A stretch of DNA of 46,183 nt from Acidobacteriota bacterium (GTDB taxonomy: Bacteria > Acidobacteriota > Vicinamibacteria > Vicinamibacterales > UBA2999), in contig QHWQ01000327.1 in the NCBI GenBank assembly GCA_003222635.1, positions 1 to 46,183 on the forward strand. The letters run 5' to 3'. Shown here one piece after another: positions 1 through 46,183 of the stretch (positions are counted from its first letter, which is position 1; every line of letters starts with the position of its first letter). A program made the position numbers and the translations under genes. The notes below the pieces were generated by a model. That model did no database searches. It had not been told where the DNA came from and saw only the letters and a program-made list of their open reading frames with translations.

Positions 1-828
<828 letters not shown>

Positions 829-935
829 CGCCAATAGTTTGACACAGCTGGGGATGGGTCGAGATCAGCCCTTGGGAATCAGTTAGATACAGGGACTAAC
901 GGACCGCCGACCACGTTCCGATAACAAGTTTGCTT

Positions 936-1163
936 ATGGATCGCCAGACTCTTTCGATCATGAAGGCTTGTGAAGCGGTCGGTGTGAGCCGCCGCACCAT
1001 CTACAACTGGATCTCCGCTGGGAAAGTGGAGTACGTCCGAACCGCGGGCGGGTCGATTCGCATTTTTGCGGATTCCCTGTGGCGCGACAAGGACGCGCGG
1101 CCGGTGACGGCCTCGGCCTCCACGAGCGTGGCGCACGCTGCGACGACTGGGCACTCGGCTTAA
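936..1163 (+). CDS. Small excisionase-type helix-turn-helix DNA-binding protein
   Basis: A 75-residue protein that is almost entirely a MerR/excisionase-like winged HTH (HTH_17 type). It shows the pattern SIMKACEAVGVSRRTIYNWI, then a short wing with GGSIRIFADSLW, followed by a low-complexity Ala/Ser/Thr tail. Such proteins bind DNA and act as small regulators; the target is unknown. ATG at 936 is chosen; TTG at 930 in the same frame would add two residues. It lies head-to-head with the NtrC-type regulator (about 107 bp between starts) and 28 bp ahead of the phosphoacceptor-like peptide, so the two small genes are probably co-transcribed. Nothing nearby suggests a prophage, so a true excisionase role is unlikely. 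Confidence 0.72.
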   Translation: MDRQTLSIMKACEAVGVSRRTIYNWISAGKVEYVRTAGGSIRIFADSLWRDKDARPVTASASTSVAHAATTGHSA

Positions 1164-1191
1164 GCGTCGCGGCGGCAGGGACACCACGCGA

Positions 1192-1407
1192 ATGGATGCT
1201 CCGCTCACGGATCCACAGCTCCGTCTGCTGTTTCACCAGCTGAATAACCAGCTCGGTATCGTGCTCGCGCACGCGGAGCTGCTCGAAGCGAAGGCTCCGG
1301 ACGTGGTGAATCGAGCACGTGCCGAGCAAGTCGTGAAAAGTGTGCTCGACGCCCTTGGTACTGCCAAGGAAATCAGGCGTCGTTCTGAGCCACAAGCAGC
1401 TGCATAA
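1192..1407 (+). CDS. Stand-alone histidine-kinase phosphoacceptor (DHp/HisKA)-like small protein
   Basis: A 71-residue protein whose core FHQLNNQLGIVLAHAELL resembles the H-box helix of HisKA kinases of the HDFNNLLTVI type. The candidate phospho-His is His15. A second predicted helix follows (ARAEQVVKSVLDALGTAKEI), as in a DHp helical hairpin. There is no ATP-binding domain, so it cannot phosphorylate itself; it could be a phosphotransfer or dimerisation partner. An AGGGA at 1177-1181 precedes the ATG by about 10 nt. It follows the HTH gene and sits opposite an NtrC-type receiver, which makes a shared phosphorelay conceivable but unproven. It may instead be a structural mimic that never receives phosphate. 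Confidence 0.6.
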   Translation: MDAPLTDPQLRLLFHQLNNQLGIVLAHAELLEAKAPDVVNRARAEQVVKSVLDALGTAKEIRRRSEPQAAA

Positions 1408-1423
1408 GTTTCATCACGAAACA

Positions 1424-1442
1424 CTCAGATGGCAAATCTGAG
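1424..1442 (+). terminator. Hairpin downstream of the phosphoacceptor-like gene
   Basis: Perfect 7-bp inverted repeat CTCAGAT / ATCTGAG with a 5-nt loop, starting 17 bp after the stop codon at 1407. Only a short T-rich stretch (CCTGTTT) follows, so a strong intrinsic terminator is not assured. Confidence 0.35.
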
Positions 1443-1670
1443 AAGCCTGTTTCAATCGCGAACCACACCCGATATTTGTAATTGATCTCGTCAAGTTATT
1501 GGCGAGCAGACCCTGAGAAACCGTCGATCCGTTGACGATTTGGGTAGTTTGAGACAGCTCCAATCCCAAGCTCAGCTTCACATAAGAGATCGTTAAAGCC
1601 CAATATTTCCAGCGTTTTACGGGCCTACATCTACCGCAAAACCGTCTGCGTCCGAAGCTGCTTGAGATGC

Positions 1671-1686
1671 TTGGTATACCCGTTGC
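1671..1686 (+). promoter_or_regulatory. Possible sigma-54 (-24/-12) promoter
   Basis: TTGG at 1671-1674 and TTGC at 1683-1686 place GG and GC exactly 10 nt apart, the RpoN spacing. The match to the full consensus is partial (TATA follows GG where CACG is preferred). The predicted start of transcription is near 1698, only about 15 nt before the ATG at 1713. Chance occurrence cannot be excluded. Confidence 0.28.
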
Positions 1687-2560
1687 CTATTGCGGGCCCG
1701 GAGGTCACATCCATGCGCCCGCGTTCGCGTTCGGTCAAAGAGAATCCCCGCGTCGTCGCCCACTTGCCTTTCGTGGAGCAGCTTGCCCGCCGGGTCGCCG
1801 CGACCATGCCCCATTCGATCGACATCGGCGATCTGGTCCAGGACGGCGTGATTGGTCTCATCGATGCGGCGCACCGCTTCGACGAATCGCGCGGCATCAA
1901 GTTCGAGACGTTTGCCGAGCGGCGCATCCGCGGCGCGATGATCGACGCGCTCCGCAAGGACGCGTGGCCGCGCGGCGTCCGCCGTCAGCGGCGCGAGCTC
2001 GAAGCGGCGCGCGAGCAGCTGCGGCGCGAGCTGGGATGCGAGCCGTCGCTCGCCGATCTCGCCGCGAAGATGGGATCGGATGAAAAGCGTCTCGGCCGTA
2101 CCATCGTTCGCATCAACGCCATCGAGTCGACCTCCCCGCTGGCCAAGGCCGAGAACCACGACGAGTCGACGCTGCCCGCGGCGCTCATTCCCTCCGAGCC
2201 GGAGCAGCCGGACACGGCCTACGAGAAATCAGAAACCAAAGATCGCATCCGCGCGGCGATTGAATCGCTTCCCGCGCGCGAGCAGAAAGTCATCGGGCTC
2301 TACTACTACCAGGAAGCCACGATGAAGCAGATCGGCGCCGAAATCGGCGTCAACGAGTCTCGGGTATCGCAGCTTCATGCGCGTGCGATTCGACGTCTCC
2401 GCGATGCGCTGGCCGGATCAATGCCGGCGGCTGAAGTCGCGAAGGCGATGCGCACGGCGATACTTGAGTTCCAGCAGAAGCCGCGGATGGCGAAGGCGAC
2501 GCTCGACAGCGTGCCCGCCTCCGCGACAGCTTCGGCGGGGAAGCCGGCGGTGGTGGTCGA

Positions 2561-4027
<1,467 letters not shown>

Positions 4028-4195
4028 GAAGACGCCTTCACGGACCGCCTCGAACAGCCGCGCGAACGCGTCTGCACGGGTTTGCGCAGCTGCTGGATGG
4101 GATGTTTTTGCGATGAATCAATGGTAGCCGCGGTTGCACCGGGCACACAAGAAACAGCGCAACAACGCCGATAAGAGAAAAGACCCAACGGCTCT

Positions 4196-5359
4196 ATGCG
4201 CATTTTTGGACGGCACGACGCCTTTCTGATTGGCGGCCTCGCGATCGCCGTGTTCGTCGTGTCGTCGCGTCCCCTCGGCGAGCTCCTCGATCGGGCGCGC
4301 GAAATCGACCATAGCCGCGGCTTGCAGCTCGTGCCCGCGCTCTTCATCCTCGCCGTAGTCTTCCTGGTGAATCAGGTCCGCAAGCGCGAAGAGATGCGCA
4401 TCGAGGCGGCGCAGGCGACCTCGCGCGTCGCGGAGATGGGGCGGCTCGTCGCATTCGGCCAGGCGCTGGCGCGTGCGCTCGACGGCGACTCGATTCGCGC
4501 GGCGACGACCGAGCACCTGCCGATCATTGCGCCGGGGCGCGACGTCTGGGCGATGTTCCGCACGACCGGCGACTGGATTCCCTTGACGCCCGTGAGTGAA
4601 GAGGTGCATCCGATGCTCGAGCGCGCGGCATCACGCGCCATCGCCGATCCGGGCGCATCTACCGATGCCGAAGGCGACTCCTCGTACTGCTTCCCGATGG
4701 TCGTCGGCGGTACCGCGATTGGCGCCATCGGTGTGTCGGCGAATCCACCGCTGACCGATGCCCAGCGAAGCGTGCTGACGGCCGCCGCCGCACTGCTCGG
4801 CGCGTCGGTGAAGAACGCGGAGCTCTTCAACGAGGCACACGAGAACAGCGTTCGCGATGCGCTGACCGGCTGCTTCAACCGCCGCCACTCGATGGAGGTC
4901 GTGGACGCCGAGCTCCGGCGGGCGCGCCGGACGCGCGGTACCTTCTCGGTTGTCATGTTCGACCTCGATCACTTCAAGGCGATCAACGATCGCTTCGGCC
5001 ATCTCTGCGGCGACGCGGTCCTCGCGCAGGTCGGGCACCGGATGAAAGCGGTGCTGCGCGTCAGTGACATAAAGTCCCGCTGGGGCGGCGAGGAATTCCT
5101 GGCGCTGCTTCCCGAGACGCCGGTCACCGGCGCGCGTCGCGTCGTTGAAACGCTGCGCCAGGATCTGGAGCAGCACCCCGTCCTGTGGAACGGCCACACG
5201 GTCGTCATCACCGCCAGCTTCGGGATCGCGGAAGTCATGCCCGGCGAGACGGACGCACGTGCCGTCATCGGCCGGGCGGATGCTGCGCTGTATCAAGCCA
5301 AACAGGACGGACGGAACCGCGTCGAGGTGGCTGAGTTGTCCGTCTCACAAGGCGTGTGA
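4196..5359 (+). CDS. Membrane-anchored GAF-GGDEF diguanylate cyclase
   Basis: Makes cyclic di-GMP from two GTP. Two hydrophobic helices lie near residues 8-24 and 46-60. A GAF-like sensor region spans about 75-215 and contains Cys in SSYCFPMVVGGTAIG. The GGDEF domain covers about 222-380, with the metal-binding segment FDLDHFKAINDRFGH and the active-site loop GGEEF at 297-301. The inhibitory I-site is intact: RVSD at 288-291 lies five residues before GGEEF, so product feedback is expected. The gene is divergent from the hybrid kinase with a very short gap. The EamA transporter begins 22 bp downstream and is probably co-transcribed. Confidence 0.92.
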   Translation: MRIFGRHDAFLIGGLAIAVFVVSSRPLGELLDRAREIDHSRGLQLVPALFILAVVFLVNQVRKREEMRIEAAQATSRVAEMGRLVAFGQALARALDGDSIRAATTEHLPIIAPGRDVWAMFRTTGDWIPLTPVSEEVHPMLERAASRAIADPGASTDAEGDSSYCFPMVVGGTAIGAIGVSANPPLTDAQRSVLTAAAALLGASVKNAELFNEAHENSVRDALTGCFNRRHSMEVVDAELRRARRTRGTFSVVMFDLDHFKAINDRFGHLCGDAVLAQVGHRMKAVLRVSDIKSRWGGEEFLALLPETPVTGARRVVETLRQDLEQHPVLWNGHTVVITASFGIAEVMPGETDARAVIGRADAALYQAKQDGRNRVEVAELSVSQGV

Positions 5360-5381
5360 GGTTGTCGGGTACTCTGTACGG

Positions 5382-6326
5382 GTGACGGCCGGTACGGCTC
5401 CCCGCACAATTCGCAACGCCTACATCGCGTGGATTGCGGTGTGCGTGCTGTGGGGCACCACGTACCTCGGCATCCGCATCGCGCTCGAAACGATTCCACC
5501 CGGACTTGTCGGCGGTCTCCGCTACACCGCGGCGGGCACTCTGCTGCTGGCGATCCTCGCGTCACGCGGCGAAGGGGTCGTCCCGCGCTCGCAGTGGCTC
5601 GGCCTCGCGTTCATCGGCTTCCTCACGATCTGCATCGGCAACGGCGGCGTCATCTGGGCGGAGCAGTGGGTGCCGAGCGGCATTGCGGCGGTCACCGTCG
5701 CGACCGTTCCATTCTGGATGATCGGCGTCGACGCGTTCAGGCGCGACGGCGATCCGTTAACGGGTCGTCTCGTCGCGGGTCTGCTGATCGGCTTTGCCGG
5801 CATCCTGCTGCTCGTCTGGCGGGATATCACCGCCGGAGGCGGAGCCGCTCATCAACACCTGCTCGGGATGATCGCGCTGCAGATCGCCTGCGTTGGCTGG
5901 GCGCTCGGGTCGTCGCTCTCCCGCCGCCACGCACGCAAGGAAAACGTGCTGTCCGCGGCCGCGTTGCAGATGCTGTTCGGCGGCATCTTCATGCTCGCCG
6001 CCGCGACCGCGGGCGGTGAATGGGGCCGCGTGACGTTCAACACACGCACTCTGCTGGCGGAGATCTATCTGACGATCGTCGGCTCGATCATCGGATACAC
6101 GGCCTACACGTACGCGCTCCGCTATCTGCCGACCGCGACCGTGTCGCTCTACGCGTACGCCAACCCGGTGATTGCAATCGTGCTGGGCGCACTGCTCGTG
6201 GGCGAGCCGTTTGGCCCGCGCGTGATCATCGCGTCACTGATGGTGTTGACCGGGTCCGCGCTGGTACAGTGGAGAGAGAAAAAGAAAGCGGCGGAGGCCG
6301 CCGACGGGCAGCACGCCGCCGCTTGA
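5382..6326 (+). CDS. EamA/DMT-family membrane transporter
   Basis: Ten-helix inner-membrane exporter of the drug/metabolite transporter superfamily, 314 residues, made of two EamA repeats (about residues 10-140 and 160-295). The first repeat shows WGTTYLGIRIALETIPP, the second ends with VSLYAYANPVIAIVLGALLVGE, both typical of the YdcZ/RhaT-like EamA group. The substrate cannot be predicted. GTG 5382 is taken as start because the frame upstream lies in the end of the cyclase gene and this start gives MTAGTAPRTIRNAYIAW directly ahead of helix 1. The ribosome site is weak. The C-terminal tail is charged and Ala-rich. Confidence 0.88.
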   Translation: MTAGTAPRTIRNAYIAWIAVCVLWGTTYLGIRIALETIPPGLVGGLRYTAAGTLLLAILASRGEGVVPRSQWLGLAFIGFLTICIGNGGVIWAEQWVPSGIAAVTVATVPFWMIGVDAFRRDGDPLTGRLVAGLLIGFAGILLLVWRDITAGGGAAHQHLLGMIALQIACVGWALGSSLSRRHARKENVLSAAALQMLFGGIFMLAAATAGGEWGRVTFNTRTLLAEIYLTIVGSIIGYTAYTYALRYLPTATVSLYAYANPVIAIVLGALLVGEPFGPRVIIASLMVLTGSALVQWREKKKAAEAADGQHAAA

Positions 6327-6350
6327 GATCCCGCCTTCGGGCGGGGAAGC

Positions 6351-6500
6351 TCAGACGACTCGACGCCCGCTCACCAGCCGCACCAGGAACAGCACGACGG
6401 CGATGACGAGCAGAACCCAAATGAAGTTACCCAGCGTGTAACCACTGACCATTCCCAACAGCCAGAGAACGATCAGAATAATCGCAATGGTCTCGAGCAC
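6351..6500 (-). CDS. Small two-helix membrane protein, lmo0937/DUF5670 type
   Basis: A 49-residue protein that is essentially two transmembrane helices (VLETIAIILIVLWLLGMVSG and NFIWVLLVIAVVLFLVRLV) ending in a basic GRR. This matches the lmo0937/DUF5670 family of tiny membrane proteins of unknown function, often linked to envelope stress. GTG 6500 is the start: AGGAGGG (complement of 6508-6514) lies 7 nt upstream. It converges with the EamA gene, 24 bp apart. Confidence 0.8.
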   Translation of the reverse strand: MLETIAIILIVLWLLGMVSGYTLGNFIWVLLVIAVVLFLVRLVSGRRVV

Positions 6501-6559
6501 GTTCAAACCCTCCTCACAGCAGTGCTGTGCCTCAAAGCCTCGATGGTAAAGGCTGCAAC

Positions 6560-7207
6560 ATGGGTACCGCGACACGCGTGATCGCAGCCGCATTGCTCGT
6601 GCTCGGCAGTACTGCCGCGCCGGCGCGCGCGCAAACCGGCGATGTCGTGCAGTTTTTCGCCGGCGCTGCGCTTGGGCTCGGGCTCCACGAGAGCGGCCAT
6701 CTGCTTTTTGATGAGGCGTTCGGCGCGGAACCGGCAGTGCGGAAAGTCTCCGCCGGTTTCATCCCGTTCTTCGCAATCACACATGAGCCTGTGACCCCGG
6801 TGGAGGAATTTACGATTTCGTCGGCCGGGTTCTGGGTGCAGCACGCAGGAGATGAATTCCTGCTCTCACACCGGCCGAATCTTCGCCACGAGCACGCGCC
6901 GTTCGCGAAGGGCCTGCTCGCGTTCAACGTGCTGACCTCCGTGATGTACGCAGGCACCGCGTTCGTTCAACATGGACCCGTCGAGCGCGATACGCTCGGC
7001 ATGGCGGTGTCGGCGGATATCGCAGAGCCGTGGATCGGCGCGACCATTCTTGCGCCGGCGCTGCTCGATGGCGCGAGATACTATCGACCGCAATCGCGCA
7101 CGCTGCGCTGGGCCAGCCGCGGCGCAAAAGTCGCCGGCGCACTCCTGCTGCTGAAAGCGGCTAGGACGGAAGAGGCCCGAGCGCAAACGTCATCGTCCCC
7201 TCGATGA
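6560..7207 (+). CDS. Uncharacterised membrane protein with HExGH and LDG motifs
   Basis: A 215-residue protein of unknown function. An N-terminal signal or anchor (RVIAAALLVLGSTAAPARA) is followed by a hydrophobic stretch containing GLGLHESGHLLFDEAFG, a perfect HExxH zinc-protease motif of the HExGH type. Near the C-terminus, ILAPALLDGARYYRP carries LDG, the second zinc-ligand motif of site-2 (M50) proteases. Several intervening segments are hydrophobic (NVLTSVMYAGTAF). This arrangement resembles an M50-like intramembrane metallopeptidase, but it is short and I do not recognise the family. ATG 6560 is chosen because it begins the signal sequence. The end overlaps the fabZ-like gene by 47 bp tail-to-tail. 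Confidence 0.6.
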   Translation: MGTATRVIAAALLVLGSTAAPARAQTGDVVQFFAGAALGLGLHESGHLLFDEAFGAEPAVRKVSAGFIPFFAITHEPVTPVEEFTISSAGFWVQHAGDEFLLSHRPNLRHEHAPFAKGLLAFNVLTSVMYAGTAFVQHGPVERDTLGMAVSADIAEPWIGATILAPALLDGARYYRPQSRTLRWASRGAKVAGALLLLKAARTEEARAQTSSSPR

Positions 7208-7613
7208 CGATGCGGCCGTCGACGCGCGCGACGCCTTCGAGCTGACCCATACGGCTGCGCAGCCGCTTCACGCGCGCTTCGATCTCGACGACGTCGCCGG
7301 GGTGCACCGAACGGCGATAGCGGACGCGATCGATGCCCATGAAGAAGATCAGCTTTTCGCGATTCTCGGGCTTGGAGAGAATCAGGATGGCGCCGACCTG
7401 CGCCACCGCCTCGGTGAGGATGGTCGGCGGCAGCGCGGGCGTCCCCGCGGGCGGGCGCGACAGGTAGCGTTCGTTCAGCGAGACGTTTTTGATGCCCACG
7501 ATGCGTTTGTCCGGTTCGAGCTCGGTAATGCGATCAACGAGTAGGAACGGATAGCGGTGAGGGATGATGCGCTCGATTGCGCTGTAGTCGAGCGGCAACG
7601 ACAGGGACTCCAT
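7161..7613 (-). CDS. FabZ-like 3-hydroxyacyl-ACP dehydratase (variant signature)
   Basis: Hot-dog-fold dehydratase of about 150 residues, the usual FabZ length. It would remove water from 3-hydroxyacyl-ACP in fatty acid synthesis. The N-terminal IERIIPHRYPFLLVDRITEL holds the catalytic His, and LTEAVAQVGAIL holds the catalytic Glu. FFMGIDRVRYRRSVHPGDVV and the C-terminal EGTMTFAL are typical. Oddity: the usual GHFPGxPxMPG segment reads SRPPAGTPALPP, so the HFPG signature is lost while length is kept. It may be a paralogue with another acyl-ACP substrate rather than the housekeeping FabZ. ATG 7613 is chosen; an upstream in-frame start at 7643 would almost touch the divergent phosphatase gene. 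Confidence 0.82.
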   Translation of the reverse strand: MESLSLPLDYSAIERIIPHRYPFLLVDRITELEPDKRIVGIKNVSLNERYLSRPPAGTPALPPTILTEAVAQVGAILILSKPENREKLIFFMGIDRVRYRRSVHPGDVVEIEARVKRLRSRMGQLEGVARVDGRIVIEGTMTFALGPLPS

Positions 7614-7627
7614 CGGGGACCGTTCAG

Positions 7628-7633
7628 TATAAT
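7628..7633 (+). promoter_or_regulatory. Candidate -10 box (TATAAT) for the GAF-GAF-PP2C gene
   Basis: A perfect TATAAT in a GC-rich context, ending 17 nt before the ATG at 7651. No good -35 hexamer is visible at 16-18 bp. If used, the 5' leader would be only about 11 nt, consistent with the absence of a ribosome-binding site. Confidence 0.35.
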
Positions 7634-7650
7634 CCGCGTCCAACGAACAG

Positions 7651-9438
7651 ATGAGTGATCAGCCACTGCCGCCACCGGTCGCGCCCGCTCGTCCCGCCAC
7701 CGACACCGAGCTGCTCTCCACGCTCTTCGAGCTCGGACGAGAGGTCACGTCGGTGCTCGACCTGGCGGAGCTGCTCGAGAAGATCCCGCAGCTGATCGCG
7801 CGCCTCACCCGGTTCAGCGCGTTCGCGGTGTATCTCCTCGACGAGACGCGCCAGGAGCTGCACATCGCGTACGCGGTCGGCTATCCGCAGGAAGTGGTGC
7901 GTGCACTTCGCCTGAAAGTCGGGCAGGGCGTCGTCGGCGCGTCGGTCGAACAGGGCCGCCCGATTCTCGTCAACGACATCTCGAAAGAGCCGCGGTTCGT
8001 CGGTCCGCTGCGCAGCATGGTGTCGCAGCTCGCCGTGCCGATGCGCCGCAAAGGGCGCGTCATCGGCGCGCTGAACCTGCTCAGCGAGCACAGCGGCGCA
8101 TTCACCGATCAGGACGAAGTACTGCTGCGGCAGTTCGCGGCGCACGTCGCGGTGGCGATCGAGAACGCGCGCCTGTTCCGGACGGAACGCCACTATGCCG
8201 AGACGCTGGAGACGCTCGCGGAGATCGGCCGCGAGGTGTCGTCGATCCTCGACCTCGACGTCCTGCTCACGCGTATCGCCAGCCTGACCAAGCGCGTGGT
8301 GGACTACCGCACGTTTGGCATCCTGCTCCTCAACGACGACACCAACACGCTCGAGATGAAGCTGGCCGTCCGCTACGGCGAGGAGAATGCGGCGAAGAAC
8401 ATCAAGGTCGGCGAAGGTCTCGTCGGGTGGGCGGCGCTGCACAAGGAGGCGCTGCTCGTGTCCGACGTGTCGAAGGATCCGCGCTACATCAACCTCGTCG
8501 AGGACGTCAGGTCCGAGCTCGTCATCCCGATGCTCATCAAGGAGCGCTGCATCGGCGTGTTCGATCTGGAGAGCCCGGAGCTGAACGCGTTCACCAAGGA
8601 CAACAAGGAGCTGTTGACGCTGCTGGCGAGCCAGGCGGCGGTCGCCATCGAGAACGCGCGCCTCTACGAGGAGGTGCGGCGCAACGAGGAGCGCATCGAG
8701 AAGGAGCTGCGCTTCGCGCAGCGGGTGCAGGCGGCGCTGCTGCCGAGCGAACCGCCGACGAGGCTTCGCAACGCCGACGTCGCCGGGCGCTTTGCGCCGG
8801 CATACGAGCTCGGAGGCGACCTCCACGATTTCATCGCGCCCGAGCCGAACAGCCTCGTCGTCGCCGTCGGCGACGTCTCGGGGAAAGGCGCGCCGGCCGC
8901 GCTCTACAGCGCGTTTGCCGCGGAGCTCGTGCGGTCGCGCACCGTGCGGCGACGCTACACGCCGGACAAGTTCAGCGTCGCGGGCGTGCTGCAGTCGATG
9001 AACACCATCCTGCACGACCGTCAGCTCGAGGAGTACTACTGCACGCTCTGCTATTCGTTCTTCGATTTCAAGCGCCGCGCGGTGACCATCTCCAACTCCG
9101 GCCTGCCGTATCCGGTGCGTTGTTCGGGCGAGGAATGCGGGCAGATCGAGCTGCCCGGAGTGCCGCTCGGCTCGTTCTCAGGCGTGACCTATGACGAGGT
9201 GACGATTCCGCTCGCTGCGGGCGACGTGTACGTCTTCTGCACGGACGGCATCTTCGAGGCGATGAGCGTGGACGGGAAGGAATTCGGCGCGGCGCGGCTC
9301 TGTGATGTGGTGAACGCGAACCGGAAGGGGACCGCGCGCGAGATCGTCGACGCCATCTTCGACGCGGTCATCACGTTCAGAGGAACGGTGCCGCAGGCAG
9401 ACGATATGACTGCTGTCGCAGTCAAAATTACTGCCTAA
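7651..9438 (+). CDS. GAF-GAF-PP2C (SpoIIE/RsbU-type) serine phosphatase
   Basis: Cytoplasmic signalling phosphatase of 595 residues. Two GAF domains (about 25-180 and 190-345) each end in the same AAVAIENARL-type helix, then a short coiled linker leads to a PP2C/SpoIIE domain (about 370-595). Metal-binding acidic residues are seen in YELGGDLHDF, VAVGDVSGKGAPAAL, VYVFCTDGIFEAM and ADDMTAVAVKI. Enzymes of this class dephosphorylate anti-sigma-factor antagonists or related partners in response to ligands bound by the GAF domains. No partner-switch antagonist or anti-sigma gene lies next to it. The gene is divergent from fabZ; ATG 7651 has no clear ribosome site but a TATAAT lies just upstream. 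Confidence 0.92.
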   Translation: MSDQPLPPPVAPARPATDTELLSTLFELGREVTSVLDLAELLEKIPQLIARLTRFSAFAVYLLDETRQELHIAYAVGYPQEVVRALRLKVGQGVVGASVEQGRPILVNDISKEPRFVGPLRSMVSQLAVPMRRKGRVIGALNLLSEHSGAFTDQDEVLLRQFAAHVAVAIENARLFRTERHYAETLETLAEIGREVSSILDLDVLLTRIASLTKRVVDYRTFGILLLNDDTNTLEMKLAVRYGEENAAKNIKVGEGLVGWAALHKEALLVSDVSKDPRYINLVEDVRSELVIPMLIKERCIGVFDLESPELNAFTKDNKELLTLLASQAAVAIENARLYEEVRRNEERIEKELRFAQRVQAALLPSEPPTRLRNADVAGRFAPAYELGGDLHDFIAPEPNSLVVAVGDVSGKGAPAALYSAFAAELVRSRTVRRRYTPDKFSVAGVLQSMNTILHDRQLEEYYCTLCYSFFDFKRRAVTISNSGLPYPVRCSGEECGQIELPGVPLGSFSGVTYDEVTIPLAAGDVYVFCTDGIFEAMSVDGKEFGAARLCDVVNANRKGTAREIVDAIFDAVITFRGTVPQADDMTAVAVKITA

Positions 9439-9462
9439 ACGCTCGAAACGGTTCGAACGACC

Positions 9463-9816
9463 TCAGTACTTGATCTTGCGGTTCTCTTCGTCGAGGTGCA
9501 GGCCAATCGACTGACCACCGAACGCGGCCACCTCCTGCACGCGTCCCCTCACGTTGACGCGGGTGCCGGTTGACGGCACGCGGCCCGAGTGGCCGATCAC
9601 CGTGATCTGCCCGGTCCCGTCATCCACGCTGTAGAACTGGAATGGCACGAGCGGCACGCCCCAGCTGCGCGTGACGACGCCCTTGACGGTCACGGATTTG
9701 TTGTAGAACCTCGCGGGTTGATCCTTCAACTGCGCGACGTGGACGCTGCGCACGGCGCAGCCTGAAATGAGAAGCGCGCCGAGAAGCGCGAGCACGAGAC
9801 GCGGAGTCTTCACCAT
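9463..9816 (-). CDS. Small lipoprotein with OB-fold-like domain
   Basis: A 117-residue lipoprotein: a basic start, hydrophobic core and lipobox LLISGC place an acylated Cys near residue 20, so it should sit in the cell envelope. The mature part (KSVTVKGVVTRSWGVPL, FYSVDDGTGQITVIG, TRVNVRGRVQEVA) has the strand pattern of a nucleic-acid or ligand-binding OB fold, as in tRNA_anti-like envelope proteins. The function is unknown. ATG 9816 is chosen because GGGGGA lies 8 nt upstream; an ATG at 9837 is in frame but lacks a site. It converges with the phosphatase gene, 24 bp apart. Confidence 0.75.
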   Translation of the reverse strand: MVKTPRLVLALLGALLISGCAVRSVHVAQLKDQPARFYNKSVTVKGVVTRSWGVPLVPFQFYSVDDGTGQITVIGHSGRVPSTGTRVNVRGRVQEVAAFGGQSIGLHLDEENRKIKY

Positions 9817-10114
9817 TGCTGCAATCCCCCAAAGCAAACGGTCGCGACCGGGTCGTGAACAAAACAGCCGGAATGCGGCGATGCCAGCGCCTGCCTGAAG
9901 TTACGCATCCCGGTGACCCGGCGCGACCGTCTCGAGGTGGTTCAAAACATGTGCCCGGCTGAAAGCCGGAAATCGGCTAAGAAACTCGGCACCGAAGGAT
10001 TGAGTGTCCGCGGCAGGTGTCAGGGATCAGGTTTCAGGTTTCAGACGTGGTCCAGGTAAGAGGGCATAGGTATCAGCTGAGTTGCGCCTGAGACCTAGAC
10101 CCCGCCTGAAACCT
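9817..10114. other. 298-bp non-coding region with palindromes and period-7 repeats
   Basis: No coding sequence seen. It contains a 12-bp perfect palindrome (CGGTCGCGACCG), a CCGGCT/AGCCGG hairpin, and at its right end period-7 tandem repeats with an opposing copy. I compared it by eye with cyclic di-GMP, cobalamin and SAM riboswitch signatures and found no match. Confidence 0.4.
10014..10044. repeat. Period-7 tandem repeat (CAGGTTT-like units)
   Basis: Four 7-nt units plus three bases: CAGGTGT, CAGGGAT, CAGGTTT, CAGGTTT, CAG. The opposing sequence CCTGAAACCT at 10105-10114 is the exact reverse complement of AGGTTTCAGG at 10029-10038, so the repeat can pair across the gap. A related cluster lies at 11361-11392. 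Confidence 0.75.
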
Positions 10115-11326
10115 TTAGAAAGCCTGCACCAGCGAGACGTACACGCGGCCCATGTGGACGCCGTTTTTGCGCCACTGGTAGTCGTAGCTGCCGACGATCG
10201 ACGTCAGCGACGGAAACAGGATCTGCACGGAGCCGGTGGCGGTCTTCGCGCGGAACTCGCCGATGTGATCGATCGAGAACTGGTCGAAGTTCTCGATGCC
10301 GCTGATGTAACCGCCGCGCGCCCAGATGCGCGGCTTGATCTCATGCGCGGCGCGGATCTCGAAGGTGTGCGACTCGATGCCCGTCGTCGCCGCCGTATCC
10401 GTCGTCGTGAACGCGTAGCGCAGCGCGCCCGTCCAACGCGGCGTGACCGCAACGGTCACCGCGGGCGAGAACATCATCGTGTTGGCGCCAAAGAAGTCGA
10501 AGTAGCGCAGCGTTCCCGAGTAGGTCGCGCGGTGATAGCCGTAATCAACGCGGCCCATGTAATCGCGCTGCGGGAGCACACGGTTGTTGTCGTTGACCAG
10601 CACCTGGCCGCTCACCGTCCCCCACGGCGTCCATCGCCACTCGGCGCCGCCGCCGAAGCGATTCTCGGTGCGGTCGAACTTCCGCTGCAGCTGGCCGCGG
10701 CCGATCACGCGGAACGTCTCCGACACGCGGTAGCTCAACGCCAGGTCCGACCCGCGCGTCGTCGGCGTCCGTCCGTTGTAGTCCTCGCCGAAGGTCTGGC
10801 TCTCGAAGCGATGGCCATGCTCGCGGCGCGCGTTCTCGAGATCCATCCGGTTCACCACGGTGGGCGAGACGGTCGCAAGCCGCTGGCGGTACGAGATCGA
10901 CTGGAGTGTGTCGCCCGACAGCTGGTACGCGCTGGCCAGCGCGGCCCACACGTTCGGATTCTGCGGCGCCAGCTCCTCGGCACGCCTGAGCGCGTCGAGC
11001 CCCTCGGAGATGCGATCCTGCCGCAGCAGCACGGTCCCGAGGCCGACCCACGCATCCACGTTGCGCGGATCCTCAATGACGATGCTGTGATAGATCGCCT
11101 CGGCGAGATCCGCGTGCCCCATACGCGCGTAGACGTTCGCTATCCACAGCCGCGTCAGGTGATCGTTGGGATCGACGGCGGCAATCTTCTGAAGCGCGGA
11201 GAGCGCCTCGGCGTCGTGTCCCTCCTGCGCCAGCTGAATGGCCGCGGGAAGGTCGACGGCAACGGTAGTCGGGCCAGGCTGCGCGACGCCCTGCGCGAGC
11301 AGCAGAAGGAAAAAGGAAAGCAGCAT
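10115..11326 (-). CDS. Secreted TPR protein with YaiO-like outer-membrane beta-barrel
   Basis: A 403-residue exported protein. A signal peptide (MLLSFFLLLLAQGVAQ) precedes three to four TPR units (about 25-150), for example LWIANVYARMGHADLAEAIY and PNVWAALASAYQLSGD. The C-terminal part alternates amphipathic strands rich in aromatic residues and ends in VYVSLVQAF, a terminal Phe typical of outer-membrane barrels. This layout matches YaiO-type outer-membrane proteins; the role may be in export or assembly at the outer membrane. ATG 11326 is chosen for its signal peptide. It is the last gene of the minus-strand run from nuoG. The stop at 10115 directly abuts the inverted repeat. Confidence 0.78.
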   Translation of the reverse strand: MLLSFFLLLLAQGVAQPGPTTVAVDLPAAIQLAQEGHDAEALSALQKIAAVDPNDHLTRLWIANVYARMGHADLAEAIYHSIVIEDPRNVDAWVGLGTVLLRQDRISEGLDALRRAEELAPQNPNVWAALASAYQLSGDTLQSISYRQRLATVSPTVVNRMDLENARREHGHRFESQTFGEDYNGRTPTTRGSDLALSYRVSETFRVIGRGQLQRKFDRTENRFGGGAEWRWTPWGTVSGQVLVNDNNRVLPQRDYMGRVDYGYHRATYSGTLRYFDFFGANTMMFSPAVTVAVTPRWTGALRYAFTTTDTAATTGIESHTFEIRAAHEIKPRIWARGGYISGIENFDQFSIDHIGEFRAKTATGSVQILFPSLTSIVGSYDYQWRKNGVHMGRVYVSLVQAF

Positions 11327-11360
11327 ACGCTTGGTTTTCGGCTGCTGAGCCGAGCCACAA

Positions 11361-11392
11361 CAGGTATCTGGTGTCAGGTATCAGGTATCAGG
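11361..11392. repeat. Period-7 tandem repeat (CAGGTAT units)
   Basis: Units CAGGTAT, CTGGTGT, CAGGTAT, CAGGTAT, CAGG. The stop codon of the upstream GAF gene (complement of 11388-11390) lies inside the repeat. It resembles the cluster at 10014-10044, so the TPR gene is bracketed by related short tandem repeats. Confidence 0.75.
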
Positions 11393-12527
11393 CAGTCTTG
11401 GGGACTTCGGTGGCACTGCCGGCCGGCCAGGCGGAGACAATGCCGGCAAGCTGCGCGGCGAGGATGGCGGCCACGGCACGCGTGGCGGGGTCTTCCTCGC
11501 GTCCGTTGCGCACTTCGGCAGCAAAAACACCGACGCAGCCTGACACCCCTGTGATCGGGACGGCCACGGCGCCGTGCGACATCACGTCGGCTGAAACCGT
11601 GCGCAATTGTGCAGTGCGCCACGCTTCGGCGGTGGCGTTGGCGGCGTTCCGGGCGATGGGGCCCAGCCGCTGCACGATTCGTTCGTCGTAGCCGAACCAC
11701 AGCGCTGGAAACAGCTCTTCGCCCGCGCCCATCCAGACGATGATGCCGCGCGCGTCGAGGACGGAAGCCGAGCGGGCGAGGGCATCGCGGAGGGAGGCGG
11801 TGTTAGTGGTTCGAGCCAGGGCGCCGCACACGTCCGCCGTGGCGGCGAGGTCGACTGTCGCGGGAACCTGGTGGTTCGGGGGTTCGAGATTCGAGGGTTC
11901 GAGGTTCAGTGGTTCGGGGTGCGCGGGCGCGACGGTTGACGCCATCGGCACCAGCACCATCAAACCGACCACCCAGACAAGGGCCACCAATATCAGTCCG
12001 CCCCACTGTTGCCGTTCGAGCGAGGCGCGCTCGACGGCAGCCGTCTGCTCCTCGGAGGACTCGAGGCCGCGCAGCGTCATGACGAGCGCCGCGATCGTGT
12101 CGTGCCCTTCGCCGAAGATCAGATCCGCGGCGAGCAGGTTCTGCGCCTGCTGAAGATCCTGCCGCGCCTTCCCGTCGATGACGACAATCGCCTTGAAGTC
12201 CTTCTCGACCTCGTCGAGCGTCGCGGCCGCGTCGTTCGACTGGAGAAGCGGTCGAATGGCTGCTGCGTCCTGGCCGAACCGCTGCAGCAGCATGGCCGAG
12301 CGCTCGAGCCACGGCTGATCGGGCTGGCCCGGCGCGACATACGCCTGCTGCGCCGCCGCGATGTCGCCGGCGGTCGCAATCATCCGCTCGACGCGCCGCG
12401 TCACATCGTCCGCGGCGGCATCGATTCCGGCGGCACGCCGATGCGCGGCAAAAACAAAAAAGCCGCCGATGACGCCGGCGGCTATGAGGACAGCAGCAAC
12501 GATCAGACGGTTCGTGTGCTTCTGCAT
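11388..12527 (-). CDS. Membrane protein with periplasmic helical region and cytoplasmic GAF-like domain
   Basis: A 379-residue putative sensor. TM1 spans about residues 8-28 and TM2 about 175-197 (GGLILVALVWVVGLMVLVPM). Between them is a helical region, probably periplasmic, like the ligand-binding four-helix part of chemoreceptors. After TM2 a linker reads PEPLNLEPSNLEPPNHQ, encoded by a short tandem DNA repeat, followed by a GAF-like domain (about 225-370: LDARGIIVWMGAGEELFP, GAVAVPITGVSGCVGVFAAE). No kinase, cyclase or methyl-accepting output is present, so its mode of signalling is unclear; it may pass a signal to a partner. It lies between the porin gene (24 bp) and the TPR gene. Confidence 0.7.
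   Translation of the reverse strand: MQKHTNRLIVAAVLIAAGVIGGFFVFAAHRRAAGIDAAADDVTRRVERMIATAGDIAAAQQAYVAPGQPDQPWLERSAMLLQRFGQDAAAIRPLLQSNDAAATLDEVEKDFKAIVVIDGKARQDLQQAQNLLAADLIFGEGHDTIAALVMTLRGLESSEEQTAAVERASLERQQWGGLILVALVWVVGLMVLVPMASTVAPAHPEPLNLEPSNLEPPNHQVPATVDLAATADVCGALARTTNTASLRDALARSASVLDARGIIVWMGAGEELFPALWFGYDERIVQRLGPIARNAANATAEAWRTAQLRTVSADVMSHGAVAVPITGVSGCVGVFAAEVRNGREEDPATRAVAAILAAQLAGIVSAWPAGSATEVPKTA
11873..11919. repeat. Intragenic GGTTCGAG-type short tandem repeat
   Basis: About six units of alternating 7-8 nt around GTTCGAG lie within the GAF-protein gene. Read on the minus strand they encode the linker EPLNLEPSNLEPPN between TM2 and the GAF domain. The reading frame stays open. 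Confidence 0.7.
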
Positions 12528-12551
12528 CGCAAGAAGGATAGCAGAAGACGA

Positions 12552-13598
12552 TCAGAACTCTATGTGGGTTTGAACGAGGATCCGGTTCTCCTTCGGACGC
12601 GCTGCGGCCGCGTCGTAGTGCACCTGCTCGTTGGTGACGACCAGGCCCACGCGATCGCGCGGCCACACCCACCAGTACGCGCCGCCCGCAATCACCCGCC
12701 GGTGCGAATCGTCGGCGAGCGCGCCGTCGGGGTCGAGCGCCTCGACGCGCGCGAGCGCCGCCCATCCTGCCATGCCTTGCCGCACTTCGATGAACCCGGA
12801 CGAGCCGCTGCGGTCGATGTTGCGAGGAGCCAGCGGGTTGGGATTCTCCGTCGCCTTCAGCCACTGCAGCGTCGCCACGAGATTGGTGTGCTCGAAGCTC
12901 CCCATCACGATGCCGAGATCGCGTGGACGGTTCGCGGCGTACCATCCTTTGTTGTAGAAGCCGGACAGACGGAACCCGTTGGCGATCCCGCGGCCGGCAA
13001 ACGGCCGCAGCGTCAGCCGGGCCTGCGCGCTCTTGAACTTGTTGGCGTCGGTCTGCGCGTAGCCTTCGCCGTTGTAGACACCGGCCTGGATGTCGATGAA
13101 CTTGCCGACCGGCGTGAACAGGCCGACGCCGAAGTCCGACGACCCGGGGATGAGCCCCTCGCGTTCGGAGAACATCTGCCCTTGCACGCGGTAACGGTTG
13201 ATGCTTTCCTCGAAGTCGAGCCACGGCGTCTGGTGCGCGCCGAAGCGGACCCACGACCGCGCGCCCGTCAGGTTGTCGTATTCGAGAAACGCGTACTTGA
13301 TGCGCAGCACCAGCGTGCCCGCGAGCGTGCTGTCGGTCACGCGCCGCACGTCCGGCGTCACCCGGAAGCGGACGTTGCTCGAGAGCTGCCCGTTGATGTT
13401 GATGTAGCCGCGCGTCAGATCGAAGGCGTTGAACCCCTGACGATTCTCCAGCTCCGCGTCGTACTGCACATACGACAGCACGCCAACGCGAATGATCGGA
13501 TAGTCAGGCGGCGCCGGCGTCGCGGGCGTGGTTTGGGCGTTCGCGCACACGGAGTAGCCGATCGTGAGGATGCAGATGAGAAAGAAACGAGTCGTCAT
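12552..13598 (-). CDS. Outer-membrane porin, phosphate-selective porin O/P-like
   Basis: A 348-residue exported beta-barrel. A signal peptide (MTTRFFLICILTIGYSVCANA) precedes a Pro/Thr-rich segment and then repeated amphipathic strands with aromatic girdles (VGVLSYVQYDAELEN, RGYININGQLSSNVRFRV, FLEYDNLTGARSWVRFGAHQ). It ends in ILVQTHIEF with a terminal Phe. The overall pattern resembles OprO/OprP-type porins; specificity cannot be judged. It lies 83 bp after ccdA in the same direction, with a hairpin immediately before its ATG. No ribosome-binding site is visible. Confidence 0.78.
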   Translation of the reverse strand: MTTRFFLICILTIGYSVCANAQTTPATPAPPDYPIIRVGVLSYVQYDAELENRQGFNAFDLTRGYININGQLSSNVRFRVTPDVRRVTDSTLAGTLVLRIKYAFLEYDNLTGARSWVRFGAHQTPWLDFEESINRYRVQGQMFSEREGLIPGSSDFGVGLFTPVGKFIDIQAGVYNGEGYAQTDANKFKSAQARLTLRPFAGRGIANGFRLSGFYNKGWYAANRPRDLGIVMGSFEHTNLVATLQWLKATENPNPLAPRNIDRSGSSGFIEVRQGMAGWAALARVEALDPDGALADDSHRRVIAGGAYWWVWPRDRVGLVVTNEQVHYDAAAARPKENRILVQTHIEF

Positions 13599-13606
13599 AC
13601 GGTGTA

Positions 13607-13628
13607 GGGCGGGACGTTACGCCCCGCC
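13607..13628. promoter_or_regulatory. GC-rich hairpin just upstream of the porin start
   Basis: GGCGGG at 13608-13613 pairs with CCCGCC at 13623-13628 over a 9-nt loop. In the porin mRNA it ends about 9 nt before the ATG at 13598, where a ribosome site would lie. No T-run follows on either strand, so translational control or RNA stability is as likely as termination. Confidence 0.35.
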
Positions 13629-13681
13629 TTGGTTGTATGACGACGATGTTTCCGGGAGGTATCCGCCGCGTTAAACCTTCG

Positions 13682-14419
13682 TTAATAGACCGGCAAGCCG
13701 AGGTCCTGCAAAGACCGGGCGATGACCGTAAATCGGTTCGTGAAGATGAGGATGCCGATCACCACGAGCAGCGCTCCCGAGGCGAGCTCGATGAAATGGT
13801 AGTGCTTGCGAATGCGCGCGAAGGCGGCGAAGAACCCGTTGATCGCCAGGGCCGCGGCGAAGAAGGGAATGGCGAGGCCCAGCGAGTACGCCGCGAGCAG
13901 CTGCACGCCCTGGCCAATCGTCTTCTGCGCGCCGGCAATGGCGAGGATGCCGGCGAGGATCGGACCGATGCACGGCGTCCATCCGAACGCGAACGCAATG
14001 CCCACCAGCGTGGCGCCGAGGAATCCGGCGGGCCGCCGGTTGGTCTGCACGCGCTTCTCCTGATACAGCCAGTCGATGCGCAGCAGCCCCATCGTGTGCA
14101 GGCCGAACAGGACGATGATCGCGCCCGCGATGCGTCCGAGCATCGTCAGGCGCAACATCAGGAACTGGCCGATGGCACTGGCCGAGGCGCCGAGCGCGAC
14201 GAAGACGAGCGAGAAGCCGAGGATGAAGGCGAGCGACGAGGTGAGGACGCGGTTGCGAACCGGTGAGGCCACCGCCACGCCGCCGGTCCCTCGCATCTCG
14301 TCGAGCGAGAGGCCCGAGATGTACGAGAGGTAACCGGGTATCAACGGCAGCACGCAGGGCGAGATGAACGACAGCAGCCCTGCGCCGAACGCCGCGAGCA
14401 GCGTGACGTTTTCGATCAT
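13682..14419 (-). CDS. ccdA: CcdA-type cytochrome c biogenesis / thiol-disulfide transmembrane protein
   Basis: Inner-membrane protein of 245 residues with about six helices that carries reducing power across the membrane, typically for cytochrome c maturation or periplasmic thiol reduction. Both conserved cysteine motifs are present: FISPCVLPLIPGYLSYISG in helix 1 and FGWTPCIGPILAGIL in the middle. Its length fits the short CcdA form, not DsbD. ATG 14419 overlaps the nuoG stop by 4 bp (ATGA), so translation is probably coupled. No thioredoxin-like or ResB/ResC partner is visible nearby. Confidence 0.9.
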   Translation of the reverse strand: MIENVTLLAAFGAGLLSFISPCVLPLIPGYLSYISGLSLDEMRGTGGVAVASPVRNRVLTSSLAFILGFSLVFVALGASASAIGQFLMLRLTMLGRIAGAIIVLFGLHTMGLLRIDWLYQEKRVQTNRRPAGFLGATLVGIAFAFGWTPCIGPILAGILAIAGAQKTIGQGVQLLAAYSLGLAIPFFAAALAINGFFAAFARIRKHYHFIELASGALLVVIGILIFTNRFTVIARSLQDLGLPVY

Positions 14420-16043
14420 TTGCCGATCGGCATCAGGGGAATAACGCCTTCCATCTGCACGTTGTGGCCTTTGACGGGCGGCAGGTCCTGATACATGAAA
14501 TCCCACTTCCACCGCTCGGAGGGATTGGAGGCCTGCAGCCAGCTGCGCGCCGACATCGCGCGTGCGAAGGAAACGTCGATCGACAGCGCGCGGCGCACAT
14601 CTTCGCTGCTCGTGTACGGCAGCGCCAGGCCGAGCGACGCGGCAAGGTTCACCAGAATCTGCCAGTCTTCGCGCGCCTCGCCGGGGGGCACGACCGCCTG
14701 CGCCGCGCCCTGGACGCGTCCCTGATCGTTGGTGTAGATCGCGTCCTTCTCGACGTAGGCGGCGCCGGGCAGCACGAAATCGGCGGCTGACGCCAGTTCC
14801 GTCAGCACCACGCCCTGCACGATGAGCAGCGGCAGCTTGCCGCTCCGCCGCGCCGCCGCAATCCAGGACACATCGCCGATCGAGCCATCCGGGCCGGAAT
14901 CAATCACGTACAGCGCTTTGACGCGTCCACCCTCGACCGCGGTTCGCAGGTCGGTGAGGTCGGGAAGGCCGTCGTTGCCGGTGCCGACACGGTAGCCCAA
15001 GTCCTTCGCCCCGTTGACGTTCGGCGCATTCGTCGCGGGCACCTTGAATTTCGTGTCAGGTGGCTGCACCTTCTCGGTCCTCGTCCACGAGACCGAGACC
15101 GATTTCAGGCCGTCGCCGCCAAGCAACCCCTGCACGAGCTCCTTCAGCACGAAGAGCTCCTCGGTGGACGCATGCGCCGACACGAGGAACCGAACCGATC
15201 CGGCGTCCGCCGACCCGGCCGCCTGCAGCGCATCGCGCATCCGCGGCTCGACGTCATGCCACGCGGCGTTCTCGAGCGCGTCGCCGCGCCGCCGCATCGG
15301 CCTGCGCAGACGCGCGTCGCCTTCGACCCAGTGATAGTCGAAGCGGCCGATGTCGCACATCCAGTAGCTGTTGACCTCGGCATTGAAGCGCGGCGTCATC
15401 CGGATCAACCGCGAGCCCTTCGCCCATTCCGGCTTCGCCTTCAGCCACGCGCTCGTGTTGCACCCCTTCGAGCAGAGCGTGCACATCGTGTCGACGACGT
15501 TCGGGTTGTCCCACGGACGGCTCTTGAAGCGGTAGTCGCGCGTCGTGATCGCGCCGACGGGACAGACAGCCATCAGGTTGCCCGACAGCAATGAGTGGAC
15601 GCCTTCTTCCTGGAAGGGCGCGAGTCGGCCTTCACGCCTTCGCCGTCGAACACGCGGCGCGGAAAGTCCATGCGGCTCTCCGCGGGTCCGAACGTGTACG
15701 AGAAATCCTGGAGCGGGCACTCGCCGCCCTTGTCGCAGACCGGACAGTCGAGCGGATGGTTGACGAGCAGGAACTCGAAGACGCTCGCGCGCGCCGTGAC
15801 CACTTCGGCATCGCGCGTGCTCACCACCATGCCCTCGGTCGCAACCGTCGAGCACGAGGTCTGGAGCTTCGGCATCTTCTCGATCTTCACGACGCAGACG
15901 CGGCAGGAGCCGTCGATGGAAATGCCAGGGTGGTAGCAGTAGTAGGGAACGGAGATGCCGGCCTCGATGCTGGCCTGCAGAACGGTTTTTCCTTTCTCCA
16001 CGGTGACTTGCCGTCCATCTATCGTCAGCGTGACCGTTTCCAT
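14416..16043 (-). pseudogene. nuoG: NADH-quinone oxidoreductase subunit G, internally deleted and frameshifted
   Basis: Fe-S subunit of respiratory complex I. From ATG 16043 the first frame encodes the [2Fe-2S] ligands (PYYCYHPG, SCRVC, TSCS) and the His-Cys3 site (HPLDCPVCDKGGECPLQD), then RRVFDGEGVKAD. At about 15615-15625 homology resumes in another frame with FQEEGVHSLLSGNLMAVCPVG, then MCTLCSKGCNTSAW, KPEWAKGSRLIRMTPRFN and a molybdopterin-oxidoreductase-like region to the stop at 14416. The stretch normally between these parts, which carries the first three Cys of a [4Fe-4S] site, is absent (about 45 codons). Read as it stands, the protein would stop early. Only this complex I gene is in the window. 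The deletion may be an assembly error; the gene is otherwise well preserved. Confidence 0.85.
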
Positions 16044-16123
16044 ATCGTGGCGATCATATCCCAGCAAGAGTTCAGCTTGACTCGACTGCGGCGAGGTCCT
16101 ACTCTCCGGATCCAGAGGCCCGG

Positions 16124-16558
16124 ATGGTCGCCAGCCGTGCACGCGTATCGTCGCTGCTCGAATGGATTGCCGCGTCCGCGGCCATCATCGCCGTGATTGC
16201 CGTCGGGTCGGTGCTCGTGCGCGACCTTCGCACGGTCAGCGCGGTCACGCCGGTCATCGCGCACGAAGACGCGGTTGCCGATCCTCCTGCCGCGGTCCCC
16301 ACGCGTTCCGTTTCCGTTCCGGTCCTGCTGCTTTCGGACGGCTCTCAACTGCACGTTGGCGATACGGTGGCGGAGGTGACGAACCGGCTTGGTCGCGATG
16401 CGGAGGCTGCGCCGCGCGCGATCGATCGCACGTCATCGGGGGATCGCGAGACGCGTTTCTATGCGCAGGGTGGCCAGCGGTTCGCCGTCGTCCTGCAGGC
16501 GCTGGCCGGCGACGGCCAGGTCAGGGTGTCCGCTATTTATCTGCCTAGCTCTCGTTGA
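16124..16558 (+). CDS. Membrane-anchored protein with possible BamE/SmpA-like domain
   Basis: A 144-residue protein with one N-terminal helix (LLEWIAASAAIIAVIAVGSVLV) and an exported domain. The segment GDTVAEVTNRLGRDAEA, followed by ETRFYAQGGQRFAVVLQ and VRVSAIYLP, resembles the small alpha-beta fold of BamE/SmpA-like proteins, which often occurs in envelope proteins. This is an inference from the pattern only. It is divergent from nuoG (81 bp) and overlaps the end of the M1 peptidase gene by 14 bp tail-to-tail. Confidence 0.55.
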   Translation: MVASRARVSSLLEWIAASAAIIAVIAVGSVLVRDLRTVSAVTPVIAHEDAVADPPAAVPTRSVSVPVLLLSDGSQLHVGDTVAEVTNRLGRDAEAAPRAIDRTSSGDRETRFYAQGGQRFAVVLQALAGDGQVRVSAIYLPSSR

Positions 16559-19259
16559 ACCTGGCGATCGCCGCTGAATCCCGGTTGATCTGCACGTCGC
16601 GGACGACTCCGTTGGTGGGAATCCGCTGCTCGACATGCGCGTCCGATACGGGGACGACGATATCCTGCAGGCGCCCGTCGGCATACTGCAGCGTCACGGT
16701 GACGGGCACGTCGTAGATCATCTTGCTGTCCTGATCGAACTGAACGGTCACTTCTCCCGAGCGGATCGTCGACGAATAGCGAAGCGTCGGGATGTCACCG
16801 CCATGAATCCAGCGTTCGAAGAAGCGATCGAGCGGGCGGCCCGACGCGGCTTCCATCGCGCGCTGGAAGTCGTCGGTTCCCGCCTTCTGGAATTTCCTCT
16901 CCGCGTAAAACCCCCGCAGTCCCCTGAAGAACGCCTCGTCGCCGACGAAGCGGCGGAGCATGTGCAGGACCGACGCGCCCTTGTCGTAGATGATCGCGCG
17001 GAAGATGCGCCCCTGCCCCTGGATGAGACCCAGGCGATAGCCGAGATCGATCGGCCCCTGATCCGATTCAGAGATGCTCCAGCGGCGGAACTGCCGCAGC
17101 ATCGCGAAGAACGACGCGTTGCCATGCGCGCGCTGCGCGTAGAGCGCCGAGAAGTACTGCGCGAAGCCTTCGCTGATCCACTGCTCGTGATAGTTCTTCC
17201 AGCCGACCGCCTGGCCCCACCACTGATGCGCGAGCTCGTGCGACAGAAAGAACTCCGGAATGTTCGAGAACGCCGACGGATCGTTGCCCCAATAGAGTCG
17301 CGAGAAGGGCGCCGCGTTGTTGATGATGGAGAAATACGCCGGACTGTGTCCTCCCGGCACCTCGTGCTCGAGCATCGCGATCGTCAGCGACTCGTACGGC
17401 GTGTCGTCCATCAGCGTTTCGTAGAAGCGCATGACGTCGGCGGCGACCGGCGCAATCTCGCGTCCCTTGACGAGCTGCCGCGGATTCGCCTGCACGGTAA
17501 TCGTCAACTTGTCGTACTGCCCCTTCGCTTCGATCACGGTGCTGGCCACCTGCGTCATGCGGCTGACCACGAGCGCGAAGTACCGCACCGGCTGGTTCGC
17601 GTTGAAGACGTAGGCGGCGCCCCCGGCCGACAGCGCGGCGTCGCGCAGCGACACGTCGCCGGGCGTGAGCTGTCCGCTCGCGATGCAGCTGTAGCCTTCG
17701 GGCACGGTGACGCGGATGCGCGCCCGCGCATAGTCGGTGACGACGTTCTGCGGATACCAGGCCGCGCGGCTGCTCAGGAGGAAGTTCGGCTCCGATCGGA
17801 CCAGCGGCTCCGTCTCGGTGTCACCCTCCTGCTGCGCCTCGAGCGCGACCGTCTCGCGATCGAGCTCCTGCGTCGGCAGCCGCCCGCTGTAGGCGATGTC
17901 GAACGACAGCATCGCGCCGTGCTGCGCGGACACGGGCAGGTTGATGATGAGGCTGTCGTCGTGGCGGATGCGGAAGAACAGCAGCCGTCCAAATTCTGCG
18001 CTGACGACGCTGGTCACCGCCAGCGGCTCCGCCAGCCGCATCGTCAGCGTGGCGGCCGCGTCGGCCTGAACTCGCAGCGTCACGTGCGTGCGGCCTTCGA
18101 TGAACTGGCGATCCGGATAGACGACCGTGTCCACGTTGTAGTCGATGACGTCGTAGGTGCGGAGGTCGTCTTCGTTGTAGGTGCGGCCGCGAATGGCGAG
18201 CGTCGGCGGCGACGCGTAGAGCGAGATCGCACGCTTGCGGGCGCGATCGAACAGCGTGATGTCTTCGGCGTTGCCGCCGCTGCGCGAGTAGGTGAGCGTG
18301 CCGAACTTGTTGGTGCGGACCTCGGCAAGGAAGTCGCCGGACTGCGGCAGGATGTACCACGTCTCGCGGCTGAGATCGCGCAGGTCGATGTTGAACGACT
18401 TCGGCGCTTCGACGGAGAAGACGTCCTGCGCGCGCTTGACCTGACGCGGGTCGGCGGGCATCGGCCGCAGCCCAGAGACATCGATGCGCGTCTCGAAGTC
18501 GGCGGGATGCATCCGGATGAACGCGGCGCCGAAGAGCGCGGTCAGCGTTTCGCTGCCGCTGAAGATGCGCAGCTGCCCCTTTTCCGTCGGGGGTGCCGGC
18601 GCAAACTGCATCTCGCCGCGTCCGAGCAGCACGAGCCCCGTCACGCCCTCGCCGCTGATCGCCTGGAACACGTAGCCGCTGTGCAGCGTGAACTGCACGT
18701 CCAGCGAGCGAACGGTGAATTCACGCGCCACGTACTGGGTCGTCGTGTCGAGGCGCAGCCGGTAGAGGCCCTGGACGAAGGTGAGCCGCGTGATGGCGAC
18801 GATCCGCCACGAGTTCACGTCGCCGTCGCGCGGACGGCGCACGTCGAAGCGCGCCGTCAGCACGCGCGCCCGCGCGGCGGTCTCCGTCAGGATCTCGACG
18901 ATGACGTGGTGGCCGTCGCCGGGCAGCGCGGATTCGAGCTGCGTGCGATCGCGCTCGGCGACGACCGCGCGCGTCGTCTCGTACGAGAAGAGATCGTCGG
19001 TCGCCTGCTCCGCCTCCTCTCCGGTGATGTCGGAGGTGGACAGCAGCGCCGGAAAGTCGTCGCGGTTGTTCTGCTGCAGGAGCAGTTCGAGCTTGTGGAG
19101 GAGCAGCGTGACGCCGTCAGGCGGTCCGGGTGGTCCCGGTGTCTGCTTGGCCGCTGTCGCGTCGTTCTGCGACGCGAAGGCGGGTGCGGACGCTGCGCAC
19201 AGCAGGAGCGCCAGCGGGAGCGCGAGGCGGACGATCGGAAAAGCCATGCGGTCGCGCAT
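16545..19259 (-). CDS. Secreted M1-family zinc aminopeptidase-like protein
   Basis: A 904-residue exported metallopeptidase. A signal peptide (IVRLALPLALLLCAASAPAFA) precedes a long N-terminal beta-rich region. The catalytic part has the zinc motif HELAHQWWG (about residue 673) and the third ligand in ISEGFAQYF, matching HExxH-x18-E of gluzincins. The usual GAMEN substrate loop is replaced by VPGGHSPAYFSII, so aminopeptidase specificity is uncertain. The C-terminal domain includes FFERWIHGGDIPTLRY. It would act outside the cytoplasm on peptides. ATG 19259 is used; ATG 19247 (MAFPIVRL) is a close alternative. It is the last gene of the run that starts with the aminotransferase at 24977. Confidence 0.88.
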   Translation of the reverse strand: MRDRMAFPIVRLALPLALLLCAASAPAFASQNDATAAKQTPGPPGPPDGVTLLLHKLELLLQQNNRDDFPALLSTSDITGEEAEQATDDLFSYETTRAVVAERDRTQLESALPGDGHHVIVEILTETAARARVLTARFDVRRPRDGDVNSWRIVAITRLTFVQGLYRLRLDTTTQYVAREFTVRSLDVQFTLHSGYVFQAISGEGVTGLVLLGRGEMQFAPAPPTEKGQLRIFSGSETLTALFGAAFIRMHPADFETRIDVSGLRPMPADPRQVKRAQDVFSVEAPKSFNIDLRDLSRETWYILPQSGDFLAEVRTNKFGTLTYSRSGGNAEDITLFDRARKRAISLYASPPTLAIRGRTYNEDDLRTYDVIDYNVDTVVYPDRQFIEGRTHVTLRVQADAAATLTMRLAEPLAVTSVVSAEFGRLLFFRIRHDDSLIINLPVSAQHGAMLSFDIAYSGRLPTQELDRETVALEAQQEGDTETEPLVRSEPNFLLSSRAAWYPQNVVTDYARARIRVTVPEGYSCIASGQLTPGDVSLRDAALSAGGAAYVFNANQPVRYFALVVSRMTQVASTVIEAKGQYDKLTITVQANPRQLVKGREIAPVAADVMRFYETLMDDTPYESLTIAMLEHEVPGGHSPAYFSIINNAAPFSRLYWGNDPSAFSNIPEFFLSHELAHQWWGQAVGWKNYHEQWISEGFAQYFSALYAQRAHGNASFFAMLRQFRRWSISESDQGPIDLGYRLGLIQGQGRIFRAIIYDKGASVLHMLRRFVGDEAFFRGLRGFYAERKFQKAGTDDFQRAMEAASGRPLDRFFERWIHGGDIPTLRYSSTIRSGEVTVQFDQDSKMIYDVPVTVTLQYADGRLQDIVVPVSDAHVEQRIPTNGVVRDVQINRDSAAIARFNES

Positions 19260-19280
19260 CGCTGTCCCGACTATTAGACC

Positions 19281-20341
19281 TCAGATCACGCCGAGCGATC
19301 GCCCCACTTTCGCAAACGCATCGAGCGCAAACTGCAGCTCATCCCGCGTATGCGTGGCCGTGACAATCGTGCGCACGCGCGCTTTGTCGCGTGCAACGGT
19401 GGGAAAACCGATGCCCTGCGCAAACACGCCCTCCTGGAACAGCGTGTCGGACAGCTTCATCGCCAGCGCCGCCTCGCCGACGATCACCGGCGTGATGGGA
19501 CTGTCGCTGACGCCGGTGTTGAAGCCGAGCGCCTGCAGGCCGCTCTTGAAGAAGCGCGTGTTCTCCCACAGCCGCTCGATGAGTTGCGGTTCGCCTTCGA
19601 GCACGTCAATCGCCGCAAGGCAGGCCGCGGCGACCGCCGGCGGATGCGACGTCGAGAAGAGAAACGGCCGCGCGCGGTGATGCAGGAACTCGATGAGCGC
19701 TTTCGAGCCGGCGACATACCCGCCAAGCGCGCCGATCGCCTTCGACAGCGTGCCGACCTGAATGTCCACGCGCCCGTGCATCTGGAAATGATCGACGGTG
19801 CCCCGGCCGCTGTGATGATCAGCCGGCGCCGATCGCGCGGCAGTTCCTGCACGATCGCGCGCGCGGCCTCGACGTCGCGATGCGGAAACACTTTGATCGT
19901 CGCGCGGCTCAACCTGGCGCCGTCGATGATGCTCGCGTGATTCAGCTCATCCGAGATGATGAAGTCGTCCTTGCCCAGCACGGACGACACCGTTCCGGCG
20001 TTCGCCGCGAAGCCGCTCTGAAAGACGACGGTGGCCTCGGTCTTCTTGAACTCCGCGAGCCGGTGTTCGAGCTGCATGTGGATGTCCATCGTGCCGGCGA
20101 TGGTGCGGACCGAGCCCGATCCGACGCCAAGCGTTCGCGTCGCCTCGAGCGCCGCTTCCCGCAGCTTCGGGTGCGTCGTCAGGCCGAGGTAGTTGTTCGA
20201 CGAGAGATTGACGACCTCAGCGTGGTCGAACAAGGTGTGGGCCTTCTGCTCACCGTCGAGGATGCGAAGGTGGCGATAGAGGCCTTGCGATTTGAGTGAA
20301 TCGAGTTCGTCGGAAAGATAGCGGAGCGGATCGGGGCGCAC
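19281..20341 (-). pseudogene. Kbl/BioF-type PLP-dependent acyltransferase, internally deleted and frameshifted
   Basis: Alpha-oxoamine synthase, most like 2-amino-3-ketobutyrate CoA ligase (Kbl), which works with threonine dehydrogenase in threonine breakdown. The N-terminal frame from GTG 20341 shows NLSSNNYLGLTTHPKLREAA, GSGSVRTIAGTMDIH and [15 protein letters not shown]. The second frame, to the stop at 19281, shows [20 protein letters not shown] with the PLP lysine and [14 protein letters not shown]. At about 19800 the sequence passes from RRRLIIT to [17 protein letters not shown] with a frame change; the block with TDGVFSMDGD and the PLP-contacting VDDAHASG (about 42 codons) is missing. 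It cannot work as written. No tdh gene is seen here. It sits 18 bp after the DUF5658 gene and 21 bp before the M1 gene. Confidence 0.82.
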
Positions 20342-20359
20342 CGCCCGATCTTATCGCCC

Positions 20360-20722
20360 TCAATAAAAGAGAATGAGGGCCCAGGGTAAAACCGCGGCGA
20401 TCACATAAAAGGCGGCAAGCACCGCGACGGCGGCGTGTGTGCCACGCAGGTGAAGGCCGATGCCAAGGGAGGCGGCGACGAACTTTGCCATCATCAGCGC
20501 CGTCCCGTGGCCCAGATGCGCCATCAGCGCGGCGAGCAGCGGGTTGGCTTCGATGCCAGTGCCGAACGTCATGACGCCCATGTAAGTGAACGCGCCGTCG
20601 AACACCTGACAGAGGAGAAACACCACCAGGACGACGTTCCCGAACAGCAACGGCCGAGGTGGCCGCCTCCATACTTTCGGAACGCCAGTTCCGAATACAG
20701 ACTCTGCGTTGGCGTACGCCAT
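20360..20722 (-). CDS. Small membrane protein, DUF5658-like
   Basis: A 120-residue membrane protein with about three to four helices. The segment CQVFDGAFTYMGVMTFGTGIEANPLLAALM, seen across helix 1 and the following loop, is characteristic of the DUF5658 family (D-x-x-x-T-x(n)-G-x-E-x-N-P), whose function is unknown. The second half (GTALMMAKFVAASLGIGLHL and AVLAAFYVIAAVLPW) is hydrophobic. ATG 20722 is chosen over 20737, which would add five residues. It lies 36 bp after the GT-C-like gene in the same run, suggesting a role near that protein. Confidence 0.7.
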   Translation of the reverse strand: MAYANAESVFGTGVPKVWRRPPRPLLFGNVVLVVFLLCQVFDGAFTYMGVMTFGTGIEANPLLAALMAHLGHGTALMMAKFVAASLGIGLHLRGTHAAVAVLAAFYVIAAVLPWALILFY

Positions 20723-20758
20723 GTTCCTGGCGCACACATCCTCAAAGTGTGTGCCGGA

Positions 20759-22705
20759 CTACGGCAACGCCAGAAGGACGTCAGAGCCCTCGCGGAACAT
20801 TTCGGTGGCGCCGGCGTCACGAAGCGTCGCCGCCGTGTCACGGCCCTCCGTGTCCAGGTACGCATCCTCGTGGACGATGACGTGCGTGGCACCAAGCTCC
20901 CGAAGTATCGCGAGCGAGACGTCCGGGTGGCGGGGGATTTCGTTCAGCGCCACGATCGCGCGGCCGTAATGCAGCGGGAAGAAGCCGCTGTAGCCGTTGA
21001 CGAGCGGCCGCCAGCGGTCGATCGAGTAGTACATCGCGCGCAGGTCGTAGTCGGGCTGGCCGAGCGGCAGGTCGGCGAGCACGGCGTCCGCGGGAAGGCC
21101 GCTGACGGCCCTGTAGACTCCGGGTGCGCGCGCCGGGCGCTCGAGGCGCGCCGCCGGCATCTTGAAGCCGCGTATCGGCGACAGGCCGTTGACCGTGAAC
21201 GGCGAGGCGCCCGCTTCGAAGAGAAACGCCGCCACCAGCACGGCGAGCGTGACGAGGCCGTAGCGACGCCGCCCGAGCACCGCGGCGCCAAATGAGGCGA
21301 GCACTGTGAGCATCAGCACGACGACCATCGCGAAGCGTGCAGGCACGCGAAGACCTTCGAAGCCCGGAACGTAGTTCCACAAGAAGCGGTACGGCGATGC
21401 GAGGTCGAGCGGGCGTCCGAGCACCTGCGGCGCCGGCCCGAGCGATAGCCACATCGCGGCGAGCAGCGCGAGCAGGAAGAAGCCGCGCGATCGCATGAAC
21501 GCGGCCGCGCGGGCGCGCAACGCCGGCGAGAGCCACAGCGCAACCGCGTACGCGATCCCGCCCCGCAGCAGCAGCTGCGTCGCGTCGCCAAGCCGTACGT
21601 CGAACAGCCAGAGATTGAGCGTCAGCCGCCTGAAGATGATCACCGCCGCGGCTGCGATGAAATGTCCCCACGCCAGCACGTAGAACAGTTCGCCGGCCCA
21701 CCTTCGCCCCGCGGGCTGCGGCGGGCGAGCGCGGGAACCACACACAAGACCTATCAACGCAAGCAGAACCGGCACGACGCCAGGGAAGAGCTCCCCTTCG
21801 GGTTTCACGAAGACATCCGCGATCCGCGATCCCCAGAAGCGCTGCGCGGTTGACGCCGTTGCATACGAATAGACATCCGCCGACAGCCGCGTTGTCTCGC
21901 TCAGCGAGCGCGTGAGCTGCAGATCACGGCTGACACGCACGTACGGCAGGACGAAAGGCGCCACGATCAGGGCCGCGATAACGGCGGCGACGCTCAACGA
22001 CACCCACGCGCGGCGATCCTTCACTCGTCCAGCACGCCACAGTTCCCAGACGACATACGCCGCGGCAAACGGCGAGAAGTAGAGGAGGTAATAGCCGCAC
22101 GAGAGACCCTGGAGGACGACCGATGCTGTCGCGCCGGCGAGCGCGCGCGTGCGTCCGCCCACGGCCCAGCGCCTGAAGCCGTAGAGCGCCAATGGCATCC
22201 ACTGCGACGAGAGCACCTGCAGGTGCGACGCCTGCGGCACCCGGTAAGGCGCGAACGCGAACACAAGGCCGCCGACCAACGCGGCTGCCGTGTTGCCTGT
22301 CAGCTCGCGCGCGAAGAGGAACATGCCGAGGCCGGAGAGGACGAACGTCGAAAGGAACAGCAGGTTGTAGCAGAGGATCGGATTCTTCGTCAGCGCGTAG
22401 ATTGGAAACACCTGCAGCGCCTGCGGCACCAGATGTTCGGAGTAGGCGAGCGTCAGCGGCGCCGGGTGAAAGATGTTGGCGTCGAAGAAGTGCTGGAGGT
22501 GTGAGTAGTGCCCGAAGAAGATTCCGCGGAGCTGCTCGCAGTCCCACGCCAGAATCCACATGTTGAGGATCGAGTCGCCGAGGTCCCACGCCACGTCGCG
22601 CGCGATGCCGCGGGCGAGCGGCCACGTCATCACGACGGCGATGACGGTGTACGCGACCGTCGCGTACGACGCGCGTCCCTGCCCCGAGCCCGGTCGAGGG
22701 GTCAT
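20759..22705 (-). CDS. Polytopic GT-C-like membrane protein (putative glycosyltransferase)
   Basis: A 648-residue protein with many transmembrane helices and a soluble C-terminal part. Near the N-terminus, TWPLARGIARDVAWDLGDS followed by ILNMWILAWDCEQL places acidic residues in the first periplasmic loop, as in GT-C glycosyltransferases that use lipid-linked sugars. The C-terminal region (VLADLPLGQPDYDLRAMYYS, RELGATHVIVHED) is typical of large uncharacterised membrane proteins of this group. Donor and acceptor are unknown. ATG 22705 overlaps the AI-2E gene stop by 4 bp (ATGA), so translation is likely coupled. Confidence 0.78.
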   Translation of the reverse strand: MTPRPGSGQGRASYATVAYTVIAVVMTWPLARGIARDVAWDLGDSILNMWILAWDCEQLRGIFFGHYSHLQHFFDANIFHPAPLTLAYSEHLVPQALQVFPIYALTKNPILCYNLLFLSTFVLSGLGMFLFARELTGNTAAALVGGLVFAFAPYRVPQASHLQVLSSQWMPLALYGFRRWAVGGRTRALAGATASVVLQGLSCGYYLLYFSPFAAAYVVWELWRAGRVKDRRAWVSLSVAAVIAALIVAPFVLPYVRVSRDLQLTRSLSETTRLSADVYSYATASTAQRFWGSRIADVFVKPEGELFPGVVPVLLALIGLVCGSRARPPQPAGRRWAGELFYVLAWGHFIAAAAVIIFRRLTLNLWLFDVRLGDATQLLLRGGIAYAVALWLSPALRARAAAFMRSRGFFLLALLAAMWLSLGPAPQVLGRPLDLASPYRFLWNYVPGFEGLRVPARFAMVVVLMLTVLASFGAAVLGRRRYGLVTLAVLVAAFLFEAGASPFTVNGLSPIRGFKMPAARLERPARAPGVYRAVSGLPADAVLADLPLGQPDYDLRAMYYSIDRWRPLVNGYSGFFPLHYGRAIVALNEIPRHPDVSLAILRELGATHVIVHEDAYLDTEGRDTAATLRDAGATEMFREGSDVLLALP

Positions 22706-23742
22706 GCGTGGTCGTTGTCGTTCATCAACTCTTCGAACAGCACCTGCAGGATACCAGCGGTCGGGACCGCGAGGATCGCGCCGATCACGCCGAGCAGCGA
22801 TCCGCCGATCAGCAGCGCGATGATCACGAACACCGCGCTGATGCCGACCTGACGCTGCATGATACGCGGCACGAGGATGTGGTTCTCGAGCTGCTGCTGC
22901 GCGAAGAAGAACGCGATCACGGCGAGCGCCAGCGCCGGTTTCACGGACAGCGCCACGGCGATCGCCGGCACCGCGGACAGAATCGGGCCGACGATCGGAA
23001 TCATCTCGCCCACGCCGGCGATCAGCGCGAGCACATAGAAAAACGGCACCCCCATCAGCCAGAGGCCGAGCGCCGCGGTGCTGCCGATGACGCCGCCCAG
23101 CAGCAGCTGGCCGCCGAGCCACGCGCTCACCTTGTTGGTGACGCGGCGGCAGGCGTCTTCCACCTGGCCGCGCTTCTCGCGCGGAAACAGCCGCACGAAC
23201 ACGTTGACCAGGCCGCTGCTGTCCACCAGCAGGTAGAACGCGAGCACGAGGATGGTGATGACGCCGAAGACGCCGCCGACGAATCCGACGGCGGCGCCGA
23301 CGATGAGGCCGATCGTGTCCTGCGCGCCGCCGCCGCCGGCGGTCTGCTGCACGGCTTCCTGCGCGGTGATCTCACGCGTCAGCAGGCCGCGGTTGATCAG
23401 CCACTGCTGCCCCTGATGCAGCAGCCGCGGAAACTCCATCAGGAGCTCGCGCGCCTGCATGACGATCGGCGGGATGACGAGAATGCCGATGACGACAATC
23501 ACGCCGATGAGGAACAGGTAGATGACGAGGATCGCCGCCCAGCGCGGGACCTGCTGGCGGAGGAGCCGCTTCCGTTCGACGGCGTTGACGACGGGCGACA
23601 GCCCGATGGCGACGAGCGCGCTGATGTAGACGAGCATCAGCGCATCGCGCACTTCCCAGAGCGCCCAGCCGATGAAGACGGTCAGCGCGAGGCTGACCAG
23701 GGCGTAGCGGATGAGCGCGCGCGGCGAGTCGGAGGCGCTCAC
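22702..23742 (-). CDS. AI-2E family transporter (PerM/TqsA-like)
   Basis: A 346-residue inner-membrane protein of the AI-2E/UPF0118 family. The N-terminal helices precede a long amphipathic region (IPPIVMQARELLMEFPRLLH), then come the family's conserved C-terminal motifs GVPFFYVLALIAGVGEMIPI, VGPILSAVPAIAVAL, QQLENHILVPRIMQRQVG and GGSLLGVIGAILAVPTAGIL. Members have been linked to export of signals or ions; the substrate here is unknown. The GTG start at 23742 overlaps the aminotransferase stop by 4 bp (GTGA). The protein appears complete. Confidence 0.9.
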   Translation of the reverse strand: MSASDSPRALIRYALVSLALTVFIGWALWEVRDALMLVYISALVAIGLSPVVNAVERKRLLRQQVPRWAAILVIYLFLIGVIVVIGILVIPPIVMQARELLMEFPRLLHQGQQWLINRGLLTREITAQEAVQQTAGGGGAQDTIGLIVGAAVGFVGGVFGVITILVLAFYLLVDSSGLVNVFVRLFPREKRGQVEDACRRVTNKVSAWLGGQLLLGGVIGSTAALGLWLMGVPFFYVLALIAGVGEMIPIVGPILSAVPAIAVALSVKPALALAVIAFFFAQQQLENHILVPRIMQRQVGISAVFVIIALLIGGSLLGVIGAILAVPTAGILQVLFEELMNDNDHA

Positions 23743-24977
23743 GCCTGCTGCAGATACCGGCGCGTAAACGCGGCGATATCGGCGTAGATCGAGCGGAGCT
23801 CGTTCGGGTCGGCGAGATAGACGATGCGGAACGATCCCGCCTCGGGCGGCATGCCGAAGCCCGATCCGTAGACGCAGAGAATGCCCGTCTCGCGCAGCAG
23901 CCCGAGCACGTAGTCTTCGTCCGTGCGTCCCGGCGGCAGCGTGACCATCGGCATCGCGTAGAACGCCGCGTGCGGCTGGTAGCAGCGGATCCCGGGAATG
24001 GCGTTGAGCGATTCGGCGGTGATGCGCGCCCGCTCGGCGAGCGCCTGCCGGAACGTGACCTGATGCGAGCGGTCACCGGTCAGCGCGGCGACGACGCCGT
24101 ACTGCATCGGTCCGGGGCTGCACAGCCGTCCGTCCGCGAGCTTCTTCATCGCCGCGAGCGCGTCGTTGAGCCGCGGCGTCTGACCGACGGCGAGCCAGCC
24201 CGCGCGCCATCCGGGAGCAAGGTACGCCTTCGACAGGCTCGAGAGCGAAATGACGGGCGCGTCGCGGTCGAGGGTGCCGAGCAGCGGCACCGGACCATCG
24301 AAGCCGAGGTCGCCGTACACCTCGTCGGCTAGGATCGTCAGGTTGTGTTCGTCGGCGATCTCGAGCAGCCCGCGCCGCACCGACGGCGGATACACGGCGC
24401 CGGTCGGATTGTTCGGGTCGATCGTGACGAGCACGCGCGTGCGCGGCGTGATGAGACTGCGCAGGTGATCGAGATCCGGCTGCCAGTCGTGCTTCGGATC
24501 CGTCCGGTAGTAGCGCGCCTCGCCGCCAATCCTGGCGATCACGGCCGTGTAGAGCGGATAGGTCGGCAGCGGCACGAGCACCTCGTCGCCGATGTCGACG
24601 AGCGCGTTCAAGGCGAGATCGATCCCTTCGGAGGTGCCCGTGGTGATCAGCACGCGATCGGGACCCGTCGGAATCCCCTTGGCCGTATAGTCCGCGGCGA
24701 CGGCTTCGCGCGCCGGCAGAATCCCCGGCGACGGCAGATAGCCGTTGTGACCGTCGCGCATCGCCCGCACCGCCGCTTCGATGAGATGCGCCGGCGTCTG
24801 GAAGCCGAACGCCACCGGGTCGCCGATATTGAGGTAGCGCACGCGCATGCCACGGGCCTCGACGGCCCGCGCTTCCGCGACGATGTTGCGAATCGCGTAG
24901 GAGAACCGGTTCACCCGTGAGGCGACTGGAATCGGTTTGGCGGCGCGCGAGATCTGCATCAGTGGTCCGTTCCCCAT
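23739..24977 (-). CDS. PLP-dependent aminotransferase class I/II (AlaA/AspC-like)
   Basis: Fold-type I aminotransferase of 412 residues. Visible motifs are YLNIGDPVAFGFQTP, HNGYLPSPGILPAREAVAA, TTGTSEGIDLALNAL, TIDPNNPTGAVY, LADEVYGDLGFDG, and the PLP lysine in SLSSLSKAYLAPGWRAGW. These resemble alanine/aspartate-type enzymes that transfer an amino group between amino acids and 2-oxoglutarate or pyruvate. The exact substrate is not decided by sequence. ATG 24977 is used; ATG 24959 (MQISRAAKPIP) would also suit the family. It heads a minus-strand run of six genes and is divergent from the VWFA gene across an AT-rich gap. Confidence 0.88.
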   Translation of the reverse strand: MGNGPLMQISRAAKPIPVASRVNRFSYAIRNIVAEARAVEARGMRVRYLNIGDPVAFGFQTPAHLIEAAVRAMRDGHNGYLPSPGILPAREAVAADYTAKGIPTGPDRVLITTGTSEGIDLALNALVDIGDEVLVPLPTYPLYTAVIARIGGEARYYRTDPKHDWQPDLDHLRSLITPRTRVLVTIDPNNPTGAVYPPSVRRGLLEIADEHNLTILADEVYGDLGFDGPVPLLGTLDRDAPVISLSSLSKAYLAPGWRAGWLAVGQTPRLNDALAAMKKLADGRLCSPGPMQYGVVAALTGDRSHQVTFRQALAERARITAESLNAIPGIRCYQPHAAFYAMPMVTLPPGRTDEDYVLGLLRETGILCVYGSGFGMPPEAGSFRIVYLADPNELRSIYADIAAFTRRYLQQA

Positions 24978-25008
24978 CTTACGCTTTTACACTAACTCAG
25001 CAGTAATT

Positions 25009-25025
25009 CATGTAACAATTACATG
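25009..25025. promoter_or_regulatory. Candidate operator: perfect 7-bp inverted repeat in an AT-rich divergent gap
   Basis: CATGTAA and TTACATG are exact reverse complements separated by CAA. The site lies between the aminotransferase start (24977) and the VWFA gene, in the least GC-rich stretch of the neighbourhood, where both promoters should be. No regulator for it is evident in the window. Confidence 0.4.
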
Positions 25026-25124
25026 CAACTGCTCAACGTATCGGACGGCGCTCACAAGAACCGTAGCAATCATTGGAACTTTGCTACGGTCTCGACTGGC
25101 AAGGGCATTGATTATGTCCGCGGC

Positions 25125-26090
25125 GTGACGCGGCTCCCGCTCGCACTCCTCGTGTCTACGACGATCCTCGCAGGCCCCGCGGGCGTTTCCGCGCAGGGTT
25201 CGTCCTCGTCTGCGACCCCGGTCTCGCAAACGCCTGCCGGCACGTTCAAGTCCGGCGTCGAGCTGGTCACGGTGACCGCGGCGGTTCGTGACGCGCGGGG
25301 CCGCGTCGTTCGCGACCTGAAGAAGTCCGATTTCGTCGTCGTCGATTCGGGTTTCTCGCGGCCCATCCAGGACTTCTACGCGGGTGACTCGGCCGTCAGC
25401 GTCGCCATCCTGCTCGACATCAGCGGCAGCATGGGCGTCGGCGGCAACATGGATCGCGCGCGCGAGGCCGTGCGGCTGGTCCTCGCGCATCTGCAGACGC
25501 GCGGCGACGAGGCCGCGCTCTACACGTTCGATTCGAAGCTTCAGGAAGTCGTCCCTTTCACCACGGACCTGAACCGCATCCGCGCGCTGAGCCTGGCAGG
25601 CCGTCCGTGGGGGCTGACGTCGCTCTATGACGCGGTCGCGGCGACGGCGCGGTCGGTGGGGGAGAGGGCAAACCGGCATCGCGCCGTGCTCGTCATCACT
25701 GATGGAGTGGATACGGGCAGCACGATGAAAGCTCCGGAGGTTTCGGGCGTCGCCAGCTCCATTGACGTGCCCGTGTATCTCCTGACGGTCGTCAACCCTC
25801 TCGATCATCCGGGCGGCCAGCTGTCCGTCGTCGGCACGGCCGGCAACGAGCAGACCGACATCGGGACGCTGTCGGACCTGGCGCGCTGGACGGGAGGGGA
25901 CATGCGCATCTGCAGCATGCCCGAGCACACGCTCGCCGCGGTTGACGATTTGTTTGGCGAGCTGCGTTATCAGTACCTCATCACCTTCGAGCCGGGTCTC
26001 GTTCCTGGTTGGCACCCGCTCGAGATTCGGATCCAGAAGAAGAACCTTGTCGTGCACGCGCGAGGCGGCTACATGGCCGCGGCGCGCTAG
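25125..26090 (+). CDS. Secreted VWFA-domain protein of the acidobacterial type
   Basis: An exported protein of about 321 residues. A signal peptide (TRLPLALLVSTTILAGPAGVSA) precedes FKSGVELVTVTAAVRDARGR and VRDLKKSDFVVVDSG, an opening typical of VWFA-related acidobacterial proteins (TIGR03436 type). The VWA domain carries the metal-ion site DISGS at residues 98-102, plus LYTFDSKLQEVVPFTTDL, GLTSLYDAVAATAR and VLVITDGVDTGS. It probably binds proteins at the cell surface. GTG 25125 is preferred because it begins the signal peptide; ATG 25023 is in frame and would add 34 residues overlapping the palindrome. The OmpA-family gene follows after 24 bp. Confidence 0.85.
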   Translation: MTRLPLALLVSTTILAGPAGVSAQGSSSSATPVSQTPAGTFKSGVELVTVTAAVRDARGRVVRDLKKSDFVVVDSGFSRPIQDFYAGDSAVSVAILLDISGSMGVGGNMDRAREAVRLVLAHLQTRGDEAALYTFDSKLQEVVPFTTDLNRIRALSLAGRPWGLTSLYDAVAATARSVGERANRHRAVLVITDGVDTGSTMKAPEVSGVASSIDVPVYLLTVVNPLDHPGGQLSVVGTAGNEQTDIGTLSDLARWTGGDMRICSMPEHTLAAVDDLFGELRYQYLITFEPGLVPGWHPLEIRIQKKNLVVHARGGYMAAAR

Positions 26091-26114
26091 TTGGTGGTCT
26101 TAGGAGGAAAGTCA

Positions 26115-26804
26115 ATGCGTAAGAGCCTTATTGCAGCATCGTTGCTGTCACTCACTGTGGCGATGGCCCCGGCATGCGCCACGAAGAAATACGTTCGTAC
26201 CGAAGTGGGGAACGTCAACTCGAAGGTGGACACGCTGAGCAGCACCGTCGAGCAGACGCAGTCGCGCGTGCAGCAGGACGAGGCGCGCATCGGCCAGGTC
26301 GATCAGAAGGCCGAGGCGGCCGGCACCGCGGCGCAGACGGCGCAGAACACTGCCAACCAGGCGCAGCAGGCGGCGCGTCAGGTGGATACCAAGGTCGATC
26401 GCGTGCAGGCCGATCTGTCGGCCAACATCGCGGCGGGCCGCAAGCTTGTCTATGAGGTCACCCTGAGCGAAGACCAGGGGAACTTCAAGTTCGGCAAGAC
26501 CGACCTTCCGGACGAAGCGAAGGCGCGGATCGATCAGGTGGTCAGCCAGCTCAAGGGCGAGGCGGGCAAGGACATCTACATCGAGATCGAGGGGCACACC
26601 GACAACGTCGGCTCGAAGGAGCTGAACTACGAGCTCGGTCTCGAGCGCGCGGAAGCGGTGAAGCGGTATCTCTACGCGCAGCACCAGATTCCGCTGCACA
26701 AGATCAGCGTGATCAGCTACGGCGAAGAGAAGCCGGTCTCGCCGAACAACACGCGTGACGGCCGCGCGCAGAACCGCCGCGTCGTCATTCGCGTCCTGTC
26801 GTAG
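26115..26804 (+). CDS. OmpA-family envelope protein with N-terminal coiled coil
   Basis: A 229-residue exported protein. An N-terminal signal ends near MAPACATKKYVR, where Cys could be a lipid-modified residue although the lipobox is weak. A long Ala/Gln/Val-rich coiled coil follows (about 25-105), resembling Lpp. The C-terminal OmpA domain (about 115-228) binds peptidoglycan: IEIEGHTDNVGSKELNYELG, LERAEAVKRYLY and NTRDGRAQNRRVVIRVL. The start is firm: AGGAGG at 26102-26107 is 7 nt before ATG 26115. It lies 24 bp after the VWFA gene and both probably act at the outer membrane. Confidence 0.93.
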   Translation: MRKSLIAASLLSLTVAMAPACATKKYVRTEVGNVNSKVDTLSSTVEQTQSRVQQDEARIGQVDQKAEAAGTAAQTAQNTANQAQQAARQVDTKVDRVQADLSANIAAGRKLVYEVTLSEDQGNFKFGKTDLPDEAKARIDQVVSQLKGEAGKDIYIEIEGHTDNVGSKELNYELGLERAEAVKRYLYAQHQIPLHKISVISYGEEKPVSPNNTRDGRAQNRRVVIRVLS

Positions 26805-26822
26805 GATCGCGTCCATCTGCCG

Positions 26823-26880
26823 GGTCCGGAAGGACCAGGCCTGCACTACCGAAGGCGTCCGAAATCGACGGGCGCCTTCG
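26823..26880. terminator. Two hairpins between convergent genes
   Basis: GGTCC-GGAA-GGACC (26823-26836) lies 18 bp after the OmpA stop. CGAAGGCGTCCG (26850-26861) pairs with CGGGCGCCTTCG (26869-26880) with one G-T mismatch; it covers the last codons of the converging gene. Neither has a T-run, but the position suits bidirectional termination or transcript-end protection. Confidence 0.45.
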
Positions 26881-27490
26881 CCGCTTCCTTTCCTTTTTCC
26901 CCGATCGACATCACATAGGTGCCGCGCGGATCGAGCCCTCGTCCGTCGAACACCGCGACGACGAGTCCGCCGGATGGCGCCTGGCCGTTTTGCGCGGCGG
27001 TGCCGCCGGCGGCGTACGGATACGGAAACGTGCCGGAGATTCGCGGACCGAATCGCGGCATGCGAGCGATCGTGATGGGCTGAATGGCCGTGCCTGCCGC
27101 TGTCAGCAGCGTCACGGTGAACTCGGGGACCCCGACGTAGTTGTTCAGCGGATGAAATGTCAGATCAGCGACGAGGTCGACGCGCGACGGGTTGTCGCCA
27201 AGCGTCGCGATGGCTTCGCGCTGTCCATAGAGCCGCTCGCCGGCGCGCGCGCGCGCTTCGGCGTCGAGGACGTTGCGGCGGAAGGGCGTGACGACCTCGA
27301 CGTAGTCGACGGGCGGCTGCATCACGTCCACGTGATAGGGCGCGTGGAAGCGCGTTCGCGCGTCGTCAATGCGGCTGCTGCCAATCTGGATCGCCTCCGC
27401 AAGCGACTGCGGATCGAGCGCCTGGTCGAAGGCCGCCAGCACTGCGGTCGACGCAAGCACTGCCGCGGCAACGATGCCCGTGCGTTCCAT
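26846..27490 (-). CDS. Exported protein of unknown function
   Basis: A 214-residue protein with an N-terminal signal (GIVAAAVLASTAVLAAF). The mature part is soluble-looking and beta-rich (HVDVMQPPVDYVEVVTPFRR, RVDLVADLTFHPLNNYVGVP, GGLVVAVFDGRGLDPRGTYV). I do not recognise a family. ATG 27490 is chosen because it begins the signal peptide; an upstream ATG at 27508 adds six residues. It lies 35 bp after the CHRD gene in the same direction and converges with the OmpA gene. Confidence 0.6.
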   Translation of the reverse strand: MERTGIVAAAVLASTAVLAAFDQALDPQSLAEAIQIGSSRIDDARTRFHAPYHVDVMQPPVDYVEVVTPFRRNVLDAEARARAGERLYGQREAIATLGDNPSRVDLVADLTFHPLNNYVGVPEFTVTLLTAAGTAIQPITIARMPRFGPRISGTFPYPYAAGGTAAQNGQAPSGGLVVAVFDGRGLDPRGTYVMSIGEKGKEAAKAPVDFGRLR

Positions 27491-27525
27491 GACCGCATGG
27501 TAGCGCACGGGCGAAGCAGAGCTGC

Positions 27526-27890
27526 CTACTGTGCTGGGAAGACCGGGGTATTTGGATCGGCCACGGACAGCTGGCCGCGAATCTCGCCGCCGGGGAAAGC
27601 CGAGGTGTGGATGTTGACGTACGCGTTGCCGCCGGCAATCGCCTGCAGCGCGTCGCCGAACGTGCGGATGCCGATCTCCGGCCGCGCGTGGAATGCGGGG
27701 CCGTCGTGCACGCGGAACTGGAGCGTGAAATCACCGGTCCGGCCGCTGCCGATTGGAAAGTCGATCACCACGGGACCAGACACGCCTTTCGGGCCGACAT
27801 GGATGTGCGAGGCGGTCGAGCCGTTCGGCAGGTTGAAGACGCGCAGGGTCACCGCGATTTCCTCGCTGGTGGCGACTTCGGCCTTCGCAT
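27526..27890 (-). pseudogene. CHRD-domain protein, N-terminus lost by frameshift/deletion
   Basis: CHRD domains are secreted beta-rich modules of unknown ligand. The conserved second half is clear: GSTASHIHVGPKGVSGPVVI and AYVNIHTSAFPGGEIRGQL. The N-terminus is wrong: ATG 27890 has a strong AAGGAGA site (complement of 27896-27902), but its frame (MRRPKSPP) stops after about 13 codons and is not the CHRD frame. The CHRD frame itself opens from a GTG at 27930 giving MLGSRSNQLQGENDAKAE, with no signal peptide. The signal peptide and first strands expected for the family are absent. A deletion just after the first few codons explains this best. Confidence 0.6.
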
Positions 27891-28041
27891 CGTTCTCTCC
27901 TTGAAGTTGATTCGAGCGGCTGCCAAGCACAGCAGAAAACAGACCAGGCTCGATCGACGACAGATCAACGAGATAGCCCGTGATCCGCGCGTAAAGACCT
28001 TACGCGGGCCGAAAACGCTTTCGTCGGGCTAGACTGGCCGC

Positions 28042-28749
28042 GTGGAACTCACCGACAGGGTTGCACTCATCACCGGCGGGCGACGCATCGGCGCGTTCCT
28101 AGCGAAGGAGTTCGCCCGCAAAGGGGCGCACATCACGATGGTCTATCGCGGAGCGCGTCCCGAGGCCGCGGAAGCGTTGCTCATTCAGGCGGATCTCCAG
28201 GAACCCGACGCGTGCCGCCGTGTCGTCGAGCAGACCGTGGCCAGGTTCGGGCGTCTCGACGTGCTCGTCAACATGGCGTCCATCTATCGCCAGAAGACGA
28301 TTGACGACCTGACGCTTGCGGACTGGGACGAGCAGATGGCGGTGGACCTGCGGGCGGCATGGCTCTGCTCGCACGCGGCGGTGCCGCATATGCGGCGCGT
28401 CCGCGGCGGCCGCATCATCAACTTTTCGGATTGGGTTGCCCGCAGCGGGCGGCCGCGCTATGCGGGATATCTGCCCTACTACGTGGCGAAGGCGGGCGTG
28501 ATCGCGCTGACCGAAGCGCTCGCGCTCGAACTGGCGGCGGATCAGATTCTCGTGAACGCGATTGCGCCGGGTCCGATCGTGGCGCCGCCCGGCACGTCAG
28601 CGACCGAGTCGGCTGCCGTCGAACGCGCGACGCCGCTCGGACGCTGGGGCGGCGAGATGGAGATCGCCAAAGCCGTGCTCGCGCTCGTCGAGAGCGATTT
28701 CATTACCGGCGAGACGATCCGTGTCGATGGCGGGCGCCATGTGAAATAG
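28042..28749 (+). CDS. Short-chain dehydrogenase/reductase, pteridine-reductase-like
   Basis: NAD(P)H-dependent oxidoreductase with a Rossmann fold. ALITGGRRIGAFLAKEFARK is the dinucleotide site with the GGRRIG pattern of pteridine-reductase-like SDRs, DVLVNMASIYR is the NAG-like motif, and YYVAKAGVIALTEALALEL carries the catalytic Tyr-x3-Lys. ILVNAIAPGPIVAPPG and TGETIRVDGGRH are typical C-terminal motifs. The start is GTG 28042. The product has 235 residues, slightly short: between MVYRGARPEAAEAL and LIQADLQEP about 13 residues usual in the family appear to be missing, in frame. The substrate is unknown. The gene overlaps the Rieske gene by 47 bp tail-to-tail. Confidence 0.85.
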   Translation: MELTDRVALITGGRRIGAFLAKEFARKGAHITMVYRGARPEAAEALLIQADLQEPDACRRVVEQTVARFGRLDVLVNMASIYRQKTIDDLTLADWDEQMAVDLRAAWLCSHAAVPHMRRVRGGRIINFSDWVARSGRPRYAGYLPYYVAKAGVIALTEALALELAADQILVNAIAPGPIVAPPGTSATESAAVERATPLGRWGGEMEIAKAVLALVESDFITGETIRVDGGRHVK

Positions 28750-29497
28750 CCACATCGTACGTTTCGATCTTCTCCTCCGCCGGGCCCGCCTTCACCTCGC
28801 CAGTGTGCACATCGAACTGCGAGCCGTGCCACGGACACTGGACGGTGCCGCACATCAGCGCGCCGTCGGACAGCGGTCCGCCCCGGTGCGTGCAGCGATC
28901 CTGAAACGCGGCGTATCCCTTTCCCGTGCGTCCGACCGCGACCCGTTTGCCATCGACGTGCACGAGCTTCATCTGATTCATCTCGAGGCCGTGCGCGGCA
29001 TCGTCGAGCGCGGCAACCTTCTCGCCGTCCACGCGCTCCTCCTGCCACGTGCCCGCGCTTGCGTAGCGATGATCGACACCAATCTGATTGCGATAGGCAA
29101 GCGTGCCACCCATCCATCCGGCGGCGCACAGCGTAGCGGTGCCGGCGCCATGCAGCGCAATCGGCAGCGCGTTGCCGCCGCGTCTGCGGCCGGCGAGCCA
29201 GCCGGCGGCGAAGAGCGCAAGCGAGGCGACGTTGAGGAGCGCGTGTTTGGTGGCTCGCTCTTTCGCCGAGCTCTGCGGCGGAACGCTGCCGAGGTAGTCG
29301 ATCGCGCCGGGAACAGCCGCCACCAGCCCGGCGACGAGTCCTGCCGGCACCAGATATCTGGAAACGGTTTTCAGTTCGTCATTGCCGGTCATCGCCGCCG
29401 CGACACGGAATCCCCATCCGCCGCTCAGAAAAACGAACGGAAACGGAATGAGCATCGGATGAATCGGATGCGACTTGAAGGAAGCTGTGCTTTTCAT
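28703..29497 (-). CDS. DUF2231 membrane domain fused to a Rieske [2Fe-2S] domain
   Basis: A 264-residue fusion. The N-terminal half (about 1-130) is a DUF2231-type domain with four helices, starting with SHPIHPMLIPFPFVFLSGG, a conserved histidine-rich opening. The C-terminal Rieske domain carries the cluster ligands DRCTHRGGPLSDG and VQCPWHGSQFDVHTG. It is probably a membrane-bound electron-transfer protein; the redox partner is unknown. ATG 29497 is chosen as it begins MKSTASFKSHPIHP. It follows the MTHFR-like gene by 21 bp in the same direction. Confidence 0.87.
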   Translation of the reverse strand: MKSTASFKSHPIHPMLIPFPFVFLSGGWGFRVAAAMTGNDELKTVSRYLVPAGLVAGLVAAVPGAIDYLGSVPPQSSAKERATKHALLNVASLALFAAGWLAGRRRGGNALPIALHGAGTATLCAAGWMGGTLAYRNQIGVDHRYASAGTWQEERVDGEKVAALDDAAHGLEMNQMKLVHVDGKRVAVGRTGKGYAAFQDRCTHRGGPLSDGALMCGTVQCPWHGSQFDVHTGEVKAGPAEEKIETYDVAISHGARHRHGSSRR

Positions 29498-29518
29498 AGC
29501 GCAGCGCAGGTGCAAACA

Positions 29519-30394
29519 CTACGCCTTCACGCCTAGGCGATCGAGGATCTCGGTGAGCGTCGCCGCCGCGCAGTGGAGCGGCAGATTGCTGATGTAGAAG
29601 TGGCGCGCGCCGACGTCCATCATCGCGCGCAGCGTGTGCGCGCACACGTCGATGGGCGTCGCGCCCGCGTCGAACTCACGCGACAGCCCGTCGACCGGTA
29701 CAGGAAGGAACTGGTTGAGCGCGGCGAGCGTCTTCGCATTGGCGCTTCGGTAGAAGAAGACGCCGAACATTCCCGGTTTCGTGAGGCCGCGGCGTCCGGC
29801 CTCGTCGATGAAGCGCGCGACGGGCGCGACATTCAGGTGGCTGACGATCTGCGTCAGGTAGTACTCGGCGTTGAAGCAGTCGTCGATCAGGTACTCGACC
29901 TGCGCAGCGGGGTCCCCATAGGGATTCGCCCAGCCGCCGAGCGTCAGGCGCGGTTCACGTGCACGGATTTTTTCGCGCAGCTGCCACGCGTGCGCGACGC
30001 ACCGCGGCCGCCCCACACGCTTGTCCCCTCCCAGTACCACCAGCGAGTGAAAGCCGTGCTGCCACGCCTGCTCCGCGTACGACAGGCAGAACTCCAGCGA
30101 ATGCTTCGACGTCAGGAACGGGATGACGTGATTGCGCGCCACGTCGCGCCCGAGGTTCGTGACGAGATGCCGGAGGTTGTTCTCTTCCTGCGTACCGACC
30201 GCGCTGTCCGTGAGAAACACGCGTACATCGCGCCGGGCGAGGCTGCGCACGGCGTGGTACATGTCGATCCACGCGTCCATCCCTTCGCGCGATCCAAGCT
30301 CTGCACGCGGGGGACGGAGCTCCGCCGCGATCACCGTGCTCTGAGAATTCAGCGCAACCGGGATTGACACCTGCTGGTTATGTCCTTCGCTCAT
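29519..30394 (-). CDS. Methylenetetrahydrofolate reductase-like protein (mycobacterial-type)
   Basis: A 292-residue TIM-barrel-like protein. STVIAAELRPPRAEL at the N-terminus, RNHVIPFLTSKHSLEFCLSY, SLVVLGGDKRVGRPRCVAHA, LTLGGWANPYGDPAAQVEYL and DDCFNAEYYLTQIVSH together resemble the short MTHFR relatives that reduce 5,10-methylene-THF to 5-methyl-THF for methionine synthesis. The assignment rests on pattern, not on cofactor residues I can prove. ATG 30394 is chosen; the upstream frame to 30466 looks non-conserved. It is divergent from the M49 peptidase. Confidence 0.6.
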   Translation of the reverse strand: MSEGHNQQVSIPVALNSQSTVIAAELRPPRAELGSREGMDAWIDMYHAVRSLARRDVRVFLTDSAVGTQEENNLRHLVTNLGRDVARNHVIPFLTSKHSLEFCLSYAEQAWQHGFHSLVVLGGDKRVGRPRCVAHAWQLREKIRAREPRLTLGGWANPYGDPAAQVEYLIDDCFNAEYYLTQIVSHLNVAPVARFIDEAGRRGLTKPGMFGVFFYRSANAKTLAALNQFLPVPVDGLSREFDAGATPIDVCAHTLRAMMDVGARHFYISNLPLHCAAATLTEILDRLGVKA

Positions 30395-30502
30395 ACGAAC
30401 CGGGTACTCCGTTGTCGCGCCCGGCAAAATCGAGTTCCCCAGGCTGCCGTTGTGTGCAGCAACCAACAGTTGATACCGACCACGAGAGCTATTCTATGGG
30501 GA

Positions 30503-32307
30503 GTGACCGGTACGCGGCAGTATCTCCTCGAGCGGATCGACGACGTGGCAGTGGTGCAGGTGTATGCGGACGGCTTCACCTCGCTGCCGCTCGAACACAA
30601 GATTCTGGTCTGGCACCTCTACCTCGCGGCGCTGGCGGGGCGCGACATCTTCTACGACCAGCGGCACCGGCTCAATCTCGAGATCCGCGATCTGCTGGAA
30701 GCGATCCTGCGCCACGAGGCGCACGTCGATCCCGCCGTGCTCGCGGAGGTGCGCCGCTACACGAAGCTGTTCTGGATCAACACGGGCCCGTTCAACAACC
30801 TCACGGCGCGGAAATTCGTGCTCAACCTGACGCGCGAGCAGCTCCTCGCCGCCGTGCATGCCGCCGCGCGGGAAGGCGCCACCTTCGCCAGCACGCCCGA
30901 AGCGCTCGTCGACCGGCTGTCGCCGATGTTGTTCGACCCGTCGTTCGACGCGGTGGTCACCAACAAGACGCCGGGCGGCGATCGCGACATCCTCGAGGCG
31001 AGCAGCAACAACCTGTATGTCGGCGTCCGCATGTCGGACCTGGCGAATTTCCACGAGCGCTACGGCCTCAACTCGCGCCTCGTCAAACGCGATGGCCATC
31101 TCGCCGAGGAGGTGTACCGCGTCGGCGGCACATCGCGTGGGTGAGCGACCAGGACTCGCCGGTCGACACCATCAACGGCTTCGTCGAGGTCTACATGGAC
31201 CCGCGCGGCGTCAAGGGCTCCTGGGAAGCGCTCGTCTACATCGTCAACGAAGAGAAGACCCGGAAGATCGAGACGCTCGCCGCCAACGCGCAATGGTTCG
31301 AGGATCACATGCCGTTCGAGCCGCGGTTCCGCAAGAGCAACGTGCTCGGGATCACGGCCAAGGCGATCGAGGTGGTGTTCGAGACCGGCGATTCGGGACC
31401 ACTGACGCCGATCGGCATCAACCTTCCCAACGAACAGAAGATCCGCGAGCAGTACGGCAGCAAGTCGGTCTCGCTCTTCAACATCAACGAGGCGTACGAG
31501 GAATCGACGCCCGAAGGCATGCGCACGGAGTTCTCGTGGACGCCCGAGGAAGCCGCGCGCGCGAAGAAGTGGGGCGCCTTCGCGCTCGAGGTGACGACGG
31601 AAATCCACGAGGTCATCGGGCATGGCTCGGGCCGGATGGCCGACGGCGTCGGCTCGCCGCACCTGATGCTGAAGGAGCAGTACTCGGCGATCGAGGAAAC
31701 GCGCGCGGATCTGATCGCGCTCTACTTCGTCGCGGATCCCACACTCGCCGACCTCGGCATCGTCGGCGCGGAGGATCACGCCGAGCTCATCCAGACTGCG
31801 TTCGAGTACTACGCGCGCAACGCGCTCGTGCAGCTCCGCCGCATCCGCGAGGGAACGACCATCGAAGAAGATCACATGCGGAACCGGCAGATGATCGTCG
31901 CGTGGCTGATCGCGCACACCCGCGCCATCGAGGTACGGAAGTGCGACGGCAAGACCTACTACGTGATGACGGACGCGGCCGCGTTTCGCCAGGGCGTCGG
32001 CCGGCTGCTCGCCGAAGTCCAGCGCATCAAGAGCGAGGGGGACTACGAGGCGGCGCGCGCGCTGTTCGACGCCTACGGCATTCATTTCGATCCGGCGCTC
32101 CGCGACGAGGTGGTGGCGCGTGTCGATGCGCTCCACCTGCCGTCGTATACGGCCATCGTGATGCCGCGGCTGATGGCGAGGTCTCGCGACGGGGAAATCG
32201 TCGACGTGGAGATTTCCTACCCGTGCGACCTGGAGACGCAGATGCTGGACTTCTCCACCTTCGCACGCTCGGCCGATGCTCTCGCGACGCCTGCCGCCTC
32301 ACGGTGA
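30503..32307 (+). pseudogene. M49-family (dipeptidyl-peptidase III-like) peptidase, deleted and frameshifted
   Basis: Cytosolic zinc peptidase that would remove dipeptides from short peptides. The zinc motifs are HEVIGHGSGRM (M49 HELLGH) and EETRAD (M49 EECRAE). The first frame runs from about 30503 through GLNSRLVKRDGHLAEEVYRV to GGT near 31127; homology then continues one frame over with HIAWVSDQDSPVDTINGF to the stop at 32307. About 45-50 codons usual between these segments are missing. The start may also be disturbed: ATG 30496 gives MGSDRYA, matching the family, but in another frame from the following QYLLERIDD, as if a CG dinucleotide were lost; GTG 30503 keeps the frame. The next gene starts inside its 3' end (32-bp overlap). 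Confidence 0.83.
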
Positions 32308-33436
32308 TCTCAACGCGCTGACGCGCGCGCTGGCGCAGCGGCGCGCCGAGGGCCTCCCGGTCGCCGACCTCACCGAGTCGAATCCCACGCGCGCGGGCTT
32401 GACGTATCCCGCCGATCTGCTCGCCGCACTGGCGTCCGAGGCGGCGCTCCGCTACGAGCCGCAGGCGCTGGGGATGCCATCAGCCCGCGAGGCGGTCGCG
32501 CGCGATCACGCGCGGCGCGGCGTCGCCGTCGATCCCGATCGCGTCATCCTCACGGCGAGCACGAGCGAAGCCTATACGTGGCTCTTCAAGCTGCTGTGCG
32601 ACGCCGGCGATACGGTCCTCGTGCCGCGTCCGAGCTACCCGCTCTTCGAACATCTCACGCAGATCGAAGGCGTCCGCACGTTTCCGTTCACTCTCGAATA
32701 CCACGGGCGATGGGAGATCGATTTCGCGACGATGCAGAGCGCGCCGGAGGACGCGCGCGCGGTGATCATCGTCTCGCCGAACAATCCGACCGGGTCGTAC
32801 CTCACCCCGCGCGAGCTCGATCGACTGCTCGCGCTCTGTCGCGATCGCGGCTGGGTGCTGATCGTCGATGAAGTGTTCGCCGACTATCCGCTGGATGTGC
32901 GCGCGCCGCTCACCGACATCGCGGCGCGCGCGGACGTGCCGGCGTTCACGCTCGGCGGCCTGTCGAAGACGGCCGGTCTGCCGCAGTTGAAGCTTGGGTG
33001 GATCGTCGCCGGCGGGCCGTCCGAGGCGTGCACGGCGGCGCTCGCCGGCATCGAGCTGATCGCCGACAGCTTTCTGTCCGTCAGCACGCCGGTGCAGGTC
33101 GCGGCGGGGCAGCTACTGGAACGGGGCGCGACTATCCGCACCCAGATTCACGAGCGTGTGCGTGCGAACCTGACGGTACTTCGACAGAACGCGCAATCCT
33201 TCCCGGCGTGCGAGGTGCTGAGAGTCGAAGGCGGATGGTCGGCGGTGATCCGCGTGCCGGCGATGCTCACGGAAGAACAGCTCATCCTCGAGTTGCTGCA
33301 TCGCGAAGGGATCGTCGCGCATCCCGGATATTTCTTCGACTTTCCGCGCGAGGCGTTTCTCGTCGTCAGCCTGCTGCCGCCGCTTGACGTCTTTCAGGAC
33401 GCCACGGCGCGGCTGCTGCGGTTTGCGAGCTCGTGA
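32276..33436 (+). CDS. PLP-dependent aminotransferase class I/II
   Basis: A 386-residue fold-type I enzyme. Visible motifs: VADLTESNPTRAGLTYP, ALGMPSAREAVARDHARRG, LTASTSEAYTWLFKLLCDAG, VPRPSYPLFEHLTQ, IVSPNNPTGSYL, LIVDEVFADYPL and the PLP lysine in FTLGGLSKTAGLPQLKLGW. It is distinct from the aminotransferase at 23739; the substrate is unknown. The start at 32276 overlaps the M49 gene by 32 bp, suggesting coupling. MalQ follows after 59 bp. The gene looks complete. Confidence 0.88.
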   Translation: MLSRRLPPHGDLNALTRALAQRRAEGLPVADLTESNPTRAGLTYPADLLAALASEAALRYEPQALGMPSAREAVARDHARRGVAVDPDRVILTASTSEAYTWLFKLLCDAGDTVLVPRPSYPLFEHLTQIEGVRTFPFTLEYHGRWEIDFATMQSAPEDARAVIIVSPNNPTGSYLTPRELDRLLALCRDRGWVLIVDEVFADYPLDVRAPLTDIAARADVPAFTLGGLSKTAGLPQLKLGWIVAGGPSEACTAALAGIELIADSFLSVSTPVQVAAGQLLERGATIRTQIHERVRANLTVLRQNAQSFPACEVLRVEGGWSAVIRVPAMLTEEQLILELLHREGIVAHPGYFFDFPREAFLVVSLLPPLDVFQDATARLLRFASS

Positions 33437-33495
33437 CGGCAATATTTTTCGGTCACGTCGCGGCATTACGATTGCACCGCGACTGAAGCCGCCGT

Positions 33496-35073
33496 ATGAC
33501 ACGCCGCGCCGGGACGCTGATCCCACTCTTCTCTCTTCCCTCGTCACGCTCGTGGGGCATCGGCGAAATCGGCGACATCGCCGCCATCGCCCGCTGGCTC
33601 GACGCGGCGGGCATCCGCATCCTGCAGCTGCTGCCGATCAACGAGATGCCGCCCGGCGAATCGTCGCCGTATTCCGCGCTGAGCGCGATGGCGATCGATC
33701 CGCAGTTCATCACCCTCGACGAGGTGGAGGACTTCCAGGAGATCGGCGGCGAGGAGGCGCTCGAGCCCGGGCTGCGCGCGCGTCTCGACGCGGTGCGCGT
33801 CGCGCCGCGCATTCAGTACGCGGAGGTACGCGCGCTGAAGGAACTCGTGCTGCGGCGCTGCTGCGAACGGTTCCAGCGTGTCGAGAGTCAAGGCGACACG
33901 CCGCGCGCCGGGGCGTTTCACGAGTACGTCTCGGATGAAGGCTGGTGGCTGAACGACTACGCGCTGTTTCGCGCGCTGCACGCGCAGCACGACGAGCGCG
34001 CGTGGTGGGACTGGCCCGAGACGCTGCGCTGCCGCCGGTCGGACGCGCTCGAGCGTGCGCGCGCGGAGCTGGCCGAGGAAATTCTCTATCGGCAGTACCT
34101 GCAGTGGCTGGCGGGCGATCAGTGGCGCCGCGCGCGGGAGCAGGCCGCCGGCGTCGCGCTGTTCGGCGACCTGCCGTTCATGGTGAGCGGCGACAGCGCG
34201 GACGTCTGGGCCCGTCAGGATGAATTCCGCATGGACGCATCGGTCGGCGTTCCTCCGGACGCGTTCAGCGAGACGGGCCAGGATTGGGGACTGCCGGTCT
34301 ACCGGTGGGACGTGCTGGCGCAGCGCGATTTCGACTGGCTGCGCGACCGCGCGCATCGCAACGCGGAGCTGTTCGACGGCTACCGCGTCGATCATCTCGT
34401 CGGCTTTTATCGCACCTACTTCCGGCCGCACGACGGCAGCGCGGCGCAGTTCATCCCCGGCGAACAGGATGCGCAGCTGGCGCTCGGCGAGGGTGTGCTC
34501 GACGTCTTTCGCGAACCGGGGTCCGAAATCATCGCCGAGGATCTCGGCGTCGTTCCCGACTTCGTGCGTGCGTCGCTGGCGCGCCTGAACGTCGCCGGCT
34601 ACAAAGTCTTCCGCTGGGAGCGGCAGTGGCACGTCGAGGGGCAGCCGTTCAAGGACCCGGTCACCGACTATCCCGCGGTTTCGGTGGCGACGTCCGGCAC
34701 GCACGACACCGAGCCGATGGTCATCTGGTGGGAGGAAGCGTCACACGAGGAGCGCTCGGCCGTGCTCGCGATTCCCTCGGTGCGCGCGCTGCTGACACCG
34801 GAGGACCTGACGGCGATTGATGACGCCGGCCTGCCGCACGCGGTGCGCGAGGCGCTGCTCGAAACGCTCTTCGCCTCCGGCTCGAACAGGTTGATCCTTC
34901 CCATCGGCGACATCTTTGGCTGGCGGGCTCGAATCAATCAGCCCGCGACGGTCAGCGATCTCAACTGGACGTGGCGGCTGCCGTGGCCATCCGATCGAAT
35001 GTCAACGGAACCGGTGGCGATGCAGGTCGCGCGGCAGCTCAAGGAATGGTGCGTCCGCCACGGGCGGACGTAG
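33496..35073 (+). CDS. malQ: 4-alpha-glucanotransferase (amylomaltase)
   Basis: GH77 enzyme that transfers alpha-1,4-glucan segments between maltodextrins. The N-terminus GTLIPLFSLPSSRSWGIGEI is typical, followed by LPINEMPPGESSPYSALSAM. The catalytic nucleophile Asp lies in FDGYRVDHLVGFYRTY, the acid/base Glu in IIAEDLGVVPDFVRASL, and the stabilising Asp in SVATSGTHDTEPM. At 525 residues it is within the family range and uninterrupted. ATG 33496 is used. It converges with glnS, 9 bp apart. No glycogen-synthesis genes are in view, so its partners lie elsewhere. Confidence 0.93.
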   Translation: MTRRAGTLIPLFSLPSSRSWGIGEIGDIAAIARWLDAAGIRILQLLPINEMPPGESSPYSALSAMAIDPQFITLDEVEDFQEIGGEEALEPGLRARLDAVRVAPRIQYAEVRALKELVLRRCCERFQRVESQGDTPRAGAFHEYVSDEGWWLNDYALFRALHAQHDERAWWDWPETLRCRRSDALERARAELAEEILYRQYLQWLAGDQWRRAREQAAGVALFGDLPFMVSGDSADVWARQDEFRMDASVGVPPDAFSETGQDWGLPVYRWDVLAQRDFDWLRDRAHRNAELFDGYRVDHLVGFYRTYFRPHDGSAAQFIPGEQDAQLALGEGVLDVFREPGSEIIAEDLGVVPDFVRASLARLNVAGYKVFRWERQWHVEGQPFKDPVTDYPAVSVATSGTHDTEPMVIWWEEASHEERSAVLAIPSVRALLTPEDLTAIDDAGLPHAVREALLETLFASGSNRLILPIGDIFGWRARINQPATVSDLNWTWRLPWPSDRMSTEPVAMQVARQLKEWCVRHGRT

Positions 35074-35082
35074 AGGCGGACC

Positions 35083-36663
35083 TCAGGTCCGCTTCTGAAT
35101 CTTCGCCCACGAATCCTTGAGCGTGACCGTCCGGTTGAAGACCGGCGTGCCGGCTCGCGAATCCGGATCCACGCAGAAGTATCCCTGCCGCTCGAATTGA
35201 CAGCGGTCGCCCGCCGGCGCTGACGCGAGCGACGGCTCGACCTTCGCGCCGGTGACGCGTTCGAGCGAATCCGGATTCAGGTCTTCGAGCGGATCGCGTC
35301 CGCCCTCGCCCGGATCTTCCGATGTGAACAACCGGTCGTAGAGGCGCACTTCGGCGTCAACCGCGTGATCGGCGGAGACCCAGTGGATCGTTCCCTTGAC
35401 GCGGCGCGACGCCGTCGATCCGTTCAGCGATTCGGGATCGTAGGTGCAGCGAAGCTCGGTGATCGTTCCCGACGCATCGTGCACGGCGCGCTCGCATTTC
35501 AGGATGTAGGCATAGCGCAGCCGCACTTCGTTGCCCGGTGAGAGCCGGAAGAATTTCTTCGGCGGCGTCTCCATGAAGTCGTCCTGCTCGATGTAGAGCA
35601 CGCGCGAGAACGGGATGCGGCGCGAGCCGGCGTTCGGATCCTCGGGGTTGTTGATCGCCTCGACGTCTTCCGTCCGGCCCTCCGCATAGTTCTCGATGAC
35701 GACCTTCAGCGGACGCAGGACGGCCATCCGGCGCCAGGCCATTTTGTTGAGAACCTCGCGTACGGAGAAGTCGAACATCGCCACATCAACCACGCTGTTG
35801 GCCTTGGCTACCCCGATCCGCTTGACGAAGTCGCGCACCGCCTCCGGCGGGACGCCGCGCCGGCGCAACCCTGACTCGATCTGCCGCGGGTGATAGATGC
35901 CGAGCGCGTCGAGATACCAGTCATAGAGCGGCCGGTGATCTTCGTACTCGAGCGTGCACAACGAGTGCGTCACGCCTTCAATCGAGTCCGACTGCCCGTG
36001 CGCCCAGTCGTACATCGGATAGATGCACCACGTATCGCCCGTCCGCTGGTGCGGCGTCTTGCGAATGCGATACATGACCGGGTCGCGCAGGTTGACGTTG
36101 CCGGAGGCCATGTCGATCTTGGCGCGCAGCGTTTTCGCGCCATCGTCGAACTCGCCGGCACGCATGCGCCGGAAGAGATCGAGGCTCTCCTCACTCGGCC
36201 GGTTGCGATACGGGCTTTCGCGGCCGGGCTCGGTCAGCGTGCCGCGGTAGTCGCGCATCTCGTCTGCCGTGAGCTCGTCGACGTAGGCCTTCCCCGCGCG
36301 AATCAGCTGCTCGGCCCATTGATAGAGCTGCTCGAAGTAGTCCGACGCGTGATACAGCCGATCGTCCCAGTCGAAGCCGAGCCAGCGGATGTCCTCCATG
36401 ATCTGATCGACGTATTCCTGCGTCTCCTTGACCGGGTTGGTGTCGTCGAGCCGCAGGTTGCAGGCGCCGCCGAACTCGGTGGCGACTCCGAAGTCGAGGC
36501 AGATCGCCTTGGCGTGGCCGATGTGCAGGTACCCGTTCGGTTCCGGCGGAAAACGCGTGTGCACACGGCCGCCGTGCTTGCCGGTGCGCATGTCTTCCGC
36601 GACGATTTCGCGAACGAAATCAAGCGGGGCGACGGGTGCCGAGGTCCCCGCGTCGGAGTCCAT
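35083..36663 (-). CDS. glnS: Glutaminyl-tRNA synthetase lacking the KMSKS-loop segment
   Basis: Class I synthetase that charges tRNA-Gln with glutamine. The HIGH motif is intact ([20 protein letters not shown]), as are [37 protein letters not shown] and [20 protein letters not shown], and the beta-barrel anticodon-binding part extends to the end. At about residue 260 (near 35883) HPRQIE passes directly to [20 protein letters not shown]. The family has about 35 more residues here, including the VMSKRKL (KMSKS) catalytic loop and the WDDPRMPT segment. The frame is kept, so a 526-residue protein is still encoded, but it should be inactive. Assembly error is likely unless another glnS or the amidotransferase route exists. 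rmuC is just upstream in the same direction. Confidence 0.9.
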
Positions 36664-36673
36664 CCAACAATTA

Positions 36674-37813
36674 TTACAGAGGCTCGACGTCTTCTGCGGT
36701 TGCGTCCTCGGGGAGTCCCATCAGGTTCATCTGCTTCAGGACCCGCGGGATGGTGTCAATCGATTCGGCGGGCGGAATCTCCTCGGCGGTCGTCACCTTC
36801 AGGTCCTTCATGCGGCGCGCGGTGACGAGGACGCGCGATTCGAGCGAACCGGCGGCCTGGTTGTAGGACTGGACGGCGCCATCCAGCCGTTTGCGGACTT
36901 CGTTCAGGTGTCCCGCGAAGATCGCAAGGCGCTCGTAGAGCTCGCGCCCGAGCGCCGCGACCTCCCGGAAATTCTCGGTGAGCGCCTCCTGCCGCCACGA
37001 GTGCGCCACGGTCGTCAGCAGCGCGATCAGCGTGATCGGGCTCGCCAGCAGCACGCGCTGTGTGAGGCCGTGCTCGATGAGGCTCAAATCGTTCTGCAGC
37101 GCCGCACTGAACAGCGTTTCGCCGGGCAGGAACATCACGACGAACTCGGGCGACTGCGCGAGCGCCTCCCAGTACGCCTTGCTCCCCAGCTTGTCCATGT
37201 GATCGCGCACCTGGCGGGCGTGCGCCTGCAGCTTGATCGCGCGCATCTCATCGTCGGCCGCCGCCTGCGCGTCGAGAAACGCCTCGAGCGGCGCCTTCGC
37301 ATCGACGACGATCTGCTTGCCGCCGGGGACATGCACGACCAGATCGGGACGAAGGCGCCCGTTCTCGCCCTGCAGCGACGGCTGCTCGTCGAAGTCGCAG
37401 CGCGGCAGCATCCCCGCGATCTCGACGACGCGGCGAAGCTGCATTTCGCCCCAGCGGCCGCGGACCGCGGGCGTGCGCAGCGCGCGCGACAGCGTCTCGG
37501 CGCTCGAGCTGAGCGCGCTCACTTTTTCCGTCAGCCGCGCGTAGGCATCGATCCGCTGATGCTCGGCCTGCGCGAGCTTGACGTCCACCTGCTTGAGCGT
37601 GTCCGCAATAGGCTGCACGAGACCGTCGAACGCTTGTTGACGTGAATCAAGAGAATCGAGGAAGGCCGTGCGATTGTTGTGCAGCGCGTCCGCGGCGAGC
37701 GACTGAAACGCCTCGCGCATGGTGCCGAGCGCGTCGCGTTCGCGCTGGACCTGCGCTTCGAGCCATTCGTTGTCGCGTCTGGCCGCCGCCAGGAAGTACG
37801 CCAGCACCGCCAC
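36674..37813 (-). CDS. rmuC: DNA recombination protein RmuC
   Basis: RmuC-family protein, thought to limit DNA inversions and to have a nuclease-like fold. After a membrane-anchor-like N-terminus ([15 protein letters not shown]) comes a coiled coil, then the conserved core: [52 protein letters not shown] and [20 protein letters not shown]. The last holds conserved residues of the PD-(D/E)XK-like fold. The start is uncertain: GTG 37813 is used, but the anchor helix seems to begin upstream ([13 protein letters not shown]) without a normal start codon before a TAA. A small indel near 37835 could hide the true start. It is followed after 10 bp by glnS. Confidence 0.88.
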
Positions 37814-37954
37814 GCCGAGCCCCGCGGCGATGCTTTATGAGGAGGACCATGGGAGCCGGCTCGAAGTGTAACAGCACTGACCGATCTGTAAGCAGCGCTG
37901 CCCGTCCTACACGAAGACCGGCGAATTTGCGGGCGAATTCGCCCACGCAGCACG

Positions 37955-39010
37955 GTGCGTCCGTTGCACCCGGACGCGGCCGTGGTCAAACGAGCCGTCC
38001 CGGGAGAACCGTATTCCCTCGATGATGGCCTGGGCACCCGCAGGATAGAGAGCGACGGACGAACCTATACCGAAGTCCTCGAACTGGCGGCAGCCCTCGC
38101 CTCACAGCCGGTTGTCGAGCAAGCGATTCGCGGCCGTGCGTCGCGGTACGCCGACCTCGACGTCCGCACGTTCTCGCCGGTTCGCCGCATCGATCGCAGC
38201 GGCGGGGCTCTGCACGTCATCAGCGAGATGCCGTCGGGCGTCCGCCTCTCACATCTCCTCGCGCATCTGGAATCGACAGGCGAGGTCGCCCCCGAGTCCG
38301 CGATGCTCGAGCTCGCCTCGCTCGTCATCAATGCCGTGGCCTCGCTGCACGCCTGGCCGGGCGGTCTCGCGCACGGCGCCATCAGTCCTGGCCACGTGCT
38401 CATCACCAACGACGGCCGCGTGATGCTGACCGACTGTGTCTTCGGCGCCGGCCTCGAGGTGCTGCAGCGCAACCGCGAGTCGCTGTGGAAGGAATTCGGG
38501 CTGGCGATGCCGCCCTCGGCGAATCTTGCGCGCTTCGATCAGCAGGCCGACGTCACGCAGATGGGGGCGGTGATCCTCTCCATCATCCTGCAGCGGCCGA
38601 TGCGCGCGCATGAATATCCGCGGGGGGTGAGCGATCTGGTCGTCACCGCGACCGAATCGTCACACGTGCCGGGCTCGCCGGGCGCCGCCTCGGCGCTTCG
38701 CATGTGGCTGCAGGAAGCACTGCAGATCCATCCGCGGCTCGCCTTCCGCTCCGCCGTGGAAGCGCAGCGATCGTTTGCCGACATCAACAACCGTCCGGGC
38801 GCGCGCCGTGCGGGCGCGATGGCGCTGCAGGTGCTGCTGCAGACAACCTGTGGCGAACCGCAGGCCACGCAGAAGCCGGTCGTGCTGAATACGCCGATGC
38901 AGGCGCCGGCGCCGCAGCCGACACCCGCGACGCCTCAGCCACCCGCGACCGAGCCGAAGCCGAACAGTCCGTTCGACTCGATCCTCAGGTCAGTTTTCCC
39001 GAAACACTGA
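37955..39010 (+). CDS. Ser/Thr kinase-like pseudokinase
   Basis: A 351-residue protein with the C-lobe pattern of a Hanks-type kinase: VINAVASLHAWPGGLAHGAI, SPGHVLITNDGRVMLTD, ADVTQMGAVILSIILQRP. The catalytic loop HRDLKPxN reads HGAISPGHV, so the catalytic Asp and the Asn are gone, and DFG reads TDC. No glycine loop or VAIK lysine is seen in the short N-lobe. It is probably a non-catalytic scaffold or binding protein. The C-terminus is a Pro/Ala/Gln-rich tail. GTG 37955 is used; an upstream ATG 37849 with GAGGAGG in a different frame and a Cys-rich reading frame suggest the true N-terminus may extend further and be interrupted. It converges with the receptor gene, 4 bp apart. Confidence 0.7.
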   Translation: MRPLHPDAAVVKRAVPGEPYSLDDGLGTRRIESDGRTYTEVLELAAALASQPVVEQAIRGRASRYADLDVRTFSPVRRIDRSGGALHVISEMPSGVRLSHLLAHLESTGEVAPESAMLELASLVINAVASLHAWPGGLAHGAISPGHVLITNDGRVMLTDCVFGAGLEVLQRNRESLWKEFGLAMPPSANLARFDQQADVTQMGAVILSIILQRPMRAHEYPRGVSDLVVTATESSHVPGSPGAASALRMWLQEALQIHPRLAFRSAVEAQRSFADINNRPGARRAGAMALQVLLQTTCGEPQATQKPVVLNTPMQAPAPQPTPATPQPPATEPKPNSPFDSILRSVFPKH

Positions 39011-39014
39011 ACGA

Positions 39015-41465
39015 TCAGAAGGCGATGCGTGCGGCGAGCTGCATGACACGGCCATTGAGCTGTCGTGTCCGCTGGCCGAACTGCGGATTCGGCACGAGCA
39101 CAGTCGGCGCGAGTCCCGTGGACTGTATGTTGTTCACGGCGGTGTAATTCGGCCGGTTCGTCAGGTTGAACGCTTCCCAGATGAGTGACCACTGACCGGT
39201 CGAGCCGACGTGGAACCGCCGCGCGATGCGCGGATCCAACGATGCCTGATGCGGCAGCCGGTACTGATTCCACGTGGTGCCGGGCGCGAGGTCGTTGAAC
39301 GCATTGAAATCGCCGTTGATATCGCCGTTCACGTACGCGCTGTACGGGTTGCCGGTGTGCCACCGGGAGACCAGGCCGTATTCCCAATCTTTCAGCAGCC
39401 GCTTGCTCAACCCGTGCTTGTCCACGGCGAGGAGCGAGGTGTCGTACATTGCGGAGATGACGAGCTGCTGGTGCTGGTCGTTGTTGCCCGGGTAGCGCGT
39501 CTGCAGCGTCGCGCCGTCGATGGCAAGCGTGCGCCGCGCGCCGGCGTCGCCGAACACCATGCCGATCGGCTGCTGCGGCGTTTCGTCGGACCGCGAGAGC
39601 GTGTACGCGATTGTGTAGAACAGCTGCTGCAGAACGCGCGCGCGTGCGTGAAGCGTCACACCGTTGTAGATCGATTCCCCGGTGCTTTGGAACGAGACGA
39701 CGCGCGTCGGCAGCGGCACGAACGCGCGCCCGATGTTGACGTCGACGGCACGCGGCAGCCGCTCGCCCCGCGCGAACAGGTAATCGATCCCAAGCGAGCC
39801 CGCCCGGTATTTCTCCACTTCCCAGCCGGCCGACGCCTGGTGCACCCGTGCCGCGTTGAACGTCGGATCGATAGTGGTGGGGAATGGGAACGAATGTAGC
39901 GCGGCAATCACGGTGGGGGTCGATCCGTAGAACAACCCGTACGCCGCGCGGAATACACTCTTCCGCTCGCCCGGCGCGTATGCCATGCCGACCCGTGGGG
40001 CCCAGTTGTTCAGATTGAGCGGCATCGCCTTCTCGAAGTCCTGCGCGTCGTACCGAAGTCCGAGGTCGATGCTGAGCGCGGCCGTGGCTCGCCACGCGTC
40101 CTCGAAGAACGCGCCGTACTGAGTGAGGTCCGCGTTCATCGACACGGGGAAGAGGCTGTCGATCGAGAATTGCCCGCTGTTTCGATCTCTCAGCACGTCC
40201 GCGCCGGCCTTGAACGAGTGGCCGCCGGCGATCCACGACAGCGCATCGCCGAACTGCATGCGATCGGTCACAAACTCGTGGGGACCGTACAGGTTCGCCT
40301 GCGCCGCAGCCTCGTCGCGATTCCGCGCGACCTGCATGCGCGCGTCGTTGACCAACCAGCCGCCGATGCCGCTCTCCAGCGAACCCGCGATAGACCGGTT
40401 CCGCAACAGCGACGGGGCGCTCGCACTATCGAGCACTTCGCCGTCGTACTGCTGGTTCATGTAGCGCAGCATCAGATGCTGTCCGGCGAACGCGTGGTCC
40501 GTGCGCGCGACCAGCAGATTCTGATCTTGATCCGCGGGCGCGGTCGTCGATCGGCGTAGACCGTCGTAGCTGACGAAGAAGAAGTTGTGTTCCTTTGAGA
40601 TGGGACCGCCCAGCGTCGCGCCGAACTGGTTGTTCCGATACGGTGTGGTTTCGAGGCCAGCCCTCTCATCGATGGTTCGTTCGGCGTTGAGGGCGCGATC
40701 GCCGAAGAACTCGTACGCGGATCCGCGGAGGCTGTTGCCGCCCGACCGCGTGACGATGTTGAAGGTCGACCCCGCCGCGCGGCCGACGTCCGCCGGCGCG
40801 CCGTTGGTTTCGACGCGGAATCCCTCGATGGATCCCTCGCTCACCTGGTAGGGCACGCGCGTCGGTCCCTCGAGGCCGATCGGTTCGCCCGTGAGGCTGC
40901 TCGTGTGATCGAAGCCATCGATGACGAAGCGATTCTGCGCGCTCGGCAGGTTCATCACGCTGAGGCCGCCGGTGGCGGCATCCTCGGAGATCGCCGGCGT
41001 GAGCTCCGCGAGGCTTGGATAGCGCCGCCCGAGGACCGGCAGATCCTGCGCTTCGGTTTCCGCGACGATGGCGCTCGCGTGCGTGCGGGCGGACTCCGCA
41101 ATCGGCGGATACGGATTCAGCGCAATCGTCTCCGGCAGCGGCGCGTGGCGCAGCGGCAGCTCGATCTGCAGGCGTTGCGCCGGCACGAGGACGATGTCGT
41201 CCTGACGACGGCCGGCGAACCCGTCGTGTTCGACGGTGACTTGATAGCGGCCCGCCGCAACGGCAGGGAACGCAAAGCGGCCGTGATCGTCGCTGCGCGT
41301 CTGGCGGTCGACGCCCGTGTCGGCGTTGGTCAGCGTGACGCTGGCGTTGCCGAGGACTTCACCTGTATCGGAAGCGACGCGTCCCCAGATCTCTCCGGCG
41401 CCACTCTGTGCGTATGCCGGCGCGCAACTGAACAGTGCGACGAGAAACAGCAGTGCGGTAACCAC
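39015..41465 (-). CDS. TonB-dependent receptor with carboxypeptidase-regulatory-like domain (Oar-like)
   Basis: Outer-membrane transporter or surface protein, 816 residues. A signal peptide (MVTALLFLVALFSCAPAYAQ) precedes a carboxypeptidase-regulatory-like beta domain (about 23-105: GRVASDTGEVLGNASVTLTN, GRFAFPAVAAGRYQVTVEHD). The plug region holds FVIDGFDHTSSLTGEPIG and AGSTFNIVTRSGGNSLRG, characteristic of acidobacterial Oar-like receptors. The beta-barrel ends in MQLAARIAF with terminal Phe. It is at the short end of the family; two places in the barrel (after SIDSL, and after AALHSF) look compressed, but the region is too variable to be sure. The ligand is unknown. Confidence 0.87.
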   Translation of the reverse strand: MVTALLFLVALFSCAPAYAQSGAGEIWGRVASDTGEVLGNASVTLTNADTGVDRQTRSDDHGRFAFPAVAAGRYQVTVEHDGFAGRRQDDIVLVPAQRLQIELPLRHAPLPETIALNPYPPIAESARTHASAIVAETEAQDLPVLGRRYPSLAELTPAISEDAATGGLSVMNLPSAQNRFVIDGFDHTSSLTGEPIGLEGPTRVPYQVSEGSIEGFRVETNGAPADVGRAAGSTFNIVTRSGGNSLRGSAYEFFGDRALNAERTIDERAGLETTPYRNNQFGATLGGPISKEHNFFFVSYDGLRRSTTAPADQDQNLLVARTDHAFAGQHLMLRYMNQQYDGEVLDSASAPSLLRNRSIAGSLESGIGGWLVNDARMQVARNRDEAAAQANLYGPHEFVTDRMQFGDALSWIAGGHSFKAGADVLRDRNSGQFSIDSLFPVSMNADLTQYGAFFEDAWRATAALSIDLGLRYDAQDFEKAMPLNLNNWAPRVGMAYAPGERKSVFRAAYGLFYGSTPTVIAALHSFPFPTTIDPTFNAARVHQASAGWEVEKYRAGSLGIDYLFARGERLPRAVDVNIGRAFVPLPTRVVSFQSTGESIYNGVTLHARARVLQQLFYTIAYTLSRSDETPQQPIGMVFGDAGARRTLAIDGATLQTRYPGNNDQHQQLVISAMYDTSLLAVDKHGLSKRLLKDWEYGLVSRWHTGNPYSAYVNGDINGDFNAFNDLAPGTTWNQYRLPHQASLDPRIARRFHVGSTGQWSLIWEAFNLTNRPNYTAVNNIQSTGLAPTVLVPNPQFGQRTRQLNGRVMQLAARIAF

Positions 41466-41496
41466 GCCTTCGACCTACTCAATACGTATGCCACGC

Positions 41497-41502
41497 TATA
41501 AT
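41497..41502 (+). promoter_or_regulatory. Candidate -10 box (TATAAT) directly before the DUF1015 start
   Basis: A perfect TATAAT followed by a T-rich run ends 11 nt before ATG 41514. Transcription would start within a few bases of the start codon, giving a leaderless or nearly leaderless mRNA; no ribosome site is visible. No clear -35 hexamer. Confidence 0.35.
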
Positions 41503-41513
41503 TTTTTCTTCTC

Positions 41514-42728
41514 ATGGCGCTCATCGTTCCGTTCCATGCTCTCCGTCCCACGCCTGCCTCCGCCGCCCGCGTCGCCGCCGTTCCCTACGACGTCGTCAAC
41601 GCGCAGGAAGCCCATGCATTGGCCAACGGCAATCCTCTGAGCTTTCTGCATGTCTCGCGTGCGGAGATCGATCTGCCGGCGAATGCCGATCCGTATTCGG
41701 ATGCGGTCTATCGCAAGGCGACCGACAACTTCACGGCGCTGAAGTCGAACGCGCCGCTCGTGGTCGAGGAGCAGCCGAGCCTGTACGTCTATCGCCTCAA
41801 AATGGGGAATCACGTGCAGACGGGCATCGCGGGGACCTTTTCAATTGATGAGTACGACCGCGGCGTCATCAAGAAGCACGAGCTCACCCGCCGCGACAAG
41901 GAAGACGACCGGACGCGTCACATGATCGACTTGCGCGCGCAGACGGGCCCGGTCCTTCTCACCTATCGCGCCTCACCTGCGGTCGATCGCGTCGTGTCGC
42001 GCGTGACAAGTCAGCCGCCGCTCTTCGACTTCACTGCGCCCGACGGCGTGCAGCACACGATCTGGCGCGCAAATGCGGAGGCGGTGAAAGCACTGGTCGA
42101 TGCGTTCGGCGCGATTCCGCTGCTCTACATTGCCGACGGCCATCACCGCGCGGCGAGCGCGGCACGAGCGCGGCAGCAGCTCGGGGCCAACGGCGCGCAC
42201 GGCGAATGGGACACGGTGCTGGCGGTCGCGTTCCCCGATGACCAGATGCAGGTGCTGCCGTACAACCGTGTGGTCAAGGATCTCGGATCGCACACGCTGC
42301 AGTCGCTGCTCGCCAGGCTGCGCGAGCAGTTCACGGTGAAGGAAGGTCCGGCGACGCCCGTGCGGAAGGGCGAGGTCGCGATGTATCTCGATGGCAAGTG
42401 GTACACGGTTGTTCTTGGCGAAGCGCCGGGCAATCTCAGTCCCGCCGATCGCCTGGATGTGAGCCGGCTGCAGCAGACGATCCTGACGCCACTGCTCGGC
42501 ATCGGCGACATCCGGACCGACAAGCGCATGGATTTCGTCGGCGGCGCGCGCGGAACGCCGGAGCTCGAGAAGCTCGTCAACTCCGGAAAGTTCGCGGTCG
42601 CGTTCTCGATGTATCCGGTGAGCGTGAACGATCTGATGCAGGTGTGCGACGCCGGCGGCATCATGCCGCCGAAGTCCACCTGGTTCGAACCAAAACTGAG
42701 AGACGGGCTCCTGTCCCATGTAATTTGA
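41514..42728 (+). CDS. DUF1015 family protein, next to serine-biosynthesis genes
   Basis: A 404-residue cytoplasmic protein of the DUF1015 family. Conserved features are VAAVPYDVVNAQEAHALANG, GVIKKHELTRRDKEDDRTRH, LYIADGHHRAASAARA and MQVLPYNRVVKDL. The DGHHR motif recalls the ParB/Srx/SerK superfamily, where the SerK member phosphorylates free serine. The biochemical role of DUF1015 itself is not established as far as I know. It directly precedes serA and serC, which supports a link to serine or phosphoserine metabolism. The sequence appears complete. A TATAAT ends just before the ATG. The gene is separated from serA by a long inverted repeat, so co-transcription may be partial. Confidence 0.88.
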   Translation: MALIVPFHALRPTPASAARVAAVPYDVVNAQEAHALANGNPLSFLHVSRAEIDLPANADPYSDAVYRKATDNFTALKSNAPLVVEEQPSLYVYRLKMGNHVQTGIAGTFSIDEYDRGVIKKHELTRRDKEDDRTRHMIDLRAQTGPVLLTYRASPAVDRVVSRVTSQPPLFDFTAPDGVQHTIWRANAEAVKALVDAFGAIPLLYIADGHHRAASAARARQQLGANGAHGEWDTVLAVAFPDDQMQVLPYNRVVKDLGSHTLQSLLARLREQFTVKEGPATPVRKGEVAMYLDGKWYTVVLGEAPGNLSPADRLDVSRLQQTILTPLLGIGDIRTDKRMDFVGGARGTPELEKLVNSGKFAVAFSMYPVSVNDLMQVCDAGGIMPPKSTWFEPKLRDGLLSHVI

Positions 42729-42793
42729 AACCACGAAGAACGCGAAGGACGCGAAGAAACAATTCTTCGCGTTCATCGTGTCCTTCGTGGTTC
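42729..42793. repeat. Imperfect inverted repeat of 9-nt CGAAGRACR units between DUF1015 and serA
   Basis: Left arm (about 42729-42758) and right arm (about 42763-42793) form a stem of about 30 bp with four mismatches and a tiny loop. Each arm is built of units like CACGAAGAA, CGCGAAGGA, CGCGAAGAA. The right arm contains a 27-nt sequence at 42766-42792 found again with one difference at 45228-45254. It fills the gap between the DUF1015 stop and the serA start and covers the expected ribosome site of serA. Confidence 0.85.
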
Positions 42794-42795
42794 TT

Positions 42796-43974
42796 ATGAT
42801 GAAGGTCCTGATCGCGGATCAATTCGAGCAGGTCGGCATCGACGGCATCACCGCCGCCGGCTGCGAGGTGATCTTCCTGCCGGCACTCGCGGATCAGCAC
42901 CTCGCCGACGCGCTCGCCTCCACCAAAGCCGACGTTCTCGTGGTCCGCAGCACGAAAGTCACCGAGGCGATGCTCGCCGGCGCGTCGCTGTCGCTCATCG
43001 TTCGCGCGGGGGCCGGCGTCAACACGATCGACGTCAACGCCGCGTCGCGCCGAGGTATCTACGTCTCGAACTGTCCGGGCAAGAACTCCATCGCGGTTGC
43101 GGAGCTGACGTTCGCATTGATCCTCGCGCTCGACCGGCGCATTCCCGACAACGTGGCGGACCTGCGCGCGGGCAAGTGGAACAAGAAGGAGTACTCCAAG
43201 GCGAAGGGGCTGTACGGGCGAACGCTCGGCATCATCGGCTACGGGAGCATCGGCCAGGAGGTCGCTCGCCGCGCGGTCGCGTTTGGGATGCCTGTCCTGA
43301 TCTGGAGCCGCAGCTATCAGCAGGGCGCGTCATCGCCCGGGGAGGTGGCGGAGAAGGCCGACATCCTGACGGTCCATCTCGCGCTGGCGAAGGAGACGAG
43401 GAATTTCATCGGCGCCTCGATCCTGAGTCGCTTGCGGCCCGGCTCGTACTTCATCAACACGGCGCGCGCCGAGGTCGTCGATCAGGCGGCGCTCGCCGAC
43501 GCCGTCGGCCATCGCGGCATTCGCGTCGCAGTCGACGTCTTCGCGAACGAGCCTGCGGGATCCACGGGCGAATTCAGCGATCCGCTCGTCAACCTGCCGA
43601 ACGTCATCGGCACGCACCACATCGGCGCTTCCACCGACCAGGCGCAGGAAGCGATCGCCGCCGAAGCCGCGCGCATCGTCCGTGAATACAAGGAGACCGG
43701 CAAGGTTCCGAACGTCGTCAACCTGGCGAAGAAGACGCCGGCGACGCATATGCTCGTCGTGCGGCATCGCGACCGCCCCGGCGTGCTGGCGCACGTCTTC
43801 GCTCACCTGCGCGCGGGACACCTGAACGTGCAGGAGACGGAAAACGTCATCTTCGAAGGCGCGGAAGCGGCGATCGCGCGCATCAATCTCGACGGTGAGC
43901 CGCCAGCGGGGCTGCTCAGGACAATCGCGAGCGGCAACCAGGACATTTTGAATTTGTACGTCGTTAAAATCTGA
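42796..43974 (+). CDS. serA: D-3-phosphoglycerate dehydrogenase
   Basis: NAD-dependent first enzyme of serine synthesis, about 392 residues. The catalytic domain has RAGAGVNTIDVNAASRRGIY and SIAVAELTFALILALDR, the NAD site GRTLGIIGYGSIGQEVARR, the catalytic Arg in FINTARAEVVDQAAL, Glu in VFANEP, and the His motif GTHHIGASTDQAQEA. A C-terminal ACT-like domain (about 320-392: MLVVRHRDRPGVLAHVFAHL) suggests serine feedback. The loop after VLIWSRSYQQGASS is shorter than in relatives, by about 10-20 residues, in frame. ATG 42796 or 42799 starts the family-typical MKVLIADQF; neither has a ribosome site because the inverted repeat ends there. serC follows after 2 bp. Confidence 0.92.
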   Translation: MMKVLIADQFEQVGIDGITAAGCEVIFLPALADQHLADALASTKADVLVVRSTKVTEAMLAGASLSLIVRAGAGVNTIDVNAASRRGIYVSNCPGKNSIAVAELTFALILALDRRIPDNVADLRAGKWNKKEYSKAKGLYGRTLGIIGYGSIGQEVARRAVAFGMPVLIWSRSYQQGASSPGEVAEKADILTVHLALAKETRNFIGASILSRLRPGSYFINTARAEVVDQAALADAVGHRGIRVAVDVFANEPAGSTGEFSDPLVNLPNVIGTHHIGASTDQAQEAIAAEAARIVREYKETGKVPNVVNLAKKTPATHMLVVRHRDRPGVLAHVFAHLRAGHLNVQETENVIFEGAEAAIARINLDGEPPAGLLRTIASGNQDILNLYVVKI

Positions 43975-43976
43975 CT

Positions 43977-45068
43977 ATGCCTACTGCAACACGCGTGTTC
44001 AACTTTTCCGCCGGTCCCGCCGTTCTTCCGCTGCCCGTGCTCGAAGAAGCGCAGCGCGATCTGATTGCGCTGCCCGGCGTCGGCATGTCGGTGATGGAGA
44101 TCAGCCATCGCTCGAAGACGTTCGAGGATCTGCTGCACAAGGCGCAGGACGACATCCGGGCGCTCGCCGGCGTGCCCGGCAACTACAAGATTCTGATGCT
44201 CCAGGGCGGCGCGACGCTGCAGTTCTCGATGGTGCCGATGAATCTGCTCGGCGCGGGACAGACCGCGGATTACATCGACAGCGGGTCGTGGGCCGACAAG
44301 GCGGCGAAGGAAGCGAAGAAGGTCGGCAAGGTGAACATCGCGGCGACGACCAAGGGCGACAACTACTCGCGCCTGCCCGAGCAGCCGGAGCTGAAGTTGA
44401 CGCCGGGCGCCGCGTACGTGCACATGACGAGCAACAACACGATCGAGGGCACCGAGTGGACGTCGCTGCCCGCCGTCGGCGACGCGCCGCTCGTGAGCGA
44501 TACGTCATCCAACATGTTCAGCGGCCCCGTTGATGTCGCGCGCCACGCGCTCATCTACTCCGGCGCCCAGAAGAACCTCGGGCCATCGGGCGTCACGCTG
44601 ATCATCATTCGCGAAGACCTGCTCGCGCGCTCCACCGACGCGCTGCCTGTGATGCTGAACTACAAGATCCAGGCGGAGAACGATTCGCTCTACAACACGC
44701 CGAACACCTTCGGCGTCTACATCCTTGGGCTGACGATGAAATGGCTGCGGTCGCTCGGCGGGCTCGAGGCGATCGCGAAGATCAATCAGCGCAAGGCGGG
44801 CAAGCTCTACGCGGAGATCGATCGCACCGGCTTCTATCGCGGCACCGCGCGCAAGCAGGATCGGTCGCTCATGAACGTCACGTTCCGGCTCGCCACCGAG
44901 GACCTCGAGAAGACGTTCGTCAAGGAATCAACCGCGGCGGGCTTCGACGGGCTGAAGGGCCATCGCTCGGTCGGCGGCATGCGCGCGTCGATCTACAACG
45001 CGTTTCCGGAAGAGGGCGTCGACGCGCTCGTCTCGTTCATGCGCGAATTCGAACGGAGGCACGGGTAG
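43977..45068 (+). CDS. serC: Phosphoserine aminotransferase
   Basis: PLP enzyme that converts 3-phosphohydroxypyruvate and glutamate to phosphoserine, the step after SerA. At 363 residues it is full length. Motifs: VFNFSAGPAVLPLPVLEEAQ, GVGMSVMEISHRSKTFEDLL, LMLQGGATLQFSMVPMNLL, HMTSNNTIEGTEW, LVSDTSSNMFSGPVDV, and the PLP lysine in IYSGAQKNLGPSGVTLII. The C-terminus GHRSVGGMRASIYNAFPEEG is also typical. It starts 2 bp after the serA stop with no ribosome site of its own, so translational coupling is likely. A repeat-rich gap follows. Confidence 0.95.
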   Translation: MPTATRVFNFSAGPAVLPLPVLEEAQRDLIALPGVGMSVMEISHRSKTFEDLLHKAQDDIRALAGVPGNYKILMLQGGATLQFSMVPMNLLGAGQTADYIDSGSWADKAAKEAKKVGKVNIAATTKGDNYSRLPEQPELKLTPGAAYVHMTSNNTIEGTEWTSLPAVGDAPLVSDTSSNMFSGPVDVARHALIYSGAQKNLGPSGVTLIIIREDLLARSTDALPVMLNYKIQAENDSLYNTPNTFGVYILGLTMKWLRSLGGLEAIAKINQRKAGKLYAEIDRTGFYRGTARKQDRSLMNVTFRLATEDLEKTFVKESTAAGFDGLKGHRSVGGMRASIYNAFPEEGVDALVSFMREFERRHG

Positions 45069-45095
45069 TCAGAAGGGCACGAGGACGTTTCTTTC

Positions 45096-45254
45096 ACCAC
45101 GAAGGTCACAGCGCGGCATAGCCGCAACCAAACATGCCGCGCTGTGACCGCGGACCAGCGCTGTCACGAAGGACACGAAGGCTCAGAACACGAAGCGGTT
45201 CGCCTTCGCACCTGAAGCCGTCGAAACTTCGCGTTCTTCGTGTCCTTCGTGGTT
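45096..45254. repeat. Repeat element with terminal inverted repeats after serC
   Basis: A 159-bp stretch bounded by ACCACGAAGG (45096-45105) and its exact complement CCTTCGTGGT (45244-45253). Inside are two stems: a perfect 16-bp stem (45104-45119 with 45134-45149, 14-nt loop) and a second perfect 16-bp pair CACGAAGGACACGAAG (45165-45180) with 45236-45251. Its right end shares 26 of 27 bases with 42766-42792. The stop codon of the converging pcnB-like gene (complement of 45253-45255) overlaps its edge. No open reading frame or transposase is present. It looks like a small non-autonomous or REP-type element. Confidence 0.8.
45104..45149. terminator. Perfect 16-bp stem-loop downstream of serC
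   Basis: GGTCACAGCGCGGCAT pairs without mismatch with ATGCCGCGCTGTGACC across a 14-nt loop, 35 bp after the serC stop and before the converging gene. It is stable enough to end or protect transcripts from both sides, though there is no T-run. It is nested in the repeat element. Confidence 0.5.
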
Positions 45255-46183
45255 ACGTAGTAGGCCGGAACGGGCGGCGGCGTCTTCGGCGGCGGCGCCG
45301 CCGCGGCAGCGGTCCTTGCGCCGCTTCCGCATCCTGCTCACCGGGCACGAACGTCTTCGCCGCTTCGATGAACCCGCGCCAGTGCTCGAGCACCTCCGGC
45401 GCGTGGCCGTGAATCTCCAGCCAGGCGAGCGCTTCGCGGAACGGGCCGCGGTGCATCAGCGCGCGACGGGCGCGGGGTGAGAGATGCAGGTCCGTCAGCC
45501 GGCGCTGCAGGCTGAGGATCTGGCGCAGGCGCTCGACGTCCCGGCGCGCCAGCGGCAGCAGGCCGAGCGAGAGCGCCGGCTCCTTCTTCGGCTTTCCCCT
45601 GTCGTCGAAGACGACCGGCGGCGGCTTCAGGTCGTATCCGAGCGGCACCAGCAGCGTGCCAAGGAGAATCGGATTGGTCAGCGTATCCGGCGTTTCCTCG
45701 TGCCGCAGCCGATACGCATCGAGTCCCGCGAGCGACCGCCACAAGGCATCACCAGCGCGCTTCTGCAGCTCGGGCGCGATCGGCTCGAGCAGCCGGCGCT
45801 CGGCGAGCATGCGAAACGCCTTCTCCGACGATCCCGCTCGCAGCAGTTTGTAGATTTCCTCGATTAGCCGCGCCGGAGCGCTGTGCGCCAGATCGGCGCG
45901 ATGCGCGGCGATGGCCGCATCGATCGGCGGATCGATGCTGAAGTCGAGGCGCGACGCCATCGACACCGCGCGGATCATCCGCACCGGATCTTCCTGAAAC
46001 CGCTCTGTCGGCTCGCCAATCGATCGGATGACGCGCGCCTTGAGGTCGCGCAGCCCTCCGGTGTAGTCGATGATCGAGAAGTCCGCGATGTCGTAGAAGA
46101 GCGCGTTGACGGTGAAGTCGCGGCGGAACGCATCCTCTTCCGGCGTACCGAACGTGTTGTCGCGATGCAGTATCCGGTCGTGA
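45253..46183 (-). CDS. Poly(A) polymerase / CCA tRNA nucleotidyltransferase (5' end beyond window)
   Basis: Class II nucleotidyltransferase-family RNA enzyme. The visible part starts inside the catalytic head, RDNTFGTPEEDAFRRDFTVN followed by ALFYDI, and continues with IDYTGGLRDLKARVIRSIG, RFQEDPVRMIRAVSMASRL and the helical RNA-binding region (SAPARLIEEIYKLLRAGSSE). The spacing resembles PcnB-type enzymes. The start and the first metal-binding motif lie beyond the right edge, so CCA-adding and poly(A)-adding roles cannot be separated. Oddity: the C-terminus carries ten consecutive arginines followed by PFRPTT, which could bind RNA as in the basic tails of PcnB proteins. The stop overlaps the edge of the repeat element. 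Confidence 0.87.
   Translation of the reverse strand, partial: HDRILHRDNTFGTPEEDAFRRDFTVNALFYDIADFSIIDYTGGLRDLKARVIRSIGEPTERFQEDPVRMIRAVSMASRLDFSIDPPIDAAIAAHRADLAHSAPARLIEEIYKLLRAGSSEKAFRMLAERRLLEPIAPELQKRAGDALWRSLAGLDAYRLRHEETPDTLTNPILLGTLLVPLGYDLKPPPVVFDDRGKPKKEPALSLGLLPLARRDVERLRQILSLQRRLTDLHLSPRARRALMHRGPFREALAWLEIHGHAPEVLEHWRGFIEAAKTFVPGEQDAEAAQGPLPRRRRRRRRRRPFRPTT

Follow-up and report, generated by a model that had tools for sequence, protein, structure and literature searches.

The window analysed here is a stretch of 46,183 nucleotides from an Acidobacteriota bacterium of the order Vicinamibacterales. Its plus-strand open reading frame at 37955-39010, which was confirmed and encodes a protein of 351 residues, raises the question of what a kinase-like protein does when its catalytic motifs are changed. 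The original prediction described it as a kinase fold with lost catalytic residues, kept by selection in a non-catalytic binding role. We conclude, with a probability of about 70%, that the window protein is a catalytically dead, order-specific pseudokinase serving as a cytosolic protein-binding module.

The fold was examined first with single-sequence searches and then with profiles. No Pfam model matched the window protein, even at an E-value of 10. In NCBIfam only weak kinase matches were obtained. The best of them was the MAD6 defence kinase (NF047741, 4.2e-5), and the score of 22.2 bits against a cut-off of 460 bits places the protein outside that family. A phmmer search of the PDB matched PAK4 at 1.4e-4 over residues 83-222, with HGAISPGHV lying over the HRD loop and LTDCVFG over LSDFGFC. 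A profile built from 30 relatives was aligned by hhalign with eight canonical kinases from the same genome. The probability was 98.8 and the E-value 4.4e-17, with columns 15-261 set against columns 10-262; the Gly loop was only partly aligned. Judged by this alignment, the match to kinases is not a chance one. When the family profile was searched against the PDB, the top match was PknB (1.4e-10), followed by PknA, StkP and the PAKs, and 39 distinct sequences were obtained at E 1e-5. Both profile comparisons agree on the register, in which Leu42 takes the site of the beta3 Lys, Glu40 lies two residues before it and Arg61 takes the site of the alphaC Glu. At E 0.1 the Pfam Pkinase model recognised six of the 30 members, the window protein not being one of them. 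Since the homology spans both lobes, the aligned sequences indicate that the protein is a member of the bacterial Ser/Thr kinase superfamily. AlphaFold2, given the window protein and one relative, returned a pLDDT of 39.0 for the full length and 35.5 for the domain. Models at this level are useless, and the statements on pocket geometry below are therefore read from the alignments.

The family is largely confined to one order. A profile search of 162 genomes of the order gave a match at E 1e-25 in 83 of them and none at that threshold in the other 79, many of which are incomplete. Among the 100 better genomes (completeness of 90% or more, contamination of 5% or less), 59 matched and 41 did not. 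In a sample of 247 genomes from the phylum, 14 matched at E 1e-15. Eleven of these, including that of the window, belong to the same order and matched at 1e-60 or better; the three from outside it gave 6e-19, 2e-16 and 9e-16. Intact HRD and DFG motifs were seen in two of these three (L082 and L084) and in one further kinase outside the family (L060). Another (L059) carries HGD and DFG, and a regular expression found nothing in the third match from outside the order (L083) or in L061. Homologues with both motifs intact, which would have spoken for local errors or recent decay, were thus found only outside the family. One long-form query found no relative in viral_contigs, and genome_contigs held one locus (L039), with the gene order of G002:C77. 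The search of the order listed 113 places. Residues were counted in 111 members from 109 loci; the window's own protein and the G381 member were left out.

The register clarifies what has happened to the active site (Table 1). The loop HGAISPGHV had been correctly picked out as the catalytic loop, and its residues 140-148 align with HRDxKPxN. The ATP-binding lysine is missing as claimed, the beta3 site being L42. The reading of TDC as a lost DFG was out of register, and T159-D160-C161-V162 lies over L-D-F-G. Only the Phe and Gly of this motif are changed, and the Asp stays. The relatives repeat this pattern. The beta3 site never holds Lys (Leu 101, Phe 7, Thr 2 and Val 1 of 111) or Arg (0/111), and the residue two positions before it is Glu in 92, Gln in 11 and Asp in 6 of the 111. 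Glu is absent from the alphaC site in every relative, Arg is found there in 97/111, and the beta3 Glu occurs together with the alphaC Arg in 80/111. At the HRD motif, the Arg site is Gly in 108/111, and the Asp site never holds Asp (Ala 75, Leu 12, Thr 10, Ser 5, Cys 4, Val 3, Asn 1, Gln 1). The catalytic-loop Asn is likewise missing from all 111, with Arg in 99, His in 11 and Ala in 1. The DFG Asp site remains acidic in 110/111 (Glu 74, Asp 36), the exception being Ala. The replacements thus form a largely constant set, with ExL on beta3, Arg on alphaC, HG..P..[R/H] for the catalytic loop and an acid for the DFG Asp. Paired across the Asn and DFG Asp sites, the residues are Arg-Glu in 74, Arg-Asp in 25, His-Asp in 10, His-Ala in 1 and Ala-Asp in 1. 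The G381 relative, the 112th, has the same pattern with HGSLAPER and VEHVL. The APE Glu column holds Glu in 2/111. Strongly conserved family columns include W178, W251, H140, D199, D24, G27, G95, R29 and R97. The altered residues are therefore conserved in homologues, as the original prediction would have it. The pocket looks like a fixed rewiring rather than the product of drift or random decay, and by these counts catalysis is an ancient loss common to relatives across the order.

Table 1. Positions of the pseudokinase gene, its altered motifs and nearby elements in the window
Feature	Position	Strand	Basis or remark
rmuC, divergent neighbour anchoring the conserved locus (context only)	36674..37813	-	PF02646; synteny
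CTGTAA, right half of the TTACAG...TGTAA inverted repeat	37886..37891	+	the other five short-clade loci have the full repeat upstream
Upstream DNA element GGTGCGNNCGTTGCA	37954..37968	+	exact at the locus in 5/6 short-clade genomes
Pseudokinase gene	37982..39010	+	probable start GTG 37982; alternative GTG 37955 in the same ORF
beta3 motif E40-V41-L42 replacing A-x-K (Lys to Leu, Ala to Glu)	38072..38080	+	alignments, family counts
alphaC Glu position, Arg61	38135..38137	+	alignments, family counts
Catalytic loop HGAISPGHV (H140-V148) replacing HRDxKPxN	38372..38398	+	PAK4 and profile alignments
T159-D160-C161-V162 at the DFG motif, Asp retained	38429..38440	+	aligned with L-D-F-G
Conserved activation-segment equivalent, W178 to D199	38486..38551	+	Trp 104/111, Asp (DxW-type) 108/111
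Pro-rich linker, residues 305-338	38867..38968	+	11 Pro in 34 residues; fast-evolving
C-terminal peptide PFDSILRSVFPKH	38969..39007	+	kept in the closest ortholog; dN/dS 0.13 over 14 codons

In active kinases, the metal ion is bound by the Asn of the catalytic loop together with the Asp of DFG. Given these positions, Arg or His in place of the former Asn would probably pair with the retained Asp or Glu, replacing the metal ion and fixing the pocket in one state. Canonical Mg-ATP binding would not be possible in a pocket altered in this way. A different explanation is a pocket repurposed to bind some other nucleotide, a metabolite or, through H147 and D160, a transition metal. The protein would then be a sensor or an enzyme other than a kinase, in the manner of SelO and SidJ. 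The conservation of the changed residues agrees with this, namely an acid at the DFG site and Arg or His for the Asn (each 110/111) and the Glu of the ExL motif with the alphaC Arg (80/111), and the main text of a 2025 review describes such repurposing for other bacterial pseudokinases (PMC12599244). However, SelO and SidJ keep a Lys and a DFG-type Asp according to the same text, whereas the beta3 Lys is found in 0/111 relatives here, and a salt bridge would account for the charge pattern without any ligand. We regard a repurposed pocket as unlikely.

Most relatives are membrane proteins. With a transmembrane (TM) segment defined by a 19-residue hydropathy mean of at least 1.5 after the domain, 94/111 members have one after the linker, nine have none and eight are cut by contig ends. 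PEGA repeats were detected by Pfam in all three long members tested (L190, L127 and L129) and by a crude regular expression in 68/111. Lys and Arg together are commoner before the TM segment than after it in 74/94 and equally common on both sides in 12, which makes a cytosolic position of the pseudokinase side probable. The window protein is not of this long form. Its highest 19-residue hydropathy mean is 1.39 and lies inside the domain, and Pfam finds no PEGA repeat in it. One long paralog (G000:C173) is also carried by the window's genome. A quick maximum-likelihood tree was computed with 112 members and five kinases, and the family separates from the kinases in it (support 100). The window protein falls in a clade of six short proteins (support 100) with members from G002, G004, G006, G016 and G018, and this clade covers five genera. 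Neither a TM segment nor a PEGA domain is present in this clade, and all six members combine His at the Asn site with a DFG-site Asp. The same combination marks another clade, with five members, of which L165, L167, L174 and L179 have a TM segment and L168 is cut. On the tree, the His-Asp pairing amounts to three independent switches, two of which fit (sign test, median p 1). It is only suggestive, since the third His case (L211) has Ala. Co-variation between the Asn and DFG sites was dropped as a candidate, as the tree gave it just three independent pairs without significance. The base of the family forms a polytomy, to which a further member without a TM segment (L155) belongs, so that a soluble origin and a membrane-bound one would both fit the tree. 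The simpler reading is that the membrane part was lost in the short clade.

The genes around the pseudokinase, named by Pfam and NCBIfam, form a neighbourhood of which relatives have parts in common with the window. The divergent rmuC gene lies upstream with malQ and glnS beyond it, and DUF1015, a phosphoglycerate-dehydrogenase-like gene and serC lie downstream. At least one locus marker is present in the fetched stretch of 42/111 members (rmuC 22, malQ 15, DUF1015 28, dehydrogenase 21). An M23 gene follows on the same strand in 34 of the 38 conserved-locus members with at least 1.2 kb downstream or a match, the other four of the 42 having no room, and it lies within 100 bp of the pseudokinase, by ORF limits, in 17 of the 34. 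In one such neighbour Pfam found M23 (2e-28) and Csd3_N2 (8.7e-7), and we take an M23 endopeptidase with a Csd3 second domain to be MepM-like. This arrangement could mean that the pseudokinase regulates the M23 endopeptidase and hence peptidoglycan, as described for the pseudokinase domain of MviN. Against this, no M23 gene is found downstream in any of the 56 members elsewhere that have room (13 of those 69 had none), an M23 ortholog was not found at E 1e-60 in the window's genome or in G004, where the pseudokinase persists, and the short form has no membrane part to reach the periplasm. An M23 gene is present in 127/162 genomes, in one copy in 126 and in two in G040, and many of these have no pseudokinase. 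Because M23 is so common without the pseudokinase (127 versus 83 of the 162 genomes), the adjacency looks largely inherited. An obligate partnership was rejected, as each gene occurs without the other. Control of M23 by the window protein is improbable, and given its absence from the window's locus the endopeptidase offers no more than a weak lead.

Several other features of the surroundings were recorded. A CarboxypepD_reg/TonB-receptor gene (39015-41465, minus strand, by Pfam) stands where many relatives have M23, and in G004 a gene in the same place is 30% identical to it; both lie on the strand opposite to the pseudokinase. At L124:10043-12088, a protein with HTH_25 and PD40 repeats is encoded between the pseudokinase and M23, and its neighbour cluster occurs in nine loci. 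The ORF in that place in L047 has an N-terminus that resembles, by eye, another degenerate kinase C-lobe. A nearby kinase partner was rejected, as the 1.28 Mb of flanks at 109 loci held one canonical kinase ORF at E 1e-25 with the eight-kinase model. The window's glnS gene (35083-36663, minus strand) is missing about 40 residues in frame, including MSKRKL, that are kept in two relatives. A search of the window's 88%-complete genome found no second, intact copy, and the gap may be either a real deletion or an assembly error.

Upstream of the gene, the element GGTGCGNNCGTTGCA occurs at 0 to 2 further exact places in each short-clade genome. The left half of the TTACAG...TGTAA inverted repeat was not found upstream of the window gene. 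The repeat was rejected as a mark of the short clade, as the same kind of pattern is present upstream of six long-form members (11/111 in total). The region between rmuC and the pseudokinase (37840-37970) is possibly a shared promoter or operator. The pseudokinase gene itself probably starts at the GTG at 37982 and not at that at 37955. In the alignment, the former was judged by eye to line up with the probable starts in the five remaining short members, and the letters at 37954-37968 are kept as DNA though at least one relative (L012) reads another frame there. The Pro-rich tail of the original prediction was found at residues 305-338. An end of the PFDSILRSVFPKH type has a loose likeness in L011, and there is no such end in L012, L013 or L014.

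Selection was measured by the pairwise Nei-Gojobori method between the window gene and its 73% identical ortholog in G002. The dN/dS ratio is 0.153 over 345 codons. By part, it is 0.32 in the first 18 codons, 0.09 in the N-lobe, 0.12 in the C-lobe, 0.24 in residues 280-305, 0.34 in the Pro-rich linker (306-337) and 0.13 in the last 14 codons. These ratios are approximate since dS is near saturation (1.2 overall and 2.1 in the N-lobe). Six neighbour genes gave 0.13 (rmuC, serC) to 0.23 (glnS) by the same measure. By these ratios, the window pseudokinase is under purifying selection like its housekeeping neighbours. The kinase fold, the family-wide loss of catalytic residues and this constraint together make it a pseudokinase by the general definition, as far as sequences can tell. 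The non-catalytic role kept by selection is in this respect borne out, with the loss common to all 111 relatives and the ratio of 0.153. The original account is to be corrected for the metal-site Asp, which is kept, and the binding part of the role is our inference.

The same ratios bear on the possibility of a decaying remnant, that is, a truncated PEGA receptor becoming a pseudogene. The missing TM and PEGA part, the lack of an M23 neighbour or ortholog and the half of the upstream inverted repeat that was not found would suit such a history. This is very unlikely with a dN/dS of 0.15, an intact frame and a short form kept by a six-member clade across five genera. An active but divergent kinase that uses other residues could invoke the DFG Asp retained in the window protein, and it is hardly credible when the beta3 Lys, the HRD Asp and the catalytic Asn are absent from the window protein and from 111/111 relatives, the alphaC Glu is found in 0/111 and the Gly loop aligns only in part.

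The closest known proteins by fold are the PknB-type Ser/Thr kinases, which the family matches in full-length profile alignment. PknB-type kinases carry PASTA repeats. The layout of kinase domain, linker, one TM segment and outside repeats is the same in the long relatives, with PEGA in the place of PASTA. In contrast to these kinases, the family has no beta3 Lys, HRD Asp, catalytic Asn or alphaC Glu, and the window form has no TM segment. Seven families of bacterial pseudokinases are counted in the main text of the 2025 review (PMC12599244). In ActPs3/MviN of actinobacteria, all catalytic motifs are degraded, recruitment is non-catalytic and the activation loop is deleted (PMC12599244, main text). 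The family is similar in its degraded motifs and in the TM segment C-terminal to the domain in most relatives. However, the activation segment is present and conserved in the family, and the window form is soluble. EssB/YukC has a degraded pseudokinase domain in a one-TM protein with a scaffolding role (PMC12599244, main text), which resembles the layout of most members of the family and its proposed role; the motifs differ from those in the table of the review. Neither an MviN chain nor an EssB/YukC chain was among the 39 PDB matches of the family profile at E 1e-5. GLW, CP1, ActPs2, DYD and DLHK are pseudokinases derived from bacterial Ser/Thr kinases in the same text. GLW pseudokinases have GLW for HRD and a poly-Leu stretch with Leu or Trp at beta3. 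The hydrophobic residue at the beta3 site is shared, but the window protein has HGA, and the HRD site of the family is HG followed mostly by Ala. CP1 is defined by a linked COG3899 domain, and the 351-residue window protein has no Pfam domain. ActPs2 has a beta3 Arg and HRD Asp changed to Asn, against Leu42 and Ala142 in the window and a beta3 Arg in 0/111 relatives. In DYD the beta3 Lys becomes Arg (Leu42 here), and DLHK retains the HRD Asp (Ala142 here). Of ActPs2, ActPs3, GLW, CP1, DYD and DLHK, compared through their descriptions in the main text of PMC12599244, none fits by motif. A search of that main text gave no match for Acidobacteri, PEGA or M23. No publication on an acidobacterial PEGA-linked pseudokinase family was found in the literature covered, most subscription journals lying outside its scope.

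The preferred reading of the window protein, a dead pseudokinase that binds other proteins, can now be completed. As relatives across the order keep the same altered site, the protein probably works by binding partners and not by phosphorylation. This role is suggested by the retained fold, by the constraint and by analogy with known pseudokinases such as MviN and EssB. A partner would dock on the conserved surface of the activation segment (W178 to D199) and on the C-lobe. In the long relatives, a membrane anchor and periplasmic PEGA repeats would go with the same role. The window protein would act unanchored in the cytosol, its Pro-rich arm carrying a short peptide at the end. More tentatively, the whole may be an undescribed pseudokinase family of one order, in which the nucleotide site is now fixed and charge-inverted and governs partner binding. 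With Arg or His for the metal-binding Asn next to the retained acid, Mg would be replaced by a cation of the protein itself or, in the clades with His and Asp, by a transition metal that it binds, and one clade would have freed the module from a membrane receptor into the cytosol.

Bacterial pseudokinases have been little studied. More than a hundred members of this family occur in a single order, and it is mostly invisible to the Pfam kinase model. Its conserved and changed pocket leads to a sharp structural prediction, and the retention of a kinase fold without catalysis could be studied in it as a compact test case.
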